60,359 nucleotides of DNA from contig PCCP01000033.1 in NCBI GenBank assembly GCA_002731775.1, positions 5,470 to 65,828 of the forward strand, in the 5' to 3' direction. Source of the DNA: Gammaproteobacteria bacterium (GTDB lineage: Bacteria; Pseudomonadota; Gammaproteobacteria; Pseudomonadales; Pseudohongiellaceae). The position numbers and the translations under genes are program-made. Of the stretch, positions 1 through 60,359 are shown piece after piece; position 1 is the stretch's first letter; each line of letters starts with the position of its first letter. The notes under the pieces were generated by a model. The model saw only the letters and a list, made by a program, of their open reading frames with translations, searched no databases and was not told where the DNA came from.

Positions 1-347
1 AGAGAGGTAACGGAAACCACGATGATTCCAGTGCGTAGTTGGGGCATGTGATAGAGCGTGCGCAGACGATCCGAGATGATGTCCTGGTGGGGAGAAAAAA
101 TGTCGTAGGGCAGGGTCTCCCAGTCCGGCAGACTGAAGACGTCGAGATTTGCCTTGGCCTTGCAGAAGTATTTCAGCTCCCGTTTTAGCCGCCCAGCCGC
201 TTCGTTGTCTTCGCACACCACTAACAGGGGGCCTTCGCAATTGGCGGCTGCGTTACTTATGGCGAGACTGACGGCAGTGCCATGGAGCTGTTTCCAGTAT
301 GCAATGTTGCTGCCTTGCGGCAGTGGCGGATCAAAAATATTTGGCAT
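1..347 (-). CDS. mfd: Transcription-repair coupling factor, N-terminal part (partial)
   Basis: Reading leftward from the ATG at 347-345 gives about 115 residues that run off the left edge. The segment LPDWETLPYDIFSPHQDIIS followed by DRL is the hallmark of the UvrB-like N-terminal domain of Mfd, the ATP-dependent translocase that removes stalled RNA polymerase and recruits UvrA to DNA damage. The full protein is normally about 1150 residues, so only roughly a tenth is present and the helicase domains are outside the window. It is divergent from gap, an arrangement also known in Pseudomonas. No strong ribosome-binding site is visible before the chosen start. Confidence 0.9.
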   Translation of the reverse strand, partial: MPNIFDPPLPQGSNIAYWKQLHGTAVSLAISNAAANCEGPLLVVCEDNEAAGRLKRELKYFCKAKANLDVFSLPDWETLPYDIFSPHQDIISDRLRTLYHMPQLRTGIIVVSVTS

Positions 348-477
348 GGGATAGTCGGGCGTATCGGACGCTGGCGGATTTCGTGTGGGCTTAAGCGTGC
401 AATGTGGTCAGGGATTGTAGCCTAAAAGCGGGCCTGGAGCAGTGTCTGCTTCTGTCTCAATCTGGGTTGCGAATTTG

Positions 478-506
478 TTGCACTGGCAATCCTTTCACAA
501 GATAAT
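478..506 (+). promoter_or_regulatory. Candidate sigma-70 promoter of gap
   Basis: TTGCAC (478-483) and GATAAT (501-506) are separated by exactly 17 bases, which would start transcription near 513, about 30 bases before the gap start. The -10 box is a 5/6 match and the -35 box is weak. This is inferred from sequence only. Confidence 0.45.
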
Positions 507-542
507 ACCGCCCTTGAAAAATACAGCAAAAAAGGGGTTGTT

Positions 543-2015
543 GTGAATCGTCCAAGCGTAGATGACTATTTTAGTGATTGGAAACAACGGGAGGCGCTGG
601 TACAGGAAATGATTCCCGTGCTCGGTCGCCTGTTCAGTGCGCACAATGTCGGTGTTTATATATATGGCAGACCCCTGCATAACCGCTCGGTGACATTCAT
701 CATGAAATCCCATCGTTTCGTGCGCCAGATCGAGCGTAACGAGATGTCGGAATTTGAGACCCACGCGGTACTCATGGCGATGGCGAAACTCGACCTGTGG
801 CATGCCGAGATCGATCTCGGCAAACTCGCGGTTAATTTCATGGCGCTTCAGGAAGCTCAAGGTGATGATGCGTTGGGGGTGGATGAATTCGTCGCTAACG
901 AGTTGGGCTACTTGATTGGTGTTAATGAAAAGCCCATGGCCAAATCCCAGGACGTGGTGCTCTATGGCTTTGGTCGCATCGGTCGCCTAATGGCACGGTT
1001 ACTGGTGGAACGTACCAGTACTGGCGAGGTTATGCGCCTGAGGGCTATCGTGCTGCGACCGGGGCCGCCGGGTGACCTGGAAAAGCGCGCCAGTCTGTTC
1101 ACTGCCGATTCCGTACACGGTGCATTTCAGGGGACTCTGCGGGTCGATGAGGAGAACCGGAGTCTGATCGCCAACGGCAATGTAATCAAGGTAATCTATG
1201 CCAACAACCCGGATGAAATTGACTACACCGAATACGGCATCGACGACGCCCTTATCATCGACAATACCGGCAAATGGAGAGACCGGGAGGGTCTGTCTCT
1301 ACACCTGAAGTCGAAGGGGGTGGCAAAAGTCATCCTCACGGCGCCGGGCAAGGGTGACGTAAAAAATATAGTCTATGGCATCAATGACGATCAGATCGGC
1401 GACGACGACGCCATCCTTACCGCTGCATCCTGCACTACCAATGCCATAGCGCCAGTACTGAAGGTGGTCAATGATAAATACGGCATCGAGAAGGGACACA
1501 TCGAGTCGGTTCACGCTTATACCAATGACCAGAATCTGATCGATAACTACCACAAAGGCAGTCGCCGAGGTCGCAGTGCCGCGTTAAACATGGTGTTGAC
1601 GGAAACCGGAGCCGCCAAGGCAGTGGTGAAGGTGATACCAGAGCTGGCAGGTAAACTTACCGGCAACGCGGTGCGGGTACCGATCCCCAATGTATCCATG
1701 GCGATCATGAATCTGACCCTGAAAAGCGATACCACCAAAGATGAGATCAATGAGTTCCTGCGCGACATCGCCCTACACTCGAAGCTGCAGAATCAGATCA
1801 GCTACACCCAGTCCCCGGATGCGGTTTCCAGCGATTTTGTCGGCACCCGGGAAGCCTGTATCGTGGATTCCAATGCCACCATCGTCAACGGCAACCACTG
1901 TGTCCTGTACCTGTGGTATGACAATGAATTTGGCTACTGCTGCCAGGTTGCGCGCATGGTCTACAAGATGGCGGGGATAAGTTACAAGCAGTATCCAGTC
2001 GAAGAAACGGCTTAG
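543..2015 (+). CDS. gap: Glyceraldehyde-3-phosphate dehydrogenase, long form
   Basis: 490-residue member of the long GAPDH subfamily found in Pseudomonas and relatives, which carries an N-terminal extension of about 130 residues before the Rossmann domain. The NAD-binding motif YGFGRIGRL lies near residue 140 and the catalytic cysteine is in ASCTTNAIAPVL near residue 300; the C-terminal YDNEFGYC signature is intact. It catalyses the reversible NAD(P)-dependent oxidation of glyceraldehyde 3-phosphate to 1,3-bisphosphoglycerate in the cytoplasm. The start is GTG at 543, preceded five bases upstream by GGGG (534-537). The role of the N-terminal extension is not evident from sequence. apbE follows 16 bases downstream and may be cotranscribed. 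Confidence 0.93.
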   Translation: MNRPSVDDYFSDWKQREALVQEMIPVLGRLFSAHNVGVYIYGRPLHNRSVTFIMKSHRFVRQIERNEMSEFETHAVLMAMAKLDLWHAEIDLGKLAVNFMALQEAQGDDALGVDEFVANELGYLIGVNEKPMAKSQDVVLYGFGRIGRLMARLLVERTSTGEVMRLRAIVLRPGPPGDLEKRASLFTADSVHGAFQGTLRVDEENRSLIANGNVIKVIYANNPDEIDYTEYGIDDALIIDNTGKWRDREGLSLHLKSKGVAKVILTAPGKGDVKNIVYGINDDQIGDDDAILTAASCTTNAIAPVLKVVNDKYGIEKGHIESVHAYTNDQNLIDNYHKGSRRGRSAALNMVLTETGAAKAVVKVIPELAGKLTGNAVRVPIPNVSMAIMNLTLKSDTTKDEINEFLRDIALHSKLQNQISYTQSPDAVSSDFVGTREACIVDSNATIVNGNHCVLYLWYDNEFGYCCQVARMVYKMAGISYKQYPVEETA

Positions 2016-2031
2016 TCAAAGGCACCATAGC

Positions 2032-3090
2032 TTGTCAGATTTTTTGCGAAAGCATGCGTATCTAATAATTATCTCTTTGGTCCTGTTGTCCGGCGGCATC
2101 CTTCTGCTTGCCAGAACTTCGGGTGGAATTCAGCAGCTCAGTGGTTACACCATGGGTACCACGTATCACATTCAGATCGTGGACATGCCCACTGCACTTT
2201 CCAGCGAGGAAATCGCCACCGATGTCAGTGCCCTGCTGCTGGCATTGGACATCCGAATATTTTCTACCTACGCCGCCGATTCCGAGCTTTCCCGTTTCAA
2301 TAAGCAGCCGTTAAATCAGCCTTTTGCTGCATCTTCAGAGCTGCTGGCGGTACTGACGCTGGCACGGGAGATCGCCGAACTAAGCGACGGTGCCTTCGAT
2401 GTAACCGTGGGGGGGTTGGTTAATCTCTGGGGCTTCGGTCCTTCGCTACAGGTTCCCGGTGACGAGTTTCCTCAGCAGCGGGAAATCGATTCCCTGTTGC
2501 AGTCCGTGGGTTATGAGCTGCTGAAAATCGACCAGGCCCGCGCCGAGATCACCAGAGGGGCAGAGTTTTACGTGGATCTTAGTGGTATTGCCAAGGGCTA
2601 TGCAGTAGATCAACTGGCGGCCTATTTCGACGGGTTGGGGGTTGAGAATTACTTCCTGGAAATAGGCGGGGAATTGAAGATAAAGGGAGAAAAGCCCGGT
2701 GCTATCAGTTGGGTGCCGGCTATAGAAACTCCCCTGGACTCGACGCCGCAAATCTATGAAGTTTTTTCCACTAACGGCGCCGAGATCGCTGTCGCTGGTT
2801 CCGGCGATTATAGGAATTATTTCGAAGTGGATGGGCTGCGGTATTCACACGAGATCGACCCCAGAAACGGCAGGCCCGTTAGTCACAGCCTGGCGGCGGT
2901 GTACGTGATCGATGATTCTGCGGCGCGGGCCGATGCACTGGCAACGGCGTATATGGTGCTAGGGCTGGAAGCTGCACGTGAACTGGCGCAAGCCACGGCG
3001 CAGGCAGCATATTTTATTTATACCAGCGATGGCGTCGAGTTCCGCGACTATGTGACCCCGGAGTTCACCGACTACCTGCGAACGGATTAA
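2032..3090 (+). CDS. apbE: FAD:protein FMN transferase
   Basis: 352 residues with an N-terminal membrane anchor (about residues 8-28) and the ApbE fold: GYTMGTTYHIQ near residue 38, VTVGGLVNLWGFG, the DLSGIAKGYAVDQ segment, an EIGGE motif and a C-terminal GxxDAxATA-like stretch. ApbE enzymes attach FMN from FAD to Thr (or Ser) of periplasm-facing flavoproteins such as NqrB, NqrC and RnfG/D. No lipobox cysteine is seen, so it appears anchored by the hydrophobic segment. The start TTG at 2032 lacks a good ribosome-binding site. In related bacteria this gene sits at the end of the nqrABCDEF operon next to gap and mfd; here no nqr genes follow, and the next operon is nuo. Confidence 0.93.
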   Translation: MSDFLRKHAYLIIISLVLLSGGILLLARTSGGIQQLSGYTMGTTYHIQIVDMPTALSSEEIATDVSALLLALDIRIFSTYAADSELSRFNKQPLNQPFAASSELLAVLTLAREIAELSDGAFDVTVGGLVNLWGFGPSLQVPGDEFPQQREIDSLLQSVGYELLKIDQARAEITRGAEFYVDLSGIAKGYAVDQLAAYFDGLGVENYFLEIGGELKIKGEKPGAISWVPAIETPLDSTPQIYEVFSTNGAEIAVAGSGDYRNYFEVDGLRYSHEIDPRNGRPVSHSLAAVYVIDDSAARADALATAYMVLGLEAARELAQATAQAAYFIYTSDGVEFRDYVTPEFTDYLRTD

Positions 3091-3580
3091 GCGTACTATC
3101 ACCCGGGCCTTCGAGGGCCTGAGAGAACGTGATCAATCCCGGGCTTCAGCGCTAGCTGAAGGGTCGATCATTTCCTGTTCCCGAACCGACATTGCGCTGC
3201 CGCTGTAAACAATAAGCCACAATAAAAGCAGCAAGAATTCGTAACGCTGATCTTTTTTCGTCGATTTTCGAGCGCTTGTACCGAGGGAAATTGATGCTAA
3301 ACGGAGGGCTCATATCGGCTTGATTATCGCGGTCAAAATCACTCCCGTTTTCCCTTGCCAGGCAGGTCCGTCGAGGCACCCGAGGACGACAGTAATTGCG
3401 GTCGCGTAGTGGCGAAATCACTTGCCTTCCCATGGCTATAAGTGTACATTCCGTGCGCAATCCAGGACCGGCTTTTGCAGCCAAACGGCAGAGTAAAAAA
3501 GCAAGATCTAATGCCAGGTAAAACCAGCTATTACCAGAGCCGATTTTTGTTAGTCTGAAGGTCAATGTGTCGCCTGCAGC
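3091..3580. other. Gene-free leader between apbE and nuoA
   Basis: 490 bases without a convincing gene. The leftward open frame at 3152-3565 has no recognisable family features and an odd composition. A perfect 7-bp hairpin (CTTCAGC/GCTGAAG, 3144-3161) lies 50 bases after apbE but lacks a T tract. The nuo promoter must lie here, but I cannot place it with confidence. Confidence 0.6.
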
Positions 3581-4078
3581 ATGAGTACTCTAGTTATAAC
3601 CATGCCAGCTTCACGGAGTATTAGTAGCTTGGAAGGATCGGTAGAAATCATAGACGGCATGCGCCCATTTCTGTTTTACTTCGCGCTGGTGATGTTCGTC
3701 GTGCTGACCATGCTGGTACTCTCCTATTTTTTGGGGGAGCGGATAAATCGACCCGGTAAAAACCTGCCCTTCGAATCCGGTATCGTCTCCGTTGGCAGTT
3801 CACACTTTCGTATCTCCGTACAATTCTACCTGCCCGCAATCCTCTTCATCATCTTCGATCTCGAAGTGGTATTTCTGTTTGCCTGGGCGGTGGCGGTCAA
3901 GGAAGCGGGTTGGCCTGGTTTCGTCGAGATTTCTGTGTTCATTTTCATATTGATCGCAGCGTTGTTCTATTTATGGCGTATCCGCGCCCTCGATTGGCGG
4001 ACCGACATCCAGCGCCGCGAACTGAAATCTCTGAAGGGTCCTGGCGGTGTCACCAACAAGAAGGAATTCAAGCTATGA
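3581..4078 (+). CDS. nuoA: NADH-quinone oxidoreductase subunit A
   Basis: 165 residues with three predicted transmembrane helices and the NuoA signature: KNLPFESGI, then [20 protein letters not shown] with the conserved acidic residues of the membrane arm. NuoA is a small membrane subunit at the junction of the hydrophilic and membrane arms of complex I and forms part of the quinone chamber. The N terminus is about 20 residues longer than the core family; an internal ATG at the second methionine or at MRPFLF would give a shorter protein. First gene of the nuo operon; its stop overlaps the nuoB start (ATGA). Confidence 0.95.
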
Positions 4079-4722
4079 GCATTCATTTGCAGCCGGTAGA
4101 CGAAGCTAGCTCGGTAAAACCCGGCGGTGGCGGCAGCGGCATCCATGAGTTTATTCGTCGCAATCTGGTGATGGCTAAGCTCGAAGACATGGTGGCCTGG
4201 GGCAGGAAAAATTCCATCTGGCCATTTAACTTCGGCCTCTCCTGCTGCTATGTGGAAATGGCCACCGCTTTTACGGCACGTCACGACCTGGCCCGGTTCG
4301 GTGCCGAGGTAATCCGGGGCACGCCGAGGCAGGCGGACATGATAATCATTGCCGGTACAGTTTTCCGCAAGATGGCGCCGGTGGTGAAACTACTCCATGA
4401 ACAGCTGCTGGAGCCGAAGTGGGTCATCTCCATGGGCTCCTGCGCGAATTCCGGAGGCATGTACGACAGTTACTCGGTGGTGCAAGGTGTGGACAAATTC
4501 CTGCCGGTAGACGTCTACGTGTCCGGCTGTCCACCGCGTCCGGAAGCACTGTTGCAGGGGCTGATCCTGCTGCAGGAGTCAATCACCCGGGAGCGCCGGC
4601 CCCTGAGCTGGCTGCTTAATGACAAGGGCATTATCGAACGTGAGGCGAAGCCCGTGCAACGAGAGCTAAGACATGCAGATCGAATCGCTGCAACGGAATT
4701 AAGGTCCTCGGAAGAAGTTTAA
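4075..4722 (+). CDS. nuoB: NADH-quinone oxidoreductase subunit B (N2 cluster)
   Basis: 215 residues from the ATG at 4075, which overlaps the nuoA stop by four bases; the open frame extends upstream but this overlap and the protein family fix the start. The ligands of the terminal 4Fe-4S cluster N2 are visible: the tandem cysteines in LSCCYVEM, the cysteine in MGSCANSGG and that in SGCPPRPEA. NuoB passes electrons to ubiquinone. The C-terminal tail (about 40 residues) is charged and poorly conserved. A short AT-rich gap separates it from nuoCD. Confidence 0.97.
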
Positions 4723-4775
4723 AATAGTAATATAACCATATAGATAAGTAATACATTTAATCTAAAATATTAAAG

Positions 4776-6554
4776 ATGCAAGTAGCCGAAAACACAGCCC
4801 AAACCAGCTCCCAGACCAGCTCCTTACTGGATCAAATGCGCCGGGAGTTCCCGCATCAGATCCTGGCAGAGCAGCAAAGTTGCGACGGTATTCCCACGCT
4901 GTGGGTCGATAAAGCCCATCTGAAATCGATGTTAAGGACACTGCAGTCGAAAACCAGCCCGGTATTCGAGATGCTCTATGATCTCACCGCCATCGACGAG
5001 CGCCTGCGGGTACATCGAGAAGGCCAGCCAGCCAGTGAATTCACCGTGGTTTATCACCTGATGTCGTTCAGCGGCAATTGTGATTTCCGCCTCAAGGTGC
5101 CATTAGCGGATGCCGACCTGACCCTGCCCAGCGTAATCGAGTTATGGCCCAGTGCCAATTGGTACGAGCGGGAAACCTGGGACATGTTCGGCATCAATTT
5201 CGAAGGCCATCCCAATCTCTATCGCATCCTGATGCCACCAAACTGGGAGGGCCACCCGCTGCGCAAGGAGCACCCGGCCCGGGCCACAGAGATGGAACCC
5301 TATTCCCTCGATGATGAGCAGGAAGTCGTGGAACAGGCGGCCCTGAAGTTTCGACCCGAAGACTGGGGTATGAAGCGGGAGTCGGAACATTCGGAATTCA
5401 TGTTTCTCAACATGGGCCCCAATCACCCCAGCGTACACGGCGCCTTTCGCATCGCCCTGCAACTCGACGGTGAGGTGGTGGTAGACGCGGTGCCCGATAT
5501 CGGCTACCACCATCGCGGCGCCGAAAAAATGGGTGAGCGGCAGACCTGGCATACCTTCATACCTTACACCGACAGGATCGATTATCTCGGCGGGGTGATG
5601 AATAACCTGCCCTATGTCATGGCGGTGGAAAAAATGGCCGGTATCGAGGTGCCAGAACGGGTCAAGGTAATTCGCGTCATGCTCTCGGAAATGTTTCGAG
5701 TCTGCAGCCATCTCTTGTTTTATGGCACCTTCGCCCAGGACGTGGGCCAGTTGTCACCGATCTTCTATATGTTCGTAGAGCGCGAGCGCATCTTCAATAT
5801 CATCGAATCCATCTGCGGCGCCAGGATGCATCCGGGGTGGTTCCGTATCGGCGGCGTAGCCGAGGACTTGCCCAGCGGCTGGGAGAAGAGAGTCCAGGAA
5901 TTGCTGGATTTTATGCCGGCGCGAATGGACGAGTACGACGGCATGGTACTGAACAATGGCATCCTCAAGCGCCGCACCCAGGGTGTCGGTGTGTTTGATA
6001 AAGAAGAAGCCTTTGCCTGGGCTCTCACCGGTTCAGGCCTGCGCGCGGCCGGTTTCGAATGGGATTACCGCAAGCAGCGACCCTACAGCGGTTATGAGAA
6101 TTTTGAATTCGATGTCCCCATTGCTATCAATGGAGATGTCTATGATCGCTGCGCCGTCAGAGTCGAGGAAATACGACAGAGTCTGCGCATCATAAAGCAG
6201 TGCCTGGACAACATGCCATCGGGACATTACAAGTCGGATCACCCTCTGACCACGCCACCGCGAAAAGAAAAAACCATGGAGGACATCGAGACCCTGATCG
6301 ATCATTTCCTGAGTGTGAGTTGGGGGCCGGTAATTCCGCCCAACGAGGTATCGGTGGGGGTCGAAGCGACCAAGGGCGTTAACAGTTATTACCTGATCAG
6401 CGATGGTGGCACCACCTCCTATCGCACGCGGATACGCACGCCGACCTTTCCCCACCTGCAGATGATTCCGAAGATGTGTCGTGGCTTCATGCTCGCCGAC
6501 CTGGTGGCCATTGTTGCTGGCATCGATTTTGTGATGGCGGATGTGGACCGATGA
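4776..6554 (+). CDS. nuoCD: NADH-quinone oxidoreductase fused subunits C and D
   Basis: 592 residues. Residues 1 to about 195 are the NuoC (30-kDa) domain, with [13 protein letters not shown] and PLRKEHP; from about residue 205 the NuoD (49-kDa) domain begins at [15 protein letters not shown] and runs to the C-terminal [11 protein letters not shown]. NuoD builds the quinone-binding pocket with NuoB. The C-D fusion is typical of gammaproteobacterial complex I. The 53 bases before the ATG are strikingly AT-rich and contain no Shine-Dalgarno sequence. The stop overlaps the start of nuoE (ATGA). Confidence 0.97.
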
Positions 6555-7075
6555 GTAAGCAGATTATCGCCAGTTCTAATCAGCGAGCACGGCAATTGAC
6601 GGCGGCCGAGATTGCCGAAATCGATCATGAATTGGGGCTGTATCCGGATAAGCAGGCGGTAGGCCTGGAAGCCTTGAAGATCGTGCAGAAACACCAGGGT
6701 TGGGTGTCCGACGAAAGTCTGCTGGCGATTGCCGGCTATCTGGACTTGCCGGTGGCGGGGCTTGAGGGCGTGGCGACATTTTTCAATCTGATATACAGGC
6801 GGCCGGTTGGGCGCAATGTGATGCTGTTTTGTGACAGTGTCAGTTGCTGGATCATGGGTTGTGAGGGTCTCAAGGCGCACATCAAGCAGGCGCTGGATAT
6901 CGATTTCGGTGAGACCAGTAAAGATGGCGACTTTACCCTGATTCCGGTTCCCTGCCTCGGTGACTGTGATCGGGCACCGGTGATGATGGTGGGGGAAGAT
7001 CTGCATAGGAATCTGACTGCAGAGAAGATCGACAAGATTATTCTGGATTATAGAAAAGGCGAGGGCAGCGAGTGA
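6551..7075 (+). CDS. nuoE: NADH-quinone oxidoreductase subunit E (2Fe-2S)
   Basis: 174 residues from the ATG at 6551, overlapping the nuoCD stop by four bases. The thioredoxin-like 2Fe-2S domain has its four ligands at C94 and C99 (CDSVSC) and C135 and C139 (CLGDC), binding cluster N1a. The segment [14 protein letters not shown] is typical of the family. NuoE docks on NuoF in the NADH-oxidising tip of complex I. Confidence 0.96.
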
Positions 7076-7091
7076 TCTTGCAGGAATTAAA

Positions 7092-8372
7092 ATGGTCAAC
7101 AATCCTTTAACAAAGAACATCGACATGTCCCGGCCGCCACTGGAAATCACCGCCTACGAGGCCAGCGATGGCTACCAGAGTGTGCAGCTGATCGCGCAGG
7201 GCTTGAGCCCTGAAGATGTGCTGCAGCGAGTGAAAGACTCCGGCCTCAAGGGCCGCGGTGGTGCTGGTTTTCCCACCGGTTTGAAGTGGAGCTTCGTGCC
7301 CCAGGGTGAGAATACGCCCCAGCAGAAATTCCTAGTGGTCAATGCCGATGAGATGGAACCCGGCACCTTCAAAGACAGGCTGCTGATGGAGGGTGACCCG
7401 CATTTGCTAATCGAAGGCGTGATCATCGCCGCCTATGCCATACGCGCCAGCAAGGCCTACATCTTTCTGCGTGGTGAGTATGTGGAGTCGGAGCGGTTGT
7501 TGCGACGGGCTATCGATGAGGCGGTTAACCGCGGCTTTCTCGGCAGGAATATATTGGGTAGCGGTTTCGATCTCGACGTCATCGTCCATACCAGCGCAGG
7601 TCGTTATATCTGCGGTGAAGAGACGGCACTGCTCAATGCCCTGGAGGGCAAGCGCGCCACCCCAAGGGCGAAACCACCATTTCCCCAGGTTAGTGGCTTG
7701 TGGGGCAAGCCGACCATCGTCAATAACGTTGAAACTCTCTGCAATTTGCCAGGCATCCTTAGTTACGGCGTGGACTGGTATCACGGGCTGACCCAGGGTG
7801 GCGATCATGGCACCAAATTATTCGGTGTCAGTGGCAAGGTGAAAACCCCCGGATGTTGGGAATTACCCCTGGGGTTACCGATTCGCGAACTGCTGGAAGG
7901 CTATGCCGGTGGCATGCAGGATGGTCTGCAGCTGCGTGGATTTTTACCCGGCGGGGGTTCCACGGACTTCATGCTACCGGAACACCTCGATACTGCCCTG
8001 GACTACGACGAGATCGCCAAGCAGGGCAGCAGGCTGGCCACCGGCACCATGATCGTGCTGGATGACAAGACCTGTCCAGTTGGCATGGTAGGCAATTTGA
8101 TGAAGTTCTTCGCCAAGGAATCCTGCGGCTTCTGCACGCCATGTCGGGATGGCCTGCCCTGGGTTGAGGAGATCTTCAGGGATTTTGAAGCTGGGCACGG
8201 CAATGAAAAAGATCTGCAAATTTTGCATGATCATGTCGATTATCTAGGGCCGGGGCGAACCTTTTGTGCGCTGGCACCTGGTGCAACGGCGCCACTGGGA
8301 AGCGGGCTTAAATATTTCAAGGAAGATTTCGACAAGCATATTAAGGAACAATGCTGCCCTTATAAGCATTAA
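7092..8372 (+). CDS. nuoF: NADH-quinone oxidoreductase subunit F (NADH and FMN binding)
   Basis: 426 residues. The glycine-rich NADH/FMN site GLKGRGGAGFPTGLKW, the FMN-site motif CGEETALLNALEG and the N3 4Fe-4S ligands C345, C348 and C351 (CGFCTPC) plus a fourth cysteine near 392 (RTFCALAPG) are all present. It oxidises NADH and feeds electrons into the iron-sulfur chain. The start ATG at 7092 follows AGGA with good spacing; an alternative internal ATG (MSRPP) lies 11 codons in. Confidence 0.97.
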   Translation: MVNNPLTKNIDMSRPPLEITAYEASDGYQSVQLIAQGLSPEDVLQRVKDSGLKGRGGAGFPTGLKWSFVPQGENTPQQKFLVVNADEMEPGTFKDRLLMEGDPHLLIEGVIIAAYAIRASKAYIFLRGEYVESERLLRRAIDEAVNRGFLGRNILGSGFDLDVIVHTSAGRYICGEETALLNALEGKRATPRAKPPFPQVSGLWGKPTIVNNVETLCNLPGILSYGVDWYHGLTQGGDHGTKLFGVSGKVKTPGCWELPLGLPIRELLEGYAGGMQDGLQLRGFLPGGGSTDFMLPEHLDTALDYDEIAKQGSRLATGTMIVLDDKTCPVGMVGNLMKFFAKESCGFCTPCRDGLPWVEEIFRDFEAGHGNEKDLQILHDHVDYLGPGRTFCALAPGATAPLGSGLKYFKEDFDKHIKEQCCPYKH

Positions 8373-8425
8373 CTAACGGTTAAAGGCCTGACGGCAGACG
8401 AAGAATTCAAGAGCTGGAGTGAGTG

Positions 8426-11164
8426 ATGGCGAAAATTGTTATTGACGGGGTGAGCTACGAAGTAGATCCCGCTAACAATCTGTTACAGGAATGCCTTTCC
8501 CAGGGCCTCGACTTGCCTTATTTTTGTTGGCATCCCTGCATGGGATCCGTCGGTGCCTGCCGCCAGTGTGCGGTGAAGCAGTATCGGGATGCTGACGACA
8601 AAGACGGCATACTAGTGATGGCCTGCATGACGCCGGCTAGCGACGGTACGATTATTTCCATAGAGGATACGCAGGCGAAATCCTTCCGCGCCGATGTCAT
8701 TGAAAGCCTGATGATCTCTCACCCCCACGACTGTCCGGTTTGCGAAGAGGGTGGCGAATGCCACCTGCAGGACATGACTCAGATGTCTGGCCACAACTAT
8801 CGGCGCTATGACAAGAAAAAGGTGACCCACCGCAATCAGTACCTGGGGCCGTTCATAAATCACGAGATGAATCGCTGCATTGCGTGTTATCGGTGCGTGC
8901 GGTACTACAATGACTATGCCGGGGGCACTGATCTTTCCGCCCAGGCGTCACATCATCACGTGTATTTTGGCAGACAGGCTGACGGCGTGTTGGAGAGTGA
9001 ATTCAGCGGCAACCTGGTGGAAGTCTGTCCAACTGGCGTATTCACCGACAAGGGTTTTAGCGAGAACTACACCCGGAAATGGGACCTGCAGAGCGCGCCT
9101 TCCGTTTGTGTGGGTTGTGCGGTGGGTTGTAATACCACGCCGGGAGAGCGCTACGGTTCCTTGCGCCGGCTGGTGAATCGCTATAACAGTGAAATCAATG
9201 GCTATTTTCTTTGTGACCGTGGTCGTTTCGGCTTCGATTTCGTTAACAGCGAGCAGCGACTGACAGAACCTGTGCGCATAGTTAACGGGGAGTCACAGAC
9301 ACTCGCGGCTGCAGAGCTTAGCCAGACGCTAACAGAATTCAGCAGCGGTGGGGCTATCGGCATCGGTTCGCCACGAGCCAGCAACGAATCCAATTTTATG
9401 CTGCGCTGCCTGGTGGGAGAGAAAAATTTCTATGCCGGTTGCGCCGATACAGAACACGAGGCGTTACAGACAATTATCGAATTCGCTGCCGATCCGTCAT
9501 TTCATTGTCCGAGTATCTCCGAGATAGAACAGGCAGATGCGGTGGTGATTCTGGGTGAGGATGTTACCAATACCGCGCCGAGGCTGGCGCTGGCGCTGCG
9601 ACAGTCGGTTAGAAATAAAGCTCTGAGCCTGGCCGAAGATTCTCATATCGCCAGTTGGCAAGATGCCGCCGTGCGGGAACTGGCCCAGCAACAGCGCAGT
9701 CCACTTTGCGTATTAAGCAGCTATGCGACCAGGCTCGATGACGTGGCGTCAGATACCATAATCGAAGCACCGGGCGTGCTCACCGCCATAGGATTTGGTA
9801 TCGCCAATAAATTATCCGACAAAGCACCGGCAGCCGATGCCAGGTCGGTTGGTGCTTATGCCGAAGTAATAGAAGCTGTCGCCGAGCAACTCATGGCGGC
9901 GAAGCGGCCCCTAATCATCGCCGGTACCAGCGCGGGGAAAACCGACCTGATTCACGCTGCCGCCAACATCGCCCGGGCGCTAAAGGAAAAGCATGGCAGC
10001 GAGAAGGTCGATCTGTGTTTGCTGGTTCCGGAAGTAAATTCCATGGGGCTGACAATGATGGTGAACAAGGAAAATACCCTGGGCCGCGCCCTGAAAAAAC
10101 TCAGCAGTGGTGCCGTTAGCCATGCCGTTGTACTGGAGAACGATTTATATAGACGCGCCGACTCCGGCGTCGTCGATGCGGCGCTGGAGCGCTTGGAAAA
10201 CTTGATGGTGCTCGACTTGTTGGAGACGGCTACCACGGCGAAAGCCAGCGTGGTCTTGCCGACTACGGCTTTTTCCGAACATGAGGCTACCTACGTCAAT
10301 TACGAGGGCAGGGCGCAGCTCAGCTTTCAGGTCCACATGAATCATGGCGCCGCCAAACCCGCCTGGCGCTGGCTCAATGGTGAGCAGGAATGTGATGTCG
10401 AGACCATGGTTAACCGCTGTTCCAGCGAGGCCAGAGGCTTCGACAAACTGGGCCAGTTATTGCCGGACCCCGCCCAGTTTGTTGCCGGCATGAAAATCCC
10501 CCGGCAGTCACAGCGTTATAGCGGGCGCACCGCAATAAAGGCCAACCTCGACGTCCATGAACCGAAACAGCCGGTGGATTCAGAATCGGTCATGGCTTTT
10601 TCCATGGAAGGCATTCCGGCGCAGAAAGACGCCGCCTTCATGGCCTCGGCCTGGGCGCCGCGTTGGAATTCCAACCAGTCGATCAGCAAGTTCCAGGAAG
10701 AAGTTAACGGCAAACTCAAACAGGGACATATCGGCACTCAGTTAATCGAGAAGCTGGCTAACGGCGGTGCTTACCTGCCCCCCGCAAGCCCATCGACAGA
10801 GGTAGTCGATGGCTCCCTGGAAGTGGTGCTTGCCCATCAGATTTTCGGCAGTGACGAATTAAGCGCCAGATCAGATTCGATTCAGCAACGGATGACGGAT
10901 CCTTATATCGGCATCTCCCCGACAGATGCCCAGGCCCAAGGCGTACAGCATGGTGACATGGTCTCGCTGGATGGCATCGAAGTTCCGGTGGTGGCGTGCA
11001 TCAGATCGAAGATGCCGGAGGGCGTGGTGGCGATTTATTGTGGTGATGGCGACATCAATCCCCATTCTCTGCCAGCTACTGTCTCTATTGGCAGCAGCGA
11101 GTCGCCAGTCGGCGAGCGCGGCATTCGCGGTCTGATCGTCAGCGATTTGCTGGAGGATTACTAA
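8426..11164 (+). CDS. nuoG: NADH-quinone oxidoreductase subunit G
   Basis: 912 residues from the ATG at 8426, six bases after GGAG (8416-8419); a GTG one codon earlier is also open. The N-terminal ferredoxin-like 2Fe-2S domain ([14 protein letters not shown]), the His-Cys3 cluster ([12 protein letters not shown]), the 4Fe-4S ligands (CIACYRC, CPTG) and the extra CVGCAVGC cluster of the N7 type are present, followed by a long molybdopterin-oxidoreductase-like domain that has lost cofactor function in this family. It is the largest peripheral-arm subunit. Length is close to the E. coli protein. Confidence 0.96.
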
Positions 11165-11166
11165 GC

Positions 11167-12123
11167 ATGGCGTGGGAAGTAGGTTCTTATCTTAATATCG
11201 GCGCCATCCTGGCGCTGGTGATCTTCATAGCCGCCATGCTGATCTGGGTCGAGCGACGCCTGCTGAGTCTCTGGCAGGAACGCCTGGGACCAAACCGCGT
11301 AGGCTGGTTTGGATTGCTGCAGGTCGCCGCCGACATGATCAAGATTTTCACCAAGGAAGACTGGATTCCGCCATTTGCCGATAGAATGAGCTTCGTACTG
11401 GCGCCGGCGATCATCATGGTAGTGATCCTCATGAGCTTCGCGGTGATTCCCTTCGCTCCGGGTGTGGGTATCGCCGATTCCAATATCGGCATCCTGTTCG
11501 TGCTGGCGATGGCTTCGATTGGCGCCTACAGTGTCATGCTTGGTGGCCTGTCATCAGATAATAAATATGCCCTGTTAGGCGCGCTCAGAGCTGCCGCCCA
11601 GATGGTGAGCTACGAAGTCTTCATGGGAATTTCACTGCTGGGTGTGGTGGCACTGTCCGGCAGTTTTAACCTGCGTGAGATCGTGATTGCACAATCTGAC
11701 GGCTGGTACATTTTTCCACAATTCATCGGCTTCGTGATTTTTCTCATCGCCGGCATCGCCGAGAGTCACCGTCTGCCCTTCGATATACCGGAGGCGGAAC
11801 AGGAAATCTGCTCCGGTTATCACACCGAGTATTCGGGCATGAAGTTCGGCATGTTCTTCGTCGGTGAGTATCTGGGACTGGTGTTAATTGCGTCTCTTCT
11901 CACCGTGTTGTTTTTTGGAGGTTGGTTGGGGCCGGCTTTTTTACCACCCATTATCTGGTTCTCCATCAAGGCTTTCGGTTTTATTGCTTTCTTTATTCTG
12001 CTGCGGGCGGCCATTCCACGGCCACGATACGATCAACTGATGACCTACGGCTGGCTGTTTTTGCTGCCGCTGTCGTTGCTGAACCTGTTGGTTACCGGCG
12101 CAATAATATTGAGCACACAGTGA
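11167..12123 (+). CDS. nuoH: NADH-quinone oxidoreductase subunit H
   Basis: 318-residue membrane subunit with about eight helices. The family signatures [14 protein letters not shown] near the N terminus and [20 protein letters not shown] in the middle carry the charged residues that line the quinone channel. GGAGG at 11152-11156, inside the end of nuoG, serves as the ribosome-binding site; only two bases separate the genes. Confidence 0.97.
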
Positions 12124-12138
12124 TAGGAACGGTGAAAC

Positions 12139-12678
12139 ATGTTTGATCTCATTAAAGATACATTGCTTAGCCAGGTTAGAACGCTGTGGCTCGTATTTTC
12201 TCATGCCTTCGTGAAGGCAGACACGGTGCAGTATCCGGAGGAACAACCCTATATGTTTCCACGCTGGCGCGGTCGCATCATTCTCACTCGTGACCCGGAC
12301 GGGGAAGAACGCTGTGTCGCCTGTAACCTTTGTGCCGTGGTCTGTCCGGTGGACTGCATCGCTTTGCAGAAGACCGAAGACGAAGACGGCCGCTGGTACC
12401 CGGAATTTTTTCGCATCAACTTCTCCCGTTGCATCATGTGTGGTTTCTGTGAAGAAGCCTGCCCTACCAATGCGATTCAACTGACGCCGGATTTCGAAAT
12501 GGCTGAATATGTGCGCCAGGACATGGTCTGGGAGAAAGAGGATTTGCTGATCAGCGGCACCGGTAAGTATCACAATTACAATTTTTATAAAGTGGCGGGC
12601 AAAACAATCAAGGGCAAGGACAAGGGCGAAGCGCTTAACGAAGCTGCCCCTGTCGATATCAGGAGCTTATTGACGTGA
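12139..12678 (+). CDS. nuoI: NADH-quinone oxidoreductase subunit I (two 4Fe-4S clusters)
   Basis: 179 residues with two ferredoxin motifs, [15 protein letters not shown] and [12 protein letters not shown], which hold clusters N6a and N6b and link NuoG to NuoB. An amphipathic N-terminal helix docks it to the membrane arm. AGGAA precedes the ATG. The stop overlaps the start of nuoJ. Confidence 0.97.
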
Positions 12679-13157
12679 TGTTTCTCTTTTACATCGCCGC
12701 CACCGTGGCCGTTGTCTCGACTGTCGGGGTGATAGTGCAGAGCAATATCGTCCATGCCTTGATCTATCTTATTTTGTCGCTGCTGGCGGTAGCCGTGGTG
12801 TTCTTTTCCCTGGGCGCACCCTTCGTGGCGGTACTCGAAGCGATTGTCTATGCCGGCGCCATCATGGTGTTGTTCTTATTCGTCATCATGATGCTGAACA
12901 TGGGGCAGCATACGACAGACCAGGAAAAGGCCTGGATGGCTGCCAAAGACTGGGCGCTGCCGGCGGGCCTGGCGGCGATCTTGTTAGTGCAATTGCTCTA
13001 TGTTCTGCGGGAGGTTCAAGTCGATATCGTGCCCAACGAAGTTGGCGTGCTTGAGGTAAGCGCCCTGCTGTTCGGTCCCTATGTGCTGGCCGTTGAACTG
13101 GCGTCAATATTATTGCTGGCGGGCCTGGTGTCTGCCTATCACCTTGCGAAAAAATAG
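12675..13157 (+). CDS. nuoJ: NADH-quinone oxidoreductase subunit J
   Basis: 160-residue membrane subunit with five predicted helices; [20 protein letters not shown] is the NuoJ signature, including the pi-bulge helix region. Start choice is ambiguous: GTG at 12675 (9 bases after AGGAG at 12661) or ATG at 12678 (12 bases after it); both overlap the nuoI stop. I list the GTG. Confidence 0.94.
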
Positions 13158-13198
13158 AAACCCCGGAACCGGCAGGCGTAGAAACAAAAGAGAAAACA

Positions 13199-13507
13199 AT
13201 GCAATCGATTCCCATTGAACATGGCTTGATCCTGGCCGGCATTTTATTTGCGCTGGGACTCGTTGGCGTCTTGACCCGACGTAACATCGTCTTCGTTCTG
13301 ATGTCGCTCGAGGTTATGTTGAATGCCAGTGGCCTGGCCTTCGTCGTCGCTTCTGCGCGCTGGGGACATGCCGACGGCCAGGTCATGTTTTTAATGATAT
13401 TGACCCTGGCGGCGGCAGAAGTCGCGGTTGGGCTAGGATTGATTATCCAGATGTATCGAAAATTCAAGACCGTGGATATCGATGTGCTAAGCGAAATGAA
13501 AGGCTGA
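13199..13507 (+). CDS. nuoK: NADH-quinone oxidoreductase subunit K
   Basis: 102 residues, three transmembrane helices, with the conserved membrane glutamates in MSLEVMLNA and in the AAAEVAVGL helix that relay protons. An MrpC-like subunit of the membrane arm. A 41-base gap follows nuoJ. Confidence 0.96.
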
Positions 13508-13554
13508 AAATCCGTGCAAGAACAGTTTAATAGAGATCGGCGAAAGAGGGTGCT

Positions 13555-15405
13555 GTGCAAGACTTGATCTGGTTGTTACCCACGTTTCCCTTGCTGGGTT
13601 TCTTAGCCCTGGTGCTGACCGGAGGCTCGCTGCCGCGGAAAATTGTTGCCGTCATCGGCGCCGGTTCGGTCGGACTTTCCTTCCTGAGCGCAGCGCTTAT
13701 CGCCGCCCAGTTTCTGGCATCGGGCGAGGACTACTTCGTAAAAGAAGTCTGGGTGTGGATGGCGATTGGTGAGTTTACGCCGGGGTTTAATTTTTACCTC
13801 GATGGCTTGTCACTTGTAATGATGCTGATCATCACCGGCGTCGGTTTTCTGATTCATCTCTACTCCACCGGTTTCATGGTTGACGACCCTGCCTATAGCA
13901 GATTCTTCGCCTACATGAACCTGTTCGTCGCCGCCATGCTGATGTTGGTACTGGGTGACAATCTGGTGCTGCTGTACCTGGGATGGGAAGGGGTCGGCCT
14001 GTGCAGTTATCTCCTGATCGGCTTCTGGTATGAAAACCCTGACAACGGCTACGCAGCGCGCAAGGCCTTTGTCGTGACCCGGGTCGGTGACACGGCCATG
14101 GCTATCGGCCTGTTTCTGCTGTTTACACAGCTGGGGACCCTCAACATCCAAGACATGTTAGGGGCGGCGCAGCAACAATGGGCAATGGGATCGCCGCTGG
14201 CGATTGCTGCGGCGTTGCTGTTACTCGGTGGCGCCGTAGGCAAATCTGCACAACTGCCGCTGCAAACCTGGTTGCCGGATGCGATGGTCGGCCCGACCCC
14301 GATCAGCGCCCTGATCCATGCCGCCACCATGGTGACCGCAGGTGTCTATCTGGTTGCTCGCACCCATGTTCTGTTCGAACTGGCGCCGACTGTGCAGATG
14401 CTGGTAGCCTTCGTCGGCCTGGCCACCCTGCTGATGGCCGGTTTTACGGCGATGACCCAGCGCGATATCAAGCGCATCCTGGCCTATTCCACCATCAGTC
14501 AGATCGGTTATATGTTCCTTGCCCTGGGAGCCGGCGCCTGGTCTGCGGCGGTGTTCCATCTGATGACCCATGCATTCTTCAAGGCGCTGCTGTTCCTCGC
14601 CGCTGGCACCGTGATTCTGAGCCTGCATCATGAACATGATATTTTTAAAATGGGTGGAAAGCGCAAACAATTACCAGTTGCCTTTTGGTCATTCATCATT
14701 GGTAGCGCGGCCTTGGCGGCGCTGCCATTTACTTCGGGATTTTATTCCAAGGATGAAATTCTGCTGGCCGCGCTGGCGGTGGAGGGTCCGGGCCTGCTGC
14801 TCTGGATCGGTGGTGTCATCGGCGCCTTCTTTACCGGAATCTACAGCTTCAGACTGGTGTTCGTGGTGTTTTTCGGCGACAGCAAAGCACATCATGAAGC
14901 GAAAGAAGAGGCTTCCTTGAGTATGGCTGTGCCATTGATAGTGTTGATGGTGCTGGCTTTGCTTGGCGGCTGGATTCAGGTGCCGCTGGATGCTGTCTTC
15001 AGTCAGGGCGCCGGTCATGAGGAAGAACACGTTAGCTTGCTGGTGCACGGTTTCATGATCGCTGCGCCATTGATGGGTATTGGCATCAGCTACCTGTTTT
15101 ACATGAGCAAGGTCTTCGATGTGGACAAGTTAATGACGAACCGAGTGGCAAACTCCCTACACCGGTTCTGGTTCAGCGGCTGGGGAATGGATGCCCTGTA
15201 CCAGTGGATCTTCGTTAATCCCTTCCTCTACTTGGCGCGGATTAACAGGAGTGACCTGATCGATGGCTTTTATGCCTTGCTTGTCTCTATTACCCGCACC
15301 GCACATTTGATGCTGGCCCGGACGCAAACCGGATACCTTGGCTGGTATGCTCTCAGTATGGCGGCTGGTCTGGTGGTGATTATTACTCTGGGGGTGATGC
15401 TGTGA
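13555..15405 (+). CDS. nuoL: NADH-quinone oxidoreductase subunit L (distal antiporter-like)
   Basis: 616 residues with 14 or more helices and a long C-terminal lateral helix region. Antiporter signatures include LGWEGVGLCSYLLIGFW, GKSAQLPLQTWLPDAMVGP and ALIHAATMVTAGVYL, with the lysine and glutamate residues of the proton path. Starts at GTG 13555 after AGAGGG. It is the most distal proton-pumping subunit and, through its lateral helix, braces NuoM and NuoN. Confidence 0.96.
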   Translation: MQDLIWLLPTFPLLGFLALVLTGGSLPRKIVAVIGAGSVGLSFLSAALIAAQFLASGEDYFVKEVWVWMAIGEFTPGFNFYLDGLSLVMMLIITGVGFLIHLYSTGFMVDDPAYSRFFAYMNLFVAAMLMLVLGDNLVLLYLGWEGVGLCSYLLIGFWYENPDNGYAARKAFVVTRVGDTAMAIGLFLLFTQLGTLNIQDMLGAAQQQWAMGSPLAIAAALLLLGGAVGKSAQLPLQTWLPDAMVGPTPISALIHAATMVTAGVYLVARTHVLFELAPTVQMLVAFVGLATLLMAGFTAMTQRDIKRILAYSTISQIGYMFLALGAGAWSAAVFHLMTHAFFKALLFLAAGTVILSLHHEHDIFKMGGKRKQLPVAFWSFIIGSAALAALPFTSGFYSKDEILLAALAVEGPGLLLWIGGVIGAFFTGIYSFRLVFVVFFGDSKAHHEAKEEASLSMAVPLIVLMVLALLGGWIQVPLDAVFSQGAGHEEEHVSLLVHGFMIAAPLMGIGISYLFYMSKVFDVDKLMTNRVANSLHRFWFSGWGMDALYQWIFVNPFLYLARINRSDLIDGFYALLVSITRTAHLMLARTQTGYLGWYALSMAAGLVVIITLGVML

Positions 15406-16901
15406 TACTGGTGGCATTGATCGGCATTCTTTTTCTGGGTGGGGTACTGGCCTGGCTATCCGAGCGTCTGGATTCTAAATTACCCCGGGTGATCGCCCTG
15501 GCTGCGCTGGTGCTGGACTTGCTGCTGATGTTGACCCTGTTAGGCGGTGATAGTGCCGATGGTAGCTGGATCGTTGCATTAAATGTCCAGTGGTTGCCTC
15601 GATTTGGCATTTCCTTTCACCTCGCCGCCGATGGCTTGAGCGTGTTGCTGCTATTGTTAACGGCATTCCTCGGCATAATCGCCGTGGGCTCGGCCTGGAT
15701 TGAAATCACCGAGCGGTCGGGATTCTTCTATTTTAATTTGCTCTGGACCTTGGCAGGGGTGCTGGGTGTATTTACTGCACTGGATTTATTCCTGTTCTTC
15801 TTCTTCTGGGAAGTGATGTTAATCCCCATGTATTTCATCATCGCGATCTGGGGCCATGAAAACAAAAATTACGCCGCCATGAAGTTCTTCCTGTTTACCC
15901 AGGTCACCGGCATGTTGATGCTGGTTGCAATTCTGACCCTGGCCTATTTTCACTATATTCAGTTCGGCTTTTTCAGTTTCGATTATTTCGACCTGCTGAG
16001 GGTAACCACCAGCTCGGCTGTCGAGATGTGGATCATGCTGGGATTCTTCGTTGCCTTTACCACCAAGTTACCTATCGTGCCGTTTCACTCCTGGTTGCCC
16101 GACGCCCACAGCCAGGCCCCCACCGCCGGCAGTGTCATCCTGGCGGGAGTTTTGTTGAAGACGGGTGCTTACGGGCTGATCCGTTTCGCAGTGCCGCTAT
16201 TTCCTGTTGCATCGCTGAATTTTGCGCCGATAGCAATGGCCCTGGCTGCCCTCAGTATTTTGTATTGCGCCAAGGTGGCGTTTGCGCAAACCGACCTCAA
16301 GCGTTTGATTGCCTACACCAGCGTCAGCCACATGGGCTTCGTGTTGTTAGGGGTTTATGCCTGGAATGAGATTGCATTACAGGGCGCGGTGATGACGATG
16401 CTTGCCCACGGCCTCAGCGCAGCCGCACTATTTATGTTAGCCGGCTCTCTGCAGCACCGAATCCACACCAGGGATATGCGTGACATGGGCGGGTTCTGGG
16501 CGAAGGTTCCGCGGATGTCGGCGGTGGCACTGTTTTTCTCGATTGCAGCATTAGGGATGCCGGGTCTTGGTAATTTTATCGGCGAATTCCTGGCCCTGCT
16601 GGGGGCATTCCAATCCAACCTGCCGATGACGGTGCTTGCCACCTTTGGCTTGATCTTTGCGTCGGTGTATTCGCTGTGGGTGATTCAGAAAATATTTCAC
16701 GGCGAATATTCGAATTCGAAATTTAATGACAGCCATCTTAGCGACCTGAGCCGCCGCGAGCTGGCCTATTTTGGCGCCATGATCCTGGGGCTGGTGTGGA
16801 TGGGCATGTATCCGCAATCCTTTCTCGACCTGACTGCTACAGCCTTGCAGGGATTATTGGCCGGGACCCAGGAGCTTGTTAGCACGGTGGTTCAAAACTG
16901 A
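15402..16901 (+). CDS. nuoM: NADH-quinone oxidoreductase subunit M (antiporter-like)
   Basis: 499 residues; FFFFWEVMLIPMYFII carries the conserved helix-5 glutamate and TTKLPIVPFHSWLPDAHSQA the family signature. It is the middle antiporter-like proton channel of the membrane arm. The GTG start overlaps the nuoL stop (GTGA). Confidence 0.96.
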   Translation: MILVALIGILFLGGVLAWLSERLDSKLPRVIALAALVLDLLLMLTLLGGDSADGSWIVALNVQWLPRFGISFHLAADGLSVLLLLLTAFLGIIAVGSAWIEITERSGFFYFNLLWTLAGVLGVFTALDLFLFFFFWEVMLIPMYFIIAIWGHENKNYAAMKFFLFTQVTGMLMLVAILTLAYFHYIQFGFFSFDYFDLLRVTTSSAVEMWIMLGFFVAFTTKLPIVPFHSWLPDAHSQAPTAGSVILAGVLLKTGAYGLIRFAVPLFPVASLNFAPIAMALAALSILYCAKVAFAQTDLKRLIAYTSVSHMGFVLLGVYAWNEIALQGAVMTMLAHGLSAAALFMLAGSLQHRIHTRDMRDMGGFWAKVPRMSAVALFFSIAALGMPGLGNFIGEFLALLGAFQSNLPMTVLATFGLIFASVYSLWVIQKIFHGEYSNSKFNDSHLSDLSRRELAYFGAMILGLVWMGMYPQSFLDLTATALQGLLAGTQELVSTVVQN

Positions 16902-16903
16902 TT

Positions 16904-18367
16904 ATGACAATGACTCTAGCCGACTTAGTTCCTTTACTGCCACTGCTTATCGTCAGCTCCACCGCGGTGCTGCTGATGCTGCAGATTGGAATTCGTCGCA
17001 GCCATAAAGTGACTGTGGTGATCGCATTAAGCGGGCTGTTATTAGCCACCGTGGTAGCAGTGCTGATGATGCCTACAATGAACCAGCAGCTAACACCGCT
17101 TTTGATCATAGATCAATACAGTCTGTTCTTCACCGCAGTCTGCTGTGCCGCCGCTATGGTCATCGTCATTCTTAGTTATCCTTATCTGTCGAGGCTGGAC
17201 GATGACAAGGATGAGTATTACCTGCTGCTGGTCATCGCCACGGTGGGCGCAATCGTCATGGTCAGCAGCAATCATTTCGTCAGCACCATTTTGGGACTGG
17301 AAACACTGAGCATGTCCCTGTATGGCATGGTGGCGTATCCGCTACACAGCAAAGAGTCGGCAAAGTATCCCCTCGAAGCGGCGGTGAAGTACCTGGTACT
17401 ATCCGCGGTTTCTTCCAGCTTTATGTTGTTTGGCATGGCGCTGATTTACGCCCAGACCGGGACCCTGGCATTCTCCAGCCTAGACAGTGATGCCGCCGTC
17501 AGTCTCAGTGACAGCTATGCGATCGTGGGCGTGCTGCTATTAATTTCGGGCATGGCCTTTAAATTATCCCTGGCCCCATTCCACATGTGGACCCCGGACG
17601 TGTATGAGGGTTCGCCGCTGCCGGCGACGGCCTATCTGGCAACGATAGGCAAGACGGCGATGTTCGTGGTGCTGCTACGGTTCGTGATAGTAACGGAAGC
17701 GCTACGTTACGAAGCCGTGATGATCGTGTTCTCATTGATTGCTGTGCTCTCCATTCTCGCCGGCAATGTCCTGGCATTATTACAGAATAGCCTGAAGCGC
17801 ATCCTCGCCTACTCCTCGATTGCGCACATGGGCTATCTGATCATCGCGGTGATAGCGAGTTATTTTGCCACCAGCACAATCAGCATAGAGGCAGTGACTT
17901 TTTATTTATTGGCCTATATGATCATGTCCCTCGGGGCCTTCGGGGTGGCTTCGGTGGTCTCATCAAGCGAGAAGGAATTCGATCTGGTCTCGGATTATCA
18001 GGGCTTGTTCTGGCGCGACCCCTGGCTTGCCCTCATCTTCACTGGGATGCTGTTGTCCCTGGCGGGGATTCCGCTCACGATCGGGTTTATCGGAAAATTC
18101 TATCTGTTCTTCGCCGGTGTAGAGTCCGCCTTGTGGGTGCTGTTACTGGTGCTGGTAGTTGGCAGTGGCATCGGCCTGTTCTACTATTTAAGAATCGTTT
18201 ATCACTTGTTGTTGCCGGCGCCAACGCGTCCACAATTTTCCAGTGCCGCTAACGAAAACCTGGGCGCCTATGGTGTGCTCACCATCCTGTTCCTGCTGCT
18301 GCTATTGCTGGGTGTTTATCCCGCGCGGCTCATGACCTTGATCGAAACCGTTGCTGCCTTCATCTAA
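16904..18367 (+). CDS. nuoN: NADH-quinone oxidoreductase subunit N (antiporter-like)
   Basis: 487 residues. GLETLSMSLYGMVAY, FKLSLAPFHMWTPDVYEGSP and LKRILAYSSIAHMGY are characteristic of NuoN, the proximal antiporter-like subunit. Two bases separate it from nuoM. Last gene of the canonical operon; a weak GC-rich hairpin with a short T run (18381-18414) follows. Confidence 0.96.
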   Translation: MTMTLADLVPLLPLLIVSSTAVLLMLQIGIRRSHKVTVVIALSGLLLATVVAVLMMPTMNQQLTPLLIIDQYSLFFTAVCCAAAMVIVILSYPYLSRLDDDKDEYYLLLVIATVGAIVMVSSNHFVSTILGLETLSMSLYGMVAYPLHSKESAKYPLEAAVKYLVLSAVSSSFMLFGMALIYAQTGTLAFSSLDSDAAVSLSDSYAIVGVLLLISGMAFKLSLAPFHMWTPDVYEGSPLPATAYLATIGKTAMFVVLLRFVIVTEALRYEAVMIVFSLIAVLSILAGNVLALLQNSLKRILAYSSIAHMGYLIIAVIASYFATSTISIEAVTFYLLAYMIMSLGAFGVASVVSSSEKEFDLVSDYQGLFWRDPWLALIFTGMLLSLAGIPLTIGFIGKFYLFFAGVESALWVLLLVLVVGSGIGLFYYLRIVYHLLLPAPTRPQFSSAANENLGAYGVLTILFLLLLLLGVYPARLMTLIETVAAFI

Positions 18368-18458
18368 TGCCAGCCTGTTGTCGGCATAAAGCCGCGGCCG
18401 GAGCCGATTAATTTTCGTTGTATGGAATCTAGCGCGCTATTGCCTTATCGCCACTGAC

Positions 18459-18809
18459 ATGAAGCTTTCTGCACAAACATACGGCCGACGTTACCTGCTT
18501 TCGCTTGCTCTCCTGGCTGTCGTAATTATGCTATTGGCGGGACTCAACTGGCTCAGTGCGAGCGGGGTACTGGCAAGCAAACTAGAATTCGATCGACGTA
18601 ATCTGCCGCAATTACTCCCGGGCTTGAACTATGACAATGATTTGCTGCAGGACATCCTGGGGATCAATTGGCAAACCCTATCTGCGGATAATGAATATGA
18701 CCAGTTTGTCGGTGCGTCCATCACACCGAAGACGGTCTCGGATCGTATCTATGATGCTCTGGTGTTTTTCCAGTCCAATCGGATCGCACTGATGGTCGGT
18801 GGTAGTTGA
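18459..18809 (+). CDS. Miniature RnfG-like protein (anchor plus FMN-attachment region)
   Basis: 116 residues. A single transmembrane helix (about 12-32) is followed by LPQLLPGLNYDNDLL (49-63), which resembles the segment just after the anchor in RnfG, and then directly by YDQFVGASITPKTV (80-93) and a helix ALVFFQSNR, which resemble the C-terminal flavin-attachment region of RnfG (DQFTGATITPRAV in E. coli RsxG). The roughly 80-100 residues that normally separate these blocks are missing, and the acceptor Thr of GAT is Ser87. It thus looks like an internal-deletion derivative of an electron-transport-complex G subunit, about half the normal length. The frame is intact, so it may be expressed. 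No rnf genes lie nearby; apbE is at the other end of the nuo operon. Function is not known; it could be a decaying remnant. Confidence 0.6.
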   Translation: MKLSAQTYGRRYLLSLALLAVVIMLLAGLNWLSASGVLASKLEFDRRNLPQLLPGLNYDNDLLQDILGINWQTLSADNEYDQFVGASITPKTVSDRIYDALVFFQSNRIALMVGGS

Positions 18810-18851
18810 GGCGAACATGGCAAGCCGGCGGTAGAATGAAACGTTGCCGCT

Positions 18852-18876
18852 GGTGTGGAAATTAAACACCGCTTTT
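18852..18876 (+). terminator. Weak possible terminator after the RnfG-like gene
   Basis: GGTGT (18852-18856) and ACACC (18866-18870) can pair and are followed by GCTTTT. The stem is only 5 bp, so this is a weak call. A second, longer imperfect hairpin (18877-18905, CGCAC/GTGCG outer stem) follows without a T run. Confidence 0.25.
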
Positions 18877-19006
18877 CGCACCACGTCGATTCGACGAGTC
18901 GTGCGGCGGCCCACGGTGATAGCGCGACACAGATCGCTGCCTGTTGGTATTCGCGAGTAATCAGATTATTATGGGCGCGGCGTGATTTGGCAGCACTGGA
19001 GAACGA

Positions 19007-20047
19007 ATGCCAGCTAGTAAGGTCTCTGTAATTGGTGGTGGCAGCTTTGGCACTGTACTAGCCAATATTGCCGCCCAGAATGGCCACGATGTCATGTTCT
19101 GGATGCGCAGTGCGCGGGTGATTGACGACGTCAACCGGCAGCACGAAAATCCACAGTATTTACCAGGCTATGAGCTCCACCCGAAGGTCATTGCCAGCGC
19201 CGATATGGGGACCGCCGTCGCCGGCAGCGATATCATTTTTGTCGCCGTCCCCAGTTCCTCGTTCCGGCAGGTAGTAAATAGCGTGGCAGCCCATGTGCCC
19301 GAGCGAGCCATGCTGGTCAGTACCACCAAGGGTATCGAACCCGGCACATTCAAGCTAATGAGTGAGATCCTCACCGAAGAGTTGCCCCGGGCGAGGGTTG
19401 GTGTGTTGAGCGGACCAAACCTGGCCAAGGAAATCGCCAGCAAACATCTCACTGGCACAGTGATAGCCAGCAGTCATGATGCCGTCAGGGAGTTGGTCAG
19501 GGATGTTCTGAAATCGGAATTTTTCAAGGTCTATACAAATGATGATATGTTTGGGGTTGAACTGGGCGGGTCCCTGAAGAATATTTACGCGATCATTGCC
19601 GGTGCCGCCGTCGCCATAGGCATGGGTCACAACACTAATAGCATGCTGGTGACTAGGTCTTTGGCCGAGATGGCCAGATTTGGTCGTGAACTGGGTGCCG
19701 ACCCCATGACTTTTCTGGGGCTGTCCGGCGTCGGGGATCTCGTCGTCACCTGTTCCAGCGCGTTGAGTCGTAACTACCGTATTGGCTTCGCCTTGGGGCA
19801 AGGTAAATCCGTAGAAGAGGCTGCCGCCGAAGTCGGTCAGGTGGCAGAAGGCATCAATACAGTTAAACTGGTGGTGGAGAGAGCGAACGAACTCGGTGTC
19901 TACATGCCTCTAGCTAGCGCGCTGTATCAGGTTATCTATAAAGGGCAATCGATCAGCAATATAATCTCCTCCTTGATGTTGAGCGAACGGAATTTGGATG
20001 TGGAATTCGCCGCTCCAGAAGAGAAAATACTAAGTCGTGAGGAATAG
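19007..20047 (+). CDS. gpsA: Glycerol-3-phosphate dehydrogenase (NAD(P)+)
   Basis: 346 residues. The N-terminal dinucleotide-binding motif GGGSFGTVLANI, the STTKGIE segment, SGPNLAKEIA and the catalytic-lysine motif GGSLKNIYAI identify GpsA, which reduces dihydroxyacetone phosphate to sn-glycerol 3-phosphate for phospholipid synthesis. GGAG lies five bases before the ATG. The next gene starts two bases after the stop, as in Pseudomonas, where a DUF4389 gene also follows gpsA. Confidence 0.96.
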   Translation: MPASKVSVIGGGSFGTVLANIAAQNGHDVMFWMRSARVIDDVNRQHENPQYLPGYELHPKVIASADMGTAVAGSDIIFVAVPSSSFRQVVNSVAAHVPERAMLVSTTKGIEPGTFKLMSEILTEELPRARVGVLSGPNLAKEIASKHLTGTVIASSHDAVRELVRDVLKSEFFKVYTNDDMFGVELGGSLKNIYAIIAGAAVAIGMGHNTNSMLVTRSLAEMARFGRELGADPMTFLGLSGVGDLVVTCSSALSRNYRIGFALGQGKSVEEAAAEVGQVAEGINTVKLVVERANELGVYMPLASALYQVIYKGQSISNIISSLMLSERNLDVEFAAPEEKILSREE

Positions 20048-20049
20048 TC

Positions 20050-20493
20050 ATGTCGGAAAAATATGAAGATATCGTTAATAATTTGAGAGAGCCATCGGCC
20101 TGGGTTAGAGTGGTTTTCATGCTCGCTTTCGCGGTTTTTCTGTACCTCATTATCGCGCCGGTAATCCTGGTGCTGATGGTTGCACAGGCATTATTTGCCG
20201 TGTTAACGGGCGAGGAAAACGAGAATCTCAGGATTCTCGGCAGCGCGCTCACCGTCTATGTTTCGCAGATACTGGAATTTGTTACCTACAACTCAGAAAC
20301 CAAGCCCTTTCCTTTCTCCAACTTTCCAGGAGGTGGTGAGCAGGCGGAAGCACAAGCCCCGGCCCGAAATCGTGAGGTGGACAAGGAGGAGGAAAAGGTA
20401 GCAGCGCCCCCCGCACCGAAGAAAACGGCCGCGAAGAAAACAGCATCGAAAAAAACTGCTAAAAAAGCAGCCTCTAAAAAATTGGTAAGGTGA
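20050..20493 (+). CDS. DUF4389 membrane protein with basic Lys/Ala tail
   Basis: 147 residues. Residues 1-95 form the DUF4389 domain with hydrophobic helices around 20-55 (VRVVFMLAFAVFLYLIIAPV). The last 30 or so residues consist of KKTA/KKAAS repeats resembling the C-terminal tails of histone-H1-like proteins such as AlgP or PhaF, preceded by an acidic EEE patch. Function of DUF4389 is unknown; the tail suggests nucleic-acid or polyanion contact at the membrane, which is inference. Likely cotranscribed with gpsA. Confidence 0.8.
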   Translation: MSEKYEDIVNNLREPSAWVRVVFMLAFAVFLYLIIAPVILVLMVAQALFAVLTGEENENLRILGSALTVYVSQILEFVTYNSETKPFPFSNFPGGGEQAEAQAPARNREVDKEEEKVAAPPAPKKTAAKKTASKKTAKKAASKKLVR

Positions 20494-20761
20494 GTCAAAG
20501 TGTGTGCTAATAATGATGCCAGCGTGACTATGATTAAATGAAGGCAGGATTGGCAGTGCTAATAGGCTTGCTTTACCGCGGAATTGTAGATGAGAGTGGG
20601 GCAGTCCTGAGGATCAAGAGTTCAGCCGTAACCGTGTAATGTAGTTCCGTGCCATGGTGAGGAAAGAGTGTGCGCGCTGGACGTGGATATAGCACCCTGG
20701 TCTGTGTGGAGAAGAATGTTATCGCTCCGGGTTGCGTGGAAATAAAATATACGATGGAGCC

Positions 20762-21703
20762 ATGAATTCCTCGATTAATAATTTGCTCAAAAATTTAATG
20801 CTTCCGATCGCCGGTGTCCTCATGGCGAGTGTCGCAATGTCGCAGCCACAGTTGACTGAAAGCGGCTTCGATGACCATCCCCTGCTCGCCAGATTCCCGG
20901 ATTCTGAAATCAACAGTGTTGAATACAGCGAAGATGTCAATTACCGTTTGGTTCTGGGTAGCTTGCAGCGAACGCGAGGGCAGGTAGTACCAGAGAACTC
21001 TGAAAGGATACGGGGCAACGTAACCAGGATAACCTACGAGGTTTCCGGGGAATTCACCGGTGCCGATGTCTATCAGTATTACCTGGATCAGATCGATGAA
21101 GTCAATTACACCCAACTCTTCGCCTGCGAAGGCCGCGCCTGTGGCAGCAGCAATTATTGGGCGAATGATATTTTCAGGAATCGCATCCTCTATGGTCCGG
21201 AACGCAATCAATATTATCTCGCCATACGCGCCGGAGCAGGACTGGAAACGGACCCGAGTATCGCGCTTTATATTATCACCAGGGGCAACCGCCGGCTCTA
21301 TGCCTATCTCGAGATAGTCGAAGCTGCCCGGGAGCCATCGCGAGACGATGTAAGTGACATCGATAGACTGACGAAGAGCCTGCAAGATCGAGGCAGTGTG
21401 GCCATGTCCGGGGTTAGCTTTGGGGCCGATGACTCGCTAATTTCAGAAGGCGAACTCGGCCTGATGGTTGAACTCATGAACCAGGTTCCCTCCCTGCAAA
21501 TCTACCTGGTCGCCCACCTGCGTGCAGTCGGCTCCGTAGCTGAGCTCTTGACTCGGTCGTTGGCAAGGGCAAAGCTGTTAAGGCAGGTGATGATCGATCG
21601 TGGCATCGATGCCAGCAGAATCAGTGCGCAGGGAGTCGGGCCGCTGGCACCAGTCTGTGTCGGCAGCGCTTGCGAGCAGCGAGTCGAACTGGTATTGAAA
21701 TAG
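20762..21703 (+). CDS. DUF4892-like envelope protein with OmpA-like C-terminal domain
   Basis: 313 residues from the ATG at 20762 (GGAG at 20755). A signal peptide ends near VAMSQ (about residue 22). The N-terminal half resembles DUF4892 (periplasmic, unknown function) and has a cysteine pair in ACEGRACGSS. The C-terminal 100 residues resemble OmpA/MotB peptidoglycan-binding domains (VSFGADDSLISEGE, then RGIDASRISAQGVGPLAP), but the usual TDxxG motif reads HLRAVGS, so the diaminopimelate-contacting Asp appears lost. The two C-terminal cysteines (VCVGSAC) may form a disulfide. It is convergent with folE, seven bases apart. Confidence 0.7.
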   Translation: MNSSINNLLKNLMLPIAGVLMASVAMSQPQLTESGFDDHPLLARFPDSEINSVEYSEDVNYRLVLGSLQRTRGQVVPENSERIRGNVTRITYEVSGEFTGADVYQYYLDQIDEVNYTQLFACEGRACGSSNYWANDIFRNRILYGPERNQYYLAIRAGAGLETDPSIALYIITRGNRRLYAYLEIVEAAREPSRDDVSDIDRLTKSLQDRGSVAMSGVSFGADDSLISEGELGLMVELMNQVPSLQIYLVAHLRAVGSVAELLTRSLARAKLLRQVMIDRGIDASRISAQGVGPLAPVCVGSACEQRVELVLK

Positions 21704-21718
21704 GCCCCGGTTATTTCA
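21696..21718. terminator. Hairpin shared by two convergent stop codons
   Basis: TGAAATA (21696-21702) pairs perfectly with TATTTCA (21712-21718) around a GGCCCCGGT loop. The stop codons of the OmpA-like gene and of folE both fall inside the hairpin. It may act as a compact bidirectional terminator; no long T tract is present. Confidence 0.35.
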
Positions 21719-22250
21719 GTAGCGACAGGAATTCGCTGCGCGTGCTGTGACTGTTTCTAAACGCCCCCAGCATACAGGATGTGGTCATCACGGAATTTTG
21801 TTTTTCCACACCCCGCATCATCATGCACATGTGCTGAGCCTCGATGATAACTGCGACACCGGCGGCAGCGGTCTTCTGAAGTATACAGTTGGCAATGTCA
21901 TTGGTCAGATTTTCCTGAATCTGTAGCCTTCGTGCGAAGGCATCTACGATGCGTGCCAGTTTTGATAAACCGATGACCTTGCCCTTGGGTAAGTAAGCCA
22001 CATGGCACTTACCTATAAAGGGCATCAGGTGATGTTCGCACATCGAGTAGAGTTCAATATTTTTAACAATTACCATTTCGTCAGAGTCGGATGGAAACAG
22101 GGCATCACGAATGACGGCATCGATATCCAGACCATAACCCTGCATGAGGAAACGCATCGCGTTTGCGGCTCGTCTCGGGGTATCGACGAGACCTGGTCGT
22201 TTGGGGTCTTCTCCGATCGCTTTGATTATGTTCAGGTATTCTTGTTCCAT
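21711..22250 (-). CDS. folE: GTP cyclohydrolase I
   Basis: 179 residues. [17 protein letters not shown] contains the first zinc-binding cysteine and the His pair, and [13 protein letters not shown] the second zinc cysteine; [10 protein letters not shown] closes the protein. The enzyme converts GTP to dihydroneopterin triphosphate, the first step of tetrahydrofolate synthesis. It is divergent from prmB. Confidence 0.96.
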
Positions 22251-22409
22251 TGTCTGTCAATGCGCCTCGAAATAATAAATGATGGCTACCCTACGATAAG
22301 GATCAATGTGGGTAAAGTGTTTTTCATGGCCAATCCGCAGATCTTGATCAATAACGATTGCTCCTGCTCGGCGCCTTAACTGCATGATGGACCCCGGGGG
22401 ATAGGAAAC

Positions 22410-23300
22410 GTGTCAACTGTTACAGTCCAGTCCTACATCGACAAGCTGGCCGACCGTTTCGGGCAGTCGGATTTGTATTATGGCCACGGCACTGACAATC
22501 CATTCGACGAAGCCGTGTACCTGGTATATGGTGCCCTCAGTTTGAGTTTCGATGCGGAAGCAAATTCGCCGGGTCGCTTGCTGGCTGACAGCGAACTTTG
22601 TTGGCTGGATGAATTGGTCAAGGCCAGAGTGGAACAGCGGATTCCGGTCGGCTATCTGGTGGGCAAGGCGTGGTTTAGTGGTCATCAGTTTCTTTGTGAC
22701 TCCAGGGCGTTGATACCCAGGTCGCCGATAGCGGAATTGATCGATCGGAAATTTCGACCCCTACTTAAACGGGCTCCGGCCCGAGTGCTGGATCTGTGCG
22801 CCGGAGGTGGCTGTATTGGCATTAGCTGTGCGCTACGCTTCCCTGGCTGTGAGGTAGAACTGGCCGAGCTTTGCGCGGATGCTTGCGAGCTGGCGATGGC
22901 AAATGTAGCACTGCATAAGTTGTCGCCACGGGTCTCGGTGTTGAGATCGGATTTATTTTCGGCTTTGACAGGACCTTACGATCTGATAATTTCCAATCCT
23001 CCTTATGTGTCAAGACAAGAAATTGCAGCCTTGCCTGAGGAATACTGTCACGAACCGGTGTTGGGGCTGCTTAGCGAAGATGACGGGCTGGCATTAGCGC
23101 TTAAGATATTGCATGAGGCGGCCGATTTCCTATGTGCGGACGGTGTGCTGATTATGGAAGTCGGCTACTCTCGCCAGCAATTAAGCACGCGATTGAAGGC
23201 AGTGCCTCTAGAGTGGCTGGAATTTGCCCACGGTGGCGAGGGGGTGTTAGCCCTGACCAGGAACCAGTTACGGCAGTACCAAGGCTTGAGGAGCCCCTGA
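22410..23300 (+). CDS. prmB: Ribosomal protein L3 glutamine methyltransferase
   Basis: 296 residues from GTG 22410 (AGGA just upstream). The SAM-binding motif VLDLCAGGGCIGI (near residue 128) and the catalytic NPPYV motif (near 194) identify the HemK/PrmB family of N5-glutamine methyltransferases; the N-terminal helical domain and position upstream of aroC match PrmB rather than PrmC. The last codons and the stop (23298-23300) lie inside the left arm of an inverted-repeat element, so the native C terminus may have been replaced. Confidence 0.9.
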   Translation: MSTVTVQSYIDKLADRFGQSDLYYGHGTDNPFDEAVYLVYGALSLSFDAEANSPGRLLADSELCWLDELVKARVEQRIPVGYLVGKAWFSGHQFLCDSRALIPRSPIAELIDRKFRPLLKRAPARVLDLCAGGGCIGISCALRFPGCEVELAELCADACELAMANVALHKLSPRVSVLRSDLFSALTGPYDLIISNPPYVSRQEIAALPEEYCHEPVLGLLSEDDGLALALKILHEAADFLCADGVLIMEVGYSRQQLSTRLKAVPLEWLEFAHGGEGVLALTRNQLRQYQGLRSP

Positions 23301-23424
23301 TAAACTATTCAAAGTCTCTGGCCTGCCGCGTGAGTCGGGAGCGGAAGCAGTAACGGCAGATTGCGCCTGACATAAGCAGGCTTCAGGTCACCCAGAGATA
23401 TTGAATAGTTTATCAGAGGCTCCT
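23289..23424. repeat. 136-bp MITE-like element with 33-bp terminal inverted repeats
   Basis: The left arm (23289-23321) and right arm (23392-23424) are inverted copies of 33 bases differing at only three positions; the core reads CTGATAAACTATTCAA. The 70-bp interior has two further stems: CTGCCG/CGGCAG (23323-23328 with 23354-23359) and CCTGA/TCAGG (23366-23370 with 23383-23387), so a transcript would fold as a branched, long-stemmed structure. It has no coding capacity and resembles a non-autonomous transposable element or a structured intergenic repeat. No clear target-site duplication is seen. It contributes the prmB stop codon. Confidence 0.75.
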
Positions 23425-23511
23425 TAGTGTACAATGCTCTGCTTTTCGCAGGCCTGCCTTTAGCTTCCGCAATGTAGATTCAAGTACTGAGTTTCAAACA
23501 TCGGGTTTCAT

Positions 23512-24600
23512 ATGTCAGGGAATACCTTCGGTAAGGTTTTTACAGTTACCAGCTTTGGTGAGAGCCACGGCCCGGCACTCGGCTGCGTTGTCGACGGCTG
23601 CCCACCCGGTATGCCTCTGTCTCCTGAGGATATGCAAGCAGATCTGGATAGAAGAAAACCCGGACAGTCACGCTTTACTACCCAACGCAAGGAAGCAGAC
23701 GCTGTTCAAATTCTCTCTGGCGTCTTCAAGGGCAAGACCACGGGCACGCCGATTGGCCTGCTGATTGAAAATACGGATCAGCGCCCCCGGGATTACAGCA
23801 AGATCAAGCATCAGTTTCGGCCAGCCCATGGGGATTTCAGTTACTGGAAGAAGTATGGTATCCGCGACTACCGTGGCGGTGGGCGGGCTTCGGCGCGAGA
23901 GACTGCGATGCGGGTGGCCGCCGGTGCAATTGCCAAGAAATACCTGAAGCAGGAGTGCGGGACGCAAATCCGGGGTTATCTCAGCCAGTTGGGTCCTATC
24001 GCTATCGATTCCGTTGATTTTGATGAGATCGCCCGCAACCCGTTCTTCTGTCCGGATGCCTCCAAAGTGGCAGCGATGGAAGAGTTTATGACCGCGCTGA
24101 GCAAGGAAGGCAATTCCATCGGGGCGCGTATCACTATCTGTGCCAGCAAGGTGCCGGCGGGGCTCGGCGAACCCATATTTGATAGACTGGATGCAGACCT
24201 GGCCAAGGCATTGATGAGCATCAACGCAGTAAAGGGTGTTGAATTGGGTGCCGGGTTTGCCGCAGTCAACCAGAAGGGAACTGAGCATCGGGACGAAATT
24301 ACGCCGAGTGGTTTCCTCAGCAACAATGCTGGCGGCGTCCTCGGGGGTATTTCCAGTGGTCAGGATATCATCGCCAGTATTGCCCTGAAGCCGACCTCGA
24401 GCATTCGAATTCCCGGAAAAACGATTAATATTCACGGCGAGACAGAGACAGTGGTCACCACCGGGCGGCACGATCCCTGCGTCGGCATTCGCGCTACCCC
24501 GATCGCAGAAGCGATGATTGCGATGGTGTTAATGGACCATTTTTTGCGAGATCGAGGCCAGATCGGCGTGCAGCGCAAGGCATCGGCTAAGCCCATCTAA
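23512..24600 (+). CDS. aroC: Chorismate synthase
   Basis: 362 residues. [18 protein letters not shown] at the N terminus, [20 protein letters not shown] and the C-terminal [12 protein letters not shown] are signature motifs of chorismate synthase, including the conserved His and Asp residues of the FMN site. It makes chorismate from EPSP and feeds aromatic amino-acid and folate synthesis. It is separated from prmB by the inverted-repeat element. Confidence 0.97.
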
Positions 24601-24659
24601 CATCGCTATGCTGTCATCTGCAGCCGAATTTTATTCTAATTTATTTGTATTAATAACAA

Positions 24660-24691
24660 GTTAAATAGTTAAATAGTTAAACAGTTATATA
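24660..24691 (+). repeat. Four tandem 8-bp repeats in the leuC leader
   Basis: GTTAAATA, GTTAAATA, GTTAAACA and GTTATATA follow one another without a gap. The last copy contributes to a perfect TATAAT hexamer (24688-24693) that could be the -10 box of a leuC promoter; no good -35 box is visible at standard spacing. The surrounding 24630-24710 is strongly AT-rich. Confidence 0.7.
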
Positions 24692-24720
24692 ATTGTAAAG
24701 AAGTAAAATTGGTAAGCACT

Positions 24721-26139
24721 ATGACTGCTAATACCCTGTACGACAAAATCTGGGACGCACACTTGGTAAAACAGCGCGAGGATGGTACCGCGCTGATTTA
24801 TATTGACCGCCATCTGATTCATGAGGTTACCTCACCCCAGGCCTTCGAAGGCTTGCGACTTGCGGGTCGCAAACCATGGCGCGCCGATGCCAATTACGCG
24901 ACGCCGGATCACAATGTGCCGACCACGACCGAAGAGCGCAGGCAGGGGCTCGAGGGTATCAAGGACCCGGTATCCAAGATTCAGGTGGCTACGCTGGACA
25001 ATAATTGCCGTGAATTCGGTATCTTTGAGCTGACTATGGATGATCAGCGCCAGGGAATCCTTCACGTGGTAGGCCCGGAACAGGGTGCTACGCTACCGGG
25101 TATGACCATAGTCTGTGGCGATTCCCACACCTCGACACACGGCGCCCTCGGTGCTCTAGCCCATGGTATCGGCACTTCGGAGGTAGAGCATGTGCTGGCA
25201 ACTCAGTGCTTGATGCAACAGAAGGCGCTGAACATGCTAGTGCGGGTTGACGGATCGCTGCAGTCGGGAGTCACCGCAAAAGATGTGGTCCTGGCCATCA
25301 TCGGCAAAATTGGCACGGCAGGAGGAACTGGCTATACCATTGAATTTGCTGGAGATGTCATTCGTTCACTGTCCGTAGAAGGCCGCATGACTGTGTGCAA
25401 CATGGCCATCGAGGCCGGCGCCCGGGCCGGCTTGATCGCCGTGGATGAAACCACACTGGATTACATCAAGGGTCGACCGCTGGCCCCGACCGGAGAGTCG
25501 TGGAAGGAAGCGGTGGCGGCTTGGCGCCAGTTACGTAGCGATGAGGATGCGCAATTCGATCTGGTGGTGGAGTTAACGGGCGAAGCGATCGAGCCGCAAG
25601 TTACCTGGGGCACATCGCCAGAGATGGTCGCGCCTATCAGTGGGCAGATTCCCGATCCCGCTGACGAGGCCGATGTCGGCAAGCGCAGCAACATCGAGCA
25701 GGCCCTCGAATATATGGGTCTAGAGGGCGGCACCCGGATCAAGGATATCCAACTGGATTGCGTGTTTATTGGTTCCTGCACCAACTCGCGAATCGAAGAT
25801 CTGCGGGAAGCGGCGAGGATTGTGGAAGGCAAACGAGTCGCCGCCAACGTGGAGTTGGCGATGGTCGTGCCTGGCTCCGGATTGGTGAAAAAACAGGCGG
25901 AGGAAGAAGGGCTGGATCAGATCTTCATCGCTGCAGGCCTGCAGTGGCGAGAGCCGGGCTGTTCTATGTGCCTGGCCATGAATGCAGATCAGCTGGGAGA
26001 GGGCAAGCATTGTGCATCCACCTCCAATCGTAACTTCGAAGGCAGGCAGGGTTTTGGTGGCAGAACTCACCTCGTGAGTCCCGCCATGGCGGCTGCTGCG
26101 GCCATTGCTGGGCACTTTGTCGATGTTCGAAAGATCTAA
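24721..26139 (+). CDS. leuC: 3-isopropylmalate dehydratase large subunit
   Basis: 472 residues from ATG 24721, chosen because [14 protein letters not shown] aligns with the family N terminus; an in-frame TTG at 24709 is four codons upstream. The 4Fe-4S cysteines are in [12 protein letters not shown] and in [10 protein letters not shown]; the substrate-site SHTSTHGA and MDHNVPT-like segments are present. With LeuD it isomerises 2-isopropylmalate to 3-isopropylmalate in leucine synthesis. No clear ribosome-binding site; the leader is AT-rich. Confidence 0.96.
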
Positions 26140-26184
26140 TGATTAAATAAATTCCTCTATATATCATACTGTTAAATAACAAAC

Positions 26185-26859
26185 ATGAGAAAATACATAA
26201 AAAATGAAGGGCTGGTGTTGCCGCTGGATCGAAATAATGTCGATACCGACTTCATCATCCCGAAACAGTTCCTCAAATCCATTAAGCGCTCTGGTTTTGG
26301 TGTCAACCTGTTTGACGAACACCGCTACCTGGATCGGGGGGAGCCAGACACAGACAACAGCCAGCGACCCGTTAACCCGGAATTCGTACTGAATCAGGCC
26401 CGTTATCAGCGTGTCAGCGTGTTATTGGGTCGGGATAATTTTGGCTGCGGCTCCAGCCGAGAACACGCGCCCTGGGCACTGGAGGACTATGGCTTCCGGG
26501 TCATTCTGGCACCCAGTTTCGCCGATATTTTCTTCAATAATTGCTTCATGAACGGCCTGTTGCCCATCGTATTGAAGCGGGAGACCATCGACGGCTTGTT
26601 TCAAGAGGTGCTGGCGAGCCCAGGATATGCGTTGACTGTGGACCTGGTGTCACAGTTAATCACGAAGCCAGATGGTACTACCCTGGGCTTCGAGGTGGAT
26701 CCATTTCGCAAGCACTGTCTGCTGGAGGGACTCGATGATATTGGTCTTACTCTCGAGGACACCGAAGTCATACGTGAATTTGAGCAGCGCTGGCGGCAAT
26801 CATCTCCCTGGTATTTCAGCTCCGAGCAGACTGCCAAAGCTGATAAAACACCCCTATAA
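26185..26859 (+). CDS. leuD: 3-isopropylmalate dehydratase small subunit
   Basis: 224 residues. [16 protein letters not shown] and [14 protein letters not shown] are the LeuD swivel-domain signatures. Forms the active heterodimer with LeuC. The 45-base gap after leuC is AT-rich and repeats the GTTAAATAACAA theme of the leuC leader. leuB, which normally follows in related genomes, is absent: asd starts 39 bases downstream. Confidence 0.96.
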
Positions 26860-26898
26860 TCGGCGAAGAGCCGAACAGCTTAGATAGAGAGAGACGAA

Positions 26899-27918
26899 AT
26901 GAGTAGCTACAATGTTGCCGTAGTAGGCGCTACGGGTGCGGTAGGAGAGGCATTAATCGAAATCCTCGAACAGCGCGAATTTCCCGTCGACCAGCTGTTC
27001 CCACTGGCTAGCGAGCGCTCCGCCGGCACTAGCTTGATGTACCGGAATAAGCGCCATATTGTCGGCAATCTGGCGGAATTTGATTTTAACCAGGCCCAGA
27101 TCGGTCTGTTCTCTGCTGGTGGCAGCGTCTCAGAACAATATGCCCCGAAAGCTGCTGAGGCTGGCTGTGTGGTCATCGACAACACCTCCCATTTTCGCTA
27201 TGAGGACGACATTCCCCTGGTGGTCCCAGAAGTTAATGCAGCGGCCATCGCCGACTATCGAGACCGGAATATCATCGCCAATCCCAACTGTTCGACGATC
27301 CAGATGGTGGTCGCCCTGAAGCCAATATACGATATCGCCGGCATCAAGCGCATCAGTGTGGCGACCTACCAGGCGGTATCGGGAACCGGTAAATCAGCGA
27401 TCAAGGAGTTAGCCGGACAGACGGCCGAGTTGCTAAATGGCCGGGAGGCGAAATGGGAGGTATATCCGCGCCAGATCGCCTTCAATGCCTTACCGCAAAT
27501 CGACGTATTCATGGACAACGGCTATACCAAAGAAGAGATGAAGATGGTCTGGGAAACTCGCAAGATTTTCGCTGATGATAGCATCGAGGTCAGCGCTACT
27601 TGTGTGCGGGTACCCGTATTCTATGGCCACTCCGAGGCGGTGCAGATAGAAACCCGGGAGCCGCTGAGCGCCGAAGCCACCCGGGAATTGCTGGCGGCAG
27701 CGCCTGGAATCACCGTCATCGATGAGCATAGTGATGGCAAGTATCCCACTGCGGTGCACGATTCGGCAGGCAAGGATTCAGTTTTTGTGGGACGAATCCG
27801 GCAGGATATCTCCTTTGCCAATGGTTTAAACCTGTGGGTAGTGGCAGATAACGTGAGAAAAGGAGCAGCTCTTAACTCAATTCAGATCGCTGAAGAGTTG
27901 ATAAAAAGCTATTTATAA
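26899..27918 (+). CDS. asd: Aspartate-semialdehyde dehydrogenase
   Basis: 339 residues. NAD(P)-binding VVGATGAVGEALIEIL, the catalytic-cysteine motif NPNCSTIQM (Cys131) and the base GHSEAV identify a catalytically complete enzyme of the shorter Asd class (the one common in Gram-positives and also found beside fimV in pseudomonads, where the paralogue is sometimes called Usg). It reduces aspartyl phosphate to aspartate semialdehyde for Lys, Met and Thr synthesis. GAGAGA precedes the ATG. Confidence 0.93.
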   Translation: MSSYNVAVVGATGAVGEALIEILEQREFPVDQLFPLASERSAGTSLMYRNKRHIVGNLAEFDFNQAQIGLFSAGGSVSEQYAPKAAEAGCVVIDNTSHFRYEDDIPLVVPEVNAAAIADYRDRNIIANPNCSTIQMVVALKPIYDIAGIKRISVATYQAVSGTGKSAIKELAGQTAELLNGREAKWEVYPRQIAFNALPQIDVFMDNGYTKEEMKMVWETRKIFADDSIEVSATCVRVPVFYGHSEAVQIETREPLSAEATRELLAAAPGITVIDEHSDGKYPTAVHDSAGKDSVFVGRIRQDISFANGLNLWVVADNVRKGAALNSIQIAEELIKSYL

Positions 27919-27951
27919 TGAATACTTGCTCGCTGTAGTGAAGAGACTTTC

Positions 27952-27981
27952 TTGATAATTTTCAAATCGATACAGTAGTAT
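27952..27981 (+). promoter_or_regulatory. Candidate sigma-70 promoter of fimV
   Basis: TTGATA (27952-27957) and TAGTAT (27976-27981) with an 18-base spacer, in the 147-base gap between asd and fimV. The -35 is a 5/6 match, the -10 is weak. Confidence 0.3.
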
Positions 27982-28065
27982 TCACTGCCCAAAGAAACTG
28001 GATTCCGAGGTCAGCCACAGATAACTACCATCAGGCGATGAAACCCGTTTCAGGGAAAATGGACT

Positions 28066-30180
28066 ATGCTACGTAAAACCGCCGTCATTCTGAGCATCTT
28101 GTTGGCTAGCATGGCGACACAGGTTTCTGGCCTGGGACTGGGAACCATTTCGGTGGATTCCACTTTGAATCAGCCCCTGCGCGTACGCATCGAAGTCCTG
28201 AAACTAGGTGGTACCCGACTCGATGAACTCGTCATTCAGATGGCCCCACCGGACGATTTCGAACGTTTCAACCTAGAGCGCGTCGGCTTTCTCTTAAATG
28301 TCAGATTCAGTCTTGAATCCAGCGCTGCAGGTAATTACGTCCTGCTGACTTCTCGTGAGCTAGTGGGTGAACCCTATCTAAGCTTCATTCTGGAAACCCG
28401 GTGGCCGAACGGTCGGTTGCTCAGCGAACACACGGTACTGCTGGATTTACCGGTATTCGATGATCAACGAATTTCGGCTTCGGTTCGACAATCCATAAGT
28501 CCAATATTACAGGCGCCATCGCGCACGGTAGCTCAGCCCTTCGTGCAGCCCATGGCAGACGACATTAGGCCCCCAATAGCGACACCGGTCTCACCACCGC
28601 TGCAGTTGGTCGAAGTTTCGCCACCGCCTGAGCCGACAGCAGAAGTCGAGGAGACCGACACGGACCTTATCGATGTTGCGGAGACTCCCGAAGCAAAAAC
28701 AGCGGTAGTGAAAACAATCAATACCACGGTCACAGAGACAGTTTCTGATATCGCCCCGCAGGTTCGCCCGGGCGTGACTATACCGGAACAGCTTGACGTT
28801 CCTCAGGGGCGACTTAGTGTAGTCAGCGGCAATGACGATGTCGCCGCAACCGACACCGAGTCATCGATGCTGATCGAGGAAGAAAATGCGGAACTGGATC
28901 AGCGTATTGCAGAGCTGGAAATCCAGTTGGCGGTGCAACAAGAAGAGGCAGATCGGGCCGCAGTCGAAAGAGAAAATTTGAACTCGAGACTGGCGGAGGT
29001 AGAAGCCCAGATCGTGGCTGCTGAAGAAATTATTCGCTTGCAGGATCTGCAATTGGCCGCGCTGCAGGAGGGCCTGGCGCAGGCGGCTGAGATCGCCGCT
29101 GCGGAGGCAGTCCTGCAAGCAGAAATAGCAGCACCGGTGGCTCCAGCGACAAGCCTGATGGGCAACACTTTGCTGCTGGGATTTGGCGTGGTCCTGGTGA
29201 TCCTGATTTTGGTGCTACTGCTGTTGCGTAGAAACCGGGCCGCCGAACTCGAAGATGATGAATTCGATGAGTTGGCAGGCGATGAATTTGAGGTTGCCAT
29301 CGAAGTAGATGAAGCTGAAACGGTCGCGGAGCAAGCCGAGGACGGAGATTCGGCAGACATCGATGAGGAACTGGATGAAGAAGAGGCAGAAACAGAAACA
29401 GAAACAAAAAGCGACAGGCGCGATGACGAAAAAGATTTGACAGCAACTGCTTCATTTCTCGATGACTTAAGAATCGACCCGGGCGTATTTGATGGTATAG
29501 AAGACAACGATGAGGATGCAGCCGATGAGGCCGTCGAAGAAGCATCTCCGCTACCAACAGACGAAGATGCTCTCGGCGACGCAGAATCTTTCGAAGCCGA
29601 TGATATGTCACTCAGCTTCGATCCGGGTGGAGATGAGGCTGAAGCTGAGAGTTCCCAAAGTGGGGATGGGCCTGATGCCGACGAAAAGGACGAAGGCGGC
29701 GAAGAAACTGATAACCAGGCGGAGACGCTGGAAGCAGACATCGAGGAGTTCGACGCCGATGTAGAAGAGCAGGAAGAAGAGGCAGAGGAAGCTGCGATCG
29801 ACGATCAAGAAATTACAGATGACGCGATAGAGATTGAATTTGATCTCGGCGAAGGTGTCGCTGCCAAAGCCGATCAGCAGGAAGAGATTTCAGCCGATGC
29901 AGCCTCCGCCTCAGAGCAAGAAACCGAAGACCTCGATGATGACCTGGGGTTCGTCGATAATGATGAGATGGAGATTGAATTCGTCGATGATATCGAAGAG
30001 GTGCAATTGCTACCCGGTGATGAGTCTGCCACGAAATTAGAACTCGCCTATGCCTATCAGAAAATGGGTGACGTCGAGGGTGCCAAGGAAATCCTGCTGG
30101 AAGTAATAGAAGAGGGCTCTGAAGAACAGGTCACCGAAGCCGGGAAGTTGCTGCTGTCCCTGGACAAGCTTTCAGACTAA
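28066..30180 (+). CDS. fimV: FimV/HubP-type polar membrane protein lacking a visible LysM
   Basis: 704 residues. Signal peptide (about 1-22), then the FimV N-terminal domain (LGLGTISVDSTLNQPLRVRI through about residue 140), a Pro/Thr/Glu linker, a coiled coil (about 267-355), one transmembrane helix (about 366-387), a very acidic cytoplasmic region (about 390-650) and the conserved C-terminal TPR-like motif (KLELAYAYQKMGDVEGAKEIL, 656-676). FimV proteins organise the cell pole, type IV pili and twitching or chemotaxis machinery. The LysM peptidoglycan-binding domain usual between linker and coiled coil is not recognisable. Three in-frame GAAACA hexamers occur at 29389-29406. Confidence 0.88.
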   Translation: MLRKTAVILSILLASMATQVSGLGLGTISVDSTLNQPLRVRIEVLKLGGTRLDELVIQMAPPDDFERFNLERVGFLLNVRFSLESSAAGNYVLLTSRELVGEPYLSFILETRWPNGRLLSEHTVLLDLPVFDDQRISASVRQSISPILQAPSRTVAQPFVQPMADDIRPPIATPVSPPLQLVEVSPPPEPTAEVEETDTDLIDVAETPEAKTAVVKTINTTVTETVSDIAPQVRPGVTIPEQLDVPQGRLSVVSGNDDVAATDTESSMLIEEENAELDQRIAELEIQLAVQQEEADRAAVERENLNSRLAEVEAQIVAAEEIIRLQDLQLAALQEGLAQAAEIAAAEAVLQAEIAAPVAPATSLMGNTLLLGFGVVLVILILVLLLLRRNRAAELEDDEFDELAGDEFEVAIEVDEAETVAEQAEDGDSADIDEELDEEEAETETETKSDRRDDEKDLTATASFLDDLRIDPGVFDGIEDNDEDAADEAVEEASPLPTDEDALGDAESFEADDMSLSFDPGGDEAEAESSQSGDGPDADEKDEGGEETDNQAETLEADIEEFDADVEEQEEEAEEAAIDDQEITDDAIEIEFDLGEGVAAKADQQEEISADAASASEQETEDLDDDLGFVDNDEMEIEFVDDIEEVQLLPGDESATKLELAYAYQKMGDVEGAKEILLEVIEEGSEEQVTEAGKLLLSLDKLSD

Positions 30181-30206
30181 GCCGCCGCTCCTTCGCGCCC
30201 TCAATC

Positions 30207-31037
30207 GTGCCGAAATCCGACAATCTCCGAACCCTTGATCAACGAATTGCCCTCACCCTGGAGTACGATGGTGCCGGCTATTGTGGTTGGCAACGACAAG
30301 ATTCAGCGTCGCAGGCGAGCATCCAACAGGAGGTCGAAACTGCACTTGCCAGGGTGGCGGATCATCGGGTTACGGTTATCTGCGCCGGTCGCACCGATGC
30401 CGGAGCCCATGCAACGAGCCAGGTGTTACATTTTGATTGTGCCATCGATAGGGGCAGGAAGGCCTGGGTTACAGGCTGCAACTCTCTGCTGCCATCGAGT
30501 ATTCGTATCCTCGATGCCAGGGTGATGGAGCCTGATTTTCACGCCAGATTTTCAGCCACGGCCAGACGCTACAACTATATAATTCAACAGCGGGAGACAG
30601 CACCGGCGATACTTGCGCAGCGAGTGCTTCACGTTCGGCGCCCTGTGGATGTCGATGCGATGCACGGGGCGGCACAGGCGCTGTTGGGCGAGCAGGATTT
30701 CTCCGCCTTCCGAGCGGCTGCATGTCAGTCGAGGACACCGTTTCGAAACGTCACTTCGGTGCGCGTCATTTCGTTGGGCTCATTCATCGTCATCGACATA
30801 CAGGCGAATGCGTTTCTGCAACACATGGTGAGGAATATTGTCGGCTCTTTGCTTGCAATCGGAGCCGGCTCACGGCCCACTACCTGGATCGCCGATCTGC
30901 TCGCCGGCCAGGATCGTACCCGGGCGGCGGTGACGGCGAAGCCCGCTGGATTGTACCTGACCCAGGTGACATACCCGGACCAGACTGGACTGACAGCTGC
31001 GTACATCCCACCGGGCTTTATTGAGGCGCTTGCATAG
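30207..31037 (+). CDS. truA: tRNA pseudouridine(38-40) synthase
   Basis: 276 residues from GTG 30207. The catalytic Asp lies in CAGRTDAGAHA, preceded by LEYDGAGYCGWQRQ and followed by HMVRNIVG, all TruA signatures. It modifies U38-U40 in the tRNA anticodon stem. The first 13 or so residues precede the conserved core, so the true start could be slightly downstream (TTG 30235). Confidence 0.94.
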   Translation: MPKSDNLRTLDQRIALTLEYDGAGYCGWQRQDSASQASIQQEVETALARVADHRVTVICAGRTDAGAHATSQVLHFDCAIDRGRKAWVTGCNSLLPSSIRILDARVMEPDFHARFSATARRYNYIIQQRETAPAILAQRVLHVRRPVDVDAMHGAAQALLGEQDFSAFRAAACQSRTPFRNVTSVRVISLGSFIVIDIQANAFLQHMVRNIVGSLLAIGAGSRPTTWIADLLAGQDRTRAAVTAKPAGLYLTQVTYPDQTGLTAAYIPPGFIEALA

Positions 31038-31093
31038 GCGATAAGTGATGAATTTGATAGAATGCGAGTCTTTCGTGACTCGCTAGGCTCGTC

Positions 31094-31768
31094 TTGTCTA
31101 GACTCTGGATCAAAATTTGTGGCGTGACCCGACCACAGGACGCTGTGGCGGCTGTAGAACTCGGTGCCAGTGCGATCGGCATGGTGTTCTTCGCTCGCAG
31201 CCCGCGGGCGATGACGCTGGACGCAGCGTATCCGATTCTGCGTGAGCTCAACGGGAAGATCAGGGTGGTTGCCCTGTTTGTGGATCCGGTCGCGGCAGAG
31301 GTAAGGCAGGTGTCCGGCTCAGGCTTGTTCGATATGTTGCAATTTCATGGCGATGAACCGGCCGCATTTTGTGAATCTTTCGACCTGCCTTATATGAAAG
31401 CAATCAAGGTGGGTCAGGAACAACAGGAAAACGAACCGATAGCTGTTTCGACGCGGGCAAAATCCGAACTACTGCTGGATAAAATACGTGATTATGCCGG
31501 CGCCGAGATGATTCTTCTGGATAGCTTCGATAAAAAAGTACCAGGTGGCACCGGCAAGACATTTGACTGGGCTGTGGCAGCGGCGGTTCGCCGTCAATGT
31601 GGTGTCAAGCTGGTGCTGGCGGGCGGTCTCGACCCGGCTAATGTGGAGACAGCAGTGGCACAGGTGCAGCCTTACGGCGTCGATGTCAGCAGTGGCGTGG
31701 AGGCCCGTCATGGCATTAAGGATTTACAGAAGATGCAAAAGTTCGTAGCAGGGGCTAGGGGTGACTGA
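31094..31768 (+). CDS. trpF: Phosphoribosylanthranilate isomerase
   Basis: 224 residues from TTG 31094. [42 protein letters not shown] and [16 protein letters not shown] are the TrpF barrel motifs, including the catalytic Cys near the N terminus and the Asp of the C-terminal strand. It catalyses the Amadori step of tryptophan synthesis. It overlaps trpB by eight bases, suggesting translational coupling. Confidence 0.95.
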
Positions 31769-32981
31769 CAGCGAAGTGAATACATCGGCATTTGACGGGC
31801 CCGATGCCAGTGGCCATTTTGGCCCATACGGTGGAGTCTTCGTCGGCGAAACCTTGATCAGTGCCGTAGAGGAACTGGCCGAAGTTTACGCCAGGCTCTC
31901 GCAGGAACGGGACTTCTGGCGTGAATACGATGTGCAACTGAAGCATTACGTGGGTCGGCCTTCGCCGCTGTACTTCGCACAGCGCTTAACCGAGGTCTGT
32001 GCTGGCGCCAAAATCTATTTGAAGCGTGAAGATCTAAACCACACCGGTGCCCACAAAATCAATAATACTATCGGCCAGGCATTGTTGGCGAAGGCCATGG
32101 GCAAGACCCGCATCATCGCCGAGACCGGCGCCGGACAGCATGGTGTTGCCAGCGCCACAGTGGCCGCCAGGCTGGGCCTGGAGTGTCACGTTTATATGGG
32201 TGCCGAGGATATAATACGCCAGGCTCCCAATGTCTTTCGCATGAAATTACTGGGCGCGAACGTTGTCGCCGTGCAGTCGGGATCGAGAACCCTGAAAGAT
32301 GCCATGAATGAGGCCCTGCGTGACTGGGCAACTAACGTTGACAACACCTATTATATTATCGGCACGGTGGCCGGTCCCCATCCGTATCCACAGATGGTGC
32401 GTGATTTTCAATGTGTCATCGGCCGCGAAGCGCGGGCGCAAGCCCTGCAGCAAACTGGTGCACTGCCCCAGGCTCTAGTCGCCTGCGTCGGTGGCGGCTC
32501 CAACGCTATCGGTTTGTTCCATCCTTTTCTGGATGATGAGGAAGTTGCCATGTACGGCGTCGAAGCTGGCGGACACGGACTAGCGACCGGTGCCCATGCG
32601 GCGCCATTGAGTGCCGGTATTCCCGGTGTACTGCACGGCAATCGGACCTACCTGATGACGGATGACGCCGGTCAGATTATGGACACCCATTCCATCTCTG
32701 CCGGACTCGATTACCCCGGCGTCGGCCCCGAACATGCGTGGCTAAAGGATCTCAAGCGCGTACACTATGTTAGCGCCACCGATCAAGAGGCATTGCAGGC
32801 CTTCCATGATCTGACCCGCTTGGAAGGAATTATCCCGGCGCTGGAGTCCAGTCATGCAATAGCCTACGCCATGCAGTTGGCTGCGCAGATGGCATCGGAG
32901 CAGACGCTGGTGGTGAATCTGTCCGGTCGCGGCGACAAGGACATAGAAACCGTGGCCCGCATCGAAGGAATCAAGTTGTAG
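31761..32981 (+). CDS. trpB: Tryptophan synthase beta chain
   Basis: 406 residues from GTG 31761. The PLP lysine is K99 in [14 protein letters not shown]; the phosphate-binding [10 protein letters not shown] and [10 protein letters not shown] are present. It joins indole and serine to make tryptophan in complex with TrpA. The overlap with trpF and the five-base gap to trpA indicate a trpFBA unit. Confidence 0.97.
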
Positions 32982-32986
32982 CCCCT

Positions 32987-33802
32987 ATGCGTCGTATTCG
33001 AGAGACCACCGCGCGGGCGTCAGAGTCTGGCCGCAAATTGTTGATTCCTTACCTGGTTGCCGGTGATCCGGACCTGGACACGACGCTTGCGCTCATGCAC
33101 GACCTGGTCATCAGGGGCGCCGATATCATCGAGCTGGGCGTACCCTTCAGTGATCCCTCTGCAGACGGTCCCGTAATCCAGCGCGGCGTCGAGCGCGCCC
33201 TGGCGTCGGCTACCAGCCTGGTCAAGGTATTACAGTTGGTAAGCCGTTTCCGTCAGCAGGATGCACTCACACCGGTAGTTTTGATGGGTTATCTAAATCC
33301 GCTGGAAATTATGGGTTATGAGGCTTTCGTGGAGGCGGCCGCAGAGACCGGCGTTGACGGTGTCCTGGTCGTCGATATGCCGCCGGCCGAGGCTGTCGAC
33401 CTAGATGCCCTGCTGCAGGGGGCAGACATCGATCTGATTTTCCTGGTGGCGCCCACCACCAGTCCAGCACGGGCCAAACTGATTGCCGCGCAAACCAGTG
33501 GCTACCTCTACTATGTCTCTCTAAAGGGCGTAACTGGTGCCGCGCTGACGGATTATGATTCAGTACAGGCCAATATCGAACGTCTAAGGGCACTCACCGA
33601 TTTACCCATCGTCATCGGTTTTGGTATAAGAGACGCAAACAGCGCTCGCGCCATGGCGGCACTGTCTGACGGCGTCGTTATCGGTAGTGCCCTGGTTGAG
33701 CAGATCGCAACATTAACCGATATAACAGATAGCGCCTCACACATCGATGACGTTGCTGAGATTATCAGTATCGTCAGAAATTCTATAGATAACATTAAGT
33801 AA
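32987..33802 (+). CDS. trpA: Tryptophan synthase alpha chain
   Basis: 271 residues. The catalytic Glu lies in IIELGVPFSDPSADGPVIQ and the catalytic Asp in the VLVVDMPPAE strand; GFGIRDANSA forms the phosphate site. It cleaves indole-3-glycerol phosphate and channels indole to TrpB. No obvious ribosome-binding site precedes the ATG, consistent with coupling to trpB. Confidence 0.96.
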   Translation: MRRIRETTARASESGRKLLIPYLVAGDPDLDTTLALMHDLVIRGADIIELGVPFSDPSADGPVIQRGVERALASATSLVKVLQLVSRFRQQDALTPVVLMGYLNPLEIMGYEAFVEAAAETGVDGVLVVDMPPAEAVDLDALLQGADIDLIFLVAPTTSPARAKLIAAQTSGYLYYVSLKGVTGAALTDYDSVQANIERLRALTDLPIVIGFGIRDANSARAMAALSDGVVIGSALVEQIATLTDITDSASHIDDVAEIISIVRNSIDNIK

Positions 33803-33835
33803 AGCGTGTAACTTTATGTGTATATTGGTAAGTAT

Positions 33836-34714
33836 ATGAGTTGGATAGATAAATTATTACCTTCTATCTCCACCGTATCAGGGCAGAGCAAGCGCAAAGC
33901 CAAGGCCAATGTGCCGGAAGGTATCTGGAAGCAGTGTCCCCGCTGCGATGCCGTGCTGTACAAGAAATCACTGGATGAAAATCATGATGTCTGTCCCAAA
34001 TGTGACCATCACTTGCGCATCAGTGCCAGGCGCCGTATCGAGTTGTTTATGGACGAGGACGGGCAGGAAGAACTGTATACGGATCTGGAGCCGGTCGATC
34101 TGCTGAAATTCAAGGATCTGAAAAAATACAAGGACAGGATCATAGCGGCGCAAAAACGCACCGGTGAGAAGGACGCCCTGGTGGTGGTGAAAGGCCAGGT
34201 AAAAGCTACGTCGGTGATCGTGGCAGCCTTCGAATTTGGTTTTATCGGTGGCTCCATGGGGGCCGTGGTCGGGGAGAAGTTTACCCAGGCGGTAAATACC
34301 TGTATCGAGGAGAAATTGCCCCTGGTCTGCTTTTCTACCAGTGGTGGGGCGCGGATGCAGGAGGCGCTGATTTCCCTGATGCAGATGCCCAAAACCTCGG
34401 CGGCACTGGAAAGACTGAAACAGCATTCTCTACCTTATATATCGGTGCTTATCGATCCAGTCTACGGTGGCGTATCTGCTTCCCTGGCGATGTTAGGTGA
34501 TATCAACATCGCCGAACCTAATGCCCTGGTCGGCTTCACCGGCCCGGATGTGATTCGGCAGACAGTGCGGGTCAAACTACCCGAAGGCTTCCAACGCAGT
34601 GAATTTTTGTTAGAACACGGCGCCATCGATATGATCCTCCATCGCCGCGACATGCGCGTCAAAATTTCCTCCATACTGGAAAAGCTAATGTATTTCCAGC
34701 ATGGCAAATCCTGA
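33836..34714 (+). CDS. accD: Acetyl-CoA carboxylase carboxyltransferase beta subunit
   Basis: 292 residues from ATG 33836, whose product begins MSWIDKLLP like other AccD proteins; an in-frame GTG at 33818 is six codons upstream. Cys34, Cys37, Cys53 and Cys56 form the N-terminal zinc ribbon; [12 protein letters not shown] and [16 protein letters not shown] are the crotonase-fold signatures. With AccA it transfers carboxyl to acetyl-CoA in fatty-acid synthesis. Its leader is AT-rich and has little Shine-Dalgarno character. Confidence 0.96.
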
Positions 34715-34730
34715 AGTAACTTAAGCGGCG

Positions 34731-36065
34731 ATGAGCGAGAACAGCCAAGCTTCCCTCGATTCCTGGCTCCAGCACATTGCCGCTGTACATCCCCGAGAGA
34801 TTGAATTGGGCCTCGATCGCAGCCACCGGGTTGCCGATCGTATGCACCTTACTCGACCAGGGCGCTATGTGATTACCGTTGCCGGTACCAACGGCAAAGG
34901 CTCCTGCGTTGCCTGCCTGGAAGCGATACTGCAACAAGCCGGTTATCGCACTGGCGCCTACACATCGCCCCATATGCACTGCTTTAATGAGCGCTTCAGG
35001 GTCGATGGACAGTCCTGCGGTGACGAAAAATTGAGTGCGGCACTGGCATTAGTCGAGTCATGCCGCGGGGCCGATTCCCTCAGTTATTTCGAGTTCGCGA
35101 CCCTGGCGGCGCTATGGATATTCGAACAGGCGCAAGTCGATGTGGCCCTGCTGGAGGTAGGCTTGGGTGGGCGCCTGGATGCCGTTAATATTATCGATCC
35201 TGATATCGCCATTATCACCAATATCAGCCGGGACCACGAGGACTGGCTGGGCTGCGGCGTTGAAAATATCGGACGGGAGAAAGCCGGGATCCTGCGCGGC
35301 AATATCCCAGCGATACTGGGTAGCAATAATCCGCCCAAGAGCATTCTCGACCGGGCTCGGGAAGTCGGGGCGCAAGTATTCATGCTCGAGAAAGACTTCA
35401 AGGCCACGCTTTCCATTTCCCAAGCCCACTGGAAATGGCAGGGGCAGGGTGCAGGCGAAATAGCCTTCCTACTGGAGGCATTGCCGGTGCCCAGACTTGC
35501 GCTGGACAACGTGGCGGCCGCTTTGCAGGCGATTAAATTACTACCCCTCGATGTTGCCGATAGCGCCATCGGCTTGGCACTGGAATCGGTTGCCCTCCCA
35601 GGCCGCTTCGAATTACGTCGAGATACAGTCTCCGGTAAATTGGTGGTGCTGGACGTCGCTCATAATGCGGCGGCGGCGGCATTGCTCGCCGTCAATCTAC
35701 ACTGCTTGCGACAGCAGCATCCACAGATCGGGCGCATCACTGGAGTCATAGCGGTGATGGCAGATAAAGAAATAGAAGATATGGTAGTTGCCTTAGAATC
35801 CTGCCTCCACATCTGGTATATTGCGCAGATTAATGAGGCCCGCAGCATGCCCTCAGCCGAAGCTGAAAAGCGCGTGCAAAAGGCAGCGGGGACGGTGCAA
35901 TTGCGACGCTTCGAATCTGTCACAACAGCTTATCGGGCGGCCTGCGATGGCGCTGGCGAGCAGGAATTGATCCTGGTGACGGGCTCGTTTCACACCGTGG
36001 CCGCGGTACGTAATCTGACCCAGGCGACGGACGAATACCGGCCCTGGCAGAGCCAGAGTCGGTAA
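34731..36065 (+). CDS. folC: Dihydrofolate synthase / folylpolyglutamate synthase
   Basis: 444 residues. The Mur-ligase-type P-loop VAGTNGKGSCVACLE, the LLEVGLGGRLDAVN motif and ITNISRDHEDWLG identify FolC, which adds glutamate to dihydropteroate and folates. It is placed in the accD-folC-dedD-cvpA-purF cluster common to gammaproteobacteria. Confidence 0.95.
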   Translation: MSENSQASLDSWLQHIAAVHPREIELGLDRSHRVADRMHLTRPGRYVITVAGTNGKGSCVACLEAILQQAGYRTGAYTSPHMHCFNERFRVDGQSCGDEKLSAALALVESCRGADSLSYFEFATLAALWIFEQAQVDVALLEVGLGGRLDAVNIIDPDIAIITNISRDHEDWLGCGVENIGREKAGILRGNIPAILGSNNPPKSILDRAREVGAQVFMLEKDFKATLSISQAHWKWQGQGAGEIAFLLEALPVPRLALDNVAAALQAIKLLPLDVADSAIGLALESVALPGRFELRRDTVSGKLVVLDVAHNAAAAALLAVNLHCLRQQHPQIGRITGVIAVMADKEIEDMVVALESCLHIWYIAQINEARSMPSAEAEKRVQKAAGTVQLRRFESVTTAYRAACDGAGEQELILVTGSFHTVAAVRNLTQATDEYRPWQSQSR

Positions 36066-36095
36066 TGGTAACGAGGCCGGGATAAGCCCGGGATC

Positions 36096-36728
36096 TTGGA
36101 GTTTGGTAAATTGAATCAGGGTACTAAACAAAGAATTGTTGGTACGGTCGTGCTGTTGACGCTGGCGTTTATCTTTCTGCCCATCGTCTTCGACGGTCAG
36201 GGTAGTTATGAGCCGGCGATGACGAGCCGCATTCCGGACTCACCCCAGGTTTCGATCTTGCCCGAGCCGGTGCAGAGTCGACCCATAATAATTGCCGAAA
36301 CCGAAACCGAAACCGAAACCGAAACCGAACGCGAAGCAGAGCTGGCGTCGCCCGGCAGTAACGACGCAGCTGGTGCAGAGGTCCCGGTTGCGGTGGAAGC
36401 CGCCCCCGAATCCGTTGGGGTAACTACATCTGAGCCGGTATTCAGTCGTGAAGTACCGCAGCTCGACCGAGCCGGATTGCCCCAGGCCTGGGTGGTGCAG
36501 CTGGCATCCTTCGCCGATGTGGAGAATGCCAGGAACTTATTGGCAAGGCTACAAAGTGCAGGCTATAAGGCCTATATTCGCAGTGTCGTCGGCGATCAGG
36601 GCGGACGAAGCAGAGTGCTGGTAGGTCCCTGGGTGGTACGGGCAAGGGCGGATGAGACGCAGACCGAGCTACAGGCGCAGTTTCAGCTCGCGGGCATGGT
36701 TGTCGCTTACGAAATGATACAGCTTTGA
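36096..36728 (+). CDS. dedD: SPOR-domain cell-division protein, DedD-like
   Basis: 210 residues from TTG 36096. A short basic cytoplasmic tail, a single transmembrane helix (about 14-32), a low-complexity periplasmic linker with an ET repeat, and a C-terminal SPOR domain (about 130-210, AWVVQLASFADVENARNLL) that would bind denuded septal peptidoglycan. Its position between folC and cvpA matches DedD. The linker is encoded by five perfect GAAACC hexamers. Confidence 0.88.
   Translation: MEFGKLNQGTKQRIVGTVVLLTLAFIFLPIVFDGQGSYEPAMTSRIPDSPQVSILPEPVQSRPIIIAETETETETETEREAELASPGSNDAAGAEVPVAVEAAPESVGVTTSEPVFSREVPQLDRAGLPQAWVVQLASFADVENARNLLARLQSAGYKAYIRSVVGDQGGRSRVLVGPWVVRARADETQTELQAQFQLAGMVVAYEMIQL
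36297..36326 (+). repeat. In-frame hexanucleotide microsatellite (GAAACC)5 in dedD
   Basis: Five perfect GAAACC copies encode an alternating Glu-Thr stretch in the periplasmic linker of the SPOR protein. Slippage would change linker length by two residues without a frameshift. Confidence 0.9.
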
Positions 36729-36765
36729 GTCCAGCACCCTGGCAGAGGCGGTGTAATCGCTGCTC

Positions 36766-37260
36766 ATGAATGAAGTCGACGTGGCAATCTTGGTGGTAAC
36801 AGGCATATCCAGCCTGTATGGCCTCTGGCGTGGCTTGATTAAGGAGGTGTTCTCATTACTGAGCTGGATCGCAGCTTTAGTCATTGCCAGGGTGTACAGT
36901 GGGATGTTGGCAAGTTGGCTGCTTATCCTGATCGAAAGCGATAGCGTCAGGTATGTGACGGCGTTTGCCATACTCTTTGTCGTAGTAATGATGCTGGGCA
37001 CGCTGATTACGCACTCTATATCGAAGTTGCTGACTACTGTTGGCTTGAAACTGGTAGACAGATTACTAGGCGGAGCCTTCGGTGTTGCCAGGGGCCTCAT
37101 CATCGTGCTGGTAATCATATTCATTACCGGATTATTCGTCTCCGAGACAGAGCAATGGCAGCAGTCCAGGCTAATCCCGCACGGGTTGGCCGCGATCGAG
37201 TGGTCGAGGCAGTTACTTGGAGACGATGACAGCATCGAACCGATGTTACAGGCGAATTAG
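36766..37260 (+). CDS. cvpA: CvpA family membrane protein
   Basis: 164 residues with four predicted hydrophobic helices; DVAILVVTGISSLYGLWRGL and the DRLLGGAFGVARGLI segment are typical of CvpA, an inner-membrane protein named for its need in colicin V production and linked to envelope homeostasis. It lies immediately upstream of purF, as in E. coli. Confidence 0.92.
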   Translation: MNEVDVAILVVTGISSLYGLWRGLIKEVFSLLSWIAALVIARVYSGMLASWLLILIESDSVRYVTAFAILFVVVMMLGTLITHSISKLLTTVGLKLVDRLLGGAFGVARGLIIVLVIIFITGLFVSETEQWQQSRLIPHGLAAIEWSRQLLGDDDSIEPMLQAN

Positions 37261-37278
37261 CTAATCTTGGAGCATGGT

Positions 37279-38805
37279 ATGTGTGGATTGGTAGGGGTGG
37301 TAGTGGGCGCAGACGCGGGCATTTGTCTTTATGACGCGCTGACCGTGCTGCAACATCGGGGGCAGGATGCCGCCGGCATCATGACCAGCGACAATGGCAA
37401 GCTCAACCTACGGAAAAATAACGGCCTGGTCAAAGACGTGTTTCGTGAGCGTCATATGCGACGGCTGACCGGACAGATGGGTATCGGCCATGTTCGTTAC
37501 CCCACTGCGGGAAGCTCGAGTCCGGCGCTGGCACAACCATTTTATGTGAACTCCCCTTATGGTCTTAGTCTGGCCCATAACGGTAATCTAACTAATATCT
37601 CTGAACTTAGCCGGGACTTGTTTAAATCAGATCTTCGCCACATCAACACAGATTCTGATTCCGAAGTACTCCTGAATGTCTTTGCCCATGAGCTGCAGAA
37701 GTGCGGCAAGATGGAGCCGGGCTCCGCGGATATTTTCGCGGCCGTTGCCGGGGTTCACAAACGCTGTCGCGGTGGTTTCGCCGCTGTGATTATGCTGGCC
37801 GGATATGGCGTCGTCGGACTCAGGGACAGGAATGGCATTCGCCCCCTGATTTTCGGCAGCAGAACCACCGATAACGGCGTTGAATACATGATCGCCTCGG
37901 AGAGTGTGGCGCTGGACTCCCAGGGTTTTTCTATAGTAAGAGACGTGGCGCCTGGCGAGGCAGTCTATATCGATGTCAGGGGTAATCTTCATACCCAGAT
38001 TTGCGCAGAGCCCGGGCAGCACACGCCCTGCATATTCGAGCATGTCTATTTTGCTCGACCCGACACCCTGATGGACAGTATCTCCGTGTATAAAGCCAGG
38101 ATGCGCATGGGCGTCAAACTCGGTGACAAACTACAAAAAATTCGCCCGCAGCATGATATCGATGTGGTGATCCCGATTCCAGATACCAGTCGCACATCGG
38201 CACTGGAATTGGCGAACAGGTTAGACCTTAAGTACCGGGAAGGTTTTGTCAAGAACAGGTATATAGGGCGAACCTTCATCATGCCCGGCCAGAGCCAACG
38301 ACGAAAATCCGTCAAACAGAAGCTCAATGCCATTGATCTGGAATTTCGGGGCAAGAATGTACTGCTAGTAGATGACTCCATCGTCAGGGGAACCACTAGT
38401 AAGCAGATCATTCAAATGGCGAGGGATGCCGGCGCCAACAAGGTTTATTTCGCCTCTGCAGCACCAGCCCTGCGTTACCCGAATGTCTATGGTATCGATA
38501 TGCCGGCGGCATCGGAGTTAATCGCGGCCGGAAAAACCGATGCGGAAGTTGAGGAACTGATCGGCGCGGACTGGTTGATTTACCAGGACCTGGATGATTT
38601 GATTGCTGCGGCGGCGGAAGGGAATCCGGATATTAGCCACTATGAATGTTCTGTTTTCGACGGCAAATATATTACTGGCGATGTGGACGAAGTCTATTTA
38701 AAACGACTGGAGAGTGTCCGCAACGATGCCGCGAAAAAATCCAGGAAGAAAGGCGATCACGCGAAGGGGAAAAACCTGGTGGCAGACATGCATAACGATG
38801 CCTGA
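37279..38805 (+). CDS. purF: Amidophosphoribosyltransferase
   Basis: 508 residues from ATG 37279, chosen because the next residue must be the N-terminal nucleophile Cys (MCGLVGVV) exposed after Met removal; GGAG lies six bases upstream. The TTG at 37267 is therefore rejected. The N-terminal glutaminase domain (HNGNLTN, the RNGIRPL loop) is followed by the phosphoribosyltransferase domain with the PRPP loop [17 protein letters not shown]. It performs the first committed step of purine synthesis. Confidence 0.97.
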
Positions 38806-38850
38806 CCGGGCCCGAGCCATTCTTGTAACCGCAACCCAGAATCCAGTTAC

Positions 38851-38884
38851 CCTGGCAATTAGCCAGGCCTGATTCGCATTCAGG
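38851..38884. terminator. Two small hairpins between convergent purF and yciH
   Basis: CCTGGC/GCCAGG (38851-38867, loop AATTA) is followed at once by CCTGA/TCAGG (38868-38884), the second overlapping the yciH stop. Neither has a T tract; possible convergent termination zone. Confidence 0.35.
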
Positions 38885-39233
38885 CACGTATGATCTTGAC
38901 GCTGGGAAACTGTTTCTTCAATGCTTGCTCAATCGCCCTGCGATGATCTCCCTGGATTTCGATCACCCCCGCCTTCACCGCACCGCCGCAACTACACAGG
39001 GTTTTAAGTTGTTTCGCCAACAACTTCAATTCGGAGTCAGGAACTTCCAAGCCGCGTACGAGGGTGACGCCTTTGCCTTTTCTGCCCTTGGTTTCGCGGC
39101 TTATCACTATGCTTCCCGGTGCCGTTAAACTCTGTTCCTCTACCGCCTCACAGCGGCACTTGCGCAGGGATTTTTGACAATGGGGACAACGGTCATCGCC
39201 GGCCGTCGAGTAAACCAGCCTGGATACGCTCAT
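38880..39233 (-). CDS. yciH: SUI1/eIF1-like translation factor, YciH family
   Basis: 117 residues. The N-terminal CPHCQKSLRKCRC segment offers cysteines for a small metal site, and the C-terminal two-thirds is the SUI1 domain (KGRKGKGVTLVRGLEV, CSCGGAVKAGVIEIQGDHR). Bacterial YciH resembles eukaryotic eIF1 and has been linked to start-site discrimination or stress. It is the last leftward gene after the bat operon, 42 bases from batD. Confidence 0.9.
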   Translation of the reverse strand: MSVSRLVYSTAGDDRCPHCQKSLRKCRCEAVEEQSLTAPGSIVISRETKGRKGKGVTLVRGLEVPDSELKLLAKQLKTLCSCGGAVKAGVIEIQGDHRRAIEQALKKQFPSVKIIRA

Positions 39234-39275
39234 GGCAGCTTAAGCCAGGAAATCAGAAACGCGTACTGCGGTACG

Positions 39276-41063
39276 CTAGGAAGTTTTATACAGCGGGGGT
39301 AGGGCATATTGTTGCTGACGCCGATTACGCTTGTTCTGCCCAAGCTTCTGCCTGCGTAGTCCAACAACCAGGATAATCAGCGCCCGGGTGTCGAAGTCTC
39401 TGTCTTGCCCCGACTCGTGACTGAACAGCGTGCTCTGTATCTGCTGGGTTGGAGCGTGTAGCTCCGGGGCCTGATGTTGTTGCAGGATGTCCTCCATGCT
39501 ATGCATCCGTCGCTTATCGATAAAGTGATTACACCACTGTATCAGGGTCGTCCGTAGCAAGATAAGATCATTGCCCCTGCAGGCTGCACGCAACTGCCCG
39601 AACGCCACTCGCTCATTATTTTCCGGACTGTATTTCGCTACCAGTCGGTCTTTGAGATCTCGAATGAAGGCGGCGATCTCGGTATTGCTGGGTGCAATCA
39701 CCAGCTTGTAAATACTCAATGCGACCACCACAAAAGCCAGCATGATGGAATATTTAAGCCAGGCAGCGTTTACTTCTATGAACTCGGCTTCGGCTTGGGC
39801 GTCGATCATATCCTGGTCAACCACCGGCACCGCGGCTAACAACTCCTCGAGGTCTTCGGTGCTGGCGACACTCTGCTCAGCCGGCACCACACCTTCGATG
39901 GTAGCGATTTCAAGACGGGTCTCAGGCACCACCGTAGCGTCCAGTTGATCCGTGTCTATATTCCACCAGGGAATGGAAATCTGAGGTATCTCGATAATGC
40001 CGTTGTCAGTGGCTACAATTGAGGTGGATTCAACCCGGGTGCCAACAATACTGCCATCGACGAAGGTGCGTTCGATGGTGGGTGGGTCGGGATAAAGATT
40101 GGCGCCGTCTATCTCGGCGGCGCTGAATGGCGGCAGAACTGCGCCATCGAGGCCATCGGCGACCATGGTGATAGTGCGAATGAGAGTGTCACCGACCTGC
40201 AAATTGTCAAGATCCGAACTCCACTGCTCTTGCAGGGAAAGATTGGCCACCGGTAACCAGAACCTGCTGTTTTGGGTGACCAGGGGGCGTTCCTTGATAG
40301 CGATGTCGATGCCTTCAATAAAGGCAGTGACCCGCCGCGTATTCAAATTTCTGAACACAAAATTGCTGGAGCCGTCGGTCACTTCGCCGCGAAACAGGAT
40401 GTCCGGGATCTCCAGGGTGCCGCTGCGCTGTGGGAAAATCACATAGCGCTTCTCGTAGACGCCATAGCGCACGGCATCGATGAGCTTTTCATACTGATTC
40501 GGTGATCCAATCAGCTGTATCACCGTGTCAGGCATTTCCAGTTCGGTAAACTGGGGGTTGCGAATACCGTTGATTGTATAAAACAGGCGCACCGTGAACA
40601 ATAGCTGTTCCTGCACATACACGGAATCCTTGTTGACCTCGATTTCCAGGAATAATTCCTCGCTGGATTGATTCGAGCGTGGACCTTCATTGACAACGAC
40701 GATGGTGATTGCGTCGGTGATGGCGTTATTGATGCTCAGGGCAGGAATATTTAACTCACCTTCATTCAAGGGGAACAGGGTGATAATGTAATCTGTCCAC
40801 GCCTCGACAACGCCGTTGATAGACCTGATCTGGCTCGAGGTTCGGGTGCCGAGCACGTCAAAGTTTTCCGTAAGCGGGGTCAGGTCCAACTGCATGCCCT
40901 GGCGCTGATCGAAAACGCGGATGGTGAAAATCAGGGTCTCTCCTCTGGCCAATTCATTCCTGTCCACCGAGACTTCGATATCCTGTGCTATTGCCAGGGT
41001 GCTAAAAATCAGGATCAAAGCGGCAGCAACACTGCGGCTCGTCTGCATCATTCCGATACTCAC
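39276..41063 (-). CDS. BatD-like oxygen-tolerance membrane protein
   Basis: 595 residues. A signal peptide (to about ALAIAQ), a long beta-rich periplasmic region with repeated Ig-like segments, and one transmembrane helix near 440-462 followed by a cytoplasmic helical tail match BatD. It starts at GTG 41063, eight bases from a perfect GGAGG, and overlaps the preceding stop by four bases; ATG at 41051 is the alternative. BatD proteins accompany MoxR ATPases and VWA proteins; their biochemical role is not established. Confidence 0.85.
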   Translation of the reverse strand: MSIGMMQTSRSVAAALILIFSTLAIAQDIEVSVDRNELARGETLIFTIRVFDQRQGMQLDLTPLTENFDVLGTRTSSQIRSINGVVEAWTDYIITLFPLNEGELNIPALSINNAITDAITIVVVNEGPRSNQSSEELFLEIEVNKDSVYVQEQLLFTVRLFYTINGIRNPQFTELEMPDTVIQLIGSPNQYEKLIDAVRYGVYEKRYVIFPQRSGTLEIPDILFRGEVTDGSSNFVFRNLNTRRVTAFIEGIDIAIKERPLVTQNSRFWLPVANLSLQEQWSSDLDNLQVGDTLIRTITMVADGLDGAVLPPFSAAEIDGANLYPDPPTIERTFVDGSIVGTRVESTSIVATDNGIIEIPQISIPWWNIDTDQLDATVVPETRLEIATIEGVVPAEQSVASTEDLEELLAAVPVVDQDMIDAQAEAEFIEVNAAWLKYSIMLAFVVVALSIYKLVIAPSNTEIAAFIRDLKDRLVAKYSPENNERVAFGQLRAACRGNDLILLRTTLIQWCNHFIDKRRMHSMEDILQQHQAPELHAPTQQIQSTLFSHESGQDRDFDTRALIILVVGLRRQKLGQNKRNRRQQQYALPPLYKTS

Positions 41064-42844
41064 CAGATTTGCCCTCCTTTCTGGAGGCTGTTCGCGGTTC
41101 CATTTAGCTGACGTTGGCGGTATTGATAGCGAAATTTTCGACGCAATAACTCGCCGGGGTCATCTTCGATGCGGCGTAACCACTGCTCGAGTGCCTGTTG
41201 TTCCTCGAATTCATCGTTGCTGTTTTCGCTGGGCGTGTTTTGCTCGCTGTTTGATTCTGAACTGTCCTGATCTTCAGGTGGTTGGTTCTGCTGTTGCTCT
41301 TCCTGCTGATCCTGATTGCCTTCCTGACTCTCCTGGTCCTGCTGATCGCTGTTCTCCTGGTTTTGCTCGGATTCATTGTCTGAATTTTGTTCGGATTGAT
41401 TTTCCTGGCTGTCGCCGTCCTGTTCCTCGCCTTCTTCTGACTCCTGCTGCTCCAACAATTGCTCGACAATTTCCTTGTTGCTAATCGCATCGGTGTGATC
41501 GTTTTCCAGGTTGATAGCCAGGTCATAGGCGGCGATCGCTTCCGCGTAATTGCCCATCAGGGCCAGGGAGTTGCCTCGATTGTAGTGACCGTCCGAGGTA
41601 TCGCTGGCACTGAACGCCGCAATCGACGCCTCGTAATTACCTGCCCTGTAGTTGGAGGCAGCCTGCCATTGGGTAGATTTGAACAGTGCAGCGGCGGTGG
41701 CATGATCTTCGTTGGCAAAGGCCTCGGCACCTTGCTGGTCCCTTCTGAGCCAAAGACTCTGCCACTCCGCCGCGTGGACCTGCTGAATCGGCACGAGCAT
41801 GCCGGTGGCGCTTAATAACACCAGGGAGAAAAGCCAGCCACGCCGAAAGCTGAGGGCGGCCAGGGGCAGCACCAGCAACAGCAGCCAGGGCCCGGTTTCG
41901 TACCAGACGTCGAATTCTTCCTCGACCTCGGTCAGTTCCTCGTCGTTGAATAGTTCAAAATCGGTCAGCAGATAGGCGAGGTCGGAATCCGCAAGCTGGA
42001 TGTCGTGGTAGCGGCCACCCACGCGATTTGCCAGGGACTCCAACACATTTCGATTCAGGGTAGGGATGACTCGAACCCCATTTTCGTCGGTCAGAAAATT
42101 GCCATCGCTGGTGCGGATGGGAGCGCCTTCCTTGGTGCCAATGCCCATGATTAATAATTCATAGGCGGTTGTCTGCAGCTGTTTGGTAATCAGCAATTCC
42201 TGATCGAAGCCACTGATGCCGTCGGTCATCAGTAATATCCTGCCGCGACTGGCCTCGACATCATCTAACAAGCCGATGGCAAGATCGATGGCACTCATGG
42301 GATTGCTGCCGAACAGGGGCATGATGTTCGGGTTTAGTGAGGGGACTAGCGCCGCGATTGTCACTACGTCGTCGGTAAGCGGGGTCACGGTGTGGGCATC
42401 ACCGGCATAGACCACCAGAGCCGTCTGCCCTTCCTCCCTCAATGCCAGAATATCTCGCAGCTTGCGCTTGGCCAGATCCAGACGACTGGGGATATGGTCA
42501 GGTGCATACATGGACAGGGACAAATCCATGACAATTACCAGGGCGTCATCCCGTTTCTGCACTGGTTGCGGCAATTTCTCCCACACCGGCCCCGCCAGTG
42601 CCATAACCGCCAGCGCCCAGGCTGCCAACAGCAGCAGCAGCGGGCTGCGCTGGGCACCGCTCTTGCTGCGATCCAGCAGGTAGGGTAACAGTGACTTATC
42701 AATGGCCTTATCCCAGGCCGTGATCACCGAGTTTACTCGCCACATGGCAATAAAAAACACCATCGCAGGGATGATTGCCAGCAGCCACAGCGGGCGCAGG
42801 AAGTGAAATTCTTCGACCAGATTGGCTGGGATCAGAATTTCCAT
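41060..42844 (-). CDS. BatB/BatC fusion: VWA domain plus TPR and acidic tail
   Basis: 594 residues. Two N-terminal membrane helices, a von Willebrand factor A domain with a MIDAS motif DLSLSM (near 103), a further hydrophobic segment near 315-350, TPR repeats (about 375-455, HYNRGNSLALMGNYAEAIAAYD) and a low-complexity Glu/Gln/Ser/Asn-rich region (about 465-565) ending in a basic segment. In Bacteroidetes these are separate BatB and BatC proteins. It likely binds a metal ion and partner proteins with MoxR. The start overlaps batA's stop by one base. Confidence 0.88.
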   Translation of the reverse strand: MEILIPANLVEEFHFLRPLWLLAIIPAMVFFIAMWRVNSVITAWDKAIDKSLLPYLLDRSKSGAQRSPLLLLLAAWALAVMALAGPVWEKLPQPVQKRDDALVIVMDLSLSMYAPDHIPSRLDLAKRKLRDILALREEGQTALVVYAGDAHTVTPLTDDVVTIAALVPSLNPNIMPLFGSNPMSAIDLAIGLLDDVEASRGRILLMTDGISGFDQELLITKQLQTTAYELLIMGIGTKEGAPIRTSDGNFLTDENGVRVIPTLNRNVLESLANRVGGRYHDIQLADSDLAYLLTDFELFNDEELTEVEEEFDVWYETGPWLLLLVLPLAALSFRRGWLFSLVLLSATGMLVPIQQVHAAEWQSLWLRRDQQGAEAFANEDHATAAALFKSTQWQAASNYRAGNYEASIAAFSASDTSDGHYNRGNSLALMGNYAEAIAAYDLAINLENDHTDAISNKEIVEQLLEQQESEEGEEQDGDSQENQSEQNSDNESEQNQENSDQQDQESQEGNQDQQEEQQQNQPPEDQDSSESNSEQNTPSENSNDEFEEQQALEQWLRRIEDDPGELLRRKFRYQYRQRQLNGTANSLQKGGQIW

Positions 42845-43905
42845 CAGGCATTACTTCCGCTGGGAATGGCCGCTTCTGCCTCACCATCGATGGCTTCGAC
42901 TCTGGCCTTGCCAGCCAATGACAGCCACGGTATTGAGAGCAGCGCGAGGATGAAGCTGATCAGCATAGCGGCGCCGAGAGGCCAGTAGAACAGCACCCTG
43001 GTTGGTCTGTAGGTTTGTTCATCCTGCTCAATGGTCTCCAGCCGGTCCAGTTCTTCGTAGATTTCCACCAGATCATTGACATCCCGGGCCCTGAAATAAC
43101 GGCCACCGGTGGATTCAGCGATCTGGCTAAGTACCTGTTCATCGAGTTCGGCGGAGGGATTGATAGCGCGAGCACCAAAAAATGTCCGTTGCACCACCTG
43201 GTCGGCGCCGATGCCAATGGTGTAGATTTTGATTTTCTCGATGCGGGCTAACTGCCCGGCCTGTTCCGGCGAAACCGCCCCGGCGTTGTTGACGCCATCT
43301 GTTAGCAGTATCAATACCCGGGCATTTTCCGGACGCTTGCGCAGGTGGATGACACCGAGGCCGATGGCGTCCCCAATCGCAGTCGCGGATTCTTCGATGA
43401 TGCCAATATCTGCTTCTTCCAGTAGTTTGCCGACGGTTTCGCGATCGAAGGTCAGCGGTGCCTGAATATAGGCGTGGGCGGCGAATAAAATCAGACCCAG
43501 ACGATCACCTTCCCGACGTTCCACGAAATCACCGACTACCGCCTTCACCACGTCGATGCGGGAGGCTTGTCGGTTCCCGACCACCATGTCTTGTGCTTCC
43601 ATGCTACCGGAGATGTCCACCGACAGCATCAGGTCTCTACCGGTCGAGGGCAGTTGTACCGGATCACCCAGCCACTGCGGCCTGCTGGCCGCCAGCACGA
43701 TGAGTAGCCAGATCAGGGTGCAACAGATCAGGTTCAATAGGTGGCCGCTGGTCAGGTTTTCGTTGTCTGACTGTAGTCTGCTAAGGACGCTGAAGAAGGG
43801 AATATATAGTGCCGCATCCTGACGTGGCGCTCGTGTCAGCAGCTTATAAACTATCAGTGGCAGTGGCAGCGCCAGAAATACGTAGGGCCAGGTGAATTCA
43901 AGCAT
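42844..43905 (-). CDS. BatA-like VWA membrane protein
   Basis: 353 residues. N-terminal helices, VWA domain with the full MIDAS motif DISGSM (near residue 95) and LLTDGVNNAG, and a C-terminal helix (WPLGAAMLISFILALL). Together with the next gene it forms the usual tandem VWA pair of MoxR loci. It overlaps the DUF4381 gene stop by one base. Confidence 0.9.
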   Translation of the reverse strand: MLEFTWPYVFLALPLPLIVYKLLTRAPRQDAALYIPFFSVLSRLQSDNENLTSGHLLNLICCTLIWLLIVLAASRPQWLGDPVQLPSTGRDLMLSVDISGSMEAQDMVVGNRQASRIDVVKAVVGDFVERREGDRLGLILFAAHAYIQAPLTFDRETVGKLLEEADIGIIEESATAIGDAIGLGVIHLRKRPENARVLILLTDGVNNAGAVSPEQAGQLARIEKIKIYTIGIGADQVVQRTFFGARAINPSAELDEQVLSQIAESTGGRYFRARDVNDLVEIYEELDRLETIEQDEQTYRPTRVLFYWPLGAAMLISFILALLSIPWLSLAGKARVEAIDGEAEAAIPSGSNA

Positions 43906-44441
43906 CAGGTGCTCAATCCTTGTGTCTCGGCAATGGTCTCAGGCTTGCTCAAGTACAGGCTTGTAATCCATTGCTGCCCGAGGTTGTTCAGCGCATTCAC
44001 ATCAACCTCTATTTTGGTCTGAAAACGGCCATAACTAAGGGCCTGGGAGATTTCGTCGCTGAGCAGAGAAGAGTCACCTGTTTCCCGGATAAAATCAACC
44101 CAGGCGACACCGGCAAGACTGGCAACATTGGCCTGGGGGAAGTGATACAGGGCGACGCGCCGAAGCACCGAGTTGAATTCATTAACGAAGCGCAGTTTCA
44201 GGCTATCCGGGTCCAACTCCTCGGTGCGGGCTAATGCCACATAGCATCGCTCCAATTCCGCCAGGGCGTGTTCACATATTCTCCGTTGCCTGATCGAGCG
44301 GCTGACCTTTTTGCCGACATAGACGAACAGGGCTAGCAAGCCGGCGGTGAGCAACCACCATCCAGGAGCGGGTGGCCAGTAACTAATTGCAACCGGTAAA
44401 TGAATATCTGCCAGCTGAGCTAAGAGTTCTTCATTATCCAT
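43905..44441 (-). CDS. DUF4381 membrane protein
   Basis: 178 residues with one transmembrane helix (about residues 26-46, WWLLTAGLLALFVYVG) preceded by the conserved PVAISYWPPAPGWW segment, then a helical cytoplasmic region. DUF4381 proteins occur almost only between DUF58 and VWA genes of MoxR clusters. It overlaps the DUF58 gene by 22 bases. Confidence 0.87.
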   Translation of the reverse strand: MDNEELLAQLADIHLPVAISYWPPAPGWWLLTAGLLALFVYVGKKVSRSIRQRRICEHALAELERCYVALARTEELDPDSLKLRFVNEFNSVLRRVALYHFPQANVASLAGVAWVDFIRETGDSSLLSDEISQALSYGRFQTKIEVDVNALNNLGQQWITSLYLSKPETIAETQGLST

Positions 44442-45400
44442 TGGCGAATTCTTTCTACCACGAGTTCATTTGTGCGTATTTTAATCAGGCCAATCCGGAG
44501 TTGATCCAGATCCGTTGCCAGGGACTCCATCCTGTGGTTGAAGTTTTCCCGGTAACGAATTCTTGCCTTGTTGCTGTGGGTGTTTAACGCACCCTTGCGA
44601 GCACCGTCGGTGATGCTGTAAACACCGGGCACCGGCAGGGTTTCCTCCAGAGCATCGTAGACGCAGCAGCAGATGACATTATTATGTCTGGCAAGCTGGT
44701 CGAGGTACTGCAGGGCGGTGGCATCCAGTGTGGCAAAATCAGAAATCACATATAAGGTGCTGCCGGGTTTGCATATCCGGCGAATCTGCCCCAGAGCATG
44801 GGCCAAACCGGGTTTGAAAGCCTCTGCTAGAGGGGCTTGGGATTCTTGGTCTTTCACAGCCTGTAGTTTCTGATTGTATGTAAAGACCTGATTGAGCAAG
44901 TGCAGGGCGGAGCGTCTACTGCGCTTCGGCCGGACCAGGGCCGAGTCGGTGTCGGAAAATACCAGTCCGCCGACGCGGTCGCCATTATCTATCGCCAGCC
45001 AGCAAAGCACCGCGGCAGCCTGTGCCGCGATGACCGATTTAAAAGCAACCTGGGAGCCGAAGTACATATTGTGGGTCTGGTCTACGGCGATGATAACCGG
45101 TCTTTCCCGCTCTTCCCGAAACACCTTGGTAAAGGGGCGGTTGGTTCGTGCGGTGACACGCCAATCGATCAGGCGAATATCGTCGCCCGCCTGATAGGGC
45201 CTGAATTCTTCAAAATCGATGCCGCGGCCACGCATCTTCGACAGGTGTAGACCGGAACTGCCTGCCACCGAGCGGGTGTGAGAGAGATATTCGAGCGTTT
45301 TTGCCGCATAGCGTTGCACCAGTAATTGCTGCAGGGTGATTACTGCACCAGTGCTCCGGTACGGAGCATGCTGCGGGTCAATCTTCATGCTAGCTGACAT
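44420..45400 (-). CDS. DUF58 protein (VWA-like)
   Basis: 326 residues. The motif RGIDFEEFRPYQAGDDIRLIDW, followed by the TNRPFTKVFREERERP segment, is the DUF58 signature; the second half has a degenerate VWA-like fold. DUF58 proteins are encoded next to MoxR and probably act with it. 19 bases separate it from moxR. Confidence 0.92.
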   Translation of the reverse strand: MSASMKIDPQHAPYRSTGAVITLQQLLVQRYAAKTLEYLSHTRSVAGSSGLHLSKMRGRGIDFEEFRPYQAGDDIRLIDWRVTARTNRPFTKVFREERERPVIIAVDQTHNMYFGSQVAFKSVIAAQAAAVLCWLAIDNGDRVGGLVFSDTDSALVRPKRSRRSALHLLNQVFTYNQKLQAVKDQESQAPLAEAFKPGLAHALGQIRRICKPGSTLYVISDFATLDATALQYLDQLARHNNVICCCVYDALEETLPVPGVYSITDGARKGALNTHSNKARIRYRENFNHRMESLATDLDQLRIGLIKIRTNELVVERIRQWIMKNS

Positions 45401-45419
45401 AATGACCGCTGCCGTTTAG

Positions 45420-46379
45420 TCAGGCGGAAGGTACGCGTTCGCGGATAGTTTCTAATACCTTATCTGGCGTTATGCCGCTGGCTTCGGCTTCAAAGCTAAG
45501 TAATATGCGATGACGCAAGGCATCAAACATTATCTCCTGAACGTCGTCCGGACTGACGAAGTCACGCCCCTGGATCCAGGCATGGGCTCTCGAGCAGCGA
45601 TCCAGTGATATGGTGCCCCGTGGGCTGGCGCCGTATTCCAGCCAATGGGACATATCATCGCCATAGACTCCTGGCTGCCTAGTCGCCATGATGAGCTGGA
45701 TGATGTATTCCTCTACTTCCGGTGCCATGTGCATAGACAGAATTTCCTGCCGAGCGGCAAATAGATCCTTCTGTGCAACCTGCTTAGGCGGCTCTGGCAC
45801 CTTGTTCCGGGCTTCTTCCCGTACCAGGTGCAGGATGTCGCGTTCGGCGTCGATGGACGGATAGCCGATGGTGACGTGCATCAGGAAACGGTCGAGTTGC
45901 GCCTCTGGTAGCGGATAGGTTCCTTCCTGTTCGATGGGATTCTGGGTGGCCATCACCAGGAACAGCGGCGGCAGGGTAAAGGATTCTCTGCCCACACTTA
46001 CTTGATGCTCTCCCATCGCCTCCAGTAGTGCAGACTGTACCTTCGCCGGCGCCCGGTTGATTTCATCGGCGAGTACCAGATTGTGAAAAATGGGCCCCTG
46101 TTGAAACCGAAAAGACCCATCTTCCGGCCGATATACTTCGGTACCAGTAATGTCACTGGGCAATAAATCGGGAGTAAATTGAATTCGATGAAAGTCGCCC
46201 TCGATGGCGCGGGACAAGTCCTTGATGGCTTTGGTTTTCGCGAGTCCCGGAGCGCCTTCGACCAGTAGATGACCATCTGCCAGCAGCGCAATAAGTAACC
46301 GGTCTATCAGCTTCTCCTGTCCTATGATCTGCTTTGATAGCCAGTTTTTAAGTTCTGTTATTATTGCATGGTGGCTCAT
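45420..46379 (-). CDS. MoxR-family AAA+ ATPase
   Basis: 319 residues. Walker A GAPGLAKT (residues 42-49), Walker B LVLADEINRAPAKVQ and the sensor segment MATQNPIEQEGTYPLPEAQLDRF define the MoxR family. These ATPases act as chaperones that remodel or load metal into VWA-containing partners. First gene of a leftward operon moxR-DUF58-DUF4381-batA-batB/C-batD. Confidence 0.95.
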   Translation of the reverse strand: MSHHAIITELKNWLSKQIIGQEKLIDRLLIALLADGHLLVEGAPGLAKTKAIKDLSRAIEGDFHRIQFTPDLLPSDITGTEVYRPEDGSFRFQQGPIFHNLVLADEINRAPAKVQSALLEAMGEHQVSVGRESFTLPPLFLVMATQNPIEQEGTYPLPEAQLDRFLMHVTIGYPSIDAERDILHLVREEARNKVPEPPKQVAQKDLFAARQEILSMHMAPEVEEYIIQLIMATRQPGVYGDDMSHWLEYGASPRGTISLDRCSRAHAWIQGRDFVSPDDVQEIMFDALRHRILLSFEAEASGITPDKVLETIRERVPSA

Positions 46380-46517
46380 ATCAAAATTTCTCTGCTGTCG
46401 GTGGGGCGCATAACACGAAATGAGGGATTGTAAACGTTTTTAGTTAGAAGTCTAGACGAAGATTGTGCCTGAATGTAGCGTGAGTACAGGGCTTGTCATA
46501 ACTGGAGGCTGTCCGTT

Positions 46518-46546
46518 TTGTCGTTTCACAACGACGGCAAGATAAA
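46518..46546 (+). promoter_or_regulatory. Candidate promoter of the orphan GDH-domain gene
   Basis: TTGTCG (46518-46523) and GATAAA (46541-46546) with a 17-base spacer. The spacer overlaps a perfect 6-bp hairpin GTCGTT/AACGAC (46520-46535) that could also be an operator. Weak, sequence-only call in the 220-base divergent gap to moxR. Confidence 0.3.
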
Positions 46547-46599
46547 AATTTTATTGGCATTCTCCAGCCTGGCGAGCCCGGTAGTGACAGGAATCATTT

Positions 46600-47445
46600 A
46601 TGCGGATGAAACCGCCGAAAAATAGAGCACTTTCGCCTGCCGTTGGCCGAGCGATAGATAGAAAATTTGGAAGAACCAGAGCCGAGAGCGCCCGTCTCTT
46701 CCTCAGGCAATTCTACGCCAGTTCACCGACCACGGAATTACAGCGAGCTTCTGTGGGCGAAATTCTGGATCCGGTTCTGATGGCCTGGGAATTTGTGCAA
46801 AATCGACCCTCACGCTCACCCCAGATAAAATTTATTGAATACACCCATACCGGGCACGGGAATCAGAACACCGGGACTTGCATATTGATTCTGGTCGATG
46901 ATATGCCGTTCCTGGTTGACTCCATCCGCCAGGGCTTGAATCGAGCAGGTGCCCACATAAAGCGAGTGCGTAATAGCGTTATCTATGCCCGCCGCGCGGG
47001 CAGAGGTGAGGCCCGGCCGGGCAAGCTAAAACGCATCGCCGCGAAAAAAGATGAGGAATTCAAGGCCGAAGCCTTGATCTGTGTTAATTGCGCTCATATC
47101 GATGCACGCCAGGCCAGGCGTCTGGAGACGGAAACCAGGGATACTCTCAGGCATGTTGCCAGCGCCGTGAAAGGCTATTCGGCGATGTGTGAAAGGGCGC
47201 TCAGCGTGCGCGATGCCTTGCTGGCAAAGTACGACCTGCTTTCGAGTACCCACATAAATCTGATGGAATCCTGCTCGGCCCAGGCTGCCGTCAACGAATG
47301 GGCAGCTGCTCATGCTGAAGAAATCTCCAAGACCCAAGCGATACTGACCAGGTTGCGCGCCGAGCCGAAGCCAGGTTATGCGATGTTTTCGGTGGTGCTC
47401 AGGGAAATGTTAAATCTCGCGCAGTCTACTTCCTATAAGCAATGA
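46600..47445 (+). CDS. Stand-alone N-terminal domain of NAD-glutamate dehydrogenase type
   Basis: 281 residues starting at ATG 46600, eight bases after AGGA. ARLFLRQFYASSP (31-43) and ILILVDDMPFLVDSIRQGLN (95-114) match the ACT-like N-terminal region of the large (about 1600-residue, 180-kDa class) NAD-specific glutamate dehydrogenases, where these motifs precede the regulatory and catalytic domains. Here the protein ends about 130 residues later in a helical, charged region, and nothing resembling the dehydrogenase follows. So it is an orphan regulatory-type domain, not an enzyme. Its ligand and partner are unknown; it may be a diverged paralogue or a sensor of amino acids. The frame is clean, with no sign of recent truncation. 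Confidence 0.6.
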   Translation: MRMKPPKNRALSPAVGRAIDRKFGRTRAESARLFLRQFYASSPTTELQRASVGEILDPVLMAWEFVQNRPSRSPQIKFIEYTHTGHGNQNTGTCILILVDDMPFLVDSIRQGLNRAGAHIKRVRNSVIYARRAGRGEARPGKLKRIAAKKDEEFKAEALICVNCAHIDARQARRLETETRDTLRHVASAVKGYSAMCERALSVRDALLAKYDLLSSTHINLMESCSAQAAVNEWAAAHAEEISKTQAILTRLRAEPKPGYAMFSVVLREMLNLAQSTSYKQ

Positions 47446-47485
47446 GCAGAGTCGTTCGCAGAGATAGCTGCTGCCTGGGTTCGGT

Positions 47486-47716
47486 ATGAGCACACTAATT
47501 TTCTATACCAGCGTTGGTTGCCACCTTTGCGAACAGGCAGAAGAACTGCTTGCCGAATTACCTAAATCCCTGGAATTCGAAGTCGAGTCCGTTGATATCG
47601 GCACGGATGCTGCATTGGTTTCACTCTATGGAATTCGAATTCCAGTGGTAAAAAATAAGGACTCCGGAGCCGAGATCGGCTGGCCTTTCACCCTGGAAGA
47701 TCTGAGGAATCTCTGA
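47486..47716 (+). CDS. Glutaredoxin-like protein (DUF836)
   Basis: 76 residues with the thioredoxin-fold start LIFYTSVGCHLCEQAEELL, including a CHLC redox motif, and the cis-proline segment RIPVVKNK. This small family is common in gammaproteobacteria and presumably handles thiol-disulfide exchange. Its stop abuts that of the convergent tatD with no intervening base. Confidence 0.88.
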   Translation: MSTLIFYTSVGCHLCEQAEELLAELPKSLEFEVESVDIGTDAALVSLYGIRIPVVKNKDSGAEIGWPFTLEDLRNL

Positions 47717-48511
47717 TTATTCCAGTTGTAACTTGAATAGTGTAACGGCGTTTTGTGTGGTCTCCCTGGCCAATTGCTCGACGCTGCGACCGGTGCAAGT
47801 GGATAGCGTCCGCAGAATTTCCCCTAAATAGCAGGGTTCATTGCGGCGTATTTTCGGCTTTGGGCTCAAGGTTTTTGGCAGCAGATAGGGGGCGTCAGTT
47901 TCCACCAACAAGCGATCGGAGGGTATCTGGCTGACCAGGGTCCGTAGCAGTCTTCCTCGTTTCTCATCACAAATCCACGCAGTAATGCCAACGTACATAT
48001 CCAGACCCACATAATCGGCTAAAGCAGACTCGGAATCGGTGAAACAATGGACAACGCCGCCGGCCAACTCCTCACGGTATTTTTTCAGTAACTTGTAAAA
48101 TGCCTCATGGGCATCCCGCTGGTGAAGGAATAAGGGTTTTTCAATTTCTATCGCCAATTGTAAGTGGCGCTCGAATGTCCGCAGCTGGTCTTCCCGCGGA
48201 GAATAGTTACGATTGAAGTCCAGCCCTGTCTCGCCCACTGCAACCACTTTCGATTGCTTGGCGAGTTGGGCAATTTCTCCAAGTTGTTGCTGCGAACAGG
48301 CGGCGGCAACGTGGGGATGAAAGCCAGCGGTGCAACTGAACAGTCCTGGCTTTGTCTGTGTCAGCTCGAGAGCTGCCGCGCTGGAGTCGAGGTCGGTGCC
48401 GGTGATGATGATGTGAGCGAGGTCGGCAGCCTCGGCTCGTGCAATAACTTGACCGAGGTCATGAACAAATGACTGGTGGGTCAGGTTGGCACCAATGTCA
48501 ACGAGTTTCAT
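47717..48511 (-). CDS. tatD: TatD-family metal-dependent DNase
   Basis: 264 residues. The metal-binding residues of TatD are visible: Asp in VDIGANLTH (the usual HxH here reads NLTH), Glu in VAVGETGLDFNR, His in FLHQRDAHEAF, His in VVHCFTDS and Asp in VETDAPYLLP. TatD enzymes are 3'-5' exonucleases linked to DNA repair and RNA quality control. The related paralogues YcfH and YjjV cannot be excluded. Confidence 0.9.
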   Translation of the reverse strand: MKLVDIGANLTHQSFVHDLGQVIARAEAADLAHIIITGTDLDSSAAALELTQTKPGLFSCTAGFHPHVAAACSQQQLGEIAQLAKQSKVVAVGETGLDFNRNYSPREDQLRTFERHLQLAIEIEKPLFLHQRDAHEAFYKLLKKYREELAGGVVHCFTDSESALADYVGLDMYVGITAWICDEKRGRLLRTLVSQIPSDRLLVETDAPYLLPKTLSPKPKIRRNEPCYLGEILRTLSTCTGRSVEQLARETTQNAVTLFKLQLE

Positions 48512-48710
48512 GCTGGTGTGTGTTGTGTTTATTCGGCCGCTGTTAAGGGGCCGTTGAGTCTAGCGCAAGCTCTGGGCGAGTGCTAGTACACCTCCGAATA
48601 ATCCAGTAAAGCCTCAAGCGGTTCTGAAGCGTTCCCCCGTGACGTCCTGGCAGCTCGCTAGAAATTAACAGGCTAATGCCCGATAATACGCAGCTCAATC
48701 ATCTTCGCAC

Positions 48711-49769
48711 ATGGATATTAGCTTGGACGCAAACGTGAACAAACAGCAGCTTAACTGGGCAGAACTCGGATTTCAGTATCACCGCACCGATTATCGGTTT
48801 TGCGCCCAGCATTCCTCCGGCAGTTGGAATCGAGGTGAATTGATCGAGAGTGAAATCATCCAGGCCCATGAAGGTGCGCCGGCCTTGCACTATGCGCAAC
48901 AGTGTTTCGAGGGCATGAAGGCACAAACTACCGCAGACGGACGGGTTCTGCTATTTCGCCCGGACCTCAACAGTGAGCGTATGAACCTGGCGGCAGCCAG
49001 GCTATTGATGCCGGAAGTGCCAAGGCAGATGTTCATGGATGCGGTGGAGGAGACGGTGCGTGCCAATTATACATGGATTCCACCTTTCGGCTCCGGGGCT
49101 TCCTTATACATTCGGCCCATGTTAATCGGGGTGGGTGAAAACCTGGGCCTGCGACCGGCACAGCAATTTGAATTCAGGGTATTCGTCTCACCTGTTGGAC
49201 CATATTATAAATCTGATGGACTAGCAGTTATTTCACTTGCGGTCTCGGAAATCGATCGGGCGTCTCCGAATGGCACCGGTTGTTATAAAATTGGGGCGAA
49301 TTATGCCGGGGGTTTACTGGCAACCAGAAAAGCCCAGGACAAGGGTGCCGATGAGGCACTCTATCTGGATTCCGCCGAAGGCCGCTATATAGATGAAGCA
49401 GGATCTGCAAATATCATCATCGCCATGAAAGACGGCTCATTCATTACGCCAAATTCAAATGCAATTTTACCTAGCATTACCAGGAAATCCTTGATGGTGA
49501 TTGCCCGGGAGCAGTTAGGCCTCAAAACCGAAGCACGACCAATCGAGCTGCGGGCGGAAATTTCTCAATTCGAGGAAGTTGCTGCCTGCGGCACTGCTGC
49601 GGTGTTGGCTCCTGTTGGCAGGATCCTGGTGGACCAGCACTGGCACTCCATCTATCAAGACGGTCAGACTGTGGGTCCCATCATGCAGGAATTATATGAT
49701 CGACTCGTGGGCATTCAAATGGGCGAGCGCAGAGATGCATTCGACTGGTGCCATGAAGTAAATATATAG
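48711..49769 (+). CDS. ilvE: Branched-chain amino-acid aminotransferase
   Basis: 352 residues, of the longer (about 350-residue) fold-type IV class. LHYAQQCFEGMKA, YIRPMLIGVGENLG and GTGCYKIGANYAGGL, which contains the PLP lysine, are diagnostic. It performs the last step of Leu, Ile and Val synthesis. A weak hairpin (ACTC/GAGT, about 49771-49786) follows the stop. The 199-base gap before it, divergent from tatD, shows no clear promoter. Confidence 0.94.
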   Translation: MDISLDANVNKQQLNWAELGFQYHRTDYRFCAQHSSGSWNRGELIESEIIQAHEGAPALHYAQQCFEGMKAQTTADGRVLLFRPDLNSERMNLAAARLLMPEVPRQMFMDAVEETVRANYTWIPPFGSGASLYIRPMLIGVGENLGLRPAQQFEFRVFVSPVGPYYKSDGLAVISLAVSEIDRASPNGTGCYKIGANYAGGLLATRKAQDKGADEALYLDSAEGRYIDEAGSANIIIAMKDGSFITPNSNAILPSITRKSLMVIAREQLGLKTEARPIELRAEISQFEEVAACGTAAVLAPVGRILVDQHWHSIYQDGQTVGPIMQELYDRLVGIQMGERRDAFDWCHEVNI

Positions 49770-49834
49770 GGACTCGAGCGAGTTCAATTTCTGATTATTC
49801 CCTGGGACGCAGTGCAAGTTTTTCCACAGAATAC

Positions 49835-49863
49835 TTGACCCGTCTCCCACTTCACCTTATATA
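49835..49863 (+). promoter_or_regulatory. Sigma-70 promoter of topA
   Basis: TTGACC (49835-49840) and TATATA (49858-49863) are spaced by exactly 17 bases, both 5/6 matches to consensus. Transcription would start near 49870, about 50 bases upstream of the start codon. Confidence 0.6.
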
Positions 49864-49918
49864 TGTGCGCTGCTCGGTTGAGCACAAGCCTGATTATTGA
49901 TAATAAATGAAGGAAGAA

Positions 49919-52564
49919 ATGTCAAAATCCTTAGTAATAGTTGAGTCGCCGGCGAAGGCCAGGACTATTAACAAGTATCTTGGGCCGGAGTTCGTGGTCA
50001 AATCCAGTGTCGGTCATATCCGTGATCTTCCTACCGGCGGGAGTGGTAAGGCGATTGACACGAAGGCGCGAGCGGCCGCCGCCGCCAAGACTCGTAAGAT
50101 GGCTCCGGAAGAAAAAATTACCTACAAGAAAAAGAAAGCGCGGACGCAACTTGTCTCTCGAATGGGTATCGACCCAGAGAACGGATGGAAGGCAAATTAC
50201 CAGATTCTGCCGGGTAAGGAAAAAGTAGTTGCCGGGCTTAAGCGGCTTGCGAAAAATGTCGATAACATCTACCTGGCCACTGACCTTGACCGCGAAGGCG
50301 AGGCTATTGCTTGGCACCTGAAAGAAGCCATCGGGGGAGATCCGGCTCGATACAAGCGCGTAGTCTTCAACGAGATCACCAAACGGGCTATCACCGAAGC
50401 ATTCTCCGAACCAGGAGACCTGGACATGCGCTATGTCGAGGCGCAGCAGGCACGCCGATTTCTCGATCGTATCGTCGGCTTCATGGTGTCCCCCTTGCTT
50501 TGGGCCAAGGTGGCGCGAGGCTTATCGGCTGGACGCGTGCAATCGGTAGCGGTTCGACTCGTAGTTGAACGCGAGCAGCAAATCAGAGCCTTCATCCCGG
50601 AAGAGTTTTGGGAAGTCTATGCAGACTTGCACACCGACGCCAAGGCGAGGTTGCGCTGCCAGGTTGTCAGGCAGTCGGGCAGAAACTTTCGTCCCAATGA
50701 CAAGGCCACCACCGATGCAGCCCTGGCAATTCTTGAGAGTGCACAGTACCAGGTCTTAAAACGGGAAGATCGACCTACCTCTTCCAAGGCCAGGCCGCCA
50801 TTGATTACGTCGACGCTGCAGCAGGCTGCCAGCACCAGACTGGGTTTCGGGGTTAAGAAGACCATGTTAATGGCACAGCGCCTGTATGAGGCCGGTTACA
50901 TTACCTATATGCGCACGGATTCCACACATTTGAGTAATGATTCTGTGGAGATGTGTCGAAATTTCATCGAAAAAAGCTACGGTGCGCAATACCTGCCAGA
51001 GAATCCTTCGCACTACAGTTCCAAAGAGGGCGCTCAGGAAGCGCACGAGGCTATCAGACCCAGTGACGTGCGTGTTCTGGCCACCCAGCTCAATGCCATG
51101 GAAGCAGATGCGGTACGACTCTACACCCTGATCTGGCAATTCTTTGTCGCTTGCCAGATGCTCCCCGCCCGTTACCTGAGCAGTACCATCGCCATCGAGG
51201 CGGCCGAATTTGAATTACGTATCAAGGGTCGCATCATGCAATTTGATGGCTATCTGCGAGCGATGCCATCGAAAGACGAAGATGTGGTTTTACCGGATGT
51301 TAAAGTTGGCGAGGTGCTCGAACTGATACAGCTCGACCCCTCACAAATTTTCACCAAGCCGCCACCGCGATATACAGAAGCCAGCCTGGTCAAGGAATTG
51401 GAAAAACGGAAAATTGGCAGGCCCTCCACCTATGCCTCCATTACTTCCACGATTCAGGATCGCGGTTACGTTCGGATCGAAAACAAACGCTTCTACGCAC
51501 TAAAAATGGGCGACATCGTTGCCGAGCGTTTGCTCGAAAGTTTTGCTGAGCTCATGGACTATGACTTCACGGCGAAGATGGAGGATTCACTGGACGAGGT
51601 CGCGGCGGGGGATAAGAACTGGAAGCAATTGTTAGATGATTTCTATAGCGGATTTTCCAGTCAACTGGCAATAGCAGAAGTCGCCGACGGCGGCATGCGC
51701 ACGAATGACCCCACAGACACAGATATAAAGTGCCCGAAATGCGGCCGTAATATGCAGATCAGAACAGCTTCGACTGGAGGATTCCTCGGTTGCTCTGGCT
51801 ACGCATTAGCCGTCAAGGAGAGGTGCAAGAGCACGCTCAACCTGACTCCCGGCGATGAAGCCATCCGCACCGATACGGCTGAAGAGGCAGAAGCGCAGGA
51901 AAATATTCAACTGCGACACAAGCATCGTTGCGCCTCGTGTAATACTGCCATGGATACCTATCTCATTGACGAAAAACGCAAACTGCATGTGTGTGGAAAC
52001 AACCCCGATTGCGCGGGCTATGAGGTGGAGCACGGCGAGTTCAAGATCCGGGGTTACGATGGTCCAATCATCGAATGTGACAAGTGTGGTGCCGATATGC
52101 AGCTGAAGAGCGGCCGCTTCGGCAAGTATTTCGGTTGTAGCAACGAGGACTGCAAAAATACCCGTAAATTGTTGCGCAATGGCGAAGCCGCACCACCAAA
52201 AATGGACCCGGTGGATATGCCGGAGTTGATGTGCTCCACCGTAGACGATCATTATGTACTCAGAGATGGTGCTTCCGGACTGTTCCTGGCCGCCAGTAAA
52301 TTCCCCAGGAATCGAGAGACCAGGGCTCCGCTGGTGGTAGAGCTGTTGTCACACAAAGATGAAATAGACCCGAAATACAGCTTCCTGTTTGCCGCGCCGA
52401 CCGAGGATAGCCAGGGTAACAAAACCCTGATTCGTTTTAGCAGGAAAACCAGGGAGCAATACGTGCAGAGCGAAGTGAATAAAAAGGCTACAGGCTGGAA
52501 GGCTTTCTACCGGGATGGTAGCTGGCAGATTATCGAAGCCACGAAGAAGTCGAAGAAAAAATAA
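49919..52564 (+). CDS. topA: DNA topoisomerase I
   Basis: 881 residues from ATG 49919; AAGGAAG upstream overlaps an in-frame ATG at 49907, which is thus better read as part of the ribosome-binding site. The Toprim domain ([10 protein letters not shown], then [13 protein letters not shown]) and the active-site Tyr near 330 ([12 protein letters not shown]) are intact. At least three C-terminal Cys4 zinc ribbons follow ([27 protein letters not shown]). It relaxes negative supercoils. Length and domain order are normal. Confidence 0.97.
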
Positions 52565-52577
52565 GCGGAAGCGGGGA

Positions 52578-52595
52578 TGACACGGCTGTGTGTCA
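52578..52595. terminator. Hairpin between convergent topA and lexA
   Basis: TGACAC/GTGTCA pair perfectly around GGCTGT in the 48-base convergent gap. There is no T tract; possibly a bidirectional transcription stop. Confidence 0.35.
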
Positions 52596-52612
52596 GCTCC
52601 CTGGCCGACATA

Positions 52613-53221
52613 CTACATACCGCGTCGGATCACTCCCACACTCACTCCCTCGATCGTGAAATTACTGCTGCGAAGGTCTACTTCAATGGGGGGAAAGTCT
52701 GGATTTTCGGCGACAAGACTTAGGTAATTTCTGCTTTTCCCCTTTGCCAGCTTCTTTACCGTAACCTCATCATCGATCCTGGCGATGATAATATCCCCGT
52801 TGCGGGCCTGGCTGGTCTTATGCACCGCGAGCAGGTCATCCTCGAAGATGCCTATATCGATCATGCTGGTACCTTTTACCGTCAACAGATAATCTGCCGC
52901 CGGCGAGAATAGATCGGGGGGGATGTCACAATAATCGGCAATGGATTCTGCTGCTAGAATTGGGCTTCCTGCAGCAACCTGGCCGATGATGGGCAAACCC
53001 AGTTGCTCGTTGATGGGTAAACGCAATCCTCGGGAAGTCCCAGGCAATATCTCGATGGCGCCTTTTCTGGCCAGGGCCCGTAGATGCTCTTCTGCCGCAT
53101 TGGTGGAGCGGAACCCCATTTTTTGCGCGATTTCGGAGCGGGTAGGGGGATAACCAATTTCAGACAGATAGTCTTTAATGAATTGGAGAATCTCTTCCTG
53201 TCGAGACGTTAGCTTGTGCAT
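52613..53221 (-). CDS. lexA: LexA repressor
   Basis: 202 residues from ATG 53221, eight bases after GAGG; the upstream TTG is rejected. The winged-helix DNA-binding domain ([29 protein letters not shown]) is followed by the self-cleavage site Ala84-Gly85 and the catalytic dyad Ser119 ([11 protein letters not shown]) and Lys156, the same numbers as in E. coli. LexA represses the SOS regulon and is inactivated by RecA-stimulated autocleavage. sulA, which lies next to lexA in Pseudomonas, is absent here. Confidence 0.97.
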
Positions 53222-53245
53222 CAAGATATCCTCAGGAGAATAATA

Positions 53246-53261
53246 CTGTAATTATATACAG
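53246..53261 (-). promoter_or_regulatory. LexA (SOS) box on the lexA promoter
   Basis: CTGT-N8-ACAG (16 bp) is a perfect match to the gammaproteobacterial SOS consensus. On the lexA strand a perfect -10 hexamer TATAAT (53256-53251) lies inside the box and a TTGTTT -35 (53278-53273) is 16 bases upstream, so LexA would block its own promoter. Next to it a perfect inverted repeat GTTATC/GATAAC (53261-53284) may be a second operator. Confidence 0.88.
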
Positions 53262-53438
53262 TTATCTGATAGAAACAAGATAACTTTAGCTCCGAGGCCC
53301 CGGTTCAGGTGGCTGTAATGCGGCAGCACAGGCAGTGGAACTCGTGCTGTAGCAGTACCAGTACCAGGTTCATGATCGAGTATTGACGCGGGTGCCTGGT
53401 GATAACCAGGGACAAATGAGAAGAAAATAACGGCAGGG

Positions 53439-53765
53439 TTATAGAATCTGGAAATCATCTCCAAGGTCCAGTGAATCGGGCTCGATATCGGACAGTGCAC
53501 CGGAGAAGTTTTCGGGAACGATGGTTTGATCAGAATAGACCTGATCTTCGGCATTCAGCTCGAAGGGAGTGCGCCAGTCTTCAGGTGCTTCCGCAGCGGT
53601 GAGATAGAGTTGCTTCCAGGTGGCGATGTCGTACTCACCAACTTCACCGTCGATTAGCTGATATTCGATGGTGCCAGCGTCTTCGTCGTAGGCGACAATT
53701 TCAAACAGGCTGCCACTGACCAGGTCTTGATACCAGTCGGAAATTTCGGGGGGGAGATTGTTCAA
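53439..53765 (-). CDS. DUF6763-like small acidic protein
   Basis: 108 residues if started at TTG 53765, which follows GGAG by eight bases; the open frame continues to an ATG at 53873 but the extra N-terminal 36 residues look unrelated. The core LPPEISDWYQDLVSGSLFEIVAYDED, with a DGEVGEYDIATWKQL segment and EDWRTPFEL, resembles DUF6763, a small family of unknown function often near lexA or similar genes in gammaproteobacteria; the family assignment is from memory. The C terminus is strongly acidic. Soluble, no signal peptide. Confidence 0.65.
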   Translation of the reverse strand: MNNLPPEISDWYQDLVSGSLFEIVAYDEDAGTIEYQLIDGEVGEYDIATWKQLYLTAAEAPEDWRTPFELNAEDQVYSDQTIVPENFSGALSDIEPDSLDLGDDFQIL

Positions 53766-53971
53766 TGCCCTGTCTCCAGCCGCAACGGCTTTTAAAATAT
53801 AGTCACAATTCCTGTGCCGGTTTCCAATTCCAAATCGCTTATTAGTCGATCTGGCACTATAGTAACTTTTCACATTAAAAAGGAAGCACTATTTTCCCTC
53901 GCAACTATGACTACTTTATTTTTCAAATTAACACTATGATCTAAATAACTGAGCTCCCTCAAAAACTTGGT

Positions 53972-54000
53972 TTGTCCGCCGAAAAACTATTTGTAATAAT
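53972..54000 (+). promoter_or_regulatory. Candidate promoter of nagZ
   Basis: TTGTCC (53972-53977) with TAATAA (53994-53999) at 16 bases, or AATAAT at 17. Lies about 40 bases before the nagZ start in an AT-rich gap. Confidence 0.35.
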
Positions 54001-54037
54001 CTTCGAGTTTCCTGATAGAGAGTAAGCCCTTATAACA

Positions 54038-55084
54038 ATGACTAAATCGAGTGATGCCGTCGGCGTCTTGATGCTGGATCTAGAAGGATCGGTGTTGACG
54101 CCGCTGGAGCAGGAATTATTGCAACGACCCGCGGTCGGAGGCCTAATCCTGTTCAGCAGGAACTATGTGTCTCCGGTTCAGCTACAGGAACTGGTGGCCG
54201 CAATTCGTGAAAGCGATGAAAGACTGCTCATAACTGTCGACCAGGAGGGTGGTCGGGTGCAGAGATTTCGAGATGGTTTTCTGGCGCTGCCCCCAGCCCA
54301 TGCTTTTGGACTATTGGCCGGCACTGATCCCGAGCGCGCCCAGACCGCAGCACTGCTGAGCGGCTGGGCCATGGCGGCGGAATTACTCCAATATGGAATC
54401 GATTTTAGTCTGGCGCCGGTGTTGGATCTATATCGCGCCGACAATCGGGCGATTGCCAACCGGGCTTTCTCCGGCGACGTGGACACTGTAGTTTCCCTGG
54501 CACGGGCTTATATTGCAGGGATGAATGAGGCGGGCATGGCGGCGACCGGCAAGCACTTTCCAGGTCACGGTACCGTGGTTGCGGACTCCCATGTCGAATT
54601 GCCCGTCGACCCTCGTACCTGGGAGGAATTGCTGGCGTCCGACTTTACAGCATTCGCCGGTTGTATCGATGTGCTCGATGCCGTCATGCCCGCACATGTC
54701 ATCTATCCGGCAGTAGACACCGAGTGTGCGGGTTATTCGGAAGTCTGGATCAAACAAAAACTGCGTAAGCAGTTGGGTTTTGAAGGCGTCGTCTTCAGTG
54801 ATGACTTGACGATGGCGGCAGCCCATGGTGCCGGCAGTGTGGTGCAGCGGGCAAAACTGGCCCTCGGAGCTGGTTGTGACATGGTGCTGGTGTGCAACGA
54901 TCGAGAATCTGCTATAACGGTAGCCGATTGGCTCGATACTAATAATATACCCCCTAATGCAGGGTTGCTCAGGATGCGTGGCCGCCCTCAGTGTGAAGGC
55001 AAAAATCTGTACACAAGCGCGCGCTGGATCGAGGCTACCGAAATGATGTCGACCCTGACCGGCAATAAAGACAAGGTGAACTGA
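54038..55084 (+). CDS. nagZ: Beta-N-acetylhexosaminidase
   Basis: 348 residues. The family-3 glycosidase motif KHFPGHG (172-178) with the catalytic His nearby, DQEGGRVQRF near the N terminus and FSDDLTMAAAHGAG with the nucleophile Asp are intact. NagZ removes GlcNAc from anhydromuropeptides during cytoplasmic peptidoglycan recycling. The next gene's start overlaps its stop by one base (TGATG). Confidence 0.95.
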   Translation: MTKSSDAVGVLMLDLEGSVLTPLEQELLQRPAVGGLILFSRNYVSPVQLQELVAAIRESDERLLITVDQEGGRVQRFRDGFLALPPAHAFGLLAGTDPERAQTAALLSGWAMAAELLQYGIDFSLAPVLDLYRADNRAIANRAFSGDVDTVVSLARAYIAGMNEAGMAATGKHFPGHGTVVADSHVELPVDPRTWEELLASDFTAFAGCIDVLDAVMPAHVIYPAVDTECAGYSEVWIKQKLRKQLGFEGVVFSDDLTMAAAHGAGSVVQRAKLALGAGCDMVLVCNDRESAITVADWLDTNNIPPNAGLLRMRGRPQCEGKNLYTSARWIEATEMMSTLTGNKDKVN

Positions 55085-56202
55085 TGTCAGATTTTTTAAG
55101 CTTGAAGACCCTGAGCGATTTTGGTTGGGGCGCGGAAGTTTTCGTTGCGGTTTTTCTCACCCTGATTGCCCGTTTTTTCGCCATGCGGATTCTCAAACTG
55201 ATTGAGAGTCGCGTTATCAAAACCAGTAACATCTGGGATGATGCAATCCTGGAGGCAGCCAGATCACCGCTTAGCTGGTTTATTCTGATCATGGGTCTGC
55301 TCTGGGCCGTCGAAATCAGTGAAGCCTATGTGGGTTCCGAATTGTTTTCAGTCAGCAACCTCGAGCTGACGCGGAAGCTGGCTCTGGTTTCCCTGATAGT
55401 CATGTTCCTGGTTCGATTCACCACTCTCACCGAACAGAGGATGAAGCAGAGAATTGAATCCCAGGGCCAAGCTGAACCCGACCAGTCCAGGATAGATCCC
55501 ACCACCCTGACCGCCCTCGCCAAATTACTGCGGCTGGCAATTATCATCTCCGGCGTCCTCGTGGCTCTGCCCACCCTGGGTATAGAAATTACGGCACTGC
55601 TGGCATTCGGCGGGGTGGGTGGCATTGCCATCGGTTTCGCAGCCCAGGACCTACTCTCAAACTTCTTCGGCGGCCTCATGATTTACATGGATCGACCCTT
55701 CGCTATCGGGGACTGGATCAGATCACCGGATCGGGAAATCGAGGGAACCGTAGAGACAATAGGTTGGCGATTGACCGTGGTTCGCACCTTCGACAAACGC
55801 CCCCTGTATATTCCGAACTCAGTTTTTAACACGCTGGCGCTGGAAAACCCGTCGCGGATGAGTAATCGACGGATCAAGGAAACCATCGGGATTCGCTATC
55901 AGGATGCGTCGAAGATGGGGGCGATAGTGGTAGATGTTAAGGGCATGTTGCTACAGCATGAAGAGATTGATAGCGGACAGACCCTGATTGTCAACTTTAA
56001 CAGCTACGCCGCTTCCTCCCTGGATTTCTTTATTTACACATTCACCAAGACCACCAACTGGATTCGGTTTCACGAGATCAAGCAGGATGTGATGCTGAAG
56101 ATTATCGAGATAGTGCACTCCCATGGCGCCGACTTTGCCTTTCCAACCATCACCTTGGACGGGATCGACGTACTCAGACCCGAACCCGATGCGAGTTCCT
56201 GA
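55084..56202 (+). CDS. MscS-family mechanosensitive ion channel
   Basis: 372 residues with about four or five N-terminal helices, the pore-lining TM3 (LLAFGGVGGIAIGFAAQDLLSNFFGG) and the MscS beta-domain (DRPFAIGDWI, RLTVVRTFDKRPLYIPN). Size resembles the YnaI/YbdG group, larger than MscS itself. It would open on hypo-osmotic shock. Translationally coupled to nagZ. Confidence 0.92.
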   Translation: MSDFLSLKTLSDFGWGAEVFVAVFLTLIARFFAMRILKLIESRVIKTSNIWDDAILEAARSPLSWFILIMGLLWAVEISEAYVGSELFSVSNLELTRKLALVSLIVMFLVRFTTLTEQRMKQRIESQGQAEPDQSRIDPTTLTALAKLLRLAIIISGVLVALPTLGIEITALLAFGGVGGIAIGFAAQDLLSNFFGGLMIYMDRPFAIGDWIRSPDREIEGTVETIGWRLTVVRTFDKRPLYIPNSVFNTLALENPSRMSNRRIKETIGIRYQDASKMGAIVVDVKGMLLQHEEIDSGQTLIVNFNSYAASSLDFFIYTFTKTTNWIRFHEIKQDVMLKIIEIVHSHGADFAFPTITLDGIDVLRPEPDASS

Positions 56203-56253
56203 TGGAGTTTCTACCGGGCCGGTTTTGACGCTAGGTACGGCCAGGTAAAACAG

Positions 56254-56811
56254 TTGACCCCGGAACAAATAAGCCAGGTCAGTCGACGTGCCCGCTGTTT
56301 GTATAGCGAATCGGCGGTGGAGCGTGCGCTGGATAATATGGTGACCGCGATCAGCGCGAAAATCGGCGCCAGCAACCCCATTGTCTTATGCGTCATGAAT
56401 GGTGGCTTGATTACTACAGGCAAGTTAGCGATGCGACTGGATTTCCCATTGCAGCTCGACTATCTGCATGCGACGCGCTACCGCGAACACACCAGCGGCT
56501 CGGACCAGTTGCACTGGGAGGCCTATCCAAAACTGAGCTTAACCGACCGGGTAGTGCTGGTGGTCGATGATATCCTGGATCAAGGCCTTACCCTGGAGCG
56601 AGTACTCTCCTATTGTCGAGAACAGGGCGCAGCGGCAGTTTATGTCGCGGTATTAATCGACAAGATGCCGGCGCGCAAACTTTCCTCGGTGACGGCGGAT
56701 TTTGTCGGCCTGGAAATCGGCGACGACTATGTTTTCGGTTATGGCATGGATTACAAAGGTTACCTGCGAAATGCCGCGGGTATTTTTGCGGTAGCGAAGC
56801 AGGACAGGTAA
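56254..56811 (+). CDS. Hypoxanthine-guanine phosphoribosyltransferase
   Basis: 185 residues from TTG 56254. The PRPP-binding loop VVLVVDDILDQGLTLE and a C-terminal GLEIGDDYVFGYGMDYKGY mark a purine phosphoribosyltransferase of the Hpt type, which salvages hypoxanthine and guanine. It follows the mechanosensitive channel by 51 bases and is convergent with the helicase-nuclease gene. Confidence 0.88.
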   Translation: MTPEQISQVSRRARCLYSESAVERALDNMVTAISAKIGASNPIVLCVMNGGLITTGKLAMRLDFPLQLDYLHATRYREHTSGSDQLHWEAYPKLSLTDRVVLVVDDILDQGLTLERVLSYCREQGAAAVYVAVLIDKMPARKLSSVTADFVGLEIGDDYVFGYGMDYKGYLRNAAGIFAVAKQDR

Positions 56812-56850
56812 GGCGCAGCTTGCCCGGGGGCATCCGATATTGTTGGCTGT

Positions 56851-59800
56851 TTAATCAAGCTCCACCAGTTTTGCGATGCTGGTTAGATATAGCGCGGTTT
56901 TCGTGGGCCTGGATTCCATCGCCAAGAATAAGTTTTTATACTGGCTTAACTGTGCCGAATGCAATTGAATCTGGGCATCGATAAAGCCCTGCTCACTCTG
57001 ATTTAATTCCGCCGTGGCCGACTTGTAATCGATAATCCAGCGGGTTCCTTCTGCATCTATGAAGCAACGATCGAGCAGGTAATTTCGCAAGCGCTTGTGG
57101 TCATAGCTGCTCAGGCCCAATTCGGCCTCGCTATCGCGGAGGCCGGCATCGAAGATCCAGGCGGATTCAGCCGCCAGTGAGCGCACTACCGAGCCCTGGA
57201 TAAAATCCAGGGTGGTTTCCAATTCCTTGTCATCAGCAATGCTACTACGTAGCTGCAAGCGCCAGTAATTGCGCAGACCGGCATCCTCGGGCATAGCGCT
57301 CCCGGACTGGACACAGGATTCGAGTTGCCGGTGAATCAGGGTTCCCGACAGCGCAGCCAACTCCTGTTTCCGGCGCTCTGCTGGAACTGTCGGCCCCTCG
57401 GCGCTGGTTTCGGCGTTAACCGCTTCCAGTTGGGCAACACCTTCGGCAAGGGTTTTTCTCGCCTGAGCAGCCAGGGACAAGGCCTGTCTATACCGTTTTA
57501 TGGGGGTTATGTCGGCATAGCCGAAGGCGACAACCGGCCGCTGCGCCGTCGCTGCCGGGGCGGGCTGTTGATCCAACTCCAGCTCCGTTATGTCTTGGGG
57601 ATTATGTTGCAGCTCTCGCCAGATTCGGGACAACAGGCTGTCAGTACGGGGTACGATTGCGCCCTTGCTGTTGCGGGGCAGGCTGGCGAACAGGCTGACG
57701 GATTTATGTGCGCGAGTGGTGGCAATATATAGCAGCCGTGTATCTTCCAACTTATTCTTGTGTTGCTGTTCATGTTGCAATAATTTGTAGAGCAAGCTTT
57801 CATCCGCGCCCGATGCCGACAGTGCCGCGATAAACAGCCGCGCCTGCCCGGACTGGTTCAGGCGTTCATGCCACAGCAATAATGATTTGCGATCGGTGGC
57901 GCCCTTGTTAGCCAGTCCGGGCAAGATGACGTGGTCAAACTCGAGGCCTTTGGCCTTGTGCATAGTCAATAGATGGATGTTGTTGCCGGCCGATTGATCG
58001 GCGCTGGCAGGGATGAATGCCAACTTTACCTGGTCGGTGAATTCACTCATGGAGGCGAGACTGCCGCCGGCTTCATTGCGCTCGAGCAGGTGAAAGAAGT
58101 GGCTGACGCTGTCTCGCTCAACGGCGGTTGCGGCCAGGCTCGAGCCCCTGAGCAAGTCCCAGGCGGTTTCGATCAGATCGCGAAGCCCAAGTCGGCGGTG
58201 GGCCGCGACGACGTAGCCCATGATGGCGACGAAACCTTCCAGGTATTCCTGCCCCGCAGTCGACAGGGCGGCTATGTCTTTGTGTTCCTGCAGCGCGTGC
58301 CAGATCGTTTTTTCACCGGCATGGCTATGGATGGCATGGAGATCGGCAGTAGTCAAACCGCACCAGGGAGCACGAAGAATGGCCAACCAGGCGATACGGT
58401 CACCCCGATTGAGTACAGCGGCGGTGAGACTGAGCAAATTCTCGATGATAGGCAGTGTCGTCAGGCGATCGATGTCGGTCGATTGCCACTGGACGTGTGC
58501 CGCCCTCAGCATGGGTATCAAGTGACGCAGATGTGAACGGTAACGCACCAGTATGGCGATGGATGCAGCGCTGTCTTCTGCCTTCAGCCGAAGAATTTTA
58601 GCGACCACTCGCTGGGCTTCCAACTCCTGTCCTGCCGTAGCCTGGTCTCGTTGGTGACAGATGAGTTCCGTCGTAATAGCGGCGCCATCGAGGGGGGCAT
58701 GCACCGCCGTGGAGGCAGAATAGGGCACGGCACCCCTGGAGGCATTGGCTCTGGCCGGAAAGGCGGTACAAAAAGTAGCGTTTACCCAACTGACCAGCTT
58801 TTGCTGTGATCTGAAATTGGCCTGCAATGTGAGTGGGTGTAATTTGACCGTGGCCAGGCCGTTTTCTCTGATATTCAGATAGATACCGACATTGGCATTT
58901 CTAAAACCATAGCAGGATTGCATGGCATCGCCGACCAGAAACAGGGTGCGGCTATCACCCAGTTGCCAGCCGCTGGTAAGCAGTTGCAGAATATCCAGTT
59001 GTAATTGGGACGTGTCCTGAAACTCATCCACCAGGATATGCTGGATCTTGTGATCCAGCGCCAGGGCAAGGTCGGTTGGTTCCTCGGGGGTGCCGAGGGC
59101 GGACCTGGCGGCGGCACTGGTCTGGGAATAATCGATGACGCCCATGGATCGGAACGACATCAGCAGCTGAGCGCCCAGATATTCCAGCAGGCGTGTCAAC
59201 GCCGACAAAAATTCCCAGTGCCTGGATTCATAGGCAGGGTCGGGTAGCTTGCGCAAATAGGCCAGGGCCTCCAATAGATCATCATTGCCCTGGAGGCTGT
59301 CGGCGAAATCATTAAACTGTGCCTTGCGTTGTTTGCACAGGGCGTTGAACTGCTTGTCCTGTGACCCTCCGGCGGGGAATCCATTACGCTTGTCGACCTT
59401 CAGCCGCCAGCTATCGGACTGGGTAAGCAGCATTTCCACCAGCAGTCTCCAGTAGGGTAGCGCACTACAAGATGAGTCGGGTAAGGACTGTAGTGGTGCG
59501 AAGCCTTCGACTACCAGTTTGCCCTCTGCGGCAAGATTTTCAGCCATGAAATTGATTAACTCGAGCAGTTCCGTTTGCCTGCTAAGTAGCGCCTCATGTA
59601 CCTCGGTGATGGATTCCCGGATTAGCTCCTCGAGACCTTCCTGCAGGTACAGCCTGGCGTCCTCGAACGAGGATTTAATACCAAGAACATGGGACAGCCA
59701 TTGCTCCCGGTTATGAAGCATACCGGTTAACAGGATTTGCACGCGGGCGACATCATTATCGAGATAGCGCAGCAACAGGGCCATGTCTTCAGCGAGCGGG

Positions 59801-60312
59801 CTGTCCTGCTCCAGTAGCGCCAGAGTGTTGGTGATGGCGGTGGCGAAGCAGGGGCCGATGTCTTCGCTGATGCTCGGATCGCCGCCGAGTCGGGAAAGCA
59901 CCGGTAATTGACTGGCAAGGTAGAAACAAAAACTGTCGATCGTCTGCACCCGCAGGCGGGAGGGATTATCGAGGATGTGCCAGCCCTTCTCTTTATCCCG
60001 CTCGATCACGGGCTGGCAAATTTCGTAGCGTAGCTGGTGCAGGGTCGAACTGCCGGCGACATCTCCAGTCTTGGCGCTGAGGGCCCATTTGAGCATGCTA
60101 AGGATACGCTGGCGCATTTCTCCCGCCGCTTTTTTCGTGAAGGTGATGGCCAGAACTTGTTCCGGTTGCTCGCAGATGGCCAGTAGCTTGAGATAACGCA
60201 GAGTCAGCAGTTCGGTCTTGCCAGAACCGGCAGGGGCCTGAACGATGTAGGAGGCAGTGACATCCAGTGCCGCATCACGGTCGGCCTGGTCGGAGAGGCC
60301 AGAGTTGGTCAT
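56851..60312 (-). CDS. AddA-like UvrD-family helicase-nuclease
   Basis: 1153 residues. Superfamily 1A helicase motifs in order: Walker A APAGSGKT (26-33), AITFTKKAAGEMRQR, Walker B LVDEFQDTSQLQ, LVGDAMQSCYGFR, LQANFRSQQKL, LLTMHKAKGLEFDHVILPGL and LLYIATTRAH. A C-terminal RecB-type nuclease domain has RWIIDYKSA with the catalytic Asp and Lys and the QLSQY helix. It fits the large subunit of a two-subunit AddAB-type recombination exonuclease. The start overlaps the stop of the upstream gene by four bases, indicating cotranscription with the presumed AddB partner. Confidence 0.9.
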   Translation of the reverse strand: MTNSGLSDQADRDAALDVTASYIVQAPAGSGKTELLTLRYLKLLAICEQPEQVLAITFTKKAAGEMRQRILSMLKWALSAKTGDVAGSSTLHQLRYEICQPVIERDKEKGWHILDNPSRLRVQTIDSFCFYLASQLPVLSRLGGDPSISEDIGPCFATAITNTLALLEQDSPLAEDMALLLRYLDNDVARVQILLTGMLHNREQWLSHVLGIKSSFEDARLYLQEGLEELIRESITEVHEALLSRQTELLELINFMAENLAAEGKLVVEGFAPLQSLPDSSCSALPYWRLLVEMLLTQSDSWRLKVDKRNGFPAGGSQDKQFNALCKQRKAQFNDFADSLQGNDDLLEALAYLRKLPDPAYESRHWEFLSALTRLLEYLGAQLLMSFRSMGVIDYSQTSAAARSALGTPEEPTDLALALDHKIQHILVDEFQDTSQLQLDILQLLTSGWQLGDSRTLFLVGDAMQSCYGFRNANVGIYLNIRENGLATVKLHPLTLQANFRSQQKLVSWVNATFCTAFPARANASRGAVPYSASTAVHAPLDGAAITTELICHQRDQATAGQELEAQRVVAKILRLKAEDSAASIAILVRYRSHLRHLIPMLRAAHVQWQSTDIDRLTTLPIIENLLSLTAAVLNRGDRIAWLAILRAPWCGLTTADLHAIHSHAGEKTIWHALQEHKDIAALSTAGQEYLEGFVAIMGYVVAAHRRLGLRDLIETAWDLLRGSSLAATAVERDSVSHFFHLLERNEAGGSLASMSEFTDQVKLAFIPASADQSAGNNIHLLTMHKAKGLEFDHVILPGLANKGATDRKSLLLWHERLNQSGQARLFIAALSASGADESLLYKLLQHEQQHKNKLEDTRLLYIATTRAHKSVSLFASLPRNSKGAIVPRTDSLLSRIWRELQHNPQDITELELDQQPAPAATAQRPVVAFGYADITPIKRYRQALSLAAQARKTLAEGVAQLEAVNAETSAEGPTVPAERRKQELAALSGTLIHRQLESCVQSGSAMPEDAGLRNYWRLQLRSSIADDKELETTLDFIQGSVVRSLAAESAWIFDAGLRDSEAELGLSSYDHKRLRNYLLDRCFIDAEGTRWIIDYKSATAELNQSEQGFIDAQIQLHSAQLSQYKNLFLAMESRPTKTALYLTSIAKLVELD

Positions 60313-60359
60313 GGCTCCTCTCCAGACTCTCGATTGTTGCCGGCCTCGGCTTCCAATTC
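60309..60359 (-). CDS. C-terminal tail of the upstream partner gene, probably AddB-like (partial)
   Basis: The last 16 codons of a leftward gene (acidic, Glu-rich, ending EEP then stop) overlap the helicase start in an ATGA. Identity rests only on position: AddB-type PD-(D/E)XK subunits are usually encoded directly upstream of the AddA-like subunit. Confidence 0.45.
   Translation of the reverse strand, partial: ELEAEAGNNRESGEEP

Follow-up and report, generated by a model that had tools for sequence, protein, structure and literature searches.

A 116-aa open reading frame between nuoN and gpsA in a Pseudohongiellaceae genome is probably an internally deleted, displaced rnfG

In the Rnf complex, a [2Fe-2S] cluster sits in the membrane between RnfA and RnfE, and RnfG acts as a shuttle between this cluster and RnfD, as described in the available portion of PMC12174285. 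The metal-binding cysteines of the C. tetanomorphum complex are Cys25 with Cys113 and Cys26 with Cys109, with one iron modelled (available portion of PMC9588780), and the available portions of both papers treat the RnfA and RnfE cysteines as invariant and the core cofactors as strictly conserved across Rnf and Nqr (PMC9588780, PMC12174285). In NqrC, residues 172-176 form a loop of the isoalloxazine pocket (PMC12174285, same portion). Covalent flavin attachment follows the motif D-x-x-[S/T]-G-A-[S/T]; according to the part of PMC12052999 available, 7 residues can suffice for flavinylation by ApbE, and Ser is accepted with a degree of flavinylation 10-55% lower.

We analyzed a stretch of 60,359 nucleotides (the window) from a draft metagenome-assembled genome of the family Pseudohongiellaceae (126 contigs, 90% complete; here G000). 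Downstream of a nuo gene cluster, it carries a short rnfG-like open reading frame (ORF) of 116 aa (Table 1), a genuine reading frame with an ATG start and a TGA stop; 91 bases separate it from the nuoN stop upstream and 197 bases from gpsA downstream. The names nuo, gpsA, gap, sthA, nqr and methyltransferase are readings of the sequence unless a family search or a record is cited. ORF call and alignments agree with the earlier note that this is an intact 116-codon gene in which the anchor and post-anchor segment of RnfG are joined to its C-terminal flavin-site region. The N-terminal anchor is a hydrophobic stretch, modelled as a helix over residues 3-52 with pLDDT values of 93-94 at residues 11-30, while the acceptor region reads D81-Q-F-V-G-A-S87. 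No clear Shine-Dalgarno sequence precedes the ATG, which is uninformative about the short ORF because two intact relatives likewise lack a strong one. A scan for promoters and terminators returned two weak promoter-like sites (0.8 expected) and no terminators.

Table 1. Features of the window that bear on the short ORF (window positions).
Feature	Coordinates	Strand	Basis
Truncated rnfG ORF, 116 aa	18459..18809	+	ORF call, RnfG model matches, alignment to full-length relatives
N-terminal remainder (residues 1-62) with the anchor helix and the segment behind it to NYDNDL	18459..18644	+	Alignment; helix 3-52 in model
C-terminal remainder (residues 63-116) with the DQFVGAS site (Ser87) and the terminal helix	18645..18806	+	Alignment
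Deletion junction, placed to within a few codons	18642..18650	+	Alignment to G044 copy
Stretch without counterpart in G056, short ORF included	18377..18941	+	DNA alignment
nuoN, upstream neighbor (also in genus copies with upstream side read)	16904..18367	+	Sequence reading
gpsA, downstream neighbor (also in genus copies read)	19007..20047	+	Sequence reading
apbE (flavin transferase), upstream of nuoA	2032..3090	+	PF02424, 255 bits

Profile searches, which the earlier note had proposed, gave a divided answer. Two RnfG models matched the C-terminus of the short ORF below their cut-offs: NF002519 (RsxG/RnfG) over residues 71-110 with E 2.5e-8 and 33.8 bits (cut-off 178), and TIGR01947 (RnfG) with E 1.8e-5 and 24.9 bits (cut-off 102), a cut-off that the full-length genus copies also miss (best 85.5 bits). 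A Pfam search that included FMN_bind (PF04205) returned no match up to E 10, and a PF04205 search of the window genome found three other places, with frames of 679, 436 and 178 aa, and not the short ORF. An FMN_bind protein with a 435-aa frame is encoded at 6269-7576 of locus L113 (G000, contig C75), beside genes that we take to be phosphonate degradation genes from their appearance.

A second apbE lies on a different contig of the window genome. At 543-3581 the window reads gap-apbE-nuo, with nqr and sthA both absent there; several loci of relatives (L109, L120-L127) have the order gap-(nqrABCDEF)-apbE-sthA-nuo.

The window genome carries rnfA-B-C-D-E-nth on another contig, with rnfG absent between rnfD and rnfE. 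The two genes are adjacent, leaving no space for rnfG, in 22 rnf loci of the genus, and no RnfG match was found within 29 genus rnf loci, some of them cut by contig ends. An RnfG match does lie inside the rnf locus in the family outgroups G345 and G325, in 17 controls of the same order, and in E. coli.

Among the 84 genus genomes searched, rnfG-like matches occurred in 37, and 28 of the 84 hold open full-length copies (at least 213 aa, stop to stop). G102 (cut by a contig edge), G003 (in-frame stop) and G114 (frameshift) were left out of this intact count, and five genomes had stops or fragments only (G007, G016, G048, G050 and G104). Where the locus could be read, nuoN and gpsA flank the genus copies, and in many relatives a SAM-methyltransferase-like gene separates rnfG from gpsA. 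We looked for a remnant of this gene between the short ORF and gpsA and found only pieces at chance level, so a relict methyltransferase was rejected. A contig scan yielded 31 loci with titles naming Gammaproteobacteria, Proteobacteria, Pseudomonadales, Pseudohongiella or SAR86-cluster sequences, many of them the same contigs as those of the genus genomes; nuoN and gpsA flank the gene in 30 of the 31, and L052 starts inside the gene. The full-length displaced protein has 46 invariant columns of 208 (25 rows), and this strong conservation argues that it still does something.

None of these 84 genomes carries a second 116-aa form, which leaves the window genome as sole carrier. The search for homologs of the same short form that the earlier note had called for returned full-length copies at the same position instead, and a new short protein family was rejected on this ground.

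Open displaced rnfG and orthologous RnfD occur together: across the 84 genomes, 27 have both, 14 RnfD only, one rnfG only (G041) and 42 neither (Fisher p 1.1e-10, kinship not corrected). For the 48 genomes at least 90% complete, the corresponding numbers are 18, 8, 1 and 21 (Fisher 3.8e-6, kinship again not corrected). G041 was scored as lacking orthologous RnfD since its match belongs to a divergent second Rnf (35%). Among the 14 genomes with RnfD and no open rnfG, the nuoN-gpsA locus is only partly seen in G006, G032, G051, G101, G111 and G116, and G102 ends at a contig edge. In G041 and G046, the second divergent Rnf locus (L166, L167) encodes an RnfG/NqrC-like subunit of its own, placed between rnfD and rnfE.

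In a tree, the displaced copies and RnfG grouped apart from NqrC with support of 100, the displaced group itself having 79. The A2 profile built from full-length relatives found the PDB RnfG chain 8rb9_G (E 1.5e-13, aligned to residues 56-218), and a Foldseek search with the model of the full-length G044 copy ranked PDB RnfG chains 1-5 (TM about 0.43-0.55), followed by NqrC chains. Tree and fold ranking led us to reject an origin from NqrC. The short form was left out of the tree; it aligns to full-length copies within it, and its common descent with RnfG is supported through them. From these sequence comparisons, we conclude that the gene beside nuo is a displaced rnfG.

We also considered an accessory of complex I, which was rejected because NuoN matches occur in 79 of 84 genomes vs open rnfG in 28, because rnfG tracks RnfD, and because G127, of a sister genus, has rnfG without nuo. 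The rnfG copy of G127 lies between sthA and gpsA (nqr-apbE-sthA-rnfG-gpsA, no nuo); it is the only match of the A1 profile (E 1e-20) among the six genomes listed for this sister genus (g38). G127 has a full RnfD match, and in G264 (also g38), where the rnf locus is reduced, the RnfD match is split. The nuo neighborhood is probably inherited and incidental, with the gene tracking the Rnf operon. The window genome holds two more NuoN-like genes of 45% identity (contig C44, 929-2371, and contig C23, 12106-13530), which are either part of a second complex I-like set or on foreign contigs in the assembly.

Aligned to the G044 copy, the short ORF matches at both ends, leaves G044 residues 54-154 (about 101 codons) unmatched and keeps the frame, which bears out the earlier claim that the middle of the FMN-binding domain is missing. 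The AlphaFold model of the G044 copy (pLDDT 80.5, pTM 0.76) places all strands within residues 54-142, so that every predicted beta-strand of the full-length protein falls inside the missing 54-154 segment. The model of the short form, a check that the earlier note had suggested, has no strand, one long helix at residues 3-52, pLDDT 64.7 and pTM 0.32. No direct or inverted repeat of at least 12 bases was found in window positions 18300-19050. Deletion between short repeats, with TGCNGGA on both sides, was rejected: of 20 copies (3 of the 23 were skipped), one has the heptamer on each side, and there is no repeat of at least 12 bases in the window stretch.

The acceptor site of the short ORF departs from the flavinylation motif, with Val at -3. 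The earlier note had singled out GAS and Val as odd, and the residues are as it described; as a peculiarity of the short form, the pair does not stand. VGAS occurs in 22 of 23 genus copies (the exception is VDAS, in G023) and in 24 of 25 rows of the A2 alignment of named records, which overlap with the 23 copies and contain no TGAT or PGLG. Since nearly all genus copies share VGAS, GAS and Val are ancestral and no hallmark of the short form. Val at -3 is also weak evidence on flavinylation because the in-operon RnfG of G080 and the NqrC of G042 have Ala there; G345 and G325 have Val. The ETPGLG loop, which we place at the NqrC pocket loop 172-176, is present in 15 of 15 canonical RnfG and 4 of 4 NqrC sequences, in none of 13 displaced full-length copies, and is gone from the short form. 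The row of L064 and the nqrC row of G055 were used for this count only, as their printed acceptor motif comes from another stretch.

How old is the deletion? Among relatives with an assembled locus, G056 (NuoN 89%, GpsA 91% identity) is the closest, and it has no rnfG there: its nuoN-gpsA gap is 108 bases, and its DNA aligns to window positions 17900-18376 and 18942-19400 with nothing in between. G116 is as close (RnfD 97%), and its contig ends inside nuoN, so it was not counted as a loss. The retained 50-residue C-terminal block is 64-84% identical to the 23 genus copies, with a mean of 0.726, vs a mean of 0.731 (sd 0.051) in 201 other pairs of like NuoN divergence; the N-terminal block gives 0.36 vs 0.36 in the comparison pairs. 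Neutral simulation from the present sequence brought C-block identity to 0.54 at a distance d of 0.15 and to 0.50 at 0.19. For nuoL, nuoM, nuoN and gpsA, dS between the window genome and G056 is 0.32-0.41, half of which is 0.16-0.2; neutral change over the time since these two genomes split would thus leave an identity of about 0.50-0.54. With a single genome to go by, a C-block that has changed no more than in intact copies fits two histories: a deletion far more recent than the split from G056, or a remnant that is still under constraint. The undecayed C-block is the main result against calling the short ORF dead.

The Rnf complex of the genus is itself unusual. At the readable positions of the 29 genus rnf loci, the [2Fe-2S] ligand Cys is found in 0 of 28 RnfA copies at both positions and in 0 of 27 and 0 of 26 RnfE copies, in contrast with 17 of 17 RnfA and 18 of 18 RnfE controls and E. 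coli. G091 was dropped from the RnfA control (its match was RnfE), and the first position of G325 RnfA was misaligned and went unused. A Cys often stands one or two residues before the second ligand position of genus RnfE and could be a replacement ligand. The outgroup G345 keeps one ligand Cys in each of RnfA and RnfE, reads VGAT and has rnfG in the operon, which suggests that cluster loss and Val arose before the displacement. RnfD retains the acceptor Thr, but 24 of 28 genus copies have no [S/T] at -3; G012, G112, G055 and G101 still have it, as do 18 of 18 controls.

Other sites of the complex persist. RnfB has 13-16 Cys in 23 of the 24 genus loci checked; the RnfB of G101 is a 41-residue match with 5 Cys and a stop inside. 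RnfC of the window genome keeps its iron-sulfur Cys motifs (CIRCGFCAEACP and CIECGACAYVCP), and its rnfA-E frames are open. Between this genome and G056, dN/dS is 0.09 for rnfA, 0.15 for rnfB, 0.25 for rnfC, 0.16 for rnfD and 0.36 for rnfE, the loosest; nuoL, nuoM and nuoN give 0.06-0.18. Purifying selection together with the kept RnfB and RnfC sites suggests that the operon probably still works. Three genomes have the nuoN-gpsA locus without rnfG (G056, G025 and G055) and two have damaged copies (G050 and G104), and all five have RnfA, RnfB and RnfD matches without a stop, so that Rnf seems to persist where RnfG disappears. Damage or divergence does appear in some of the rnf loci without rnfG: besides the RnfB stop in G101, rnfC of G051 lies in two frames and RnfD of G055 has 32-33% identity.

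Some genus loci have rnfB alone beside nth (L146, L158, L160, L161 and L162, where L162 ends before nth is reached), and in L148, L156 and L157 an rnfC fragment accompanies rnfB and nth; these represent a graded erosion of Rnf. For rnfA-D of the window genome (contig C124, L112 3101-7745) compared with G116 and G056, dS is 0.05-0.17 vs 0.32-0.41 for nuo, and exchange of the rnf cassette between species is a possible explanation for these low sequence distances.

Taken together, the comparisons make it highly probable that the short ORF is a recent derivative of the displaced rnfG by in-frame internal deletion, most likely without a working protein. The sequences show that relatives have the gene at full length in this position, that some 100 codons over the predicted FMN-domain strands are gone here, that G056 has none of the gene, and that the genus keeps an rnfG-less rnfABCDE-nth elsewhere. 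With RnfA and RnfE lacking the four intramembrane [2Fe-2S] cysteines and displaced RnfG lacking the flavin-pocket residues, a periplasmic RnfG shuttle would have no cluster as electron source. RnfG may have become dispensable, left the operon and then been eliminated repeatedly, through a frameshift, a stop codon, deletion of the whole gene or, as here, deletion of its interior; missing cluster and missing pocket together suggest that the shuttle job was probably lost, which would explain the repeated loss. The Rnf operon would then perhaps be a membrane-tethered cytoplasmic electron relay. More broadly, and with slightly less than an even chance of being right in our estimation, Pseudohongiellaceae-type bacteria may have a cluster-less, non-pumping Rnf that lost the [2Fe-2S] site, the RnfG pocket and mostly the RnfD -3 residue, moved rnfG out of the operon and survives as an NAD(P)H-RnfC-RnfB relay that is tethered to the membrane and passes no electrons across it; the 116-aa ORF would then capture a late stage of this process, in which RnfG disappears.

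Reading the ORF as a relic is favored by the full-length gene in 28 of 84 genomes and by seven broken or fragmentary copies (G003, G007, G016, G048, G050, G104 and G114). Together with the gene-less G056, these uphold the term deletion remnant in the earlier note, although its word "fixed" goes too far for a form seen in one metagenome-assembled genome. Against a relic stand the open frame and the undecayed C-block, the presence of ApbE, and the 7 residues that may suffice for flavinylation (PMC12052999, portion available). The scheme behind it is challenged by G041, which has an open displaced rnfG and a divergent Rnf without orthologous RnfD, by the strong conservation of full-length displaced RnfG, and by the unhealthy-looking or divergent rnf loci of G101, G051 and G055. 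The same open frame and undecayed remnant could speak for a working minimal membrane flavin carrier, as the earlier note had proposed, consisting of an anchor and a flavinylation peptide with Ser87 modified by the window-encoded ApbE. The apbE genes in the window and elsewhere in the genome, the short and Ser-tolerant ApbE motif (PMC12052999, same portion), and control RnfG and NqrC sites without [S/T] at -3 fit such a carrier. We consider it very unlikely, as the sheet and pocket are gone and the model (pLDDT 64.7, pTM 0.32) has no strand, ETPGLG is missing from even the full-length relatives (13 of 13), no other of the 84 genomes has the short form, and G056 lacks the gene altogether.

A remnant kept as a non-flavin structural peptide, with anchor and C-terminal helices docking on the cluster-less Rnf core, also seems very improbable to us. 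Both termini are in frame and change no faster than in intact copies, rnfA-E are open in the window genome, and the transmembrane helix of C. tetanomorphum RnfG is described in a four-helix bundle with RnfA, RnfB and RnfE helices (PMC9588780, portion available). However, G056 keeps rnfA-E at low dN/dS with no rnfG remnant at the locus, and G025 and G055 have rnf genes (RnfD divergent in G055) and no rnfG match there. An assembly artefact, in which the organism has the full-length gene and the deletion is a mis-assembly, would suit a 126-contig, 90% complete draft and a form present in one genome only; we hold it to be most improbable given the kept frame, the lack of a repeat of at least 12 bases in 18300-19050, and a near relative without the locus content.

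The value of the short ORF, under the preferred reading as a deletion derivative, seems to lie in pointing to an apparently cluster-less Rnf in the genus. In the titles and abstract starts of open-licence papers among the matches listed, there was no report of an Rnf without the intramembrane [2Fe-2S] site. A genus with rnfABCDE lacking the cluster site, and often RnfG, offers a test case for an Rnf unable to pass electrons across the membrane; if true, this would allow ion pumping to be told apart from a redox role in the cytoplasm and be of interest to bioenergeticists.

Compared with known systems, the short form resembles RnfG/RsxG in its N-terminal anchor helix, the DN-containing segment behind the anchor, and the DQF-x-GA-[ST]-xTP site with terminal helix; it differs in lacking the FMN-domain strands, in reading VGAS, and in lying between nuoN and gpsA outside the rnf operon. 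The displaced full-length RnfG-like protein of the genus shares this locus and VGAS, and differs in having at least 213 aa, vs about 101 codons missing in the short form. NqrC of Na+-NQR is alike in fold class and FMN shuttle role, but forms a separate tree group, and the four NqrC sequences examined keep ETPGLG. Finally, relative to canonical Rnf (A. vinelandii 8ahx, C. tetanomorphum 7zc6), subunits A-E are recognizable, with A, D and E identified by PDB matches, and in the window genome RnfB retains its Cys and RnfC its Cys motifs, whereas RnfA and RnfE of the genus have no Cys at the four ligand positions, the RnfD -3 residue is mostly lost, and the operon is without rnfG.
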